Part shown: positions 1 to 64,000 of the stretch, piece by piece | Position numbering within the stretch: the first letter of the stretch is position 1 | Layout of the letters: the number at the start of each line of letters is the position of its first letter | Source of the DNA: Buddleja alternifolia | Lineage: Eukaryota > Streptophyta > Magnoliopsida > Lamiales > Scrophulariaceae | DNA length: 64,000 nt | Assembly (NCBI GenBank): GCA_019426215.1 | Contig: CM033393.1 | Coordinates: 24,678,591-24,742,590 of the forward strand | Direction: 5' to 3' | Made by a program: the position numbers and the translations under genes | The notes under the pieces: generated by a model | Databases searched by the model: none | Told to the model about the DNA's origin: nothing | What the model saw: only the letters and a program-made list of their open reading frames with translations

Positions 1-549
1 ACAACTTTTGTCCTTTTTCCTGAAAATCTGCTGCACAAAAGTTGGTGCTGCAGTCTGAGATAGTTGACAGTCCAATAGGGTGGCTTCTCCGTACGTCTGA
101 AAGTGCTTATCACATTTAATGCTCTTATCAGCATTTAATGCATTTGAATTAAATACCCGTTGGTACTTAATGCTTTGAGAATATTTGCATTAAACTCCTT
201 CTGGACTTAGAAATAAATTCAGGTGAAATTACTTCTGTCCCATAAGGAAACGCTTGATGTAGCTGGTCAATTGGACGCTTGGAAACTTTTATCTTCTTTC
301 AAAAATCAGGCGCTTGAGTCTTCGAAATTTACCACTGATAAACTCACTCAAAAATTATCAGACACTCAGCCTAAGACTACTTAGCCTAACAATCTAAAGT
401 AAAATAAAACAAAGCCTAATAAGCCTATTACAAAACTAACGCTTCAAAGCTTATACAAATTTTCTACTAAAATCAAACTTACATATTTTGGGGTCTAACA
501 CAAAGTCCTAATTGTCATCATCAAAACATCTAACATGAAATTCCTAACA
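1..549 (-). repeat. 3' LTR (partial) of the Sirevirus-like element
   Basis: Matches 12261-12809 base for base in length. Differences are mostly transitions. On the minus strand it opens TGTTAGGAA at 549, directly after the polypurine tract. The rest lies outside the window. Confidence 0.95.
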
Positions 550-563
550 ATTTTCCCCTTTTT
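550..563 (-). other. Polypurine tract of the Sirevirus-like element
   Basis: Reads AAAAAGGGGAAAAT on the minus strand, immediately before the TGTTAG start of the 3' LTR. This is the expected place and composition for the primer of plus-strand DNA synthesis. Confidence 0.85.
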
Positions 564-895
564 GATGATGGCAATACTTACTCTTTTATAGTTCAAGAGT
601 TAGACAGCCAAAAGTAAAAGTTAGCTTGATTAGATAACGTTAGTTAAAGTTAGTTACGCTTCAACGAGATGTTTCAACTGAAAAATGCATTTTATATATA
701 TCGAGAATTACAGGCATTTTTACAACTGAACAAGTGAAGATATAAGAGACAAGAATATAGATAATGTAAAATCAGAAATCTTTAATGTCTTGGTCTGACT
801 CTGTATCGCTTGGGCATTTCAGCTCGGATAGCTTCAGTCAGATTATCTTCCAAGGTCATCATTGCTTCATGATCTTTGTTGATTATGAGCTTGTT

Positions 896-3800
896 TTATT
901 TTTGTTGTCTCTTCTTGAAGGCAGTAAAATGATTGTCCCAGTCAGTTGGGTCAATACCGATATACCTTAGGTAGATTCGAAAAGCTTGGATGAAGTCAGT
1001 CATCTTCTTCTCTTCAGCTAAGATTCTTGGATCTGTAGGCTCTGGAATGGACGTTCTTTGAAGAGGGATGTCAAACTGTTCAAGCAGTGCTCTTGTAGGT
1101 ATTGGTAGATTTGGATATAACGCTCTAGGAGGATCCCTTAGCGTACTACGGGGCGCTCCAGATGTACTTTGAGCAGTTATCCAAGACGGAAGACGAAGCG
1201 CAGAAGTAGAAGTAAGCACTTGACGCTTAGGAGACGGAGGCTCTTCAGCTCTTGAACTAGACGCTTTCCTCTTTTCTACTTTCTTCTTCTTTTCCCCCTT
1301 ATTGCCATCATCAGACTTTAAGAAATGATCTGTGAGTAAATTGACCTGATGAGCAATCTGAGACATCTGTGATGTCATCCAGATGCTGGTCGAAGCGTTC
1401 CTGCAGAGCGAGAAGCTTGGCGCTGGTAGCATCATTTATAGAGGTCTCAAGGGTTTCAAGGCGCTTCTCAAGCTCTTCTTTCATGGCAAGTTGGATTGCT
1501 TGAGTGGCATCATGCATTTCTTGAAAATCTTGCTTGCACTCACCAACAGCCGCTTGAGCTGAACTACGCATATGAGCAATTTGGGCGCTCATTACGTGAG
1601 TTTCAATCTTTGCCAGATCGTCTTTAATCCAATGGAGAGATTCTTCGTTCTGAGTAGCGTGGGCGCTAATATTCTCCAAGACGGATTTGAGCAAAGGACC
1701 AAAAGATTGACTCTCATCTAAAGGAACCGGTCGCTTGAACCTTGATGAGTGTTTGAGAGAGTCAAAAGAAACTTGATGGGCTGGATCAAAAACAGTACCT
1801 CGAATGTCGAGAGACAGATCCTCAGCACTATCAACAGTAATAGGTGCAGAAGCGTCAGGAATATCCCCTGGTGGAGACGCTTGAACGAGTTCTTCAGCAG
1901 ACGCTGGAATACTTGTAACTGCAGACTTGAACGCTTCAGCTGATTTATCAGGCGCTTCCTCAAGCGTTAACTCTGGTTGACGAAAGTCATCGAATTGGAA
2001 GTTCCAGCGTGCTAGATCGGCATAAGAAGTGGATACAGAGTCCAAGAGTTCAGTGAGTCTGGTTCGGGAAATACAAGTACCGGAGATGTATGTGCGAAGG
2101 GAACTATCAATAGCCCTGATGTGCATTAGACCAATGATATCAAGCACATGATTTGGGAAGACTTTGGACGGCGCTTGAGCGATGGAGAAGAGTGAATCTG
2201 GACAGTATTGTCTGGAAAATCCAATCAAGCAATCAACATAGTACTCTTCAAGATATGGATAAAGTACTTGAGCCAGCTCTTGATTCCTTTCAAGCAGGGA
2301 GAGGACGAACTCATAGTGATCAAGTACCTCGCTGCGGATTGAAGGGAGCAGTGGATATCCTTTGAATGGACTGATTACTGAGCCGTTCCAAGATCTAAGA
2401 TTGGCAGTGAAGATCTTATCGAATAGAGAGACAGGATTCAAAATCTTCACCATCAGATTGAAGTTTTCTTCACAATGGCTTGGGGCAAAATTCAAGCACA
2501 AAACACCAGATGTACCACTGGAAGAGGCTTGAGCGTTGAACAGAAGAGGAATAGTGGAAAATCTGTGAAGCTCTTGACGCAAACACTGTTCTATTTGATG
2601 TCTAACAATTGGGAGCTTGAGAACAGGTCCGACTCTCTGTTGATGTTGCTTGAGGCAATACTTGGCGAACTGATGCTTCTTGTCATGCATGCCTATGCCG
2701 AAAAGATGGGGAGCTTGGACTAGCTCTGAGAAGGTATATTTGTGTCCCACATATGCTTCAACTCAGTTAACTTCATTTATGCAGAAGTCTGTGCCAGCAG
2801 TCACCATAGCGCGAATGCCTTCAAGATGAATATTTCTGATAGCTTCAAAACGATATCTATCAGGCTGATAGTTAGCATTCCAGATGCTTTCAAAATAGGC
2901 ATCAGCTTCAGTGTGAAGCAAGTCTATCAACGATTCGAGATGCTCACCGGCATGAGCAGCCTTATTCTTCCACAGACGAAGTGGACGGACTGATGCAAGA
3001 TTTTCAGGGCTATGAGCAGTCTGAGGGAAATGTGTGTAGCCTTTTCTGTTCAAGACTGACTCTGAAGGATTGAGAAAGCTAGGACGCAGAGGCTCATACA
3101 CACGAATGCTGTAATCCCTTAGGGCGAACCCGGTTGGCTTGCTGTGCCCATAATCCAGATAGTATGCTAAGTCCATGTCACATCTAGGAGTTCGGCCTCC
3201 TTGTCTGTCTTGTATGATGGCTTTGATTTGACTGTCAAAATCAATCAGTCGAGCAACATCATTCTCTGCAGCAATATATCTCTATTCGTTGTATCCTGCA
3301 GGAATGAAATCTTCTTCGAGCACTGGGGGCATATAATTGATTGAATGATCAATCGTCGTCAGCGGGTCGAGTTGGAAGAAGTGTCTAGGCGTTGGAACGT
3401 CTTCAGCATCGCTCTGACCTTCTGAGCGTGCCTCTGTTATAGCCTGAACAGGAGATGAAGTCTGAACTTCTGTAGCAGCAGGTTCCTCAGCTTCAATTGC
3501 AGCAACTTCTGCGGCAACATCTTTAGCGATAGTAACGACTTCGGTCAAGTCAACATCCAGAATGATATCAGTTGACGCTTCAGCAGCAGCTGGAACTATA
3601 GCTGAAAGAGAGGAACTATCTTCTATAAGAGCAGGATCTTCTACAGATGTAGGAAAAGAGATGTTGTGGGAAGAAATAAACTTACCCTGAGAACTTGTCT
3701 CAACAGCAATACTTTGAGCACTTGGCTCAACAGTAACTTGAGCGCTTGGCTCATCAATCTCAGGCTCTTCAGGAACGGGAGCAGCTCGACGCTTGCTAGT

Positions 3801-4883
3801 CCTGGAACGCTTGAAGATTTTCTTCACGTTGACTCCTTCAACAAGTTTAGGCGGTGGAGCTGGTGGATCAGCAGCTGGTTCTTCAAAGTCTATTTGTTTA
3901 ATGATCCCTTCCAGCTTCCATCTTTTGAGAGGTAACTTGTCCTCTGCATCCTCATCGGTTTCCTCATCAACCTTTTGAGAGAAGGCGACAAATTTAACTT
4001 TGTGTTTTCTGGGAGCCCTCTTCTTGGTTGCAGCCGGACGCTTCACAACTTCCTCTGGCACTGGACGCTCCGCTTCTTTATCGGATGCTTGACGTACTTC
4101 CAGACGCTCAGATAGTGGTTTGGCAGCACCACCAATTTTGGGAGGATTGAAGAGATTGTTCAAAATCCTTTTTCCCAGCAACTTGGTCTTATTCAACGGA
4201 AGACCAGAAGAATATACACACTGTGATTTGTATAAAAGGTCACTCAGGACAAGCCCATACGGTTTATTCGAGCCGCTTAAACAGCCCCGAAATCTTCTAA
4301 AAACGTACTCACTCCAGTTGATTTTGATGTTCAAGAGTATGGCAGTCATCATTTGGAATTGTACTGGGTTCACCTTATCAAAGGTTTCCACTCTGCCTTC
4401 TATGATCTTGCTGCAGAAATCAGCCAATAGCCGGTATTTGGACACCAGGTCTTTCTTTTCGAAATATTAAGTGTAGGGTACATCGTCGTATGCACTCATA
4501 GTTGTCCATGCTTCCTTGATCTGTTTTAAAGTAATAGAATCCAGTGCCTCACCCTTATTTGGGAGTTTGAAGTTCTCGGCAATGGAGGCAGCAGTCAGAG
4601 TGAATTCCTTGGGAGGCTCCTTCGAGGATAGAGGAATCAGACAAGAGATAGATTTCTTGTCCTCTGAAAGTTTGGCAGTCCTCCAGAAGGTATCCACTTC
4701 AGTTGGAAACAGATACGAGTATTGAGTCAAGAATGACTTGAGCCCAGCTTTGACGACCATATCCATCATATCTGTTAGATTGATCTGAGGTTACTCATAC
4801 AAAAATTTCCAGTCGACAACAAGGCCTTCAGTAACCTTGATGGTAGCTTCGGCAGAAGTAGACGAGGATTTCTTTGGTGCCAT
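896..4883 (-). pseudogene. Extra (env-position) ORF of the Sirevirus-like element, four stops and one frameshift
   Basis: Starts at ATG 4883-4881 (context AAAAATGGC) and stays in one frame down to about 1350, interrupted by four stop codons at 4793-4791, 4469-4467, 3284-3282 and 2765-2763. A frameshift near 1350 then moves to the frame ending at 896. The original product would be about 1,330 residues. Visible parts: an N-terminal globular region (FWRTAKLSEDKK; later FQMMTAILLNIKINW) of the kind seen in plant-transposon and envelope-like proteins; a long acidic, Ala/Pro/Glu-rich middle with basic patches (KRSRTSKRRAA); a second globular region around 2750-1990; a predicted coiled coil (about 1680-1350); and a basic tail (GEKKKKVEKRKASSS). 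No signal peptide or membrane segment was seen, so a true envelope role is unproven. It lies downstream of pol in the same sense, as in Sireviruses. Function not known. Confidence 0.75.
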
Positions 4884-5708
4884 TTTTAGTGAAAGAGATA
4901 AACTGAGATTTGCTTTTGCTTTTGAGAGAGAGAGAAAGTAAATTTGCAGAGATTTTTGAGTATGAGTAAATGAATTTTCTGCAAATTGTGTTTTAAATGA
5001 CAGAGGTTAATTTTTGAAACTTGTGTTCTCTTATCTCTGTAGGATTGACACACGTGTAAAGAGTTGTAATCTCAGCCATGAATTCATTAACCGCGGACGC
5101 GAGTTTTGTGTAATAGAGAGAAGTTACATTTGGTAATTCTCATATAAAGATTTGACATCCGAGTTAAAGTTTTAAAACGTTTGGCATTTTCAGAGTGTAA
5201 CGCATGCGCCTGTCTGTACACTGACACGTACACAAACACGTGCTATCTCTGAACCGTCATTTTGAAAAAGTTTTTAATTACCCTCCAGTTTGATGTGATA
5301 GAAGTGTGTGGATAGAGTACACAATAGACTGTTGAGTCTATCCACTACTTCAAGGAGCGTGTAAAAAGGTTTTATGCATGAATTTTTTTTAAAATCATTT
5401 TTATATTAAGTGTTGAATGGAATAGTTTCAACGCTTAATACCACTTATTGGAGACAATATGGACGCTTAAAGCTAAATTCCTTTTATGGTTTAGCGTCCA
5501 ACATATTACACAAAAGAATACTGAGCGTTGATGATCATGCCTCTGAAAGTTTTTGATCATTGACGCTTAGTTATGTTCAAGTATAATTTTAAGGTTCCCC
5601 CTAAATTTGATAACTTGTACCATTTGTTTTGTTTTGCAAAGAAAACTTTTAGACATAAACCAAGTGGATTCCCCCTAAATTGTATGTCTAATAAATGATG
5701 CTTGATGA
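4884..5708 (-). promoter_or_regulatory. Spacer between pol and extra ORF, possible internal promoter
   Basis: About 825 bases without coding signal. On the minus strand, just upstream of the extra ORF's ATG, are a TTTAAAA box (near 4990) and a CT-rich stretch (TTTCTCTCTCTCTC, near 4930) resembling a plant 5' leader. This suggests, but does not show, that the extra ORF had its own transcript. Several AACGCTT/AAGCGT motifs occur here too. Confidence 0.35.
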
Positions 5709-7541
5709 TTAGGCGTTTAAATCAATCATACCTAGTTCACTTCTCAAAGTGAGAAAGCGTTGTTCGTTGAGCGCTTTGGTGAAGATATCTGTCAATTGTT
5801 TGTCAGTTCCTATAAAATGCATGGAGATATCTTTCTTTTGAACATGGTCACGAAGGAAATGGTATCTAATGTCAATGTGTTTGGTTCTTGAATGAAGAAC
5901 AGGGTTTTGAGTCATGGCTAGAGCGCTTTGGTTATCACAATGAATGGGGGTTGGACCTAGGATTGTTCCATAATATCTAAGTTGTTGCCTCATCCATAAA
6001 ACTTGTGCACAACAACTTCCTGCAGCTACATACTCAGCTTCGGCTGTGGAGGTCGCTATGGATTGTGTTTTCTTGCTATGCCATGAAACTAACCTATCAC
6101 CTAGAAATTGACAAGTACCACTAGTACTTTTACGATCTATTTTGCAACCTGCAAAATCTGCATCTGAGTAACTGATTAGTTCAAAAGGAGAATCCCTAGG
6201 ATACCATAAGCCCACATTTTGTGTGCCTTTTAGGTATTTAAGGATTTTCTTGGCAGCAATTAGGTGTGACTCTTTAGGATCAGCTTGAAATCGTGAACAC
6301 ATGCATACCGAAAACATGATATCAGGTCTACTGGCAGTAAGATAAAGAAGTGATCCAATGATACCTCTATAATTAGTGATACCAACATTCTTTCCACTTT
6401 CATCTTTATCTAACTTAAGCGTTTGGCTCATTGGAATTTTTGAATATGATGTATTTTCCATACCAAATTTCTTAATCATGTCTCTCGTATATTTAGCTTG
6501 GTTAATAAATATTCCATTAGGGAGTTGTTTAACTTGTAATCCTAAGAAGAAAGTTAACTCACCCATCATGCTCATTTCAAATTGTTCTTGCATCATTTTC
6601 GAAAATTTCTCACACAGACGCTTGTTAGTAGAGCCAAATATGATATCAGCAACATAAATTTGGACTAAGAGAATATCTTCGTTATTGGTAATTTTAAATA
6701 ACGTTGTATCAACGCTACCTTTTGAAAAGCCTTTACCAATAAGAAAGATAGAGAGAGTGTCATACCATGCTCGGGGTGCTTGCTTAAGCCCATAAAGTGC
6801 TTTGTCTAGCTTGTACACCATACCCTTACCATGGTAGTTGAAGAATCCCGGTGGTTGCTCCACATATACTTCTTCTTGGAGTTTACCATTCAGGAAGGCA
6901 CTCTTCACGTCCATTTGATACACTGTAAACTTGTTAAACGCTGCATACGCTAGAAACATGTGGATTGCTTCAAGACGGGCGACAGGAGCGTATGTCTCAT
7001 CAAAGTCAATGCCCTCTTCTTGGCAATATCCTTGAGCTATGAGTCTGGCCTTGTTTCTTATTACAATGCCATTCTCATCCATCTTGTTTCTATAAACCCA
7101 TCTAGTTCCAATGACTCCTTGGTGAGTTGGTCTTGGTACTAGTGTCCAAACCTTACTACGCTCAAATCGATTAAGTTCTTCTTGCATGGCTTCAATCCAA
7201 CTTGGATCACTTAGCGCTTCATCCACTTTCTTAGGTTCCATCTGAGATAAAAAGCTTGTGAACATAGCCTCATTGAATGTAGAGGCTCTCGTTCTAACAG
7301 GCGCTCCAATATCTCCAATAATTTGCTCTGGTGGATGATCTCGCAGCCATAGTCTATCTGGTTGGATGGGGTTAAGAGATTGAACAGGCGCTTGGGGATC
7401 AGACGCTTGACTACCTTCTTGCGTAGGCGCTTCAAATTCATAATTCCTTGTTTGCTCTTGATGATCACTCTCTTCATGATCATCAGCATTTCTTATATAA
7501 TTATCCATAGTAATCTCACGAGTAATCTTAGGAGGTGGCAC
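5709..7541 (-). pseudogene. pol: Sirevirus-like pol: reverse transcriptase and RNase H
   Basis: An open 610-residue frame encoding the C-terminal half of a copia polyprotein. It copies element RNA into DNA (RT) and removes the RNA strand (RNase H). Copia RT landmarks are clear: [60 protein letters not shown] and [12 protein letters not shown]. RNase H landmarks are [36 protein letters not shown] and [11 protein letters not shown]. The catalytic YVDD box reads YVADIIFG (residue about 298; codon GCT at 6650-6648), so the first metal-binding Asp is replaced by Ala and RT activity is unlikely. The frame is readable upstream to about 7720, where one frameshift separates it from integrase. It ends in LGMIDLNA. 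Confidence 0.92.
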
Positions 7542-7705
7542 TGAGATCTCATCATCGTCGTCAGTATCTTCATCAATAGTAATCTTAGACGCTTGATGAC
7601 AAAGATCTTCAACTCCTACATCATTTATATGAACCTTACTCGGTTCTTGGTTAGCATCATCAAAAACATCATGAATAGATTCCTCAACCTTCGATTTGCC
7701 CTTGT

Positions 7706-8947
7706 TTAGGATGCGAAATTCTTCCCATTCTTGGCGTAGCCTAGAAAGATTCCCTCATCCGCTTTAGGATCAAATGTCTTTAGGCTTTGGGATCCATTAT
7801 TATGAATAAAGCACTTAGAACCAAAGACGTGAAAATATGAGACATTTGGCTTACGTCCCTTCCATAGTTCATATGGAGTTTTTCCATGCTGTTTGTTGAT
7901 CATGCAGCGATTTTGAGTGTAACACGCAGTGTTGATCGCTTCGGCCCAAAACCTAGGAGCAAGCTTGGATTCTGCTAACATTATCCTAGCGGCTTCCTTA
8001 AGCGTTTGGTTCCGGCGCTCAGCAACACCATTTTGTTGGGGAGTTCTGGGAGCTGAATACTCATGATGTATTCCTTTTTCTGCACAAAACTTCTCAACAA
8101 TCTTGTTAGAAAACTCAGTACCGTGATCACTTCTTATTCTTGCAACTTTAAGATCTTTCAATGTTTGAAGTTTTCGAATAAGCGTTGTTAACTTGTCACA
8201 TGTTTCATCTTTGGATGACAGAAATTCCACCCAAGTAAATCGAGAGAAATCATCTACTATCACCAAAGTATACTTTTTACTACTTACACTGGTTGTTTGA
8301 ACAGGTCCAAACAGATCCATGTGAAGTAGTTCAAGTATTCTAGAGGTAGATAGATGAGGTTTTCTCTTGAACGATGACTTAACTTGTTTACCCATTTGAC
8401 AAGCGTCACAAAGGCGATCCTTGTGAAATGGTCCATTTGGTAATCCCTCTACAAGATTTTGACTTATAAGCTGAGAGATTGTTTTAAAGTTGAGGTGGTT
8501 CATTTTTCTATGCCATAACCAACCCTTTTTAGATTCATTTTTAGCAACAAAGCATGTTGGGTTGTTATCAAGTGTTGAACCCCAATCTACCAAATATACG
8601 TTATTAGTTCTTTTTCCTTTCAATTTAGTAGACTTAGTCTTAGCGTCGTTTATATAGCAATAGTCACTTGAGAATATGACTTCAAAGCCTTTATCACAGA
8701 ATTGACTTATGCTTAATAAATTGTGCTTCAGACCCTCAACAAAATAAACATCACTTATCATGATGTTCCCCCTATGCACAGTACCTATACCTTTGGTTTT
8801 ACCTTTGGAGTTGTCACCAAATACAACCTGAGGACCATTGGCAGCTCGATAGTTGATCAGAAGATCCTTGGAACCAGTCATGTGCCTTGACGATCCACTA
8901 TCAAAGTACCAAACAGATGTATCGACTCTAGCTCTAGGTACCTGCAC
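7706..8947 (-). pseudogene. pol: Sirevirus-like pol: protease and integrase
   Basis: Begins with the aspartic protease motif WYFDSGSSRHMTG, followed by the GAG-pre-integrase zinc region (WLWHRKMNHLNF ... LCDACQMGKQVKSSF) and the integrase core. Catalytic Asp/Asp/Glu lie in LLHMDLFGPVQT, ARIRSDHGTEFSN and QQNGVAERRNQTLK. Protease matures the polyprotein; integrase inserts the cDNA. The frame ends at 7706 after [13 protein letters not shown], where a one-base shift separates it from the RT frame. About 140 bases upstream to the gag remnant are also broken. Confidence 0.92.
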
Positions 8948-9090
8948 TCAAGAAGGGAAGTTCTATTTCTGTTTAGGTACCCATTGTTGCTTGGGTCCTT
9001 TAACATTAGTAACATTCTCAGTTTGAATTAGAACTTTAGGAACCCATATTTGCCTAGTCTTCATTGTAGGAATATTGGCCTTTTTGGGTT

Positions 9091-11167
9091 TCACATTGTG
9101 ATGTGTGTGCTTTTTGGATGTATAATAATATCCACGATTATAATAATAGTCATAATCATAGTCATAATCATAATCATCATAGTATCGATAATATTATCTT
9201 GACTGTCTTGGATATTGACGCTGGTATTTCCTTGGCACTGGCTTGGGTTGCACTTTTGGTGCTGGACGCTTAGCACTTGATTCACAGTTGTCAGTCTTAT
9301 CTTTAACTTTTTGAGCGTTTGGATAAACCCGTCTTTGTGAATCATTTGCCTTAGTTTTACCCTTGCCTGAGTTAGTTTTGACTTTCTCATTTGGCCTCTT
9401 ACCATTGTCACTTGGTTCATTTTGAGTTTGACCTTGTGAACCTTTTTCAACAAAGATAACACCCTTTCCTTTGTTGTAACATTTGATTGATTAGATTGTT
9501 TACCGAGTTTATCGCATCCTAAATCGGTCTTCTCACCAAATAATCTGGTTACTTCAGTCACATTATCCAGCTGTCTAGAGGCTTTTGATGATGATGAGAT
9601 GAGCTGCTCTGATTTGGCAAGTCTAGCGATCAAATCAGCTTCTCTCTTGACTATTATATCAAGATCACCTTTTAATTGAATAACTTCACTCTCAAGCGAT
9701 TGGTTTTTCTCAATGCACTGTTGCTGAATTCGCAACTCTGCTCTGAGCGTTACTTTATCTTTAGTGAGTGATGAAATAATAGCGATATCATTTTGATATA
9801 TTTTGGCAGCTTCTTGACATTCATATAGTATTCTCTGACTTTGTCAAGTAATTCATCATAAGAAAGAGGAATTGATAATTCATTGATTACCTCAGGAGAC
9901 GCTTCATCATCTCTGGCCATGAGACATATGAGCGCTGAGTCATCTAATGGCTCATCATCATCACTACTTTCGCTGATGATTCTAAATCTTCAGGTGCGGA
10001 TGCGGGTTCTGATTCCGCTAGCAAACCTTGTTGCCGAAGGTTGCTCCTGAATTGGTTTCTATCCAAGTAATCCTGCCTTGAGGGCTTGGATACGTTTGGA
10101 TAAGGGCAATTTACCTGGTGGTGCCCTGGTTTTCTGCAATTATAACAAAGATTAGTTTTCATCTTTTGTTCATTTGATAACCTTGTAGTGTGTGGCTTTG
10201 AGACCACGGGTGCTGAGAGATTTTGAGTGGACGCTTGATATTGAACAGGCGCTGAGGGTGAAGGAGCAGAATACTGAGGCGCTTGGTACTGTTGTTGTAC
10301 TGGAGTGGGCGCTTGATATGAACTTTGTCCTTGATTATTGAAACCTTTTCCTTTCTTTTCATATCTCAAGAACTTCCTGAATTTATTTAGCAAAGCGAAC
10401 TCTTCTTCCTCATTGATATCTGAACTCTTTCCTTTATTACCCGATTTGCCCTTGATTGATGCAATAAGCGCTCCAGATTCAATCACTGGACTACTCACAA
10501 TATCACTGGCAGAATTCAACTCGAACTCAAATGCTTTTAGTTCTGAAAAGGCGTCTTCTGGAGTTAGAAGATCCAGCATACTTGATTCTCTCATAGCGGT
10601 TGTCTTCATCAAGAATTTACTTGGTAAGCTTCTAAAAATTTTGACCACCATTTCTCGGTTCTGTAAATTCATTCCCAACGATGTAAGTTCTGTAACTAGA
10701 GCTGTAAATCTTATATCCAATTGCTCTAACGTTTCATTGGGTAGCATCTTAAATCCATTAAACTTTTCCTTGGCAATGGAAAGTCTGTTTTCTTTGATTT
10801 GGGCTGAGCCACCACAAATCGTAGCCAACTTATCCCATATTTCTTTAGTAGTTTTGCAAGATTTGATTTTGTGAAATAAGTTGTCATTATCACCAATAGT
10901 CGTATATAGAGCGTTACGTCCAACATTGTCTAAGTTAGCTCTTCGGCGCTCATCTGGAGTCCATTCTTGTTTTGGTTTTTCAACGTAACCATCGGGAGTT
11001 TCTTCTGTGGCTCCAGGTGCTCTCGTGATAACTTTATATATTTTGATTGGCCCATCTAAAATAATATCGCACATGTCATCATCACATGAACAGAGATATG
11101 TAAATGCTTTGACTTTCCATGTGTCATAATTTGATTCGTTCAGCTTGGGAACTTTAGCAAATGCCAT
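9091..11167 (-). pseudogene. gag: Sirevirus-like gag
   Basis: The first 407 residues (11167-9944) are open: an N-terminal copia gag domain (MAFAKVPKLNESNYDTWKVK; later EIWDKLATICGGSAQIKENR), a Gln/Pro/Ala-rich linker, and one CCHC zinc knuckle (CYNCRKPGHHQVNC) for binding element RNA. Frameshifts follow near 9960, 9775 and 9480. The downstream part contains a coiled-coil stretch (IQQQCIEKNQSLESEVIQLK) and, in another frame near 9180-9120, an Asp/Tyr repeat. The start was chosen for ATG at 11167, about 90 bases after the primer-binding site and followed by the conserved gag opening. Gag would form the virus-like particle in the cytoplasm. Confidence 0.9.
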
Positions 11168-11257
11168 TTCTAAATTTTAAAAAGCAACTAGATTTTTGAA
11201 AGAAAATGATCTAATCAAGCAGTTATGCTTGGAAATTTTAAAATTTCAATTTTAACC

Positions 11258-11269
11258 GCTCTGATACCA
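11258..11269 (-). other. Primer-binding site, initiator tRNA-Met
   Basis: Reads TGGTATCAGAGC on the minus strand, two bases inside the 5' LTR. This is the standard plant copia match to the 3' end of initiator tRNA-Met. Confidence 0.95.
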
Positions 11270-11271
11270 CT

Positions 11272-12809
11272 TGTTGGTCCGAAGTGGCATGCGAAAGGGT
11301 CTAGAAGGGGCGAGGGGGGTTGAATAGACCCTGAGGTCTTTTTCGACTTCAAAAAGGTTTCGTATTAAAATGGTTTTGGACGCTTGAAAAGTGAACGCTT
11401 GACTGAGGGTTTACTTAGAAATATAGACGCTTAGGTTAAGCGTCTGATGAAGACTGTTTTTAAAGAGTTAACTTAGACTTCAAGATTTGAATACTTTAAC
11501 CGAGTGGGTTAAAGCGTTCAGTTCTTTAATCAGTGTTAGCACAGCGGAATGATTTTTCTAGTCTTCTTTTGAAGTGTCACCAGAAGTTTCTTAGTTGCTT
11601 AGCGTTTGATTGTATTTTACTTAATCAATTTATGCAATGATATGATATGAAAGAATTGACTGAAAAGTAAATAACACAATATTTGTAAGGTTCGTTGGGT
11701 GATGTAATCCCAACTACGTCCTTCTTCTCCTTGAACACTTGGAGGCATTCCACTAAAATGATTCTCAAAGAATCACACAGAATCTTCTACACAATAGGGA
11801 GAGATAGATGTCGATGACTTGAGCTCCTTGATCACACAGATTTCTGCTCCAAATCACTTCAATCTCCTTGCTTCTTTCACCCACAAATGATGCAAGTATC
11901 CAACTTCGACTTCACACAGATCGCGAGGCTTGGATGGGTTTTTCTAAAACAGTTTGTTTGATTTTGATGAAGTTCAAACAACTTGGAAATATCTCAATAG
12001 GAAAGTGGTTTCTTCGAAAAGAATGTTTGAGATATTTGTTGACTGTCTCAGGATTGAAAAAAAGCAGAGGGAATGTTTTCTTGAATATTCTGGCTTTTCT
12101 GAGAGTTTAAGGAATGAGACTTCAATGCAACAGCAATTCGACTTGAAGATTAATTGTTCTCTCTATTTGGCTTGTTGTTGAAGCCCTATTTATAGGCATT
12201 CTTGGAGAAAGTGTCCGTTTGACACATGCACAGGCGCGTGTCTCTCACTTCCGCGAGTGAACAACTTTTGTCCTTTTTCCTGAAAATCTGCTGCACAAAA
12301 GTTGGTGCTGCAGTCTGAGATAGTTGACAGTCCAATAGGGTGGCTTCTCCATACGTCTGAAAGTGCTTATCACATTTAATGCTCTTATCAGCATTTAATG
12401 CATTTGAATTAAATACCCGTTGGTACTTAATGCTTTGAGAATATTTGCATTAAACTCCTTCTGGACTTAGAAATAAATTCAGGTGAAATTACTTCTGTCC
12501 CATAAAGAAACGCTTGATGTAGCTGGTCAATTGGACGCTTGGAGACTTTTATCTTCTTTCAGAAATCAGGCGCTTGAGTCTTCGAACTTTACCACTGATA
12601 AACTCACTCAGAAATTATCAGACGCTCAGCCTAAGACTACTTAGCCTAACAATCTAAAGTAAAATAAAACAAAGCTTAATAAGCCTATTACAAAACTAAC
12701 GCTTCAAAGCTTATACAAATTTTCTACTAAAATCAAACTTACATATTTTGGGGTCTAACACAAAGTCCTAATTGTCATCATCAAAACATCTAACATGAAA
12801 TTTCTAACA
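11272..12809 (-). repeat. 5' LTR (complete, 1,538 bp) of the Sirevirus-like element
   Basis: Bounded by TG and CA on the minus strand, with the primer-binding site beside it at 11258-11269. The last 549 bases match 1-549. It contains perfect inverted repeats at 11425-11445 and 11494-11514 and many AAGCGT-type motifs. Short ORFs at 11868-12181 lie within it and look non-coding. Confidence 0.95.
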
Positions 12810-14540
12810 ACGGTCTAACTGGCTAAAGCAAAAACAGATGATATAATCGCTATGGTTTCTGCTTGGCACATAAGTATGGTTACGGAATTGAACATGGCCA
12901 CTACAGTTAAGTCACTCGATTGGTGGTAATATTCTGGCGCCACTGTTCATGTGTACATTGATAAGAATTTGTTCAAGAATTATGAAAGTGCAGAAGGACA
13001 ACAAGTTCTAGTGTGAAATCTGTATTCAAGCCAAAATGTGTAGAAAACCATTTTCTAAATCAGAAAGAAATTCGGAATTATTAGAACCTATTCATTCTGA
13101 CATATGTGAATTAAATGGTATCCTAACTCGTGGCGGAAATAGATATTTTATTACTTTTATAGATGATCATTCACGATTTACATATGTGTATCTAATGAAA
13201 CATAAAAATAAAGCATTTGATAAATTTAAGTCCTATAAAGCAGTAGTTGAAAACCAAATTGGGAGGAAAATAAAAATTCTTCGAAGTGATCGAGAAGGTG
13301 AATACTTTCCAAACGAATTTTCTCTATTTTGTGAAGAAAATGGAATTATACATCAATGTAGTGCACCTCATACTCCACAGCAAAACGGATTGCCTGAAAG
13401 AAAAAATAGAACACTAGTTGATATGACTAATGCAATGTTACTAAATTCTAATTTGCCTAAAAACTTATGGGGTGAAGCTATGTTAATAGCTTGCCATATG
13501 CATAATAGAATTCCCTCAAAGAAATTAAAGATATCTCCATATGAATTATGGAAAGGTCGGAAACCAAATCTAAATTACTTTAGAGTTTGGGATTGTGTTG
13601 CTTTTTATAGAGTCACTGAACCAAATCGAACAAAATTGGGACCAAGAGCCTTGAAGAAGGTGTTTGTGGGATATGCAGAAAACTCAAAAGCCTATAGGTT
13701 TTTGGATTTAGATTCAAATGTAATAATTGAATCTAGGGATGTCGAGTTCTTCGAAAATAAGTTCATTGGCAAAAAGTTTGCACAACCTATTGAACAACAA
13801 GTAATAATTCGTGATCCTAATTCTTGAAATAAAAGAAGGTCAAATGATACTTCTAAAGAATTAAGAAAAAGTCAAAGAGGAAGAATTGAAAAGAAAATTA
13901 ATCCAGATTTCGTGTATTATATTGTTGAAGCAAATAGAGAAGTTGTTCTCGATAAATTCGCTGTTCTATTTAATATAGAAGATGATCCTAAGAATTTTAA
14001 TGAAGCAATATCTTCAAGAGATGTTGTATTTTGGAAGGAGGCGATCAATGATGAAATGGACTCATTTTTAGCAAATAATACATGGGTGCTCACTGATTTA
14101 CCTCCTGGTTCTAAACCAATAGGATTTAAATGGGTATTTAGAAGAAAATATAATACAGATGGATCAATTCAAACAATTAAGGCTCGATTAGTCGGGAAAG
14201 GATTTAGCTAAAAGTTGGGTATAGATTATTTCGATACTTATGCACCTGTAGCTCGTATAACATCAATTAGAATCTTATTTGCATTAGCATCCATATATAA
14301 GTTATACGTTCATCAAATGGATGTAAAAACTGCGTTATTAAATGGTGATCTAGACGAAGCGGTTTATACGGAACAACTGGAAGGTTTTGTGTTGCTTGGA
14401 AATGAAAGGCAAGTATGTAAATTAATTAAGTCATTATATGGCATAAAATAAGCTCCTAAGAAATGGCATGAGAAATTTGATTCGGTGATTTTATCTTTTG
14501 GTTTTCAATATAACAATGCTGATAAATGTATTTATTCCAT
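12810..14540 (+). pseudogene. pol: Ty1-copia gag-pol fragment (protease remnant, integrase, partial RT)
   Basis: A copia fragment of a different family, cut at its left by the Sirevirus-like insertion. It begins in the gag tail, passes a damaged protease (near 12920-12960 a stop precedes YSGATVHV, with Tyr in place of the catalytic Asp), lacks most of the GAG-pre-integrase region, and resumes at CEICIQAKMCRKPF. The integrase core at 13036-13827 keeps the Asp, Asp and Glu contexts (EPIHSDICELNG, ILRSDREGEY, QQNGLPERKNRTL). The RT N-terminal half follows (AINDEMDSFLANNTW, DYFDTYAPVARITSIRIL, HQMDVKTALLNGDLDE) with stops at 13825, 14209 and 14449. Homology ends at DKCIYS near 14540, before the RT catalytic box. 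Not functional. Confidence 0.88.
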
Positions 14541-16669
14541 TGGATATCTTGTATATGATCCATCACACTTTGACTTGCTTCGTGATCTATTAAGATCGAC
14601 ACATGGGGTATTTTGGGTGTGATCTAATCATATATGGAGTTACGTGAGAATCAAGATGGGATCCTTCTGTGATGGAAATATCAATGCATCTCCAATATTT
14701 ACAATAAGTAAGTTGACTAAGGAAACCTTCGGCCGAAGTAAGACTTCTAAAGAGGCGTAGGGTTTCCTCATTTAGAAGGTCAAAGTCAACTCTACTGTAA
14801 ATGGGAAATCTAGTTATTGAGTTATTAGGGTTTCGACTAAACCTATATCCTAGACTCAATTGGGAGATCATGACAGAAGGATCTTACTTATACGAAAATT
14901 GTGATTGTAAAAGGTGTATCTTTACTTATCGATTATGTGTAGGTCTTCATGGCCCGTTGTTAGATAGTAACCACGATTTGTAGGTGTCTTGAATTAATAT
15001 GGCGGATAATTCAAGACTTGATTGAATTAAGTTGTTTTTAATCTTGTATTTCTATTTTTGGAAAGTACACTAGCACTTTGGGAAAGTGTACCTACTACTA
15101 GTACATAAACGAGCCTAAGGGGTCACACACAAGTCATAAGTAAATACAATTGAAAGTCAACGGCCAAAGCTAATGAACTAGATCGTGTGGGACACGAAGC
15201 ATAGTTTGATAATTTCATGGTACTATGATTTTCAGCACAACATCGAATCATGTGAGTTTGATATATTACATGAGTCATACTTGATCGATATAAATCAGTG
15301 AAGGGCTTATACTCATATGGAGATTATAATCTAAAGATCCGTAGCGACGTAGTCATTTCGTACTCGATTGGTTGGCTAGGTGTCACTCACATCCTTTGGT
15401 ATCCTCTCATTGACAATCAAGATGAACCATAGAGAGTTGCGCTATAAGGAATATGCAGTAAATCACATTTTGTACTTGGAGGGCATTTTGGTCATTTGTC
15501 TTTGAAAAGATGAATTAATTAGTAGGGCAAATTAATTTAATTAGTTATTTAATTAGATTAAAAAATGGTAAATTAAATTAATTAATTAAGTATTTCATTA
15601 ATTAGATCAATTAATTATCTAATTCGGATATTACTATAATTAATACATATATTTAATTGGATTAATTATAATATGAGGCCTTGGGCATGTGACACGAAAA
15701 ATCCTTACGTGTATTAAACAGCAAGTGGACTGGTCGTGTGTAGTAATAAAGTGGACAATAAAGTCCAGGTTGTCGAACCTCAAGGACTTGTATTTTAGTG
15801 TATGATTCTAAAGCAATTGAAGAACTTAAACTAAAACAAGAATTAACTAAAATATTATGGAAGGAAGATATAAGAAACAAGATGTCGAAATCAAGATAGC
15901 TATGGAAGAGAGCAACTAAGACACATGTGTTGGCATAAATTAATCAATTTTGATTATAAACATGTTCTCATATTATTAGACTAATGATGCTTTGGTGGAA
16001 AAAATTAAATAATTACTACCCGATGTCTCGGCTGTAATAATCCTATGATTAATTGATGGTTCTCTAGATATGTCTATCCGAGAATTTAACCAACAATCAT
16101 GCATTCAAGTTCTATAATTTCCCCGGATTAATCCGGCTAACTGCACCCGGGAATCTCTACCTATCTCTAGGGGCAATTCCCTATTTTTTACGGATTATGT
16201 GATGATCCTCTTTGCACCTTAAATTACCTTCTCTCGAACGAATAATTTAAGCAATAAATCATGCATATGGTAGCTAAGCATATGATGCATTCAAACAAGA
16301 TCAAGATACAAAGCAACAATAGAATTAATATGAAAAACACAATTTATAACTCAATTATCATAATTTAGCCTCAACATGGCCTTAGTTCGAAGAATCTATT
16401 TCATCATAAAAGATAAAAGATAGGAACTTAAATTAAGATTCATATTCATAGACAAAAACAAATCTAAATCTAAGAAACTCCCTCGTATTTTTTATGGTTG
16501 AACTTCGATCTTCATCTCTTCCATGCTTCTTGATTTCTTCACCTTCAAAGGTTCTTGATAATCTTCATAACTAATCTAAGGATGATGAAGATGATGATAG
16601 GATGTGTTTAGGCTCCCCCAATGGGGAATGTGTTTTCAAGTGTGTTTGTAGGATGGCCTCCAATCCTCC

Positions 16670-16676
16670 TTTTATA
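16670..16676 (-). promoter_or_regulatory. TATA box of the solo LTR
   Basis: Minus-strand GGCTATAAAAGGAGG is a textbook plant TATA box. It lies between the U3 tandem repeats and the presumed R-U5 part. Confidence 0.65.
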
Positions 16677-16687
16677 GCCAAAAAAAT

Positions 16688-16917
16688 CCACCAACCAAGA
16701 ACATGTGCTTCCATTATCTTTTCTTTCCACCTACCAAGAATGTGAGTTACCATTCTCTTGCCTTTCCACCTACCAAGAATGTGAGTTACCATTCTCTTGC
16801 CTTTCCACCTACCAAGAATGTGAGCTACCATTCTCTTGCTTTCCACCTACCAAGAATGTGAGCTACCATTCTCTTGTTTCCCACCTACTAAGAATGTGAG
16901 CTGCCACTTTCATGTTT
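16688..16917. repeat. 38-39 bp tandem repeats in U3 of the solo LTR
   Basis: Five clear copies of a unit containing TACCAAGAATGTGAG start at 16732, 16771, 16810, 16848 and 16886 (spacing 39, 39, 38, 38), with a decayed sixth copy near 16690. They end just upstream (minus strand) of the TATA box, where enhancer repeats are often found. Confidence 0.9.
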
Positions 16918-17740
16918 TCCAGCGCAGGGGTAGTGTTTTATTCATAAACTTATCCACAGACCTCCGAATTGGATTATTCAAGTCCTCATATGAAGATAAG
17001 ACATACATCTACAACTTTGTAGAAGGACACTTCATCCAATCCTGTCTCTAAATATATCAAAATATTGTTCCAATGTGGAGGTTGTTTCTGATTTGGCGCT
17101 CAGGTGTGCGGAAATGGTACTAAAACATGATTTTGACTAACTCCAACTTATTTCTTGCTTGTTTGGTCGTGGAGGTGTGAAGCATCTTGGCCTAAACTTG
17201 TTTTATACGTCGTTTTTCAACCCGTTCTTCGATTGTATCCATTTAAGGTCTGAAATCACTTAATGCACGAATTAAATGCACATGTGGAAAGAATCAAGCG
17301 ATAAATGAACCTAAAACATAAACAGAAAGGGACTTAAAAACACGTAAAAACAACTCTTATCAGCATGTAAACTTATGGACTTTTAAGTTGGAGGATTTAT
17401 TTAATCCTCCAACATAAGCTCTAAGGTAACATACTAATCATTAGAGCCTCCAAATTACACATTAGAAAAAATCCATCTCCTCTCAATCACTCCTAGCCGC
17501 CGCCCACTTGAGGAAGAAAGAGGAATTTTATTGCTAATTCCGGCACGATGATCTAGAGACAAAAAATCTTAGAAATTGTTGTTTCAGAATTGATAAGGAG
17601 TAACTTGAACACGCGTCAAAGGTTGTTATTTCTTTCGCTGATTTTGCTTATTGTTAAAATCTACATAAGCCCAATTGATGCTTGGTTTGAGATTCAAATA
17701 TATTTTAATTTCCACTGCATTTCGCTCATAGAATCCAACA

Positions 17741-18813
17741 CACATATCATTCAAGTTCTCAAGTTATTTGCTCTTGGTGCTAGCCTACAAATAACTTCTT
17801 GATCCTCTTGAGGCTTGTCTATGAAAGCTTAGAATATTTTAATGAATAGTTAAACTAACACATGAGAAAAAACTATGTCTTGGACTGGTGTTTAAGGGAA
17901 GACGGATTTTCCTTGGACTAAGGAGGACGAAAATTTCAACTTATTTTTCTCCGAAGTAGGCGTCTCTTTCACAATATATTTATAGGCAATGATTCTTAGA
18001 TGTAGCAGAATTAGAATCCATAAAATCAATATCCAATCTTGGGTTTCTTGATTCTTGAACTACCATGTCTAGAATTCAAATTCAAGTAGATATAGAATAA
18101 GAGAAAACTTCCATGTAGGAGTCTTTTCCTTCTTATCCAAACAAGATCTTCTTGATTCTTCAAGGATTAAAAATTCTTCCACATTGTACACGTCTGTCTA
18201 CTCACCCAGTTGCAATCTAAGAATTTCTAGCGTGTAAGGGAGTAAACTCAAACATTGAAGGCTGTGAGAGGGAGTAAATTCAAAAATTGAAGTAAAATAG
18301 GAGAGTACAAGCTTTAAAATTTCAAGGGAGACTGATTGCAAAAGTCCAAGTGCATTTGGAGATCTTTCGCTAAGCTTCTGAATAATTTAAATTTGAATAA
18401 ATAATGTACTTACGTATTACACCTTTAGTTGGAGGAAATCAAAGTACATATTACCCCTTTAGTTGGAGGAAATTTTGAATAGAAATTGATAAGAGGGACT
18501 ACAACCACATAAATAAGAAACATGTGATTTTTTTGACACTACGCTCAAATCTTTGGGACTAAAATGGATTTTATCTCATTCTAAACGCACGAGGTATATG
18601 AGTGGGCTTCCTCTCTTATAGTTGATTAGTGAATGAAAAATCTAACTGATATACATGCTAAAGGTGTTAAACAACCCGAATCGTTGATTCGGTACAGGTC
18701 CGTCGCTTATTGAACCATTTAATTATTTTTAGTAGGCCAACTAAAATTGACCTAGGCTAGCCCGGCCAACGCTCCAAATCATATGACAGTTGGAACCTCT
18801 TTTGTTAATATAA
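17741..18813. other. Non-coding stretch
   Basis: No gene, RNA or clear element was recognised here. The sequence is AT-rich with scattered stops in all frames. Confidence 0.5.
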
Positions 18814-18822
18814 ATTTTTCAA

Positions 18823-20262
18823 GGGAAAATTGCATAATATACCCCTGTGAAACATGAAATCTGCACGAAATCCACCTGTGTTAAAAAATAGCCTAATATA
18901 CCCCTCTGTTATCTTGCAGTTTGCACACTCTCACTTTCCGTTAATGTTGACTAACGGTGTTAGTTTTTTGTGTTGCGTTACTATTATACCCTTAATATTA
19001 ATAAATATTATTTTATTCTCATTTAATCTAAGCCTTTGGATCATTGTTCTTAACCGTTGGATCAAACAAATAAAGACAAAAGAATAAATATTATGAAAAA
19101 TCATAAATAATTATAACATTATGAAAAAATTATAAAAACGTTACAATTAATTACAAAAATTTCTGAAAAATAAAGAAAATTACATAAAAATTCAGAAATA
19201 AAACACAAATTTGAAAAATTCAGGAAAAAAAATCTGAAAATAATTACAAAAAATTAGTTATATTAGAATTATATTTTTCTCAAAACAAAAATAGAAATAA
19301 TTTTTTTAAAAAAGATAATTTCTAGAAAATAGAAAAACAGAAAAACATCTAATTTCTAGAAAATATCTAAACAGAAAAACATGTGAAAATTCTCAAAGAC
19401 CCCGTGAAATAATAACAAAATCGAAAAATCCACAAAATCGAAAAATCGAAAAATTACATCATTATATCGAATGAGAAATTGTAATCAGTAATTTCCTCCA
19501 ACTCACTTAACCGCAACACGCCAACTTCTCATTTAAAAAAATCATTTTTTTTCTTAAAAATCTGAATTAATTAAAAGAAAATCATATGGGCCCCAATAAA
19601 ATTGGGGATGCGATGGTGAATAGGCCTAGGAAACTGGGCAATATTCCGGGCCTCCATCAAGTCCTAGACCCGTTTTCTGATGACCCATTTCCACACCTTT
19701 CGGTCGTCGGAATCTTGATCTTCTATTTCGGATATTTGGGCCATGGAATCTTGCACGGTGGCATCGAGGCTCAACCGTTCGGGCTCGTAAGCGGCGTCAT
19801 TCTTAGCCGTGGTGTAATTTCTTGATGGGTTTTGATGGGGCATGTTCGGAGATGGGTTTCGATGGGCTAAGTGTACGAAGGTGGTGGCGGAAGTTTTTGG
19901 TGCTACAGTGTGGTGGCGGGAGAAGGGAGATGGATGGGTGTTCATGGAGAAGATGAAGAATCAGAAATGGGGAAAAGAAAAAAGGAAAAGAGAGAAGAAA
20001 AATGAATATAGGAAAAAAGGAAAAAAATAATGAAAAAAGGGTATTTTAGTCAATTCCCATCCATTTTAACCTATAAAAAACCCTAAAATACATCCCATTT
20101 CGCACAAACCGCGAGTGAATGCTACCTTCCGTTAGTTTCTAACGGACGGGGGTTTTCGTGCAGGGTTTTCAAAAATATAGAGGTATATTAAGCTATTTTT
20201 CTAACACAGGTGGATTTCGTGCAAATTTTATATTTCACAGGGGTATGTTTTGCAATTTTCCC
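18823..20262. mobile_element. Mutator-like element with 9-bp target duplication
   Basis: The ends are long inverted repeats of roughly 90 bp beginning GGGAAAATTGCA. Both ends share TATACCCCTGTGAAA-like and GCACGAAATCCACCTGTGTTA sequence. The flanks are a perfect 9-bp duplication ATTTTTCAA (18814-18822 and 20263-20271), the length typical of Mutator-like transposition. No transposase is encoded, so it is non-autonomous. The left interior (19085-19460) is A-rich and degenerate; 19586-19950 is clearly more GC-rich. Confidence 0.9.
19664..19945 (-). other. Possible captured coding fragment inside the Mutator-like element
   Basis: A 93-residue frame (MNTHPSPFSRHH... ending VWKWVIRKRV) in the only GC-rich part of the element. 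On the minus strand its ATG follows a pyrimidine-rich leader (about 20035-19950). The C-terminal half is acidic (ISEIEDQDSDDRK). I do not recognise the family. It could be a host gene piece picked up by the transposon (Pack-MULE type) or chance. Confidence 0.3.
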
Positions 20263-20309
20263 ATTTTTCAACGATCCTAATATTTGGACTGTTGGATTGG
20301 TCCAACGAT

Positions 20310-20445
20310 CCAAATTTTTAGAACCTTTGACTCTTCTTTGTTTTGTTTTTTGGTTACAAAACAAATTGGAATGAGACAGGGATTCGAATCCTTGGCATCA
20401 AGTTGGTCAAGGCCATTGAGCAATTTTCGGTTTTTTTATGCAGTC

Positions 20446-20487
<42 letters not shown>

Positions 20488-21063
20488 CAATCCGGTCTTG
20501 TGCGAAAATTGATGTGGGCTGGTTCAAAGCCGAGCCACTAGCAGGCCCAAGTTGGGCACATCCCAGGCTTGCTTTCAACAGGCGTTTTTTGGATTTTGGC
20601 CCGATTAGTGCACCAGGTCGTGCCGAGTTAAGCAAGGATGGTCCTCCAAGTTGTCGGCCCAGTGGGGTTGACATCTTAAACACATGCTCAGAATGAAAAG
20701 AAAAACAAGAAGGGCCTGTTTGGATGTGTTTTAAATTTACTTTTTTTTATTTTCATTTTCATTTAAAAATGAAAATATACAATTTATATCATTCCCAATT
20801 GAAAATACAATTATTTTCATTTTCTACTTTCACTTTTTCCAAAAACTACCTTTTACTTTACCAAATCAACTCACATTTTTCTCTCTATCACATCTCTTTC
20901 TAAGAAATCATATTTTCGACAACAATTATAGTGTTATAATGGAATAATATACATAGTATTAACCTTCATAAACTTGTGGAGATTTTAAGACCCAATTTGA
21001 GTATTTTTAGTGATTTTTTGGAGGGCCAATCTTTATCATTTTTACTTGTAAATATATTTAATA
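20310..21063. repeat. Duplicated segment, copy 1 (left part, split by copia insertion)
   Basis: Aligns with 31413-32100: the same order of T-rich tract, SINE-like part, GGCCCAAGTT region, GGGCCTGT-type inverted-repeat start and AT-rich interior. It continues after the copia element at 30929-31231. It contains an (AT)n run at 20452-20484 that is absent from copy 2. Confidence 0.85.
20325..20450 (-). mobile_element. tRNA-type SINE-like sequence (copy 1)
   Basis: On the minus strand TTGCTCAATGGCC (A-box-like), then GGATTCGAATCCC (B-box-like) about 30 bases on, ending in an A-rich tail (the T-rich stretch on plus at 20335-20350). The same unit is at 31441-31575. Target duplications were not resolved. 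Confidence 0.5.
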
Positions 21064-23198
21064 TGTTAGAGTTAGTGCCCGGCGCACCAATTATTGGGCG
21101 TCATTCTATGTAATAGTAACTCTAGAGCTGAACAATCGTTTTCTTATAAATAAAGTCAATCTCTTTATATATGTGGCATGTCTTTATTCTTAAATGAGTT
21201 TTTACTTTGGCTTAGAATAAAGTCCCGAAGGATCACATATAGCTATGAGACATCATTGCACATTAGGTGTGGCAATGATGGAATATGTCTCAAAGGCTGT
21301 GATCTTTAAACATTGTTCCAAGTCGTGAAAGGGTTCATCGAGATAAAGGGATATCGATGCAACCCAAAAGACTTGCTCATATGATGCATACTCTGGTAGA
21401 AGTGTATCTCGTTCCATAGATACTGGCACTGTGAAAGCCAATGCATATATGAGGGTTGCCATTGTGGTAATGGGCGAACTGAACAACCCCATGGAAGTTC
21501 CTGCAATGGATTCCCAGTCGAATGTGGAACTTCCAGTGGTCTTGTAGTATAAGAGTAATCCTAATGGACCTAAGATTCCATTAGATGTCTTATGCGTAAC
21601 CGCGCATGTTCTTGATTTGTTACATGATCACTTTAGATGATCGAATATGGGCAAACTCAGACATGCACGTCTTACGTAGTAAGGCACGTGAGAATCAAGA
21701 GGAATCTATCTCTGACATTAGCCAGTCGGTTAATCTCCTATGGTTACGTAGTGAATCGACTTAAGGAATCTTCGGCCGAAGTATGATATTTAAAGAGGCC
21801 TAGGGTTTCCTCGTTTAGATAGTCGAAGTCGATTTCACATGACGTGGAAACATAGGATTGAATTAATAGATCTTCGACCTTAGCCACTGCTCTAGATTCA
21901 ATCGGGAGATTAGATAGAGGAATCTTACTTATACGAGGATCAAGATCGCAAAAGGCGTATCTTTACTTTCGTTTTATCTAGGTCTTCGGGACCTTATGCT
22001 AGGTGGGCAACCGCGATTTGTAAGTGCCGAAAATTAGCTAGGTGACTAATTCGAGGCTTGATTAAATCAAAGGATTGATTTAAACTAGTACTTTCCATTT
22101 TTTGAAGGTACACTAGCATTGTGGGAAGGTGTACTTACTACTAGATAGAAACGAGCTTAAGGGGTCACACACTAACTCGAGAGAGTCACTGCTTGATTAG
22201 ATGTGATTAATCAATTTCGAGGAAATTGAGGGAATTAGGAAAGTGTAGTACTTTCCTAATATGGAATATAAATTAATTGAAGGATTTAATTAATTTTACT
22301 CTTTTAATTAATCTTGTAGAATTAATTAAATTAATGGACCTAGTAGAGTCCAAGTATTTTATTTAATTGGGTGGAGCCCAAGTTAAATAAATAAATGTTG
22401 GAATTAATTGGTTGGATTTAATTTGACTTGTATTTAATTGATGGGTTGTGCCTATAATTAAATTGAGAAGTCAAAATTGAACCCTAGAGTCCAATTGAAT
22501 GTGTTGATCGATTTCTTGAATGATAATAAGGGAAGGGAGCGATTTTTTACATGTGGTGGAGGAGGAAAAGAGTTTTCCCCTTCTCCAAGTCTTCATAGGA
22601 TAAGGATTACTAGAGAGTTTAGGAGAAAGGAAGTTTCCTTTTCCTAATTGGACTCTAGGTAATCTTCACCTATAAATAAGAGAAGAAGGAGACTAAAAAT
22701 GATGATGGTTTTTGCTAGAAAATCCGCCCCCCTCACTAGACTAAGAATCGGCCACCTTTCTCTCACTTCCAACAAGACGTCGTTCTATTCATGTGTTGAA
22801 TTAAACGACTTATTTTCCTACCCTTCATATAATCAAGCCTAAGTTAAGCTTAGAATCGTTTTGTTGTCTAGCACGCAAGGCAAGACGATTGGTGACTTGA
22901 ACGAGGTGTGGATACATCTTAGAGGTGCGACGCTTGGAGCACTCTAAACCAGGGGATACGAAAAGACGACGGGAAATTTCTCACCCATGGGAAATTGTGT
23001 GGATTTGCACCACAGGGTTGCTGAGATCCAAAGTACGAGGTGAAACGAAATTTTCGAAAGGTATAATTTCGTTTACCTCCTTATCAAATTCGATCGAACC
23101 AATTGCATATTCCTATTTTCGGGTGGTTGTACGTTTACTTTTATAAAATTTTAATTTCCGCTGCCACGAGCCACCCGAGGGAATGAGTCAACTCAACA
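21064..23198 (+). repeat. 5' LTR of copia element 21064-30928
   Basis: Starts TGTTAGAGTTAGTGCC, ends GTCAACTCAACA, followed after one base by the primer-binding site. It contains the palindrome CTTCGGCCGAAG (21770-21781) and a 10-bp perfect inverted repeat near the 3' end (23043-23074). Another copy of this LTR, on the minus strand, begins at 63134. Confidence 0.95.
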
Positions 23199-23199
23199 G

Positions 23200-23211
23200 T
23201 GGTATCAGAGC
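23200..23211 (+). other. Primer-binding site, initiator tRNA-Met
   Basis: TGGTATCAGAGC, one base after the 5' LTR. Confidence 0.95.
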
Positions 23212-24894
23212 CATGGTTTGGCTCGATCGAATTTTTGATGTGATTATGCATGTTTGTTTTTACGTTTTAATTGTAAAATCGAAAGCATGATAATCAATAT
23301 GTTCATTGTGAGACTAGGATTGATTTTGATTTGGGATGTTGTTTGATTTTTATGATTTTAATGTTTAAAAGTCATTGGTTTTAAAAATCATGAAATCTGA
23401 AATTTGGGTATATGATTGTTTTCAAAGGTTTTGATCTAGTTTTATGAAATAACCTTTGGTGGGGTGTTGCGAGATGGATGAACCGAAGGTTTAATCATCA
23501 AGTAATAAAACTCAGACCTTAGGAGAATTCAGATTCGTTAATCGAAACTCGAACGAATCACGAACGTGCGAAAAACTGATTTGAAAATCGCAAACAGCAA
23601 CAGCCGCTGCACGCGGCGCCCAGACGCGCGTATGACCACGCCCAGACGTGGTCAACAGAAAGTTAAAACAACAATTTTTTTTCCTTTCTTCGTACTTTCT
23701 GAAGGTGGGTGACTCAAAGACCTTACCTATGATGTTTTAGACTTGTAAACTCTGAGAAAGGTTTTAGAAATCAATATCGAACTTATCCCAATGATATTTG
23801 CAATCTAGTTTGAATGATGAATGGGTAAAATTTACTTTATCACATGTATGTTTGTTGCTTGGCATGTTTATGTGATAAAAGGATGAACCACGAGCCTAGT
23901 CATAGTGTTGGTTTTCTACGTATGTAATTATTCTAGAGTTGTAAATAATAGCCGGTTTGGCTCTTTACTTTTCCGCATAGTAGATTAGTAGTTTTTAAAT
24001 ATTCTATGTAATCGAAGACGGAGTAAGGAGATAGAGTCGGGACTTGAAGACTTGTATGCTAAGGCGATACCATTGTAATAGTCTAGGTTGGTTTTTACTT
24101 TCTAGAATGTCCAAACCCACTTTGGCTCGAGTGGGTTTACTAGGTTAGGGCTCGAGGTGGTTCATCCTCAATTTTACCGCTTTGTGGATGTTTTATCTGT
24201 CTATGATGATTATGTGATGTAATGCATGCATAGGATAGATAACTAAAACAAGATAATTAAATCTGATGAGACCCCCTATATAAGCATGTTATAATTCCCT
24301 CCTGTGAAAATATTAGGCTTTTGTGATTGTAAGAATGGAATTCTATTATCATACCTTCCATCATAAGTATTCACCATGTGAAACACCGCCAAAGGTTCAA
24401 TCCTTTTGCTCAGAAAATGGGGTGGATTGGATGTGAGGTACGCTGTGAGTGTTTACTAAGCACTACGGTGCCCCGTGGAAATCGGTTGGTTTCATTGCTT
24501 TGCTCAAAAAATGGGGGCAATGGAATTGATGGTTATACATGGGATATTTGATGGGTCGACCCTAACATCGTCCCTCATGTGTTAGCTCAGAAAATGGGGC
24601 ACATGTGGGAGATGAGGAAAACCATCTTGAGAACTATCTAAAAGGATAGAAGGTCTGGTAAGGCTACTATTCAAAATCATCGTATGTTAGCTCAGAAAAT
24701 GGGGCATATGATGAAGTGAGAATAGATCTCAAGCCCACTAAAGAAACTAATGTTTCTTCGAATCATGTCAAGAGGGTGGTGTGATTTGAGAAAAATAGTG
24801 GGAGACTTGTACAATTAAAGACCAAATTGTATAAGGACTTTATTTGAAAATCCGTTATTAATTGTCTGTTATGCATTTTTGTAGATAAACGAAA
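23212..24894 (+). promoter_or_regulatory. Long 5' leader of the copia element
   Basis: Nearly 1.7 kb between primer-binding site and gag, with no long frame. It holds a perfect 9-bp hairpin at 24113-24138 and an array of four related hairpins at 24396-24714. The position upstream of gag suggests RNA functions such as packaging, dimerisation or translation, but this is inference. Confidence 0.7.
24396..24714 (+). ncRNA. Array of four hairpins with conserved loop and unrelated stems
   Basis: Four stem-loops share an 18-base core, TTWGCTCARAAAATGGGG, at 24405-24422, 24499-24516, 24582-24599 and 24687-24704. Flanking arms pair in every case though their sequences differ: TTCAATCC/GGATTGGA, TTTCATTGC/GCAATGGAA, CCCTCATGTG/CACATGTGGG (one mismatch) and TCATCGTATG/CATATGATGA. 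Inside the core, CTCA can pair with TGGG around an RAAAA loop. G-U pairs occur only if the plus strand is the RNA, the sense strand of the element. Conserved loop plus changing but paired stems indicates a selected RNA structure. The role is unknown. Confidence 0.8.
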
Positions 24895-25677
24895 ATGGCT
24901 AAAAATCCTCTTTATACAATTCTTGAAACCAACAAACTGAACGGACCAAACTTTCCGGACTGGCTTAGAAACCTCAAAATTTTTCTTCAATATGAAAGGA
25001 AGGATTATATCCTAACGGCTATACAGCCGGTGATTAACGATGAAAGCAGTGATGAGGATAGAGAGTACGCAAAGCTGTGGTCGGATGATAACATCCAGGC
25101 TAGATGCATCATCATGACTTCTATGTCAAATGAGTTGCAAAAGCAACATGAAAATATGATGATAGCAAAGGAAATCATCGACCATTGACAAGAGCTTTAC
25201 GGTACTAGGACTAGGAGAGAACGATATGCTATATCAAAACAACTGTTTGGAGCAAGGATGAATGAAGGGGCATCTGTGAGTGAGCACATCCTTAAGATGA
25301 TCCAATTAATTCATAAGATGAATGATTTGGATGTGCTACTCGACGGAGACCTTTGTGTCGATCTTGTGCTTCAATCTCTCCCAAAGTCATATGATCAATT
25401 CGTCATCAATTTCAACATGAACAACTTGAATGCTTCACTGAATGAACTGTTGAACATGTTGATAACTGCTGAAAGCACCATCAAGAAGAACAAACCGGTG
25501 CTTCTTATGAATTCATTTTCTAAAGCCAATAAGGGCAACAAGAAGAAGAATAAGACTAAGAAGCTGAAAGGTAATGGTGGTGTGAAGAAGGTAAAGAAGC
25601 CAAAGTCTGAGAAGTCTGATAAGTGCCATAAATGTGGAAAAGTTGGGCACTGGCAAAGGAACTGCAAAGAGCCTCTG
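24895..25677 (+). pseudogene. gag: copia gag
   Basis: Starts MAKNPLYTILETNKLNGPNF, the usual copia gag opening (LNGxNFxxW). A TGA at 25186-25188 interrupts it after KEIIDH. The frame resumes as QELYGTRTRRERYAISKQLF and, from 25258, MNEGASVSEHILKM. A lysine-rich stretch (KKNKTKKLKGNGGVKKVKK) precedes one CCHC zinc knuckle, CHKCGKVGHWQRNC, at about 25624-25665. Gag packages the element RNA. One stop codon is the only break seen in this part. Confidence 0.92.
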
Positions 25678-26780
25678 GCTCAAGGTATGTTCTTTGTTGA
25701 AGTTAACTTTACTGTTAACAATACTTCTTGGGTTCTTGACACTGGATGTGGTGTTCATATCTGCAATGATTTGCAGGTGATGAGAAGAACCAAGGAGCTA
25801 AGTAGAGGAGACATAACCCTCCAGATGGGGAATGGAGCATTGGTTGCTACCAAAGTCGTAGGGACGATCTACTTAGAGTTAGGAGATAGGAAATTAGTTT
25901 TACATTTCGTTTATTTTGTTCCTGAAATAATAAGAAATATTATCTCGATTCCGGTTTTGAATAGAGAAGGATATTGTTTTGAGATTCGTAATAAAAGTTT
26001 ACTTTTGTTTTATGAATCGTCTCTTATTATGGAATCAAAAATGAAAGATGGAATGTATACTATATCCCCAATAATTTCCAATCTCAATATTCAACTAAGT
26101 AACAAACGTAAACAAGATAATCAAGTAAGCACGCAAATGTGGCACGAAAAACTTGGACATATTTCCAAAGAAAGAATTCGAATATTGGCAAAACATTTAG
26201 GTGTAAATGACTTAGATGAATTGTCAAGTTGCGCATCATGTCTTAAAGGAAAAATGACCAAGTTACCATTTTCAGGGAAAGCGGAACGAGCCACAAAACC
26301 ATTGGACTTGGTCCATACGGACGTGTGCGGGCCAATGAGTGTTGGCACTCAAGGTGGCCAAAGCTACTTCATAACTTTTACCGATGATTATTCACGGTAT
26401 GGTTATTTATATCTTATGAGATATAAGTCTGAATCCTTTGAGAAGATTAAGGAGTTCAGAAATGAAGTAGAGAAACAACTTGGTAGAAGTATTAAGGCTC
26501 TTCGATCGGATCAAGAAGGTGAATACTTGTCTACCGAGTTTCTTGATTATCTTAGAGAGAATGGAATTCTCTCACAGTGGACACCGTCCGGCACGCCTCA
26601 ACATAACGGGTAGCCGAGCAAAGGAATCGAACATTGCTAGATATGGTTCAATTCATGATGTGTTTTACTAAAGTTCCTAAGTCCATGTGGGGCTATGCTC
26701 TTGAAACGCTGTCTATCTGTTGAATAGATCACCTAGCAAGACGGTGCCCAATACCCCATATGAAAGTTGGTGTGGAAAGA
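25678..26780 (+). pseudogene. pol: copia pol: protease and integrase
   Basis: The protease catalytic motif is WVLDTGCGVHIC (about 25729-25764). The GAG-pre-integrase zinc region (MWHEKLGHISKERI ... CASCLKGKMTKLPF) and integrase core follow, with the first two catalytic Asp in DLVHTDVCGPM and LRSDQEGEYLS. The frame stops at 26613 right after TPQHNG. The region that should hold the catalytic Glu (about 26600-26720) is scrambled by indels and stops before the reading frame resumes near NRSPSKTVPNTPYESW. Integrase cannot be made as one piece. Confidence 0.92.
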
Positions 26781-28771
26781 CGCCCTCATATAATCATTTG
26801 AGAATATGGGGGTGTCCAGCTTATGTAAAGCATTTAGTAGGAGACAAATTGGACCCCAAGTCTTCTTTGTGCTATTTTGTAGGATATCCAAAGGAAACTG
26901 TTGGATATTACTTCTATAGCCCGACGGAACAAAAGGTTGTTGTTTCGAGAAACGCCAATTTCTTAGAGAGGGGTCACCTTCTGGATAGAAAAGGCGAGGC
27001 TGCAGAACTTGATGAGGTCCATGAGAGTGGGTCAAGTCAAGAAATACAAATTAACCCACCCAACACCAACGAGGCTACATCAGTGGCACCCACCGAAAAC
27101 ACACAACCTTTGAGGAGATCAAGGAGGATCCCAAAGGAGCCTGAAAGATGGCTAGGCCTATTGCAAGAGGAGGGTACTCAAGATCCTCCTCTAGACTCTG
27201 ATCCGAAAAGTTTTAAGAGTGCAATGTCTGACATTGATTCGAGAAAATGGCTAGAGGCCATGACATCCGAAATGGACTCCATGTACTCTAACAAGGTATG
27301 GACCTTGGTTGACCCACCTGAGGGCATCAAGCCCATTGGTTGTAAGTGGGTCTACAAGCGAAAGCTTGGAGTCGATGGAGAGGTAACCTATAAGGCTCGC
27401 CTCGTGGCAAAAGGATTTACTCAAAGACAAGGGATTGACTATAAGGAAACCTTCTCGCCAGTGGCTATGCTGAAATCCATTAGGATTATGCTTACAATAT
27501 CTGCATATTTTGATTATGAAATATGGCAGATGGATGTAATGACTGCATTCCTCAATGGAGAAATTGAGGAAGAGATTTACATGCAACAGCCAGAGGGCTT
27601 TACATCCAAAGGGAGCGAACATAAAGTATGTAAACTTCAAAGGTCCATCTATGGACTTAAGCAAGCTTCTCGAAGTTCGAACAAACGTTTTGACACAGTC
27701 ATACAAGAGTATGGATACGTTCAAAACGTTGAAGAGGCATGTGTGTATAAGAAAGTCAGTGGGAGCGCAGTCACGTTCATCATACTTTATGTCAATGACA
27801 TCCTACTAATTGGAAATGATGTAGGGATGATGCAGTCGACTAAAGTATGGCTCTCTAATAAATTCTCCATGAAAGATATGGGAGAGGCGTCCTACATACT
27901 CGGTATGAAGATCTATAGGGATAGATCGAGTAGGATGTTAGGTCTCTCCCAATCTGCATATATCGATCGCGTACTCAAAAGATTTGAGATGGAAGAGTCC
28001 AAGAAGGGATTCTTGCTAATAGGACATGGTATCACACTTTCCAAGTCTATGTGCCCAAAGATTGAGGAAGAAAGAGTGAAAATGTCCAAAACTCCTTATG
28101 CTTCTGCGATAGGTAGTATAATGTACGCGATGATATGCACAAGATCCGATGTAGCTTATGCATTGAGTGCGTGCAATCGATATCAAGCGAATCCAGGCAT
28201 GGCACACTGGAGTTCGGTGAAAACAATCCTTATGTATCTAAGGAGAACTAAGGAGTTGTTCTTGATATACGGACGAGGAGAATTGGAATTAGAGGGGTTT
28301 ACTGATTCGAGTTTCCAATCCGACAAGGATGACTCGAAGTCGGTCTCTGGGTTTGTATTTCTGCTTAATGGCGGAGCGGTTAGCTGGAAGAGTTCCAAGC
28401 AAGCAACCATAGCCGACTCCACCACTGAAGCAGAATTCATTGTAGGAAATGAGGCTGCAAAAGAAGCTGTTTGGATGAGGAACTTCATCAAAGAATTGGG
28501 TGTCGTTCCATCCGTTGGGGATCCAGTAACGGTATACCGTGATAACAACGGGGCTATTGCGCAAGCAAAAGAGCCGAGGTCTCATCAGAAATCCAAACTT
28601 GTTCTGAGGAAATTCTGATTGACACGAGAAATCATTGGAAGAGGCGACGTGCGAATGGAGCGCGTGGATACAACGGACAACATAGCGGACCCACTCACCA
28701 AACCCCTTAGCCAAAAAGTATTTGAAGGACATCTGGGAAGAATGGGCCTTAAGTACATGGGCAATTGGCAC
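26720..28771 (+). pseudogene. pol: copia pol: integrase tail, reverse transcriptase, RNase H
   Basis: A 632-residue open frame. RT landmarks are WLEAMTSEMDSMYSNKVW, CKWVYKRKLGVDGEV, ETFSPVAMLKSIRIML, QMDVMTAFLNGEIEEE and SIYGLKQASRSSNKRF. The catalytic YVDD reads YVNDILLIGND (codon AAT at 27794-27796, residue about 359), an Asp-to-Asn change that should abolish polymerase activity. RNase H follows (GFTDSSFQSDKDDSKSVSG, STTEAEFIVG, YRDNNGAIAQA). A TGA at 28616-28618 stops it early; the normal tail (LTREIIGRGDVR ... ADPLTKPLS) is still readable in frame to about 28771. Confidence 0.93.
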
Positions 28772-28773
28772 TA

Positions 28774-28788
28774 GAGCAAGTGGGAGAT
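28774..28788 (+). other. Polypurine tract of the copia element
   Basis: AGCAAGTGGGAGAT lies directly before the TGTTAG start of the 3' LTR. Confidence 0.85.
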
Positions 28789-30928
28789 TGTTAGAGTTAG
28801 TGCCCGGCGCACCAATTATTGGGCGCCATTCTATGTAATAGTAACTCTAGTGCTGACAATCGTTTTCTTATAAATAAAGTCAATCTCTTTATATATGTGG
28901 CATGTCTTTATTCTTAAATTAGTTTTTACTTTGGCTTAGAATAAAGTCCCGAAGGATCACATATAGCTATGAGACATCATTGCACATTGGGTGTGGCAAT
29001 GATAGAATATGTCTCGAAGGCTGTGATCTTTAAACATTGTTTCAAGTCGTGAAAGGGTTCATCGAGATAAAGGGATATCGATGCAACCCAAAAGACTTGC
29101 TCATATTATGCATACTCTGGTAGAAGTGTATCTCGTTCCATAGATACTGGCACTGTGAAAGCCAATGCATATATGAGGGTTGCCATTGTGGTAATGGGCG
29201 AACTGAACAACCCCATGGAAGTTCCTGCAATGGATTCCCAGTCGAATGTGGAACTTCCAGTGGTCTTGTAGTATAAGAGTAATCCTTATGGACCTAAGAT
29301 TCCATTGGATGTCTTATGTGTAACCGCGCATGTTCTTGATTTGTTACATGATCACTTTAGATGATTGAATATGGGCAAACTCAGACATGCACGTCTTACG
29401 TAGTAAGGCACGTGAGAATCAAGAGGAATCTATCTCTGACATTAGCCAGTCGGTTAATCTCCTATGGTTACATAGTGAATCGACTTAAGGAATCTTCGGC
29501 CGAAGTATGATATTTAAAGAGGCGTAGGGTTTCCTCGTTTAGATAGTCAAAGTCGATTTCACATGACGTGGGAAACATAGGATTGAATTAATAGAGCTTC
29601 GACCTTAGTCACTGCTCTAGATTCAATCGGGAGATTAGATAGAGGGATCTTACTTATGCGAGGATCAAGATCGCAAAAGGCGTATCTTTACTTTCGTTTT
29701 ATCTAGGTCTTCGGGACCCTATGCTAGGTGGGCAACCGCGATTTGTAAGTGCCGAGAATTAGCTTGGTGACTAATTCGAGGCTTGATTAAATCAAAGGAT
29801 TGATTTAATCTAGTACTTTTCATTTTTGGAAGGTACACTAGCACTTTGGGAAGGTGTACTTACTACTAGATAGAAACGAGCCTAAGGGGTCACAAACTAA
29901 CTCGAGAGAGTCACTGCTTGAATAGATGTAATTAATCAATTTCGAGAAAATTGAGGGAATTAGGAAAGTGTAGTACTTTCCTAATATGGAATATAAATTA
30001 ATTGAAGGATTCAATTAATTTTACTCTTTTAATTAATCTTGTAGAATTAATTAAATTAATGGACCTAGTAGAGTCCAAGTATTTTATTTAATTGGGTGGA
30101 GCCCAAATTAAATAAATAAATGTTGGAATTAATTGGTTGGATTTAATTTGACTTGTATTTAATTGATGGGTTGTGCCTATAATTAAATTGAGAAGTCAAA
30201 ATTGAACCCTAGAGTCCAATTGAATGTGTTGACCGATTTCTTGAATGATAATAATGGAAGGGGGCAATTTTTTACATGTGGTGGAGGAGGAAAAGAGTTT
30301 TCCCCTTCTCCAAGTCTTCATAGGATAAGGATTACTAGAGAGTTTAGGAGAAAGGAAGTTTCATTTTCCTAATTGGACTCTAGGTAATCTTCACCTATAA
30401 ATAAGAGAAGAAGGAGACTAAAAATGATGATGATTTTTGCTGGAAAATCCGCCCCCCTCACTAGACTAAAAATTGGCCACCTTTCTCCCACTTCCAACAA
30501 GACGTCGTTCTATTCATGTGTTGAATTAAACGACTTAGAAAAATATTCCTACCCTTCATATAATCAAACCTAAGTTAAGCTTAGAATCGTTTTGTTGTCT
30601 AGCACGCAAGGCAAGACGATTGGTGACTTGAACGAGGTGTGGATACATATTAGAGGTGCGACGCTTGGAGCACTCTAAACAGGGAGATACGAAAGATGAC
30701 GGGCAATTTCTCACCCAAGGGAAATTGTGTGGATTTGCACCACAGGGTTGCTGAGATCCAAAGTACGAGGTGAAACGAAATTTTCGAAAGGTATAATTTC
30801 GTTTACCTCCTTATCAAATTTGATCGAACCAATTCCATATTCCTGTTTTCGGGTGGTTGTACGTTTACTTTTGTAAAATTTTAATTTCCGCTGCCACGAG
30901 CCACCTGAGGGAATGAGTCAACCCAACA
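28789..30928 (+). repeat. 3' LTR of copia element 21064-30928
   Basis: 2,140 bp, close copy of 21064-23198, ending CCCAACA. The conserved palindrome is at 29494-29505. Confidence 0.95.
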
Positions 30929-31231
30929 TAATCAACATAATATTATCTATTGTTTTATCTACACTATTCACATAATCATTACTTTTAACTAACTCAACCA
31001 TTTCACACATCATCAAATCATCAATTTCAATCATTTTCATAAAACACAACCAAATATACTGTCATTTTCACACAAAAATCAAACAACCCATTTTCCCATA
31101 TATTTTAGGAAAATAACAATTAAAAAAGAAATGAAAACACATCCAAACACAGCCGAACATTTCCAAAAGTTCAAACTGGCAAAAATTACAATAATTCAAC
31201 TAAGTACCACGGGAAATTGAAACAGAAAGTA
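30929..31231. repeat. Duplicated segment, copy 1 (right part)
   Basis: Continuation of the interrupted MITE and its right flank, ending ACGGGAAATTGAAACAGAAAG as copy 2 does at about 32378. Confidence 0.85.
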
Positions 31232-31412
31232 CCACGGGGTAATCTTTATTATTTTTACTTATAAATATATTTAATCAATATAATATTATCTATTATTTTA
31301 TTTATACTATTCACATAATCATTACTTTTAACTAATTCAACCATTTCATAAATCATCAATTTCAATCATTTTCATAAAATACAACCAAATATGCTGACAT
31401 TTTCACACAAAA
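31232..31412. repeat. Partial extra copy of the MITE interior, uninterrupted copia target site
   Basis: Repeats the second half of the MITE. AATATATTTAATCAATATAA spans the site where the copia element entered copy 1 (TAATC at 31272-31276), so it shows the pre-insertion state. Confidence 0.85.
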
Positions 31413-31440
31413 AATTTTAGAACCTTTGAACTCTTCTTGT

Positions 31441-31575
31441 TTGTTTTTTTTTTTTTTGTTTTTTTTGTTTTTAGTTTCAAAACAAATTGGAATGAGAAAG
31501 GGATTCGAATTCTTGGCATCAAGTTGGTCAAGGCCACTTGAGCAATTTTCGTTTTTGTTATGCAGTCCAAATATA
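31441..31575 (-). mobile_element. tRNA-type SINE-like sequence (copy 2)
   Basis: Minus strand TTGCTCAAGTGGCC is a good A box and GAATTCGAATCCC a B box. The A-rich tail corresponds to the T-rich stretch at 31441-31475. Confidence 0.55.
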
Positions 31576-31797
31576 TATAAGCAATTCGGTCATTGGCTGA
31601 AATTGAAGCGGGGTTTTTAAAGTCGGGCAACTATCAGGCCCAAGTTCCGCGTAGCCCAGGCTTGCATTCAACGGGTTTTTTTTTGGATTGTGGGCCCCTT
31701 TAGTGCACCAGTTTGTGCCGAGTTAAGCAAGGTTGGTCTTCGGCCTGACTTGGTTGACATCTTGAACACATGCTCGGAATGTAAAGAAAAACAGGAA

Positions 31798-32303
31798 GGG
31801 CCTGTATGGATGTGTTTTAAATTTACTTTTTCTATTTTTATTTTTATTTGAAAATGAAAATATACAATTTATATCTTTCTGAATTGAAAATACACTTATT
31901 TTTATTTTCTACTTTCATGTTTTCCAATAACTACCATTTTTTACCAAATCAACTCACATTTTTCTCTCTATCACATCTCTTTCTAAGAAATCATATTTTT
32001 GACAACAATTGTAGTGTTATAATGGAATAAAATACATAGTATTAACCTTCACAGACTTGTGGACATTTTTAGACCCAATTTGAGTATTTTTAGTGTTCTT
32101 TTGGTTTATCTACACTATTCACATAATTATTATTTTTAACTAACTCCATCATTTTACACATCATCAACTCATCAATTTCAATTTTCATAAAACACAACCA
32201 AATATTCGGTCATTTTCACACAAAAATCAAACAATCCATTTTCCCATATATTTTAGGAAATAACGATTAAAAAGGAAATGAAAACACATCCAAACACACC
32301 CGA
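31798..32303. mobile_element. MITE, sister copy of the interrupted one
   Basis: Inverted ends GGGCCTGTATGGATGTGTTT and AAAACACATCCAAACACACC, about 506 bp, no coding capacity. Confidence 0.6.
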
Positions 32304-32424
32304 ACATTTCCAAAATTTCAAACTGGTAAAAATTACAATAATTCAACTAAGTACCACGGGAAATTGAAACAGAAAGCCGAAAGAAACACCTGTGTCATAT
32401 AAATGAAATTTAGGCAAGTCACCC

Positions 32425-32430
32425 TTTATT
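32425..32430 (-). terminator. Candidate poly(A) signal of the trihelix gene
   Basis: AATAAA on the minus strand, about 290 bases after the stop codon, in an AT-rich stretch. Placement by sequence only. Confidence 0.4.
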
Positions 32431-32720
32431 AAAACATAATTATTTATCATTATTAGTACAAACAAACTCAATCAACAACTACAAACTTCAACAACAGTGT
32501 GTTCAATCAAACGGATATAGAATGCCAAACTGAGTATTATATCACATGAGACACCTGCGATCAGCTTACCTATGTCCTCAACCAGCATCAGCTAAATGTA
32601 CGCTCAGAGTATATGCCACTTCAAACGCAGACGATGAAGTACTCATGGTACATCAATCGAACCTCCATTCCATTTGCTAGTAAACTTCAAATAATTTCCA
32701 AGATTTCGTTCAATTACTAT

Positions 32721-34676
32721 TCACCCCAAGGTTGTGACTGAGGATAGATTATTAGCAACAATCTGATAACCATCTCCACTGTCATCATCCTCAAAATCAT
32801 CTTCTTCTTGGTTCTGATGATCATTGTCGCCGTATTCTCCCGTCGACTGCTGCGGTTGTTGATACTGTCCCATCATTTGCATCAAGATTTGTTCCGGCTT
32901 CAAATTACAACCACCGTTATCTGAAGTAGGTTCAGATTTCTTGGACCTCTTTGCATAAAGAGACTCGAGCATATTAAAATAAGGGCACGTTTTCGAGTCC
33001 TCGGGCCTCTTCTTGTTACTCTCTTTTACCCTCTTGTAGTACTTATTTATATTCTCCCATTTTTCTTTACACCTCTTTGCACTTCTGTCATAACCAAGCT
33101 TCTTCATACAAGACGAGATTTCCTCCCACAACGGCCCTTTTGGTCCATTATCTAGGTATTTCATATCAAGATCAGTTTTAAGCATGATCAAAGCTTCAAT
33201 CTCTGCTTTAGGCCACCGTGAAGAACTCGTCTGGATAGTATTCTCACCACCGCTATTATCTTGTTTGTCAGTGTGAGTAGAAGTTTCGCCAACACCATTG
33301 TCTTGTGGGTAAGCATTTTTATCCAAAACATTCTCTTGTTTGTCAGACTGTTTGTCAAACATTGCAGTAAGAAAATCCGGGATCTGCACAGGGAGCGTCT
33401 GCTGTGTGATTTTTTGCAAGAAAGCAAGCACAGCTGCATCCTTTGCAGCTGCAACTGCTCTTTCTTGGGCTAAAAGTTCTTGTTCTCTCTTGATTCTAGC
33501 CAACTCTTGTACCTTCCATGCTTCTTCTCTAGCTACTCGGTCCTTCTCGCATTTTTCTATAGCTTCTAAAAACTTGTTCTGCAAATCCACTTGCTTCTCC
33601 AAAACATCCTTCATCAATCTCTCAAAATAATCAGCAAGCTTCCTCTTTTTCTTGACATTTCCTTCTTCGGATTCTTTCCCCGAGGAGGAAGCAGTCGATG
33701 TAGAGGCCGACATGAATTCAGTAGGCATGGTAAAATCTCGAGACGAGATTACGGGCTTTGGTATCATTGGCGTTGAAATTGCTGGCGTTTCCATTGCGTA
33801 TGAGGGTATTTGGTTCAAGGGAGTCAATGGAACTGAGAATTGATGAGTAGCATCGAAATGCTCTAATTGCTCAAAGAACCTATAGGTTTTGCCATTTTGC
33901 CGACTGGATCTGCCTTCCTTGGTTCTCTTGTGATACTTGTAGATATTTTCGAATTTCTCTTTGCATTTCTTGGCACTTCGATGATATCCAAGCTCACCTA
34001 ATTTTCTGATAACAAAAACAAATCATAAACCAAATTTCAATAGACAATAAAAGGAACAGCGCAATTTGCAAGCACAATATAAACCAAATTTCAATAGACA
34101 ATAAAGGAACAATAATTGCAAGCACACTAAAAACAAACCATCTACCTCACAGTACACCAACTAAACAAACAAAATAAGTCAAAAACCAAAGGCCAAACCT
34201 AAGAATATCAATTCGATTATTAACAAATAAATAAGTAAATCACGCAATTAGCAAACCGAACAAAGTTTACAGCAGCAAACTAATAGTTTTGAAGCATAAT
34301 TACCAATTCAAAACATTAAATTAAATTAAATTAAATTAAAGCAAGCATCACCAAATAGAAGATTAATATATATATATATATATATAGAGAGAGAAGAATA
34401 TGATGATGAATATATAATTTGCTGATTAAGAAAGTGAAATGGAAAAAGGGACCTGGAAACTTCATCCCAGAGAGGAGCTTTAAGTGTGGAGTCGCGAAAT
34501 GCTATGTCCATATCTGACCTTATCTTCAGCAAAGCCAATGTTTCATCACGCGGCCACCGGTTTCCACCTGAATTCCTGTCGCCGTCTTCATTTCTGAGTT
34601 CCGCCGCCGCATCTGAGGCTGAGCCGCCACTAGCACCACCACCAGAATTCTCCAACAAAAGTGAACTATCCAACAT
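32721..34676 (-). CDS. GT-2/GTL1-type trihelix transcription factor, two exons
   Basis: Exon 1 is 34676-34453, the intron 34452-34006 (GT...AG, 447 bp), exon 2 34005-32721. The joined length is 1,509 bases, 502 residues, with no frame break. The first true ATG is 34676. Two trihelix DNA-binding domains are visible: residues about 40-125 (RWPRDETLALLKIRSDMD ... GYHRSAKKCKEKFENI) and 338-425 (RWPKAEIEALIMLKTDLD ... GYDRSAKRCKEKWENI). The intron cuts the first domain within the Arg codon of EVSRKLGEL, as is common in this family. Between them lie a basic patch (KKKRK, about 193-197) and a long charged helix (about 195-280). The C-terminus is Gln-rich and acidic. Family members are nuclear proteins that bind GT elements and control cell growth, trichome or stress genes; which paralogue this is cannot be told here. 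No break was seen, so it is probably a live host gene. Confidence 0.95.
34362..34397. repeat. (AT)n-(GA)n microsatellite in the trihelix intron
   Basis: A run of AT repeats followed by GAGAGAGA within the intron. Confidence 0.8.
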
Positions 34677-34689
34677 CACCACTCAACTC

Positions 34690-34712
34690 TCTCTATCTAT
34701 CTATCTATCTAT
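34690..34712. repeat. (TATC)n microsatellite upstream of the trihelix ATG
   Basis: Five to six CTAT/TATC units just upstream of the start codon, probably in the 5' leader. Confidence 0.8.
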
Positions 34713-34944
34713 CAACGTGAGAAAATTAATTCTAATATTAATTTTTAACCCACCAAATTCTTTTTGGTGAAAGGTTTTTAGCAGGCAGTTAAAGGTAAAA
34801 ACAAATCTTGCAATTTTTCCTTGTTTTAGGTTGGTTTTCAATTTGTGGGGGTTTAGTATTTTCCCCTATTTAACCACCTTTTTTCATTTTTATGGATTCT
34901 TTGTTTTATTATTTTTCCCATCAAAGTAGGAATTAAGTAAAGTT

Positions 34945-34979
34945 GGGGGGGGTGGGGGGGGGGGGGGGGAGGGGGGGGG
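34945..34979. repeat. Long G tract upstream of the trihelix gene
   Basis: Thirty-five bases, all G except one T and two A, about 270 bases upstream of the start codon. G is on the plus strand, the template strand of the gene. It could form a G-quadruplex, and homopolymers are also prone to assembly error. Confidence 0.75.
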
Positions 34980-35804
34980 AAGGAGGGTTTCTTTTGAGAG
35001 GGATAAAGATGAGAGAGAGAGAGGCTAGGGCCAAAGTTAGAATAGATAACATCTCTATGACGTGTAAGCAAAGGATTGGCTTTGGCAAATAACATTTCAT
35101 AATTCTCTTTTTATTTTGACTTTTCTTATGTAAGCAAATTAAACTTTGAAGCTATGTGTGGTGCAAGTTGATTTGAATGACTAGTTCTAGTTTAGGAATA
35201 ATATAATGGGAAAAGTATAGAAAAGAGAGGTTGATTGTTGAAAATGAATTTTTAATTTTAACGAGGAACACACACCAAGTGTAAAAAGATATAGGGATAA
35301 AAGGATAATACCACAAGTTGTTATTTGTATGGTTGCGTTCAAAGCTCCAAATTAATTCCCAATGTTTGGCATACTCGCCCACCATGTAGTTTTTCACTTT
35401 TTCTTTTTTTTCATTTTCCCACTAGCATTTACCTCATTTTGGTGCGAGAAAAATCTTAACAATCCACGTTAAGAAATAATTACACTCATTCATAAAATGA
35501 ATTTTTTATGGGCAAAAATGCGCTTCACCCCGTCAAAAATAAAAAAGGAGACTGCCCCTTGAAAATTAAGACATACAACATTTTCCCCGAAAATTAATAT
35601 TTATATGAAATTTTAGATGGATATTTAGTCGTATACCAATGAACTTGTAAAGTTATAAATGTCATTTATTATCTCCTGCACTGCTGCACAAACCAACTAC
35701 AGTTTATAATGTAAATTGACTTTAAAATTGACCAGGTGAGAATCGGAATTCGAAAATAGACTTTATGGGTTATTCAAAAACATGTATTATGAGGCAACAA
35801 TTAA
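34980..35804. other. Upstream flank of the trihelix gene, no gene seen
   Basis: Contains a GA run near 35011 and AT-rich DNA. No clear TATA box on the minus strand was identified. Confidence 0.5.
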
Positions 35805-35813
35805 TAAATTTTA

Positions 35814-36426
35814 GGGAAAATTACTAAAAAACCCCAAAATAATTTTTCATATCCAAAAAAATCCATTAAAATATTTTTTAATATCAAAAACTCATTCTAC
35901 AAACTTTTCCTTCCAAAAACTCCAAAAGTGAGTATTAACAACTTTTTTGACTAAATTACCCTTCATTTATTAAGTCAATAATTGATCAATTATTTTTTCT
36001 TATTGAAATTGTTTTGTTTTAATTCTTTCAAATTGATGAATCATAAAATACGAATTTTATTTTGTAATAGTAATTTTTTAAAATATTTTTGTATAATTAA
36101 TTTTGATTTTAATATGGTAATTATCTATAAATATATGTTGTAAACTTTTAAAAAGGATTAAAAATCTGGAAATTTAAAATTTAAATCATAATTAGTATCA
36201 ATTATCAATATAAAATTTTTAAATAAACAAGTTTCATTACAAAACTACAATTGATTGATTTTTAATCTAGAAGACTAAGGGTAATTAAGTCCATAAATTT
36301 GTTAATCCTAAATATTGGGAGTTTTGGAATGAAAAACTGATGGAGTGGGTTTTTTGGATCGACAAATATTATTATGGGTTTTTTGGATGTAAAAGTTTAT
36401 TATAAGGGTTTTTTAGTAATTTTTCC
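35814..36426. mobile_element. MULE-type MITE (613 bp)
   Basis: Long inverted ends of about 100 bp starting GGGAAAATTACTAAAAAACC on the left and GGAAAAATTACTAAAAAACC on the right. The flanks TAAATTTTA (35805-35813) and TAAGTTTTA (36427-36435) are a 9-bp duplication with one change. No coding capacity. Confidence 0.85.
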
Positions 36427-36528
36427 TAAGTTTTAAGGAAAAAATATCATGAAAAAAATTGTTTTAATGCAAAGATAAAATAAAACAACTTCCGTGATTA
36501 GACAAATAAAATTAAAAAAAAACTAACA

Positions 36529-37103
36529 ATCCCAAAAATCCTCTCTCTCTAAACTCTAGCCTTCTTTTTTCTTCTATTTTTCTCCACAGGCGATGACTTG
36601 GTGAAACGGTCCTCCACTTCACCACTGTTACCATCACCATCGTCGGCGTATTGGGTTGGAGCACCCTTCTTAAAGTTGTACATCACATTTTCAAATCTAA
36701 CGAGATGAATATGAATCAAAAGACACATCTCCAAATCTAACGAGACGGATATGGATCTAAAGAAACAGAGACAAATCTGATGAGATGAAAACGGGTGATA
36801 CTTAAGTTTTAAAATTTATATAGCGTTTTAAATATTTGTTTAGTATTTTATTTTCTCTCTCGTATGAGAGTTTACTTTCTCTCTCGAATGAGAGTTTCAT
36901 CTTTCCTCGAATAGGAGTTGTACAAGAATTTTCTTGTGTTCGTTTGGGAGTTCTTAAGATTTGTTATCTTCAAGCACTTGATAGTTGGTGTTTCAGATGT
37001 TCTTATTACATCGTTTAAGTCGATATGAATTGTATTGTTCCAGGCGTCGTAAACTTTCGATTGAATGATATATAAAATCAATTTTTCTTCAAAAAAAAAA
37101 AGA
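36529..37103 (+). mobile_element. Poly(A) retroposon, copy A
   Basis: Ends in an A-rich tail (37091-37112) and is flanked by a perfect 15-bp duplication, nine A then CTAACA (36514-36528 and 37104-37118). This is the mark of LINE-type target-primed insertion. It has no A/B boxes of a tRNA-type SINE and no ORF on its own strand. Inside are short repeats of AAATCTAACGAGA type and of CTCTCGTATGAGAG type. A second copy lies at 38435-40503. On the antisense strand both copies read a similar basic tail (KKGAPTQ/EEGAPTQ), perhaps by homology alone. Confidence 0.85.
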
Positions 37104-37118
37104 AAAAAAAAACTAACA

Positions 37119-37809
37119 CTTGGTTAAGATTTTAGTAAATATTTTACATGAAAATTGATTTTGGGGCAAAGTACAATAAATTTAATTTTCTAAGGGGCGT
37201 GGTCTATTTCTTCGGTTTCAAGGGGATTTAGTGTTGTTAAAAGGTTCTATATATATATATATATATATAAAAGCTAAAAGGTGAATTTTAGAGAGGGTGA
37301 AGTGCACTTTACCCATCTTTTAAATTTATATCAGGTCTATTATACGCTATTGTTTGTAGTAGTATGACACTTAACAAGTTTCACGGCAGTACGACACTCT
37401 TAGTGCACCTAAACCTAAAGCACTGGAAAATTGGTGATTTTGTGGGTGAAGAAGATTGATTGGTTAATTGTTCTCATTTCAAAGTTTCTATTTACCTATC
37501 AATTCTTAATTTCTTACAGTTGGGAATACAATATAAGGAGATAGTTTTCAGATCTGAGATCTAAATCTTTAGGTCAAGCTTTAAATAAATATTACTTCTT
37601 GTAAAAGGGGCAACCCATATTTGTTTAAAATGTTGATTTTTTTAATCTCCACAGATGTGAGTCGGTAAGGAACTTTGAAAAAAATTGTAATGTTTTTGAT
37701 AATATCCGGATGTTTATTTTAGGGGATTCATTTTTTCTTTTAATTTTCTGTTAACACTTTTTTTTTCTTTTTTTTTTCTTTTGGCAATTAATTTTCTGTT
37801 AAGTCATGT
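37119..37809. other. Intergenic AT-rich stretch
   Basis: Contains a (TA)n run at about 37251-37269. No gene or element end recognised. Confidence 0.5.
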
Positions 37810-37818
37810 TTACATCTA

Positions 37819-38071
37819 GGGATAATTACACTCTCATCCCCTCAATGATGGGGTAATTACACAAACCTCTTCTTACTAATTGATAATTACAAACACACCC
37901 TCTCATGTTAAAGATTTCTTACAATTGCACCTTCTGTATGTGTAACAATTCTTACAATTGCACCCCTGTAAACTTTACAGATAGACCCCCTGTGAAGGTG
38001 TGCTTGTAATCATCAATTAGTGAGGGGAGGTTTGTATAATTACCCCATTAAGGTGTGAGCGTAATTATCCC
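37819..38071. mobile_element. MULE-type MITE (253 bp)
   Basis: Inverted ends of about 80 bp (GGGATAATTACACTC / GGGATAATTACGCTC). The flanks TTACATCTA (37810-37818) and TTAAATCTA (38072-38080) are a 9-bp duplication with one change. Could fold into one long hairpin. Confidence 0.85.
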
Positions 38072-38572
38072 TTAAATCTATTGTTCTATTCCAGATCTCG
38101 AACTTAACTCCTGGAAAAATGTTGATGTTAGTCTAATTACATATTCATTTCATTAGTAAATGATATGTTCTTGAGAAACTCTTTTTTTGAATGACTTCTT
38201 GAAGAAACGAGCATCCCATAAAATTTAGTCACCCTATAATGGACCTATCTATTAGATTGGTCCAATAAAAACCATTAATTAGGGTGAGCAGATTCGATTT
38301 TAACACTTTAATCTTCTACAATTGACGTAATTGGGTGAGCTAATTTAATTGAACTTGGTACATTTAAAATAACACTCCGAACCGTTAAAGGGATTCCTAA
38401 GTTGGTTGTTTTTATATATCATAGAAAGATGACTTTTTTTTTCAAGGAGAAGCGGTGATTTTATTTCATTCAACAATCAGTTTACAACGTTAAGAACAAT
38501 ACAATTGAGACTGTCTCTAATAATATAGTAAAAAATAATTAAAGTACCAAATATCAAGTTTTTCAAGATAAC

Positions 38573-38767
38573 TGTTAGATATTATTATTGTTCTCCTAAT
38601 TAGATTAGTATTATTATTGCTTTTCTAGTTAGACTAGTATTCTTATTACCTTATTTATCTTTTACCTTCTTTATAGGTTAAGTTTTTTTTGTATTCTCTC
38701 TCTTGTAACTCTATAAATATGTTACTCAATAATACAAGTTTCCTACGGGATTTTTTCTAATCTAACA
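38573..38767 (+). repeat. TRIM LTR 1
   Basis: 195 bp. TATA-like CTCTATAAATATG near 38709 and the tRNA-Met primer-binding site beginning at 38768. Confidence 0.9.
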
Positions 38768-39179
38768 TGGTATCAGAGTCATGGCTTCGAGTCATGGTAT
38801 CTCGATCTCTCGCTTCCGCCATTCTCAAGTCGCCGACCCCGTCCGGCGCACCTTATCTAGTTTAGTTTAGTTTTTTTTTCTTTATCTTTATTTATGTTGT
38901 CGCCGCTCACACTTGGAACAACAAGGACTTGGAGCCCCGTCTTTTTATTTTATGTCGCCGCCGTTTTTAGATTTGTTAGTTGCCACCGCTCACCCTTTGA
39001 AAACGAGGACTTGGAGCCGCCGCCGCCGTCGCCACCATCGCCGCCGCCGCCGCCTTTAATATTTGTCGTTGTCTTCTTCTCAAATTCTCTATGACCGAAT
39101 TTCTTTGGTCCAGTCTCAACGTTCAAGACTCTCACGTTTCGACTGCGGGGGAGTGTTAGATAATATAATATAGGGGGAG

Positions 39180-39365
39180 TGTTAGATAATATAATATATT
39201 TCCATATCTTTCTAGTATTTATGTTAATTTAGGTTTCTTTATGTTTCCTTGTATTTATCTTTTCTTTGTTTATAGTTAGAGTTTCTTGTTTACCAAGTAC
39301 ATGTATCTCTACAAATATGTTACTCAGTAATACAAGTTCCCTACGGGGTTTTCTCTAATCTAACA
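39180..39365 (+). repeat. TRIM middle LTR (diverged)
   Basis: 186 bp with the same ends, followed by a decayed primer-binding site TGTTATCGAGC. Its first 26 bases and the preceding purine tract are duplicated at 39154-39179. Confidence 0.85.
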
Positions 39366-39916
39366 TGTTATCGAGCTAAAGGGTTTGTCTTTCAACCCTC
39401 ATGATCTTTCGCTTCCGCAAGCCTCTACCATCGCCGTCCCCGTCCGGCTTCCTAGATACTTTTTTTTTCTCTTTTTGTTATTCCTTTACTATGATGAATT
39501 TTTTGTAATTTAGTTTAGGTTTAACAACCTATATCTTTATCTTTTTCATGTTTTAGCCGCCGCCACCGCCGCCCGTTGCTTTACTTTTCTTTATCTTATC
39601 CATGTTTTAGCCTCCGCGCTTAGCCGCCGCCGCCTTTAGTTTTGTTAGTTGCCGCTGCTCGCCCTTGGAAAACAAGGACTTGGAGTCGCCGCCTTATTTA
39701 ATGGTTTTCAGACGAAACTGCTCCACATTGAGAAGCGTCTTCGTAGAACCGCCGCCTTATTTAATGATTTCCAGATGAAACTATTCTATCTTGAGAAACG
39801 TATTCATCAAAATCTCTCTACTAAGGCATCTTTATGCCCAGACTGTCGTAACATCTTTTCTCGGTTTTTAGTTCAGTCTCAATGTTCAAGATTTTCACGT
39901 TTCGACTGCGGGGGAG

Positions 39917-40111
39917 TGTTAGATATTAATATTGCTCTCCTAATTAGATTAGTATTATTATTGTTTTTCTAGTTAGACTAGTATTCTTATTACCTTATTT
40001 ATCTTTTACCTTCTTTATAGTTTAAGTTTTTTTTGTATTCTCTCTCTTGTAACTCTATAAATATGTTACTCAATAATACAAGTTTCCTACGGGGTTTTCT
40101 CTAATCTAACA
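39917..40111 (+). repeat. TRIM LTR 3
   Basis: 195 bp, near-copy of LTR 1, preceded by the polypurine tract 39904-39916. Confidence 0.9.
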
Positions 40112-40518
40112 ATAACAAATCTTATGAACTAATAAACGACACAAAACCACACTCTTATTCAAGAGAGACGAAACTCTCATTCGAGAGAGAGAAAACAAAC
40201 TCTCATACGAGAGAGAGAGAACAAAATACTAAACAAACTATCTAAAAAGCTATATAAAATCTTATGAATCGCCCGTCTTCATCTCGTCAGATCCGTCTCT
40301 ATCTCGTTAGATCTATCACCGTTTCGTCAGATTTGAAATAGGGTTATACAATTTGAAGAGGGTGCTCCAACCCAGTCCGCCGACGATGGTGGTGGCAAAA
40401 GTGGTGAAGGAAACGACTGCTTTACCAATCCATCGTCGGAGGAGAAGAAGAGAAGAAAAAAGGTGGCTAGGGTTTTTCTTTTTGTTGGGAGAGAAAAAAA
40501 AAACCATAGAAAGATGAC

Positions 40519-40946
40519 TAGTGAATGTTAATACATGATTAATCATTATCATTCCAAATATAATTTGTAGTAATCCGTATTTTATTATACTTGTTAGCTT
40601 CTTCCTAAAAGGATTGATTGTTGTATATTCAGAATTTCAGATATGCATTAAATATGAATAATCGCACATGGTGAACTTGAATTCTGTATTAATATATGAG
40701 ATGAGGAATGCCCCTTTGGCTTGCTTGAAAAATTGAGGGATGAAAGATTTTCTTTTTTACCCATAAACTAGTCGTTTTATACCAATTTGGATCGTACACT
40801 TTTAAGTGTATTGATTTTACATTTAAACTTCTTAAGGTATACTAAATTTGATTTTTTTTATAACCAATGAACCCATTTAAAAACAAAGTATTTATATTCA
40901 CCCCCTCTAAACTTTCTACTTTTAATATCCAAGCCTCCAAAAGTTT
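40519..40946. other. Intergenic AT-rich stretch
   Basis: No gene or RNA seen. Confidence 0.5.
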
Positions 40947-41696
40947 CTGTGTTTGGTTTTATTTTGGAGGGTGTTTTTGGTGAAAATTTTGGTGCAACAT
41001 TTTATTGAAAGTTGTGTATTTTGATGAAAATATGTTTGGTTTTGTTTTGAAGAATTAATATTTTAATCATTTTTCATGAGAATGTGTTTGGATTAGCTAT
41101 TTTGAAGTAACATTTGAGTTATTTTTTGGTGAAAATGTGTTTAGTTTTATTTTCAGAGGTAACAAAAATCACTGTAGCAGTCAAATCATGTCAGTTTTTG
41201 TTTGAAAAAGTTGTTTTACTGATTAATTGATGATTGAAAAATATATTATAATATAAATTTGAAATTATTATAATATATATGAATGCTTATTTTATATAAT
41301 TATATAATTTCTAAAATAATTATTTATTAATATATTATTTTATAAATAAAAAGAAAGAAAAGAAAAAAGAAAAAAAAGGGGTTGGGGAACAGTGTCGTCT
41401 TCCCCAACCACCACACACAAAAAAACACACACACACAACAATACACACACACATGCACACAAACACACACACACACACACGAAAACACACAACAATACGC
41501 ACGCACACAACAATACACACAAACACACAAAACAATACTCACACACACACACACAACAATACACACGAAAACACACACACACACAACAATACATACGCAC
41601 GCACACACACACGCACAACAATACACACACACACAAAACAATACTCACACACACAGACACACACACACACACACGAAAACTAAAGGACAGAGGGAG

Positions 41697-41744
<48 letters not shown>

Positions 41745-41912
41745 AAAGAGGAAGGAGAGAGAGAGAAGAGTTGAGGCAGAGAAGACAAAAATTTTTTGGA
41801 GATAATATTTGCTCAAATATGAGCCCCATGTTTGATCAAAAAAATTAACAACCAAACAAGTTTTGGGTTGAATTTTGGTGAAAAATTCAGCCCAAAACAA
41901 AACCAAACACAG
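40947..41912. mobile_element. Candidate MITE swollen by microsatellites
   Basis: Inverted ends CTGTGTTTGGTTTTATTTTG (left) and the complement of CTGTGTTTGGTTTTGTTTTG (right). No target duplication was found, so the superfamily is open. Confidence 0.5.
41409..41766. repeat. Compound (CA)n / (GA)n microsatellite
   Basis: About 270 bases of CA repeats broken by AACAATA units, then (GA)n from about 41700. Several long overlapping frames here are products of the repeat, not genes. Confidence 0.9.
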
Positions 41913-41929
41913 CCTTGAATTTTCAGCAA

Positions 41930-42614
41930 ACGTGTCATCTATAATGTATTTCGACAAGGAGTTTACAAAAATTTACTGAAAAGCTCCCACTCTTGTCCAT
42001 ATGCTTAAGGAAAAAGTACAAGACTCATATAGACTTATTCTAGCTTTTCTGGGTAATTTGTAAAAATCAATTAAAGATCAGAATTTAAGTTCAACTCTTA
42101 TCTATTAAAATAAATAATACACATTTAAAATTTTAAAAGCATAATAAATGCATTCGTGAGACGTATTTTCAAAAACATAATTCTATAAAATTCAAAAGTA
42201 AAATTTAATATTTGATGTCACAATTTGATTTTTCAAAAAATAAAAATGACATTGTTAATTATATTATTAACTTTGGTTTCATAGTTAAATCTAAGACTCT
42301 TCCAAACCAAAGGGCGGAAAAATGAGATCTTCCATTGCGTCTTAAATTTAGGACTCTTGCAAACTATTTACAATATATGAAATTATAATTATTTTCATAT
42401 TATGAAAAATAGGATCGGTTAATACTTTTTAAAATTATTGAATGGATATCGAATTTAAAATTTAGTCTCTTTAAGTTATTTTTCTAAAAATACATGTATT
42501 ATAATGATACTTTTTCATATGTATTAGTATATGCATAAATTTATCTAGTCTTTTAACAAGACTTTTCCATACGATTTGATCAAATAATGTTTAAATATGC
42601 TTTTGCAAACAATT
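41930..42614. other. Intergenic AT-rich stretch
   Basis: No gene or element recognised. Confidence 0.5.
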
Positions 42615-42627
42615 AGAATATTGAAGG

Positions 42628-42810
42628 CTTGTTACCTAGTGGTATCAGCTTCCACTTTTATGTGGGAGATCCTAAGTTTAATTCCAAAATGTCACAAATT
42701 GTGATTTTTCTCTCTTTATTTGGAGTTTTATAGGGTTTGTGAAACTCATGATTAAAAACTATCAGTCTAGCTTTGTCGGGTCAGGATATCCTTTCTTCTA
42801 GAATTAAAAA
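42628..42810 (+). mobile_element. tRNA-type SINE (183 bp)
   Basis: A perfect 13-bp duplication AGAATATTGAAGG flanks it (42615-42627 and 42811-42823). It has an A-box-like TACCTAGTGGTATCAG and a B-box-like AGTTTAATTCC about 40 bases on, and ends in TTAAAAA. It would be transcribed by RNA polymerase III and moved by LINE proteins. Confidence 0.8.
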
Positions 42811-42823
42811 AGAATATTGAAGG

Positions 42824-45800
42824 AGGTGGTTGTTAGAAGCTAAAAGTTTAGAGGTGATGAATGCAAATAAATAATTTTAATTTAACCAAAAAGGTCACAT
42901 TTGGTGCACATCAAAAAGTTAAAAGTTTTAAATTGGTACACTTGAAAGTTTAGGGTCTTAATTGGTAATGTAAAAGAGTTAAGAGTGTTAAATTAATACA
43001 CTTAAAAGTTTAGAGTCCACTTGGTACAAAATACTTAGTTTAAGGGTCAAAAAAATATTTCATCCAAGAATTGGGTAAGTTACTTATAATGTCTACTAAA
43101 TATTAACTTAGTGTAATTCATTTATCTAATACTTAAAAGTATTCCGTGAAGAATCACACTCTTAAACGGATTCAAATTCTCTAGCAAGTGGTCTAATCTA
43201 ACTATCACTTAGTTTAATCCCTAAAATCCTAAAATCAACCTAATCATTGAGCCATCATTTGAGAAATAGTGCATAATTTGCTTACATAATCTACCGTCAA
43301 GCATGTCATTTTCACATTATTGTTACCGAAGAGTAAAGCATTTAACATGTTCAATTCAGAAAGTAAGAATACTCTGGCTGTCCTCTGTCCCACACGGTTG
43401 TGGTAATGTTGATGCCAACTGTTGATTAAGACTAGCCAATTATTTTGACTTCTTGCCAATTCACATATCATCAAATTCTTAGATTATGTTTATTTATGTT
43501 CTTGATAGTAAAGTTTCAAAAATAATTTGGGAACATGTATGATGAGTATTTGTGTGACTATAATGTAATTTGGTTGTGTTTGTATGAGCATTTTAGTAAA
43601 TATTTAGAAGTTGTCAAATATGTCAAATTTAATGTGATTTATTGATGTTTGATTTGTAAAATGGTTGAGTTAGTTATTGTGGTAATAATCATATGATTAA
43701 GAAAAATAGTAAAGTAAAAAAAAAGTATTTGGAATAAGTTAAAATAATAATTATATTTCTTTCAAAAAAAAAATATAAATTTTAGAAAAAGCATATTATA
43801 AGATGTTAACTAAGCTTAGTCAAACCTCAATTTTTCGCCTACCTAAAGAGTCAAAGCAAAAAAAAATTCCTTCTTATTGAAATTGATTTGTCTTTAGTTT
43901 GTGTGGTTTCCTTGTATTGATGCTATTTTCAACAAAAATGTGATTTATCTTTATTTTGTTGGAAAATTTGTAGCAAAATGTGTTTTTACACAAATTTGAT
44001 TTCGGATTTAAGTAGCTTTGTATCTCGGATATAGAATTTTATTAGCTTAAATTAATCTACGTCCTGATTAGATAAATGTAGAATTCTGAATTACTTAAAT
44101 TCGATTTGGATGAATGAGAAATTAATGGTTAAAGTGAGTCATTAAACATAGATATGAAATTGATGTGGGATTAATTTAATTATTATTTTCAAATAAATTT
44201 TATAGTTGATTTTTAGATTAACGTGTTCTTGTGAACTATTGCTATCACATCATCACAACCATACGATCGACTACCCTGATCATACGGTAGTGGTGCACTT
44301 GTTCACATAGGATAATGGACCACTTTGAGAAATTCTAAAACTTTTGGGGCCAAAGTGCACATCTTGAAGAGTTGCAGCAGGGGGTTTCGCCCAAAAGCCA
44401 CAACCAGTGAGGCTGTTGCACTTTTCGAAAAGTTGCACTTTTTGGCCCATAACTTTTCATTGTTTATAAAAAGACTCCCCACTTTTGAAATTAAAACACC
44501 ATTCATACATTCTTTTTTTTCCTTTTACTCTTAAAGTTCTAAATTTAAGAGTATTGAACATTAGTCTTTTTTAAATGGGGATAATTGCTTTTTCAGTCCC
44601 ATACTACATCCCCTTTTGCAAGTTCAGTGCCATGGTTTATGAAAAATCTAAATTTAGTCCCGATGTACCACTTTTTATTACAAAAGCAATACTGCCGTTA
44701 ACAATTTGACGGAAAAAGCCACATGTAATGCACGTAACTGTAAACTTTTCAATTAAAGCTTTTAAACAAGCAAATTTAATCTCATACTTCAACACTTTCT
44801 TACAATTTTATTACCACCACTAAAAATTTGCAACTAAAGTTACATACAATATTGTAAATTTACCCTTAACCATACTTTTCATCCAATATTTGGTGATACT
44901 ATTTTTTTTCATGAATTATATTATATTATGTTTATAATATCATATATATTGGGCAAACTATGGTAAAGAGAGCAGGAAGATGTAAAATTAAAAAAAAAAA
45001 TTAGTAAGTAGAAGTGATCGCTGCCAATGAGATTTAACTCTATTGACGGAGCCGATGACCCAAGATTTTAGAGGTTTTGGGTTCTATTCTCATTAGTTTT
45101 GTTGGGTTGGTAATTCCTGGGGTGACTGCAAGTAGCAAAATTTAAAATTTTGTACGATATGCACTCCAAGACAGGATTTTCAGTTTGCTCAATCAAATCA
45201 ATAACTAATAAAGGGATAGCAAATTTTTACCAACAGAGAAAAAATTCTTACCGCCTTGGTTGGATTCAATCTTTTCAACTCATCCCTTGACGACTCCAAG
45301 CCACCACCACGAACTCTCCCCGAGCTCCAAGTATGGTTTGTATCTCCTGATATAGATCAATCCAAATACCTCGCCTCTAAGATGTATCCATACCTTCTTG
45401 AGTTTCCAAATACTCTGTTTTTGGTACTAGCCAATAAAGTATCTCTAATTCATATGTTAATGTTAGGTGTCAAACTTGTCATTTAGTGATGCTGCCAAAC
45501 CTATAAATACTTAAAAAGCAGTCTTATTTTATATTTCAAAAAAATTATAATCCTTTCTTTATCAATAATTCTATGCAGTAGTTGATAGAGCTCGTAGGAT
45601 CATTGATAAGCTATGGGAACGGTCACACACACGAGGTGACAATTATGAAACTATGTCCAATTTTGGGATCATAAATACCCGTTTAAAGCCATAAATAAAT
45701 GGGAAAAATGGAAATCATAATCTTGTCGAGACTTGCTCATGCAACATTCTCAAAGTGAGAGTGTCTTGTTCCTTGGTCATTGATCGGGGATCAATGTATT

Positions 45801-46140
45801 GATAAGTTGATAATATATTACATTCTTATTTATCTAATATTGATTAATTCTAGATCAAACGTGTCCTACATATTACATATAATTTCTTATATTCCATATT
45901 GTAGGTTTAGAGCGATCAAAGTGAAAAAGAATAAAAAATAAACACAGCTAAAAAAAATTGTTGTCAAGGTGGCCCCACAAAGCAAACCCAGCAAAGACTA
46001 ATTTTCACGCTGTCAGTTTGGCACCATAGCGCCGCGCTCGCAACCTACTCTCTTAAAGGATGCATTTTAGGTAAACACTTGGTGATCTCACTTTGGAACA
46101 CCCCTAAACACTCAAGCAAAACACTTTTGAAGAAATAAGA
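42824..46140. other. Long AT-rich intergenic region
   Basis: No convincing gene. A TTTATAAAAAGACTCC box at about 44463 could be an old promoter or LTR remnant. GGATAATTGCTTTTTCAGTC near 44579 looks like one end of a MULE-type element whose other end was not found. A 76-residue frame at 45256-45486 (DSKPPPRTLPELQVWFVSP) is coding-like in composition but I recognise no family. Confidence 0.45.
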
Positions 46141-48495
46141 TGTTGTGAATCCTGGTTCATACGCAGCGGAAACGTAAAATGTATCAGGATTCACAATTAG
46201 ATCATTTTTGGGTTTTAATGATTTTGTAATTTTCGAAAAACATGAAATCAAATTTCATCTAAGTACTAACCTTTGATTTGAATCCAATTCTTAATCTACT
46301 GAGTAGCAGCAATTGAATAACTTCTGTCTCTAGATATCACGTCGGAAGAAGCTTGAAGAGAAAATCCACCTCCTTTGCATTCCTAGAGACTGACGACTAC
46401 AAGGTAGGGGAGCGAGAGTTTTTTATCTTCTTCTTCTTTTTTTTTTTTTTGGCTGTCAAGTTAATTTTGAGAGATTTAGGTTTTTCAACTAGGTGGTTAG
46501 GTATATATAATGAGCGATGGGCTTGGAATCAATTAATTCATTGAGCCCATCAAACTCCAACATACACGCCTATATACGCCCATGTCATCCATGTAAGGGT
46601 GATCGCGGTTCGGTTTAGCGGTTTTTTTTATTAATTTCAGACCGAATTGCCAAGTGCGGTTTGGAGGAAATAAAATTTTAAATTGCGGTTTTGTAAATCA
46701 AAACCGACTATGCGGTTTTGTGCGGTTCGGTGCGGTTTGGCGGTTTTTCAAGATCTTTTACATTTTAAAACTAAATAAGCATACAATGTTTGCCATATTT
46801 TTTGTTAAACTAATTAATAAAAAGATAATGATAATTCATAACTAAGAAAATACTTGTCCGGAAAATATTTATCAAGATTAAATTTCATGAATCATTAAAA
46901 AAACACTAATGTCATTACATATTATTATATAAGCGTATCATACGTTTAGAACATGAAAAAATACTAATATGTCACTTTAAATATTTGTTTTACACCGAGT
47001 ATAATTATAATATGTACATATTTTACTAATGTATATATATTTTATCAAATAAGAATACACTCATATATAAGAAAATGTCTTCATCTAGCTTGCATGAAAA
47101 GTAGTACGAGAAATTTGTATATAAACAAGTAATACAAAATATGACATATTACAATTGTTTGTTTATTAAAATTTGTGCACTAAAATCTATAAAAGGATAT
47201 TGTAAAGTATATTATAAAGTTATAAAACCATAAGTAATCTAACGCCACATTGCTATTACAAATAATGTGATAGTTAAATAGAACAAATGTTATAAATATA
47301 ATCTATAATACTTTTTTTCATCAAAACTCTTCAAGTGTCTATTATATAAAAAATATATAACACTAAAATATCATAAAATATTTTCACTCTAAAAGTTTCA
47401 AGCACAAATGTTGATTGAACATATTATTAATCTTGTAAAGGATATAACCATATCAATTCAATAACAAATATTAAATAAAACTACAAATATGAATAGTATT
47501 ACGAGTAAAACCTATTAAAAGTTCAAATTGAAAAAGAATAATATACATATATAATATATATATATGTATGTAGGCGGTGGCGATGTGGTTCGGTTTTTTT
47601 AACACTAATTTTGAAACCAAACCGCATAGGGCGGTGCGGTTTTCATTTAAATTTTAAACCACGGTTTGTTTAGAAATTTGACAAAAAACGGTGCGGTTCG
47701 GTGCGGTGCGGGCGGTTTTTCGAAACCAATGCTCACCCCTTGATTGGGCTAAGTTAACTTTCAACTTAGTCCAATTATTAATCTAATTAAAATATGATAT
47801 TAATTAATAATCATTTAAATTAAATAATCTAATTATTAATTTAGAATAGGATGACCATAATAAATATATTTAAATATTTATTTTTCCATTTATTTTATTA
47901 ATCCAATTAATCAAATAAACTAATTTGTTCATAATAAATACATCAGATTATTTATTATTAATTTATTTCCATTAATCCAATTAATCAAATAAATTAATTT
48001 GCTCATCAAACGACAAATTACCTATTTATGTATTTGACAACGAAAGAATTTTTTTCGCTGAATTCCTTTAAAGCGCAAAGCTTTAGGTTCGTCTCAATTG
48101 ATATTGGGAGGAAACCAAGGATGTGAGTGTCACCTAGCGAGTATCGTGGACTCACATCAAAACCCAATTGAGATCAAGTCTAATAGCTCATATATGAACC
48201 TTTAGGTCACAGACACCCTGTGAGTATAAGTCTTTCACTGTAACATCCCGATCGAGTGAGAATCATGGATTGTGTCAAACTCACAGGACTCGATGTTGTG
48301 CTCCATGAATCATAGTAAGATGAAATTACTAAACCACCCTTGTGTACTATACACAAGTTAGTTTTCCTGCTTTGGCCAAAGACTTTTAATTTCACTTACC
48401 TATGATCGCACAGGATGTTAACTCGTTACTACTCGAGACAGTGAATCCCATATTGGTAATCACCGAACAATTGCCACTTGTCCTTCTAAACCGCA
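46141..48495 (-). repeat. Minus-strand copia-type LTR, first part (interrupted)
   Basis: Begins TGTTGTGAATCC on plus (an LTR 3' end on minus, ...GGATTCACAACA). It resembles the 60740-62406 LTR, including the regions giving TATACTCATATG-like and CACTGTCTCG-like blocks. It is split by a hAT-like element (46595-47741) and by the gypsy element at 48496, resuming at 60116. Confidence 0.75.
46595..47741. mobile_element. hAT-like non-autonomous element
   Basis: Inverted ends AAGGGTGATCGCGG / AAGGGGTGAGCATTGG, with subterminal GCGGTTCGGTGCGG repeats typical of widespread plant hAT MITEs. The interior is AT-rich and non-coding. An 8-bp target duplication was looked for and not found, so the assignment rests on end resemblance. 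Confidence 0.5.
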
Positions 48496-49056
48496 TGATG
48501 TGTGTGGGTTTTACACCAATAATATTTATATTAATAATAGGGATAATATGAGTATAATTATGAGATATAATCGAGTAATGTAAGTGCGATAATGTAAATG
48601 ACAAGAGATTTAACGTGATTCGGTCCAAAAATTAGACCCCACGGGGATTCAAAAGGGTCTGGTTTACTATGCTTGAGGTGGGGTATTTATACAAGTTTGA
48701 TGGGGTGGGGTAAATTATAGAAAGTCAACTATACTAATTATACACATGGTAAAGGAATAAATCAGCATCCTTCTAATTTTAGGATATATCTAATCATGGA
48801 TCAATCATCATTAATGCTAATCTATTACTTAATCCCGCCAGATCTTCACTTAAGGTAAGTATTGACTTGATTGATACTTGTCCCCAGCATTGCCTCATAT
48901 AGATACGCGCTTTCTCACAGGTCCAGGTTGGCAGGTCTTCCAGCTCAGGTTGGACATCTTCCAGAATGGACCCGAATTCTCCATCTTAATGGGCTTTGGC
49001 CCATTAAGCCTTGGACTTCCTTAGCTTGGCCCAAGATCCGAATTCTACCTACATCA
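48496..49056 (-). repeat. 3' LTR of the gypsy element
   Basis: 561 bp. It lacks a 9-base duplication and a 5-base insertion present in the other LTR. Confidence 0.95.
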
Positions 49057-49076
49057 ATAGTCCCCCGAACTCCGTA
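49057..49076 (-). other. Polypurine tract of the gypsy element
   Basis: Minus strand GGAGTTCGGGGGACTAT immediately before the 3' LTR. Confidence 0.8.
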
Positions 49077-50670
49077 GTTTAACTTGTCAAGCTACGAGAG
49101 TTGAGAAGACAAAATTCGGGACAAGCTGACCGAACTATGCGAAGACACCAAGCTGCTCCAGCTGAAGAATCGGAATGATCTCCACAGGTGGGTTTAAGAA
49201 ACCCTAATACTGATTTGATAGAAAAGACCTCGCCGGTTGAGCTTCCCCACGACTGGCAGGCTTTTGGTGGCTCCTGGGAGATCATGCCTCATCATTTCGC
49301 CAATTTTCTTGCTGCCATAACTGCCCCCCTTTTCGGACTTCTAGATCAGGGCCACGTGTAGGGTTAATAATCTAACCCGTCTTTTTCCAAAGCTTTCCTT
49401 TCTTTTCGGAGGGGTATTTTCAAAAGATATTCAGTTACCAAAAAACTGAATTTCTTCCTTCCATGTTCTTCTGCCTGTTCCTTTAAGAGCTCTTCCCACT
49501 TTCTCCTCCACTTCTCGTTCTTTCCCTTCCTCAAGTTGGCAGTTACTCCACGTTCGCCGCCCATCTCTAGGTATTTATCCTCCCTTATCCTCTTTGCTTT
49601 TTACTACTTCTAATTTGTTGTGAATCGTTCGGTTGTGTTGGTTTTGCTGTGTCTCTTTGTCAATATGTCGAATAGTTTAGGTTCAGATTCCGAAAACTAT
49701 ACCAATCCTATGAACTTGTTGGAACCTGACGCCATGGCTATGGCCGAGAGTTCCTCGTCTCTTCCCTCAGTGGAGGTTTCATTTAGTGCCACCCAGGTTT
49801 TAAGAAACCTAGATTTTGTGGATCTTTCTTCCTCCAAAATTCTTTCAGATGGTCGCGGTGGGGATAAACCTCCATCACCAACTCCTACTGTTAATTCCAG
49901 GGTGGGGCAGGCTGGTTCTCCCTCAGATAATGAGGATTTGAACCTTCCTGACCCAGATGCTCTAGGGGAAGTGGATTTAGCTATTTTGAATAGTCGGGAA
50001 AAAAGCTTGATCGCCCAGAATACCTTCTTTTGGGAAGTCTTCACCTCTAGGTTTACCCCTAGGCAGGGTCAGATCTTACGCCAGAACTATGGTATTTCGG
50101 ATGCTTATAAGGTTGTAGTTTCATCTGCGAATGATAGGCCCCATCGCCCACCTCCAGGTTTTACTTGCTTCTATGTAGCTCAGCTTCGCGCAGGTCTGCG
50201 CTTCCCCATACCTCCCCTGTTTGTCTCCATTGTTAACAAGTTTAGGCTTCCCCTAAACCAGCTAGCTCCCAACGCCATTCGTATAATGGCAGGTTTCTCT
50301 GTGCTCCTCCAGAGTTTGGGTCACACACCTACTTCTGACTTCTTTTATGCCTTGTTTCTTCCCCGCACATCTTCTACCGAGGGAGGGGTCTTCTCTTTAC
50401 TTCTTGCTGGCAAACAGCCTTCATTGGCTCATATCCTACTACCGAGAAAGAGTGGAAGAAAAATTATTTTTTCATATCCCCCCCAAGGATGAAGAGTGGG
50501 ATTTTTGCCGTGACTTCCTTGATCGTATTGAGGGTTCCAACGCCTATCGCGTTCACGCGATGCCTGTTATCTATAAAAGTTTGTTGGCCTACATGAATTG
50601 GCAGCCTAGAGACTTGAGGAAGTTGACCGATCCCCGTCTCTTATATCTTTTTGGATTAAGTCCTGTGCAG

Positions 50671-50779
50671 GTTGATATGCAGGGCGAGACTTTAGGTAGT
50701 CTAGCTTTGCGCTTGTTTTGCCCCTTCTGTTTTTTCGCCTTTTGTGTGCTGATATTGGTTATGTTTACTTTGGACAAAG
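50671..50779 (+). other. Predicted intron 1 of the antisense gene
   Basis: CAG|GTTGAT donor, pyrimidine-rich 3' part, ACAAAG acceptor. Removing 109 bases joins two phase-0 codons. Confidence 0.5.
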
Positions 50780-51283
50780 CAACTAATGGATGCTACTCGA
50801 GCTGCCGAGGCTTTGAAGCGCAGCGGGAAACTGATTGGAGGTCCACCTCCAGCTCTGCCTCCCCCTCCCCCTCCCCCAGGTGGTCTACCCCCAGGTGCGG
50901 TTCAAGTAGCTGCTTCTTCATCCCAGCCCCAAGCTGCTGTAGGTCGTTCAAGTCGGGACCCGTCCACGGCTAAGGAGATAGCCATAGGCAAAAGGCCAGT
51001 TGACCCGGATGCTTCCTCTGATGCTCCTCCTACCAAACGTCGTGGTTCTGAGGGAAATCTTAGAGATTTCATGCCTCAATTTTCTTTTGCTACTCCTGAT
51101 CCGCCAGCTTTACGGATGCGCTCTAGAGCTCAGGATATGCCACCTCAATCTATTTTGAAGACCAAGGATCGTGCCACCTTGCGGGAATACTTGAAGAGTT
51201 TTATTAACCCTCTGGATCGCCACCATCTGTCCTCCCTTCCCCGCCAAGAAGTTATGGATATGACTTTAGAAGTTGCTCCGAAG

Positions 51284-51362
51284 GTACGTCATTGTCTTGG
51301 TTTATTCAGCTCCGTTTTCTTTTATAGTTCCATGCTTGTTAACTTGTTCTTCGTATGTGCAG
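51284..51362 (+). other. Predicted intron 2 of the antisense gene
   Basis: AAG|GTACGT donor and TGTGCAG|TT acceptor, T-rich. Without splicing the frame ends at 51412; with it the coiled-coil continues. Confidence 0.7.
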
Positions 51363-51984
51363 TTCTTCCAGCTATTTATCCAGTCTTTCCTGGACCTGGA
51401 CCGCTTAGATGAGGTCAATGACCTGGACAAAAAGCTAAACAAACTCAAGCAGGCCCAGCAGCCCTGGGAGGAGAAAGAGCAGAAAATGCTCAAAGAGCTG
51501 TAGGCACGAATCCCGCTACAACAAGGTTGCAGCCAAAGCCAAAGAGTTGGCAAATGAGAAAAAAGCTATTCTGGATAGCCAAGCTGCGCAGCTACAGGAA
51601 GCTTTAAGCAGAGAATGTCAAGCCTGGCCAGAGGCTTTTCCTGAATCGGAGGAGGGCAAAGCTTTGCTTGCTGCACAGAAAGCAGCTCTCCTAACCTCTA
51701 ATGAATTTGCTGCTAAGGTGGATGACCAATCCCTAGACTTTTTCTTCAAGGGGTTTGATTGGTGCGTCTCTCAATTCCGAGCTCAGGGCTATCCTCCTAC
51801 TGGCAGCTCTACCTTCTTCCTGGATTCTGCCGCCGCTTTTATGGCTCACTCCAAGGGTGAAGAGCCCCCTGCTCCTCCAGAGGACCCTCTTCTAGCTTCT
51901 CCTATAACCCCTCTTGTGGCTATCCTACCTGAAGGTATCGTGGTGGAACCGCCCTCAGCTGCGGACACAACTCCTTCTGGCTAG

Positions 51985-53493
51985 GTGGATGATACACCTG
52001 CGGAGGTTGAGACTAACCCCGCAGCATAATCTTTTAGGAACATTGGTGCTGGTGCTTGTTTGGGATATGTAGCCTTTGTACAATCTTTCCCAGTTTTTGT
52101 TTTGGGCATATGTAGCCCCCATGGATAATTTTAATTTCTGTCTTTGTGTTTTGTCTGCCTATTTTTAGGCAGAGACATTTTGTGATGGTTTTTTTCCCCT
52201 TAAGGGAGTATTAGGAATATGCTTTAATGTGCTTCCTTTCTTGTTCCTGCATTTGACACAGTTTATTTCATAGCTTTTTGATGTGCATGATTATACTTAC
52301 TTGCTTATTCATTGGAGTGCCTTTGTATACCATTTCCTGAGGATGTCTACTGTTTTTCCTAAAAATTTTGAACATACAAAACTTGCTTTTTCCCTTGCGG
52401 GAGGTAGGTTAGTCTACTCTGCAGGTTGGTTTAACCGTTTGGTTACCAAATGGTATTAATAATGCCCTTTCAACATTTAATGTATAAATAAAGCTTAAAG
52501 CGTTGAATATTGTGAGACAATACTTACAACTTTCTAAAGCCATACATGTGCTTTCCTTTCTGGCTTGGGAACCCTTTCTGAAAGATATCAAACAGACAAA
52601 CATTCTTTCTACCGACCACCTTGTTAGTTTTACTTTAATAAATTTTGATAGAGCACTAGCTGAGCCGTAGCTTCTAGCTATGCCATGATGTAATCGTGGA
52701 GACTTGCCCTTCCCGCGTACAGTCATGCAGACCTGCTAATCTCACACAGTCATGGAGACCTGCCATTCTCATGCGCAATCGTGGAGACCTGCCATTCTTA
52801 TGCGCAGTCGTGGAGACCTGCCATTCTTATGCGCAGTCGTGGAGACTTGCCATTCTTATTTTTCACCTTCTTTGTTTCCCCTTTTTCTCTTCTTCGTTCC
52901 CACATATTTCATCAACGGGCTCACAGCTGGCCAGCCTGCTACCGTTGCCATCCCTCTTTATACTCTCTTTTCCCGATTTTCCCTCCTTATTTCAGCCAGG
53001 AGTGGGAGAATTAGTCCCCTCCTCTAGCCTTATATCTCCAACTAACCTTGTAACTCCCTTAACCCCGATCTTCCAATGCGAGTTGGTCATAGAATTATTC
53101 CCAGAATAACTCCGCACCAACCTACCCTTATATCCTCTTGGTATGGGGCCATCGGATTCAAAACTGCAAGCCGCCTGGCTATACGAATCCGGGCTACCCA
53201 TCCAGGTGGTGCATCCGGGCTACCCATCTAGGTGGTGCATCCTACCTCCAGCTACCTCCCATTCCACCAACTCCTCCTTACTTCTTTTCACAGTTTCATA
53301 AGCATATCCACGTTTATTCGCATAGCAAAATATAGGTACAACATTCGCAAAAATTTATAAAAACAAAGCAAATTCTTACTAAAACTTCCAAGTGGAGCTC
53401 TGCATCCAATCCTGCAGGCGGGATATTACATTCCTTCTAGGTATTCCTGAAAAATACTCAGCTCATAATAGCGTCAGTCAGGGTAAAGAACAT
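51985..53493. other. Spacer between antisense gene and pol 3' end
   Basis: About 1.5 kb. Apart from a 29-bp tandem array (52690-52860) and a 27-bp direct duplication of CCGGGCTACCCATC at about 53186-53240, no gene was recognised. Short plus-strand frames here come from the repeat. Confidence 0.7.
52690..52860. repeat. 29-bp tandem repeat array
   Basis: Six copies with TGGAGAC (once TGCAGAC) at 52697, 52726, 52753, 52782, 52811 and 52840. The unit includes TGCCATTCTTATGCGCAGTC. Copies to the right are most alike. Confidence 0.92.
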
Positions 53494-54509
53494 TTAGACA
53501 TAAAATTGATTTTGAATATTCCAAGGGCGAGTGAGTGGTTTTCCCTTGCCATCCACCAACTCATAAGCTCCTTCTGCTACTACTTTGACCACTTTGTAAG
53601 GACCTTCCCAATTGGGGTCCAGCTTTCTCACTGTACGGACAACATCCACCCTCTTTAGCACCAGGTCTCCTACCTGGAGAGCTCGGGTCTTCATTTTTAC
53701 TCCTTGAGCCTTTTGGATTCTATGCTTGTATTTCTCCATTCGTAGATATGCCCTCGTCCTGTTCTCCTCGATCAAATCCAGATCTTCTCTCAACCTCTCC
53801 TCATTGTGCTCTGGATCAAAGTACCTGACCCGGTGGGTCGGTACTCTGATCTTTGCAGGTATGACAGCTTCAGCTTCGTACACCAGGTTAAAAGGACTGT
53901 CTCCTGTAGTAGACTTGGGAGTGGTCCGATACGACCATAATATAGATTGTAGTTCATCTACCCAATTCCCTCCCGCTCCTTCCAGTCTATTTGACCGAGG
54001 TTTCAGTTTTGCAAATGGGTTAGCAACACATTTATACAGGAGGTATATAGGATTGGATGATAAATTTGAAACAAGGAAATTGATACAATAGAGAGATTTC
54101 AAGTATGCATACCTGGTTTTTAAACCTTGTACTATAATTCTATTGGTGACCTCAACCTGACCATTGGTCTGAGGGTGAGCCACCCAACTGAAACGCTGCT
54201 GAATTTCCAACTCCTCAGCTTTGCTCCACTGAACTGTCGTCCATTATCAGCTATTATCTCTTTAGGTATGCCAAATCGGCACACTATGTTCCTCCATAAG
54301 AACCGAATAACTTCTGCCTCCGTGATCCGGGCTAGAGCTTCAGCTTCCACCCACTTGCTGAAATAATCTACTAGTACTAGTAGAAACTTCTTTTGGGCCT
54401 TTTCTATAGGGAAAGGTCCCACAATGTCCATGCCCCATCTTGCAAATGGGCAACGGACATTCATTGTGCGCATCACTTCCTCAGGTTGATGGATAAGGCT
54501 GGCATGCAC
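53494..54509 (-). pseudogene. pol: gypsy pol: integrase core and C-terminus
   Basis: The core begins after a TAG at 54512-54510 (KKCEQC-stop-VHASLIHQP). Catalytic residues are in RWGMDIVGPFP (Asp), IIADNGRQFSG (Asp) and NGQVEVTNRI (Glu). A frameshift near 54215 separates the first two from the third. The conserved GLK-RLEGAGGNWVDEL motif is split by a precise 126-bp in-frame insert (54112-53987). The C-terminal part (YRTTPKSTTGDSPFNLVY; GDLVLKRV; PNWEGPYKVVKV) is complete and ends at 53494. Integrase would join element cDNA to host DNA. Confidence 0.92.
53987..54112 (-). other. Intron-like in-frame insert in the integrase
   Basis: 126 bases with GT at the start and AG at the end on the minus strand. 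A CTAAC branch-site-like motif lies about 37 bases before the end. Removing it restores the family motif ...GLKTRLEGAGGNW exactly. It has no stop codon in frame, so it can also be read through as 42 extra residues. Confidence 0.55.
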
Positions 54510-55811
54510 CTAGCACTGTTCACATTTCTTCACCAGCTCGGCTGCATCTTCTTTTAAAGTCGGCCAAAAATATCCAGCTCTGAGTGCTTTCCCTGCTAGG
54601 GCAGCCCCTCCTATGTGGCTGCCGCAAAACCCTTCATGGATTTCTCTGAGCACGTAGCCTCCTTCTTCCTTGGACACACACTTTAGGTGCGGCTGCACAA
54701 ACGCCTTCTTATAGAGGATATCGTCGATCATGGTGAGCCTAGATGCTCGTGTGAGCAACTTTTGTTTGGAGTTTTGTTCTTCGGGTAACGTTCCATTCGT
54801 GAAATATTGGATTAATTCGGTCCTCCAATTGTCTCCTTTTTCCACCTGCAAGACCTCCTTACCACTACTAGATCTTGCTACAGACTGGATGGTGATTTGC
54901 CGTGTCTTGCAATCGGTGACAGAGCTACCCAGCTTTGACAAGTAGTCTGCCTTCGCATTTTCAGCTCGAGGTATCTGGTGTACCTCCAGCTTATCGAAGT
55001 TTTCTCGTAAGGTATCTTTGGTTTTTAGATACTCCATCATTCTCTTCTCCTTGGCTTCATACTCCCTTTCTACTTGTTTTATCACGAGCTGCGAATCTAA
55101 ATATACTATCAGGTTCCTAGCTCCTCCCTTGAGTGCCATTTGGAGGCCTATGGTGAAGGCTTCGTACTCTGCTTCATTGTTGTTTGCCTTGAACTCGAAT
55201 TTGATGGCATACTCAAGTTGGTCGCCTTCAGGCATGGTGAGCACCACACCTGCACCACTCCCATTCTGCGTAGCTAAGCCATCTACGTGCACCAACCACA
55301 CCTTCTCTTCTTTGTCTTTCGCCACATTAGGTTTGGTCATTTCCGTGACAAAGTCAGCCAAAATTTGTGACTTTATTGCTGTTCGAGCTACATACTCTAT
55401 CTCGAATTCTCCCAGCTCGACCGCCCACTTGACTAACCTCCCTGATGCTCCAGCTTTGCCCAACATAGCGTTGAGTGGCTGATTGGTTTTGACTATGATT
55501 TTGTATGTCAGCAAATATGGCTTCAACCTTCTTGCCGTTATAACTAAGGCAAATGCCATTTTTTCAATTTCGGAGTACCTCGTCTCCGTGTCACTGAGGA
55601 CCTTGCTAATGTAGTATACCGGCTTCTCAACTTTTTCTTCTTCCCGAACTAAGACCGTGCTGACAGCTTTGTCAGCTACCGCTATATACAATATTAACGA
55701 TTCACCAAGCACAGATTTGGTCAACAGCGGAATTTGACTTAGATACTCCTTCAGGTCAGCAAAGGCTTGCCGACATTCTTTCGTCCAACTGAAGCCTTCA
55801 GCTTTTCGCAA
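54510..55811 (-). pseudogene. pol: gypsy pol: RNase H, Tat-type second RNase H, integrase zinc finger
   Basis: An open 433-residue frame. First the RT-linked RNase H (YIAVADKAVSTVLVREE ... TRYSEIEKMAFALVITARR), which is partly decayed in Tat elements. Then a second RNase H with its own acidic residues (WLVHVDGLATQNGSGAGVVL, NNEAEYEAFTIGL, VYLDSQLVIKQV, IPRAENAKADYLSKL). Then the integrase zinc-binding region (VLREIHEGFCGSHIGG ... LVKKCEQC) up to TAG at 54512-54510. Two RNase H domains in a row identify the Tat lineage. A TAA near 55833 separates this frame from RT. Confidence 0.93.
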
Positions 55812-55835
55812 TATCTTGAAGAACGGAAGACTCCT

Positions 55836-56912
55836 TTAGGCAGATTTGGAAATAAAATGACTTAGGGCAGTGATTCGCCCCTTTAATCTTTGCACCTCAT
55901 TGACATCTCGAGGATCCGCCATGTTTTGGATTGCTTTGATCTTCTCGGGATTAACTTCTATCCCCTTCTCTATAACCAGATACTTGAGGAATTTTCCTCC
56001 CTTGATTCCGAAAGCGCACTTTGCTGGATTCAACTTCATTTGGTATTTTCTCAACGTCTCGAAGGTTTGTTGTAAATCTTGTACATGCGTGCTAGTAGCT
56101 CGACTTTTTACCACCATGTCATCAACGTACACCTCGATATTCTTCCCGATTTGGTCACGAAACATGATATCAACCAACCTTTGATAGGTTGCTCCTGTAT
56201 TCTTTAATCCGAAGGGCATAACCACGTAACAATACGTGCCAAAGGTAGTTATAAAACTAACCTTCCTTTGGTCTTCCTCGTATAGAGGTATCTGATGATA
56301 CCCACTTTGTGCGTCCATGGTACTTAGTAATTCGAATCCAGTTGTGGAATCCACCAGCTGGTCTATCCGTGGCAATGGATAGTGGTCTTTTCGACAGGCA
56401 TTGTTTAGGTCGCGGAAGTCAATGCACATCCTCCATTTTGATCCTCCCTTAGGCACCAAGACTACATTAGAGACCCATTCTGGGAATTGAATTTCTGCAA
56501 TGTGCCTGGCCTTGAGGAGCTTATCCAGCTCAGCCCGGACTATGGCATCCTTCTCTAGTATGAAGTGCCTCTTCTTTTGTATGACCGACTTTGCATCTGG
56601 GTACACGTTCAGATGGTGTTGTATGACAGCTGGGTTGATCCCTACTAGGTTGTTAGCTGACCAGGAAAATATATCTGCGTAGTTGCGCAACGTTGCTATC
56701 AACTCCTCCTTCACTTCTGGATTCAGGTGTGATCCTATCCTGACAGCTTTATCCACCTCCCCTGGCACGAGCTCTATACTCATGAGTTCCCCCACTGGCT
56801 CAACGTGGGCTGAGACCATCTTCTTTTTTGCTCCGCCATCTTCGAGACCAACTTTATCAGGTTTGCGCTTCTTGTCTTCCAGAGGCTTGTCCACTTGTTT
56901 GAGTGACGCCAC
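55836..56912 (-). pseudogene. pol: gypsy pol: reverse transcriptase
   Basis: 358 open residues. Motifs: FPEWVSNVVLVPKGGSKWRM, CIDFRDLNNACRKDHYPLP, STMDAQSGYHQIPL, TYCYVVMPFGLKNTGATYQR and the intact catalytic box YVDDMVVKS. Unlike the two copia elements, the active site is unchanged here. The frame ends at a TAA after HFISKSA near 55836, and upstream it is separated from protease by stops and shifts around 56930-57100. Confidence 0.95.
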
Positions 56913-57101
56913 GTAACACTTTCAGGATTGATGTTGATCTCCCAATACTTCCCCTATACCCTCGGGTGTGGGAAACTTAATCTTCATATGTGGTATGGAG
57001 ATGACAGCTTCAAATAAGACCAAGGCAGGTCTTCCTAGTATCACGTTATATGCGGACGGCGTGTCTACGACTAAAAATTTAGTTAACATAGTCCTTTTCC
57101 T

Positions 57102-57491
57102 TTATCTAGTTCCTAAGGATAAGGGTAGAGTGATCTGTCCCACAGGTTGCACCACCTCTCTCGCGAAGCCAAACAGCGAGGTTTTCGCTTCTTCCAACTT
57201 GGTTTGTCCCAAGCTCATCTGATGGTATGCCTGATAAAATAGGATGTTAACTGAGCTGCCACTATCAATGAAGATTCGCTGTACATCGTAGTTAGCTATA
57301 TTTGCTGTAATGACTAAAGCATCATTATGTGGGGTTAGGACGCTCCTGGTATCTTCTAGTCCAAAGCAAATTTCCTGTCCAGGTCTGCATTGGTTGACGT
57401 TCATAAAAAAGGCAGGTGCATTTTCTACCTTCCTTACTTGTTTTTTCAGTGATCTTTTGGTTTCTTTCCCTATTAAACCACCTGCGATCAT
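57102..57491 (-). pseudogene. pol: gypsy protease region
   Basis: Aspartic protease with the DSG catalytic triad in RIFIDSGSSVNILFYQAYHQM. It is preceded by a linker and followed, in shifted frames to about 56930, by the usual NVILGRPAL flap region. It would mature the polyprotein; broken here at LGTR-stop (57102). Confidence 0.88.
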
Positions 57492-57569
57492 GTGTATTGT
57501 AGCTCGACCTATCCTGTTGACCTCTTTTTGGTCCTGCTTTCCCCAAGCTTCAGGTAGTTTGCCGACCTG

Positions 57570-59416
57570 CTAAGGAAAATTTCCTCTTCCTGTGAGGCCA
57601 GCTCTGCATCCTCCTCGTCCTTGCCATCTTCCAGGGGCTCCCCTTCCTCGTCCCCAGGTTCCTTTTCCTCGAGCTAAGCTTGATCCGCCCCTTCCATACT
57701 GATTATTGTTTTGGATAACGAACTCCTTCATGTAGCCCAACCTGGCTAGCCGTTGGATCTCCTCTTCCAGCTCGGGACAGGCATCTGTGTCGTGGCCATA
57801 TTCTCTATGGTAGTGGAAATACACCCGGCAAATTGGATTCTACGGTCCTTTCTCCGCTCCTTTTGGCCGTTGTACGATGCTTTTCTCCTCTACAGCCATC
57901 AGTTGTTCGTTTCTGGAACCCCTCAAGGGTATGTATGCAGTCCTGGCTCTTATGCTGGGCCTAGGAGAAGGTCCTAGAACCCAGCTCCTTCCTTCACTCT
58001 TGTGGGCCTTGCCTTGCCCTTCATCTCCCAACTTATCCTTTTTTGGATGGCCTTGTTCAGCTCGTCTTATCCGTCGAGCCTCCTCCATATTGACGTATTT
58101 CTCAGCTCTTCTAAGTAACTCGTCGAAATCTCAGGCTGGTCTCTTGGTTAAAGACTTAAATAAATCTCCCTCCCGCAGTCCCTGCGTGAAAGCACTAGTT
58201 TGTAGGTCTGCCATGGCAGAGGGTACTTCTAGGGTGGCCGTGCTGAATCATCTAACAAATGCTGAATCATCTAATAAATGCTCTTAAAGTTTCATCCCCC
58301 CTCTGTTTGATATTAAACAGACTTAGTGGGGTTCTTCCATGTTTTTTGCTACTGGCGAACTGATGGATAAACTTGGAGCTAAACTCCGCAAAGGATCTAA
58401 TGACCCCTTCAGGTAGTTGGTTGAACCACTGTTAGGCAGACCTGGCCAGCGTGGTTAAAAACACTCTACACTTGATTGCATCGAAAAACCTATGCAGCAG
58501 CGCATAGTTCCAAAAAGTGTATAGGTGTTCCTCAGGATCAGTAGTACCATCATAAGGTGTGATGAAAGACTCTTGAAGTCTCGGGGTAGCTTCTCCTTCA
58601 TGATGGATTCCGAGAATGGAATTCCCCTACTAGCTGAGCTTTCCCAACTGCCACCTTCTTCTCTATCTCCTCCATTCTCCTAGCCATGAGCTCAAGTTGA
58701 TTTGGCTTACTCTGGGTTTTCCGCTTTGCTTCCTGATCTCCCTAAAGAGATTGGGCAGACTCATAATTACTGGCTTCATCCTCCAGTTCTCCAGCTTTGC
58801 CTGCCCAGCCTTGCGGCTGGAACTCTTGCAGATCTGTCTTTCCTATTGCACCAGGACGTTGTTGCCGCACCTGACGCGACTGCCCTGGCACCTTAGGCGA
58901 GGGTACCCATCCTTCTAGCTCTTCTATTTCTTCCAGGTTCATCCAACGCATCTGGCGTCCCTTGGGAGCTTGATATTTCTTCTGGGGCTCGCTCTCTTCC
59001 CTATCTCCTTCCTGCTCTAGGAAACCTTGCCTTCCTACCCTTTTTCCAGAACTTCCTTCGCGGGTAAAGTTACCATTACCCCCTACCTTCTCGTCTCCCG
59101 CCCTAGGCATCCCTTTTGGTGGTGGGGATGCAAAGTTGCCCTCCTTTTGTAAATCCTGCATACCTACCAGTTTAGATTCGAATGCAGCTGTGACAGCTTC
59201 GTCCATAATTCCTCTCAGCTTGCTCACGATCAGATCTACCATGACCACCTCACCAGGTGATCCTTCTCTCCCTCCATTTTGTGCCCCTGGTGAGTTTTCG
59301 CCCATGGGATCACGCATTTCATCCACCAAACACCTAGCTAACATGGCTGGCATTTTTGGGGCTATCTGATCTCCTTCCCGGGGACAGCAACGCCTTCTTT
59401 CCAGCATTTCCTTCAA
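57570..59416 (-). pseudogene. gag: gypsy gag
   Basis: An N-terminal charged region (59416-58742), then a retrotransposon gag domain broken over several frames (58740-58100, e.g. VRWFSTATLEVPSAM and FTQGLREGDLFKSLTKR), then an Arg/Lys-rich stretch and a Tat-type zinc motif FHYHREYGHDTDACPELEEE, where the first expected Cys appears lost. A Gly/Arg-rich RNA-binding tail (GRGGSSLARGKGTWGRGRG) ends at 57570. At least four breaks, so no gag can be made. Confidence 0.88.
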
Positions 59417-59515
59417 CGTTCATCATTTCCCCTATACTTGGATCTGCCATCACAACTTGTTATACGGAAAAACACGTAAAAAATATTAAGCTTACCTCAC
59501 GTCTTTGACTCAGAT

Positions 59516-59533
59516 TTCCCACAAACGGCGCCA
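59516..59533 (-). other. Primer-binding site of the gypsy element
   Basis: Minus strand TGGCGCCGTTTGTGGGAA, two bases inside the 5' LTR. It is of the TGGCGCC type common in plant gypsy elements; the exact tRNA is not assigned. Confidence 0.8.
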
Positions 59534-59535
59534 AT

Positions 59536-60110
59536 TGATGTATGTGGGTTTCACACCAATAATATTTATATTAATAATAGGGATAATATGAGTATAATTA
59601 TGAGATATAATCGAGTAATGTAAGTGCAATAATGTAAATGACAAGAGATTTAACGTGGTTCGGTCCAAAAATTAGACCTACGTCGACGGGGATTCAAAAG
59701 GGTCTCGTTTACTATGCTTGGGGTGGGGTATTTATACAAGTTTGATGGTGTGGGGTAAATTATAGAAAGTCAACTATACTAATTATACACATGGTAAGGG
59801 AATAAATCAGCATCCTTCTAATTTTAGGATATATCTAATCATGGATCACTCATCATTAATGCTAATCTATTGCTTAATCCCGCTAGATCTTCACTTAAGG
59901 TAAGTATTGACTTGATTGATACTTGTCCCCAACATTGCCTTATATAGATACGCGCTTTCTCGCAGGTCCAGGTTGGCAGGTCTTCCAGGTCTTCTAGCTC
60001 AGGTTGGACATCTTCCAGAATGGACCCGAATTCTCCATCTTAATGGGCTTTGGCCCATTAAGCCTTGGACTTCCTCAGCTTGGCCCAAGATTCGAATTCT
60101 ACCTACATCA
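59536..60110 (-). repeat. 5' LTR of the gypsy element
   Basis: 575 bp, TGATGT...ACATCA, followed by the CCGCA target duplication at 60111-60115. Confidence 0.95.
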
Positions 60111-60115
60111 CCGCA

Positions 60116-60540
60116 CTTCGAGGTTGATCCCACCAAAGGGTGAATTGGATCTAACTACTCTAATAACTCGTTCAGTATCACAAGTCCAATCTTCGTGAAT
60201 CCTCATGTCTAGGGCTCATACACACTACTGTGATCAATAATTCAATCATTGATAGTTAACGAGTAATTACCCATGTGATTGAATTACGGCGAGCCGTGTT
60301 CAAATATATCAATTCCATTGATATATCTATGGCACAAACTCCCACCATTCAAAGTGACTGACTGACACTCCTTGTCAAAGCTTGCGTCATACAAGTCTGG
60401 TCTTAATGCCTAATTAAGACTCTTAGACTTGCGAACTCTAGTTAAGTAAACAAGGAACCGATACTTCAGGATTCGACTATACCAAGGCATCAAGATTTAC
60501 TCAATCGACGATACGATTTAATTGGATGTTTTATGTTTAC
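60116..60540 (-). repeat. Minus-strand copia-type LTR, second part
   Basis: Continues the LTR left at 48495. Joined across the gypsy insertion it aligns with the complement of about 60990-61310 (TGTGCCATAGATATATCA, CAAGGAGTG, AGTAGTTAGA blocks). Its right boundary, between about 60540 and 60739, could not be fixed. Confidence 0.7.
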
Positions 60541-60739
60541 TTTTAGATTAGATTAAAAATCATGTCTTTAGGAATTCTTGTACATTCATTTATTTCTTTC
60601 GTTAAGATCTAAACTTATATAGATCGAGACCATGTGAAGGCCAAATTTGTGCTTGTTATGTTTGATTTTTATTTTTAATCAATTAATCTCATTTTATGCA
60701 ATATTGTTGTGATTTGTTCTTAATGCCTACAATTGATTG

Positions 60740-62406
60740 TGTTAGATGTGTTCCCTCGATGCCAATGAGGAAATAGATTGTATAGGGCACTTCATTATGT
60801 TGTACAAACAATTTTATTCTATTTATAGAAAGGCAATTATCTTTTTGTTCATATAAATCTGTATGGCATTAACAAGTATTGAACAAACAGTCCATGTGTA
60901 TCAAGGAGGACTTTCTACTCCTTATGGAATAAGGATATGGCACTGGAAGAGTCTAGTACTTGATCACTTAAAGGGGTTTGCAGGTCGAGAAATCTTAATT
61001 GGGCATTAAGATTCGACTTGTATGACACATGCTCTGACAAGGAGTGCCAGTCGAACACTATTAGATAGTGTGAGCTTGTGCCATAGATATATCATTGGAA
61101 TTGATATATTCAAACACGACTCGTAGTAATCTGACCACATGGGTATTTACTCGGTGACTGTCAATGATTGGATTACTTATCATAATAGTATGCGTGAGTC
61201 TTAGACCTGAGGGATCACGATCAATGTGCTTGTAGCATTGGATCTGTTACTAGAGTAGTTAGACCCGATTTACCCGTTGATGGGGTTGACCTCGAAGTGC
61301 GATCTCAATGAGACAAGTAGCAGTTGTGAGGTGAATGCCAAAATGGGATTCACTGTCTCGATAGTAAACGAGAATGTATCCTGTGCGATCATAGGTAAAT
61401 GAAATGACAAGTCTTTTGCCAAAGCAAATAAACTAACTCGTGTGGAACACGAAGGGTAGTTTGGTAATTTCATCTACTATGACCAATTGCACAATATCGA
61501 GTCTTATGAGTTTGACATATTCCATGACTCTCACTCGATCGGAATATGTCAGTGAAGGGCTTATACTCATATGGTATTTATGATCTAGAGGTTCGTAATG
61601 ACACAATCATTTTTGTATTCGATTGGGCTGCGATGTGGGTCCACGGGACTGGCTAGGTGACACCCACATTCCTTGGTATCCTCCCATTGCCAGTTGAGAA
61701 GAACCTAGAGAGTCGCGCTATAAGAAGTAAGCGAGATATCTTTATGTATTCATTGTAAGGGCATTTTGGTAATTTGTCATTGGATGGACGAATTAAATAA
61801 AAGGACGAATTGATTTAATTAATTTTTTAATCAGATTAAATGATAATTAATTAAATCAATAATTCAAGTATTAAATTAATTAGATTAATTAATTATTTGA
61901 ATTTAAAAGAATTGATTAATTAATTAATTATGTGTTTAATTGGATTTAAACTAGATTAATTAATTAAAAGATGGACTAAGTTGACTAGGCCAACTTAGCC
62001 TATCTGGTTCGTCCACTAGGGCCCTAAGAGGCGCCCACTATGGGCCTTAGGATTTGAGGATTTATTTAATCCTCAAACTCCTAGGTAAAAGCAGAATTCC
62101 ATTTATCCGCCTAACACGTACAGAACAGAAAACCCCTTCTCCTATTCTCTGCCTAGCCGTCTTTCACAAGGAGAGAGGAATCCGGAGAATTCAAGCTTAC
62201 TTCATGTGAAGCTCTAGAGACAGGAGTCCCGGGGATTGCTGTTGTAGATTGTAGATCAAGAATCGAATCACGCTTCAAGCAAGATAATTCAATTTTATGA
62301 TTAATGTTCTTGAAATATGAAAAATCATCAACAACCATAAAAGTGATTCAACTAGGAATCCGGCATGTTTTAATTTCCTCTGCGTTCCGATCAAGGATTC
62401 CTAACA
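60740..62406 (+). mobile_element. Solo LTR (1,667 bp) with GATTG target duplication
   Basis: TGTTAGATGTG...GATTCCTAACA with perfect GATTG on both sides (60735-60739 and 62407-62411). No body or second LTR. The related LTRs are at 14541-17740 and, inverted, at 46141-60540. Confidence 0.9.
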
Positions 62407-62411
62407 GATTG

Positions 62412-63117
62412 GTCACCAATTGTTTGATTAAATATCACAAACTGCTTGCTTGCATTCTTCTTTGGTCACCGGAATTTGTAACATGTGAACTTTCTTACGG
62501 CAAAGATGCAAGAAACCCTTTGTGCCTGTATTTCTAAGCCGGAGTGCCTTGGCCATACTGATTCTTAAACAAGTTAACAACCATATTTTTCATCCCATGC
62601 AAATCCGTCTCGAACGTCCCATCTTCAGGTTGTAGCAATGGATTTTGGAGTGGTTTTAAAGGATTTTGGTCACCATATGAAAGAACTGGCTATTAAAAAC
62701 ACCCGCTTTAAGCCAGTCAACTCTCGATTTTTGTTTCTGTATCAATTTCTCCTATTTCAAAATGTCTTGATATTTTTCGAGCACTTTAATTTCCATCTTT
62801 TGCAAATATCTGTTAAAAACACATTCTTGCAATCTCTGAATGTCGTTGATTCTTGCATTGAGCTCTTTTTTATTCTAAATATTTCCAAAAAACATCTCTG
62901 CTGTATTCCTTCATTTCCCAACTAATATCATGTAATTGGTCATGTATGCCCTGATTAGTGCCTTGATGCCATTTATCCATTATCATTGTGGTGAAGCCCG
63001 GGTTTGCGAACAAAGCAAGCTGAAGCAGAAATATTTTCCCTTGTCCCTTCTGATACTGGTATCTGAAAGCTTAAGTAAGAGGGGTGAGTGGTCCGACTAT
63101 ATTCATGGTAGGTGGTG
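62412..63117 (-). pseudogene. LINE (non-LTR retrotransposon) ORF2 fragment
   Basis: On the minus strand, broken frames read the linker between the endonuclease and reverse transcriptase of plant L1-type LINEs: ISWEMKEYSRDVFGNI, NARINDIQRLQE, QKSRVDWLKAG ... FFHMVTKIL, then PVTKEECKQAVCDI near the RT start. It is missing both the endonuclease side (beyond 63117) and the RT core, so it is a middle fragment. The solo LTR lies directly at its 3' side. Confidence 0.7.
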
Positions 63118-63133
63118 AACTACGGCAGTTAGT

Positions 63134-64000
63134 GTTGGGTTGACTCATTCCCTCGGGTGGCTCGTGGCAGCGGAAGTTAAAATTTTACATGAGTAAACGT
63201 ACAACCACCCGAAAACAGGAATATGGGTTGGTTCGATCGAATTTACAGGGAGGTAAACGAAATTATACCTTTCAAAATTTTCGTTTTCACCTCGAGCTTT
63301 GGATCACAGCAACCCTGTGGTGCAAATCCACACAATTTCCCTTGGGTGAGAAATTGCCCGTCGTCTTTTCGTATCTTTCGATTTAGAGTGCTCCAAGCGT
63401 CGCACCTCTAAGATGTATCCACACCTCGTTCAAGTCACCAATTGTTTTGCCTTGCGTGCTAGACAACAAAACAATTCTAAGCTTGCCTTAGGCTTGAATA
63501 TGTGAAGGGTAGGAATATTTCTAAGTCGTTTAATTCAACACATGAATAGAACGACGTCGTGTTGGAAAGAAGGAGAAAAGGTGGCCAATTTTTAGTGGCT
63601 TGGAGGGGGCAAAAATTTCAGATTTCAAGCATTCTCAATTTAGTCTTCATCATCTCTTATTTATAGGTGAAGATTACCTAGAGTCCAATTAGGAAAAGGA
63701 AACTTCCTTTCTCCTAAACTCTCTAGTAATCTTTATCCTATGAAGACTAGGAGAAGGGGAAAACTCTTTTCCTCCTCCACCATATTAAAATCGCCCCCCT
63801 CCCTTATTTCAAGACATAAAATCGGTCAACACCATTAATTGGACTCTAGGATTTAATTTTGACTTCTTAATTTAATTATAGGCTCAACCCATTAATTAAA
63901 TACAAGTCTACTTAAATCCAACCAATTTAATTTCCAACATATTATTTATTTAACTTGGGCTTTACCCAATTAAATAAAATACTTGGACTCTACTAGGTCC
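63134..64000 (-). repeat. LTR of the 21064-30928 copia family, continues past window end
   Basis: Complement of about 30060-30928, beginning TGTTGGGTTGACTCATTCCC on plus (an LTR 3' end on minus). The promoter half lies outside the window. Confidence 0.92.

Follow-up and report, generated by a model that had tools for sequence, protein, structure and literature searches.

The window, the whole stretch of 64,000 nucleotides that was analyzed, contains a decayed Ty1/copia element whose leader carries four hairpins, each presenting the same 18-base core on its own paired stem. This hairpin array is a feature of a large Ty1/copia family in the host genome, its fold is kept through compensatory changes, and its heads are specific to the family that bears them. 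From these properties, the hairpins may form an array by which genomic RNA is recognized in a family-specific way, the likeliest reader being the element's own Gag and the outcome packaging; the structure is well supported, and the function is put forward as a serious but tentative reading. To our knowledge, how plant LTR retrotransposons select their own RNA for particles is largely open, and a countable, family-specific array would offer a concrete site to probe and would predict which families could cross-package.

The element lies on the + strand between a 5′ LTR (21064–23198) and a 3′ LTR (28789–30928), identified from the sequence and as direct repeats of each other. A primer binding site (PBS; TGGTATCAGAGC) was recognized by sequence at 23200–23211 (+). 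The start of gag (24895–25188, +) opens with the ATG at 24895, 1.7 kb from the PBS, and meets an in-frame TGA after 97 codons; pol extends to 28776. Two other elements occupy the minus strand of the window. A second copia element (5709–11167) has RVT_2, integrase and gag domains, fewer than 100 nt between PBS and gag, and no array in its leader, and gypsy-type remains (53494–56912) retain reverse transcriptase, RNase H and integrase zinc-binding domains.

The core, TTWGCTCARAAAATGGGG, starts at 24405, 24499, 24582 and 24687 without a mismatch, exactly where a preliminary description of this DNA had placed it. Allowing up to 3 mismatches, the 64-kb window holds exactly four cores, and 100 shuffles of the window held a mean of 0.43 and a maximum of 3. 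Spacing from core start to core start is 94, 83 and 105 nt. The array sits in the last third of the leader, with the first core 490 nt and the last 208 nt upstream of the gag ATG. Hairpin units 1 to 4 (24395–24432, 24489–24526, 24572–24609 and 24677–24714, all +) were each defined by core match, folding and covariation, and unit 4 also by an alignment across the subfamilies A and B and the family C described below. The claim that the arms pair in every unit was borne out, with 9, 10, 9 and 10 of the ten flanking positions per side paired in units 1 to 4 (7, 8, 9 and 9 when only Watson-Crick pairs were counted); at 63591 other positions in the window, 9 or more pairs occurred in 0.25% and 10 in 0.03%. 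Sense folds of units 1 to 4 reached −13.2, −14.1, −19.0 and −15.6 kcal/mol (z = −2.5, −4.2, −3.7 and −4.9), and antisense folds −5.6, −5.5, −12.3 and −6.0 kcal/mol. The sense strand folded better in 4/4 units, in agreement with the earlier remark that the G-U pairs fit sense RNA only. The segment 24360–24895 (536 nt) folded as a whole with z = −7.3.

In the head, the first and last core bases form a U.G pair, above which stand a 3-nt 5′ bulge (UUG or UAG in the window units), a CUCA/UGGG upper stem and a 5-nt RAAAA loop. The preliminary description had already seen CTCA/TGGG around an A-rich loop, which holds, and the U.G pair and the bulge are additions to it. The P1 stem of units 2–4 runs straight into the U.G pair; unit 1 is the odd one, keeping the same register with one U-U mismatch below that pair. 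The same description overstated the independence of the stems, calling them unrelated and their arms wholly different. Compared with unit 3 over 31 nt, the other window units were 68, 74 and 90% identical, the last value being that of unit 4. Exchanged arms paired at 3 to 8 of 10 positions, against 9–10 for own arms; joining the 5′ arm of unit 3 to the 3′ arm of unit 4, for example, would give 8/10 pairs. On the strength of this identity and arm exchange between units 3 and 4, an array of four wholly unrelated stems was dropped as a description. Rfam covariance models had no match to positions 20900–31300 at E values up to 1.

Downstream of unit 4, a second structured block (24734–24802, +) is closed by CCCACUA/UAGUGGG and has recognizable counterparts in B and C. 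A PPT-like sequence, GTGGGAGA, occurs in the leader at 24796–24805 and again before the 3′ LTR at 28780–28788, and the leader copy is retained in B and C.

Across the host genome (853.6 Mb), 1800 exact cores were found, and the reversed pattern was found 0 times. For sampling, 35 clusters, all located on a single contig, were drawn from the listed places and joined with the window to give 36 sequences; a lone listed core at C1:26477376 was excluded. Two loci (L127 and L128) were dropped, as each had only one unit, to which LTR sequence was joined. These two, on contig C1, share the same joint between an LTR piece and unit 4 at a short common sequence, a rearranged form that has been copied. 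The remaining 34 leaders have 3 to 5 units apiece and comprise 20 of subfamily A and 14 of subfamily B; one (L137) carries a fifth unit at another 105-nt spacing. When loci were instead cut out around the best gag matches, the array was present in 30/30 and four units (at most 3 substitutions) in 27/30, a set that includes the window itself and two loci repeated from the core sample. Identity between A and B per 50 columns was 0.26–0.76 from the PBS to about 23840 and 0.66–0.92 from there to 24878, so that high conservation extends beyond the array. Two types of Gag N-terminal half, MAKNPLYT... and M(A)NPFKT..., each follow both A and B leaders, and the basic region and zinc knuckle are alike across A and B; recombination seems to have swapped the start of gag. 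Named Gag relatives among the 120 matches listed included those of Sesamum, Phtheirospermum, Striga, Henckelia, Hibiscus and Trifolium. In viral contigs, a 15-base core gave single-match places only, among 80 listed of at least 120 stretches, a two-core pattern gave 0 matches there and 0 in the genome contigs collection, and Gag queries found no relatives in viral contigs.

Covariation was scored over 16 units from four copies (14 distinct), a set that partly compares different units of one element. Paired cells made up 91.9% of the alignment and 74.8% after shuffling, and the covariation score was 0.519 against 0.190 in shuffles (0/500 as high), with slid registers at 0.128 or below. With both paired cells and covariation score above those of 500/500 shuffles and of all slid registers, the earlier proposal that this is a selected RNA structure is well supported. 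The count of P1 pairs changed on both sides (7/11) does not stand out as a measure, since 209/500 shuffles reach it. Between A and B, stem 1 has been rebuilt and stem 2 has ..GC/GC.. in the one and ..AC/GT.. in the other; the upper stem hardly varies and shows no covariation in A and B. The preliminary description had named identical stems in related copies, or decayed pairing, as outcomes that would count against it; taken as a whole the relatives show neither, with the qualification that outer pairs are gone in units 1B and 3B. Its interpretation overall is retained as regards selection on RNA structure and given up as regards wholly unrelated stems. In a B copy (L158), own arms paired at 7, 10, 7 and 8 of 10 positions, and the 5′ arm of its unit 3 makes 8 pairs with unit 4 and 7 with its own partner.

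Of 61 leaders, the 53 that have exactly four units were used to count single-base changes. Within stems, pair-keeping transitions exceeded pair-breaking ones (A>G 24/1270 vs. T>C 3/1269; C>T 44/1198 vs. G>A 20/1196); spacers showed no such excess, with counts of A>G 119/6279, T>C 70/5462, C>T 101/3152 and G>A 199/4249. The excess in stems had a Fisher P of 1.7e-7 when counted by cells, from copies that share ancestry, and the contrast was weak when counted by columns (stems 26/90 vs. 17/90; spacers 96/356 vs. 114/368).

Family C was reached with a Striga Gag query, for which 137 of 19613 candidates were scored. It shares the genome of A and B, where its numerous, nearly identical places with 1303-aa open frames suggest that it amplified recently. 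Three of its leaders were fetched, of which two (L206 and L208) have landmarks in common with A and B and the third (L207) aligns near its end only. Unit 4 of C has a P1 stem of UUAAUUAUUAUGUAU/GUAUGUAAUAAUUAA, a GUG bulge, UCCA/UGGG and the loop UAAAAU (z = −5.6). When unit 4 was aligned across A, B and C, 96.7% of cells were paired against 93.0% in shuffles, and the score was 0.382 against 0.296 (0/500); the 3 pairs changed on both sides are not outstanding, as 114/500 shuffles reach 3. Units 1 and 2 of C place a common head, GACCAUUGCAAGUGG, with a palindromic UUGCAA, on AGUC/GACU and AAGUU/AACUU stems. Unit 1 folded with z = −2.4, and units 2 (0.2) and 3 (−0.5) folded no better than shuffles. 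The heads of A and C differ, though both families share one genome. In several units of A, B and C the fold survives via compensatory changes, and some units fold poorly. On the three C leaders, a covariance model (R1) gave as its top match the true unit 4 of L206 (E = 0.079), beside chance matches. Another distant Gag query (P0002) again yielded rows that resemble family C.

Against bacterial assemblies, the Gag alignment matched 4 loci, three of them (L210–L212) strongly. These three are copia sequences within Streptomyces clavifer and Labilibacter sediminis assemblies, probably plant contamination. The Streptomyces assembly locus L210 defines family D, which has an uninterrupted gag-pol frame and four hairpins near 1763, 1857, 1928 and 2162 (z = −3.4, −1.8, −2.5 and −2.7) with the constant head GGCCAYCCCUUCGGUGGA. 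Units 1–3 of D stand on one stem, unit 3 having UUGGUG/CCAA in place of UUAGUG/CUAA, and unit 4 stands on a different stem, GUAGGCUC/GGGUUUAU. L212 (‘E’) was considered as further support and not counted, as it has two copies of one motif with weak folds (z = −1.3 and −2.3). A YCA/UGG upper stem above a 2–3 nt 5′ bulge recurs in A, in C unit 4, in C units 1–2 and in D, a likeness that we read as a common plan, with homology not proven. The kept pairs of unit 4 in A, B and C and the like plan of D, an independent family, add to the support for a selected RNA structure.

Splice-like sites flank the leader. A donor-like AAG|GTATAA lies in U5 (23058–23066, +; predicted first intron base 23061) and an acceptor-like TTTTTGTAG directly before gag (24876–24884, +), and the two may be used as donor and acceptor. 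Upstream of the PBS, AAGGTATAAT or AAGGTAAAAA was present in 22/25 PBS-bearing leaders (A 15/16, B 7/9), and in the one A locus without it (L129) the sequence is cut off there. By family the donor-like sites are AAG|GTATAA (A), AAG|GTAAAA (B), AAG|GTAAGA (C) and AAG|GTATGG (D), some 128 to 195 nt before the PBS. The acceptor-like TTTGTAG|AT of A, B and C has at most 2 substitutions in 33/34 A and B leaders, with AG intact in 32, and is aligned in C; the corresponding sequences before gag are TATATCCAG in D, TTTATTTCAG in L211 and TTTCTACAG in L212. AU-rich leaders yield acceptor-like sites by chance, and the short-leader copia element of the window has TTTAG 3 bases before its gag ATG. Between the sites (23061–24890) there are 60 ATGs, and 5 upstream of the donor (22691–23060). 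A genome search for the exact joined-junction pattern matched a single, unrelated place (control 2); because spliced RNA would lack the PBS, genomic copies of a spliced form are unexpected, and the junction search neither supports nor refutes splicing. Most likely, PBS and array lie inside one intron and would both be present on unspliced genomic RNA only. If it exists, such an intron from U5 to gag would account for how a single transcription unit can serve translation as well as replication.

Under packaging by Gag, the variable P1 would be a scaffold that need only pair, and the head would be what the reader recognizes. A head that is constant in a family and differs between families of one genome, on stems that merely pair, leads us to expect a family-encoded protein as the reader. 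As Gag varies in its N-terminal half, which has two types, and is alike in its basic and zinc-knuckle region, the C-terminal part is the likelier reader. Spliced RNA would be the gag-pol mRNA, and unspliced genomic RNA alone would show PBS and array; Gag, through its basic region and zinc knuckle, would then bind the repeated heads together, and genomic RNA would be chosen for particles. A fuller model, possible and held with more reserve, makes the array a modular address within a leader intron that also holds the PBS: splicing would make the gag mRNA and strip away all replication signals, and head and Gag zinc-knuckle region would co-diverge, preventing cross-packaging.

Nuclear export or splicing control is an unlikely alternative, in which a host protein on the repeated heads would let unspliced genomic RNA escape splicing and exit the nucleus. 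Retroviral constitutive transport elements provide a working parallel, the array sits within the putative intron, and repeated bulged motifs suit multivalent binding; a host reader should fix the head, yet the A and C heads differ in one genome. Quite improbable is control of translation, in which a structured leader, having no leader intron, would guide ribosomes past upstream ATGs by shunting or internal entry. The 60 ATGs and the strongly structured leader would fit it, and plant pararetroviruses are known to use ribosome shunting (PMC5902531), but splice-like sites are kept at both ends, and a shunt requires a stable structure, not a constant head.

We consider it very unlikely that the hairpin loops serve genomic RNA dimerization or primer-tRNA placement. 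The self-complementary loop of retroviral dimer sites is absent from A and B, whose RAAAA loops make a kissing-loop dimer site improbable for the window family, and no 8-base complement to the core occurs in the leader or LTRs (two chance-like 8-base matches lie at 25514 and 26266). The C head does contain the palindromic UUGCAA, in units 1 and 2, and Ty1 is described as dimerizing through palindromes (PMC8396678). Hardly credible is the idea that the leader repeats act as DNA, as an enhancer or binding site, and pair only incidentally: repeated leader motifs of Drosophila copia are enhancers according to a title cited in PMC2829016, and the stems here stay paired through G-U pairs that fit sense RNA only. 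Equally slight is the chance of neutral duplication, a foldback multiplied in the leader and hitch-hiking; the fifth unit of L137, the clear relatedness of units 3 and 4 and the recent shared ancestry of copies would suit it, and compensatory changes between families and the D array with another head go against it.

Among known systems, retroviral Psi consists of leader stem-loops read by Gag. The present array likewise consists of stem-loops situated between PBS and gag in the 5′ leader, and it would, like Psi, be confined to unspliced RNA; it differs in that one head is repeated on different stems, 3–5 per leader, that Gag is a putative reader, and that the donor-like site lies in U5, upstream of the PBS. 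In the open-licence PubMed Central literature, seen in part, no array of constant-head hairpins was found, which does not establish its absence from print. Ty1 belongs to the same superfamily, and its Gag prefers a cis-acting 5′ RNA structure; the account available describes a pseudoknot, palindromes and tRNA boxes, and no repeated hairpin array (PMC8396678). BARE, also a plant copia element, has separate pools of packaged and translated RNA, with splicing involved, but its intron is in the gag ORF, its pools are split by start site, and no hairpin array is described in the available text (PMC3735527). Sireviruses resemble the present family in having repeated dyads in noncoding parts of plant copia; as far as the available portion describes them, these are CGG-CCG boxes that lie near env and, in the LTR, upstream of TATA, and in which the whole box is repeated and not a constant head on variable stems (PMC2829016). 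CGG-CCG is absent from the cores, which sit in the leader and not in the LTR. In satellite virus STNV-1, the reader is the coat protein, and the same source also reports evidence against AxxA motifs as packaging signals in vivo (PMC6475782). Its putative multi-site packaging stem-loops nevertheless have the same design of several hairpins with one loop motif (AxxA) on variable stems (PMC6475782), and the arrays described here show that design within limits, window stems 3 and 4 being partly alike and D units 1–3 sharing a stem.
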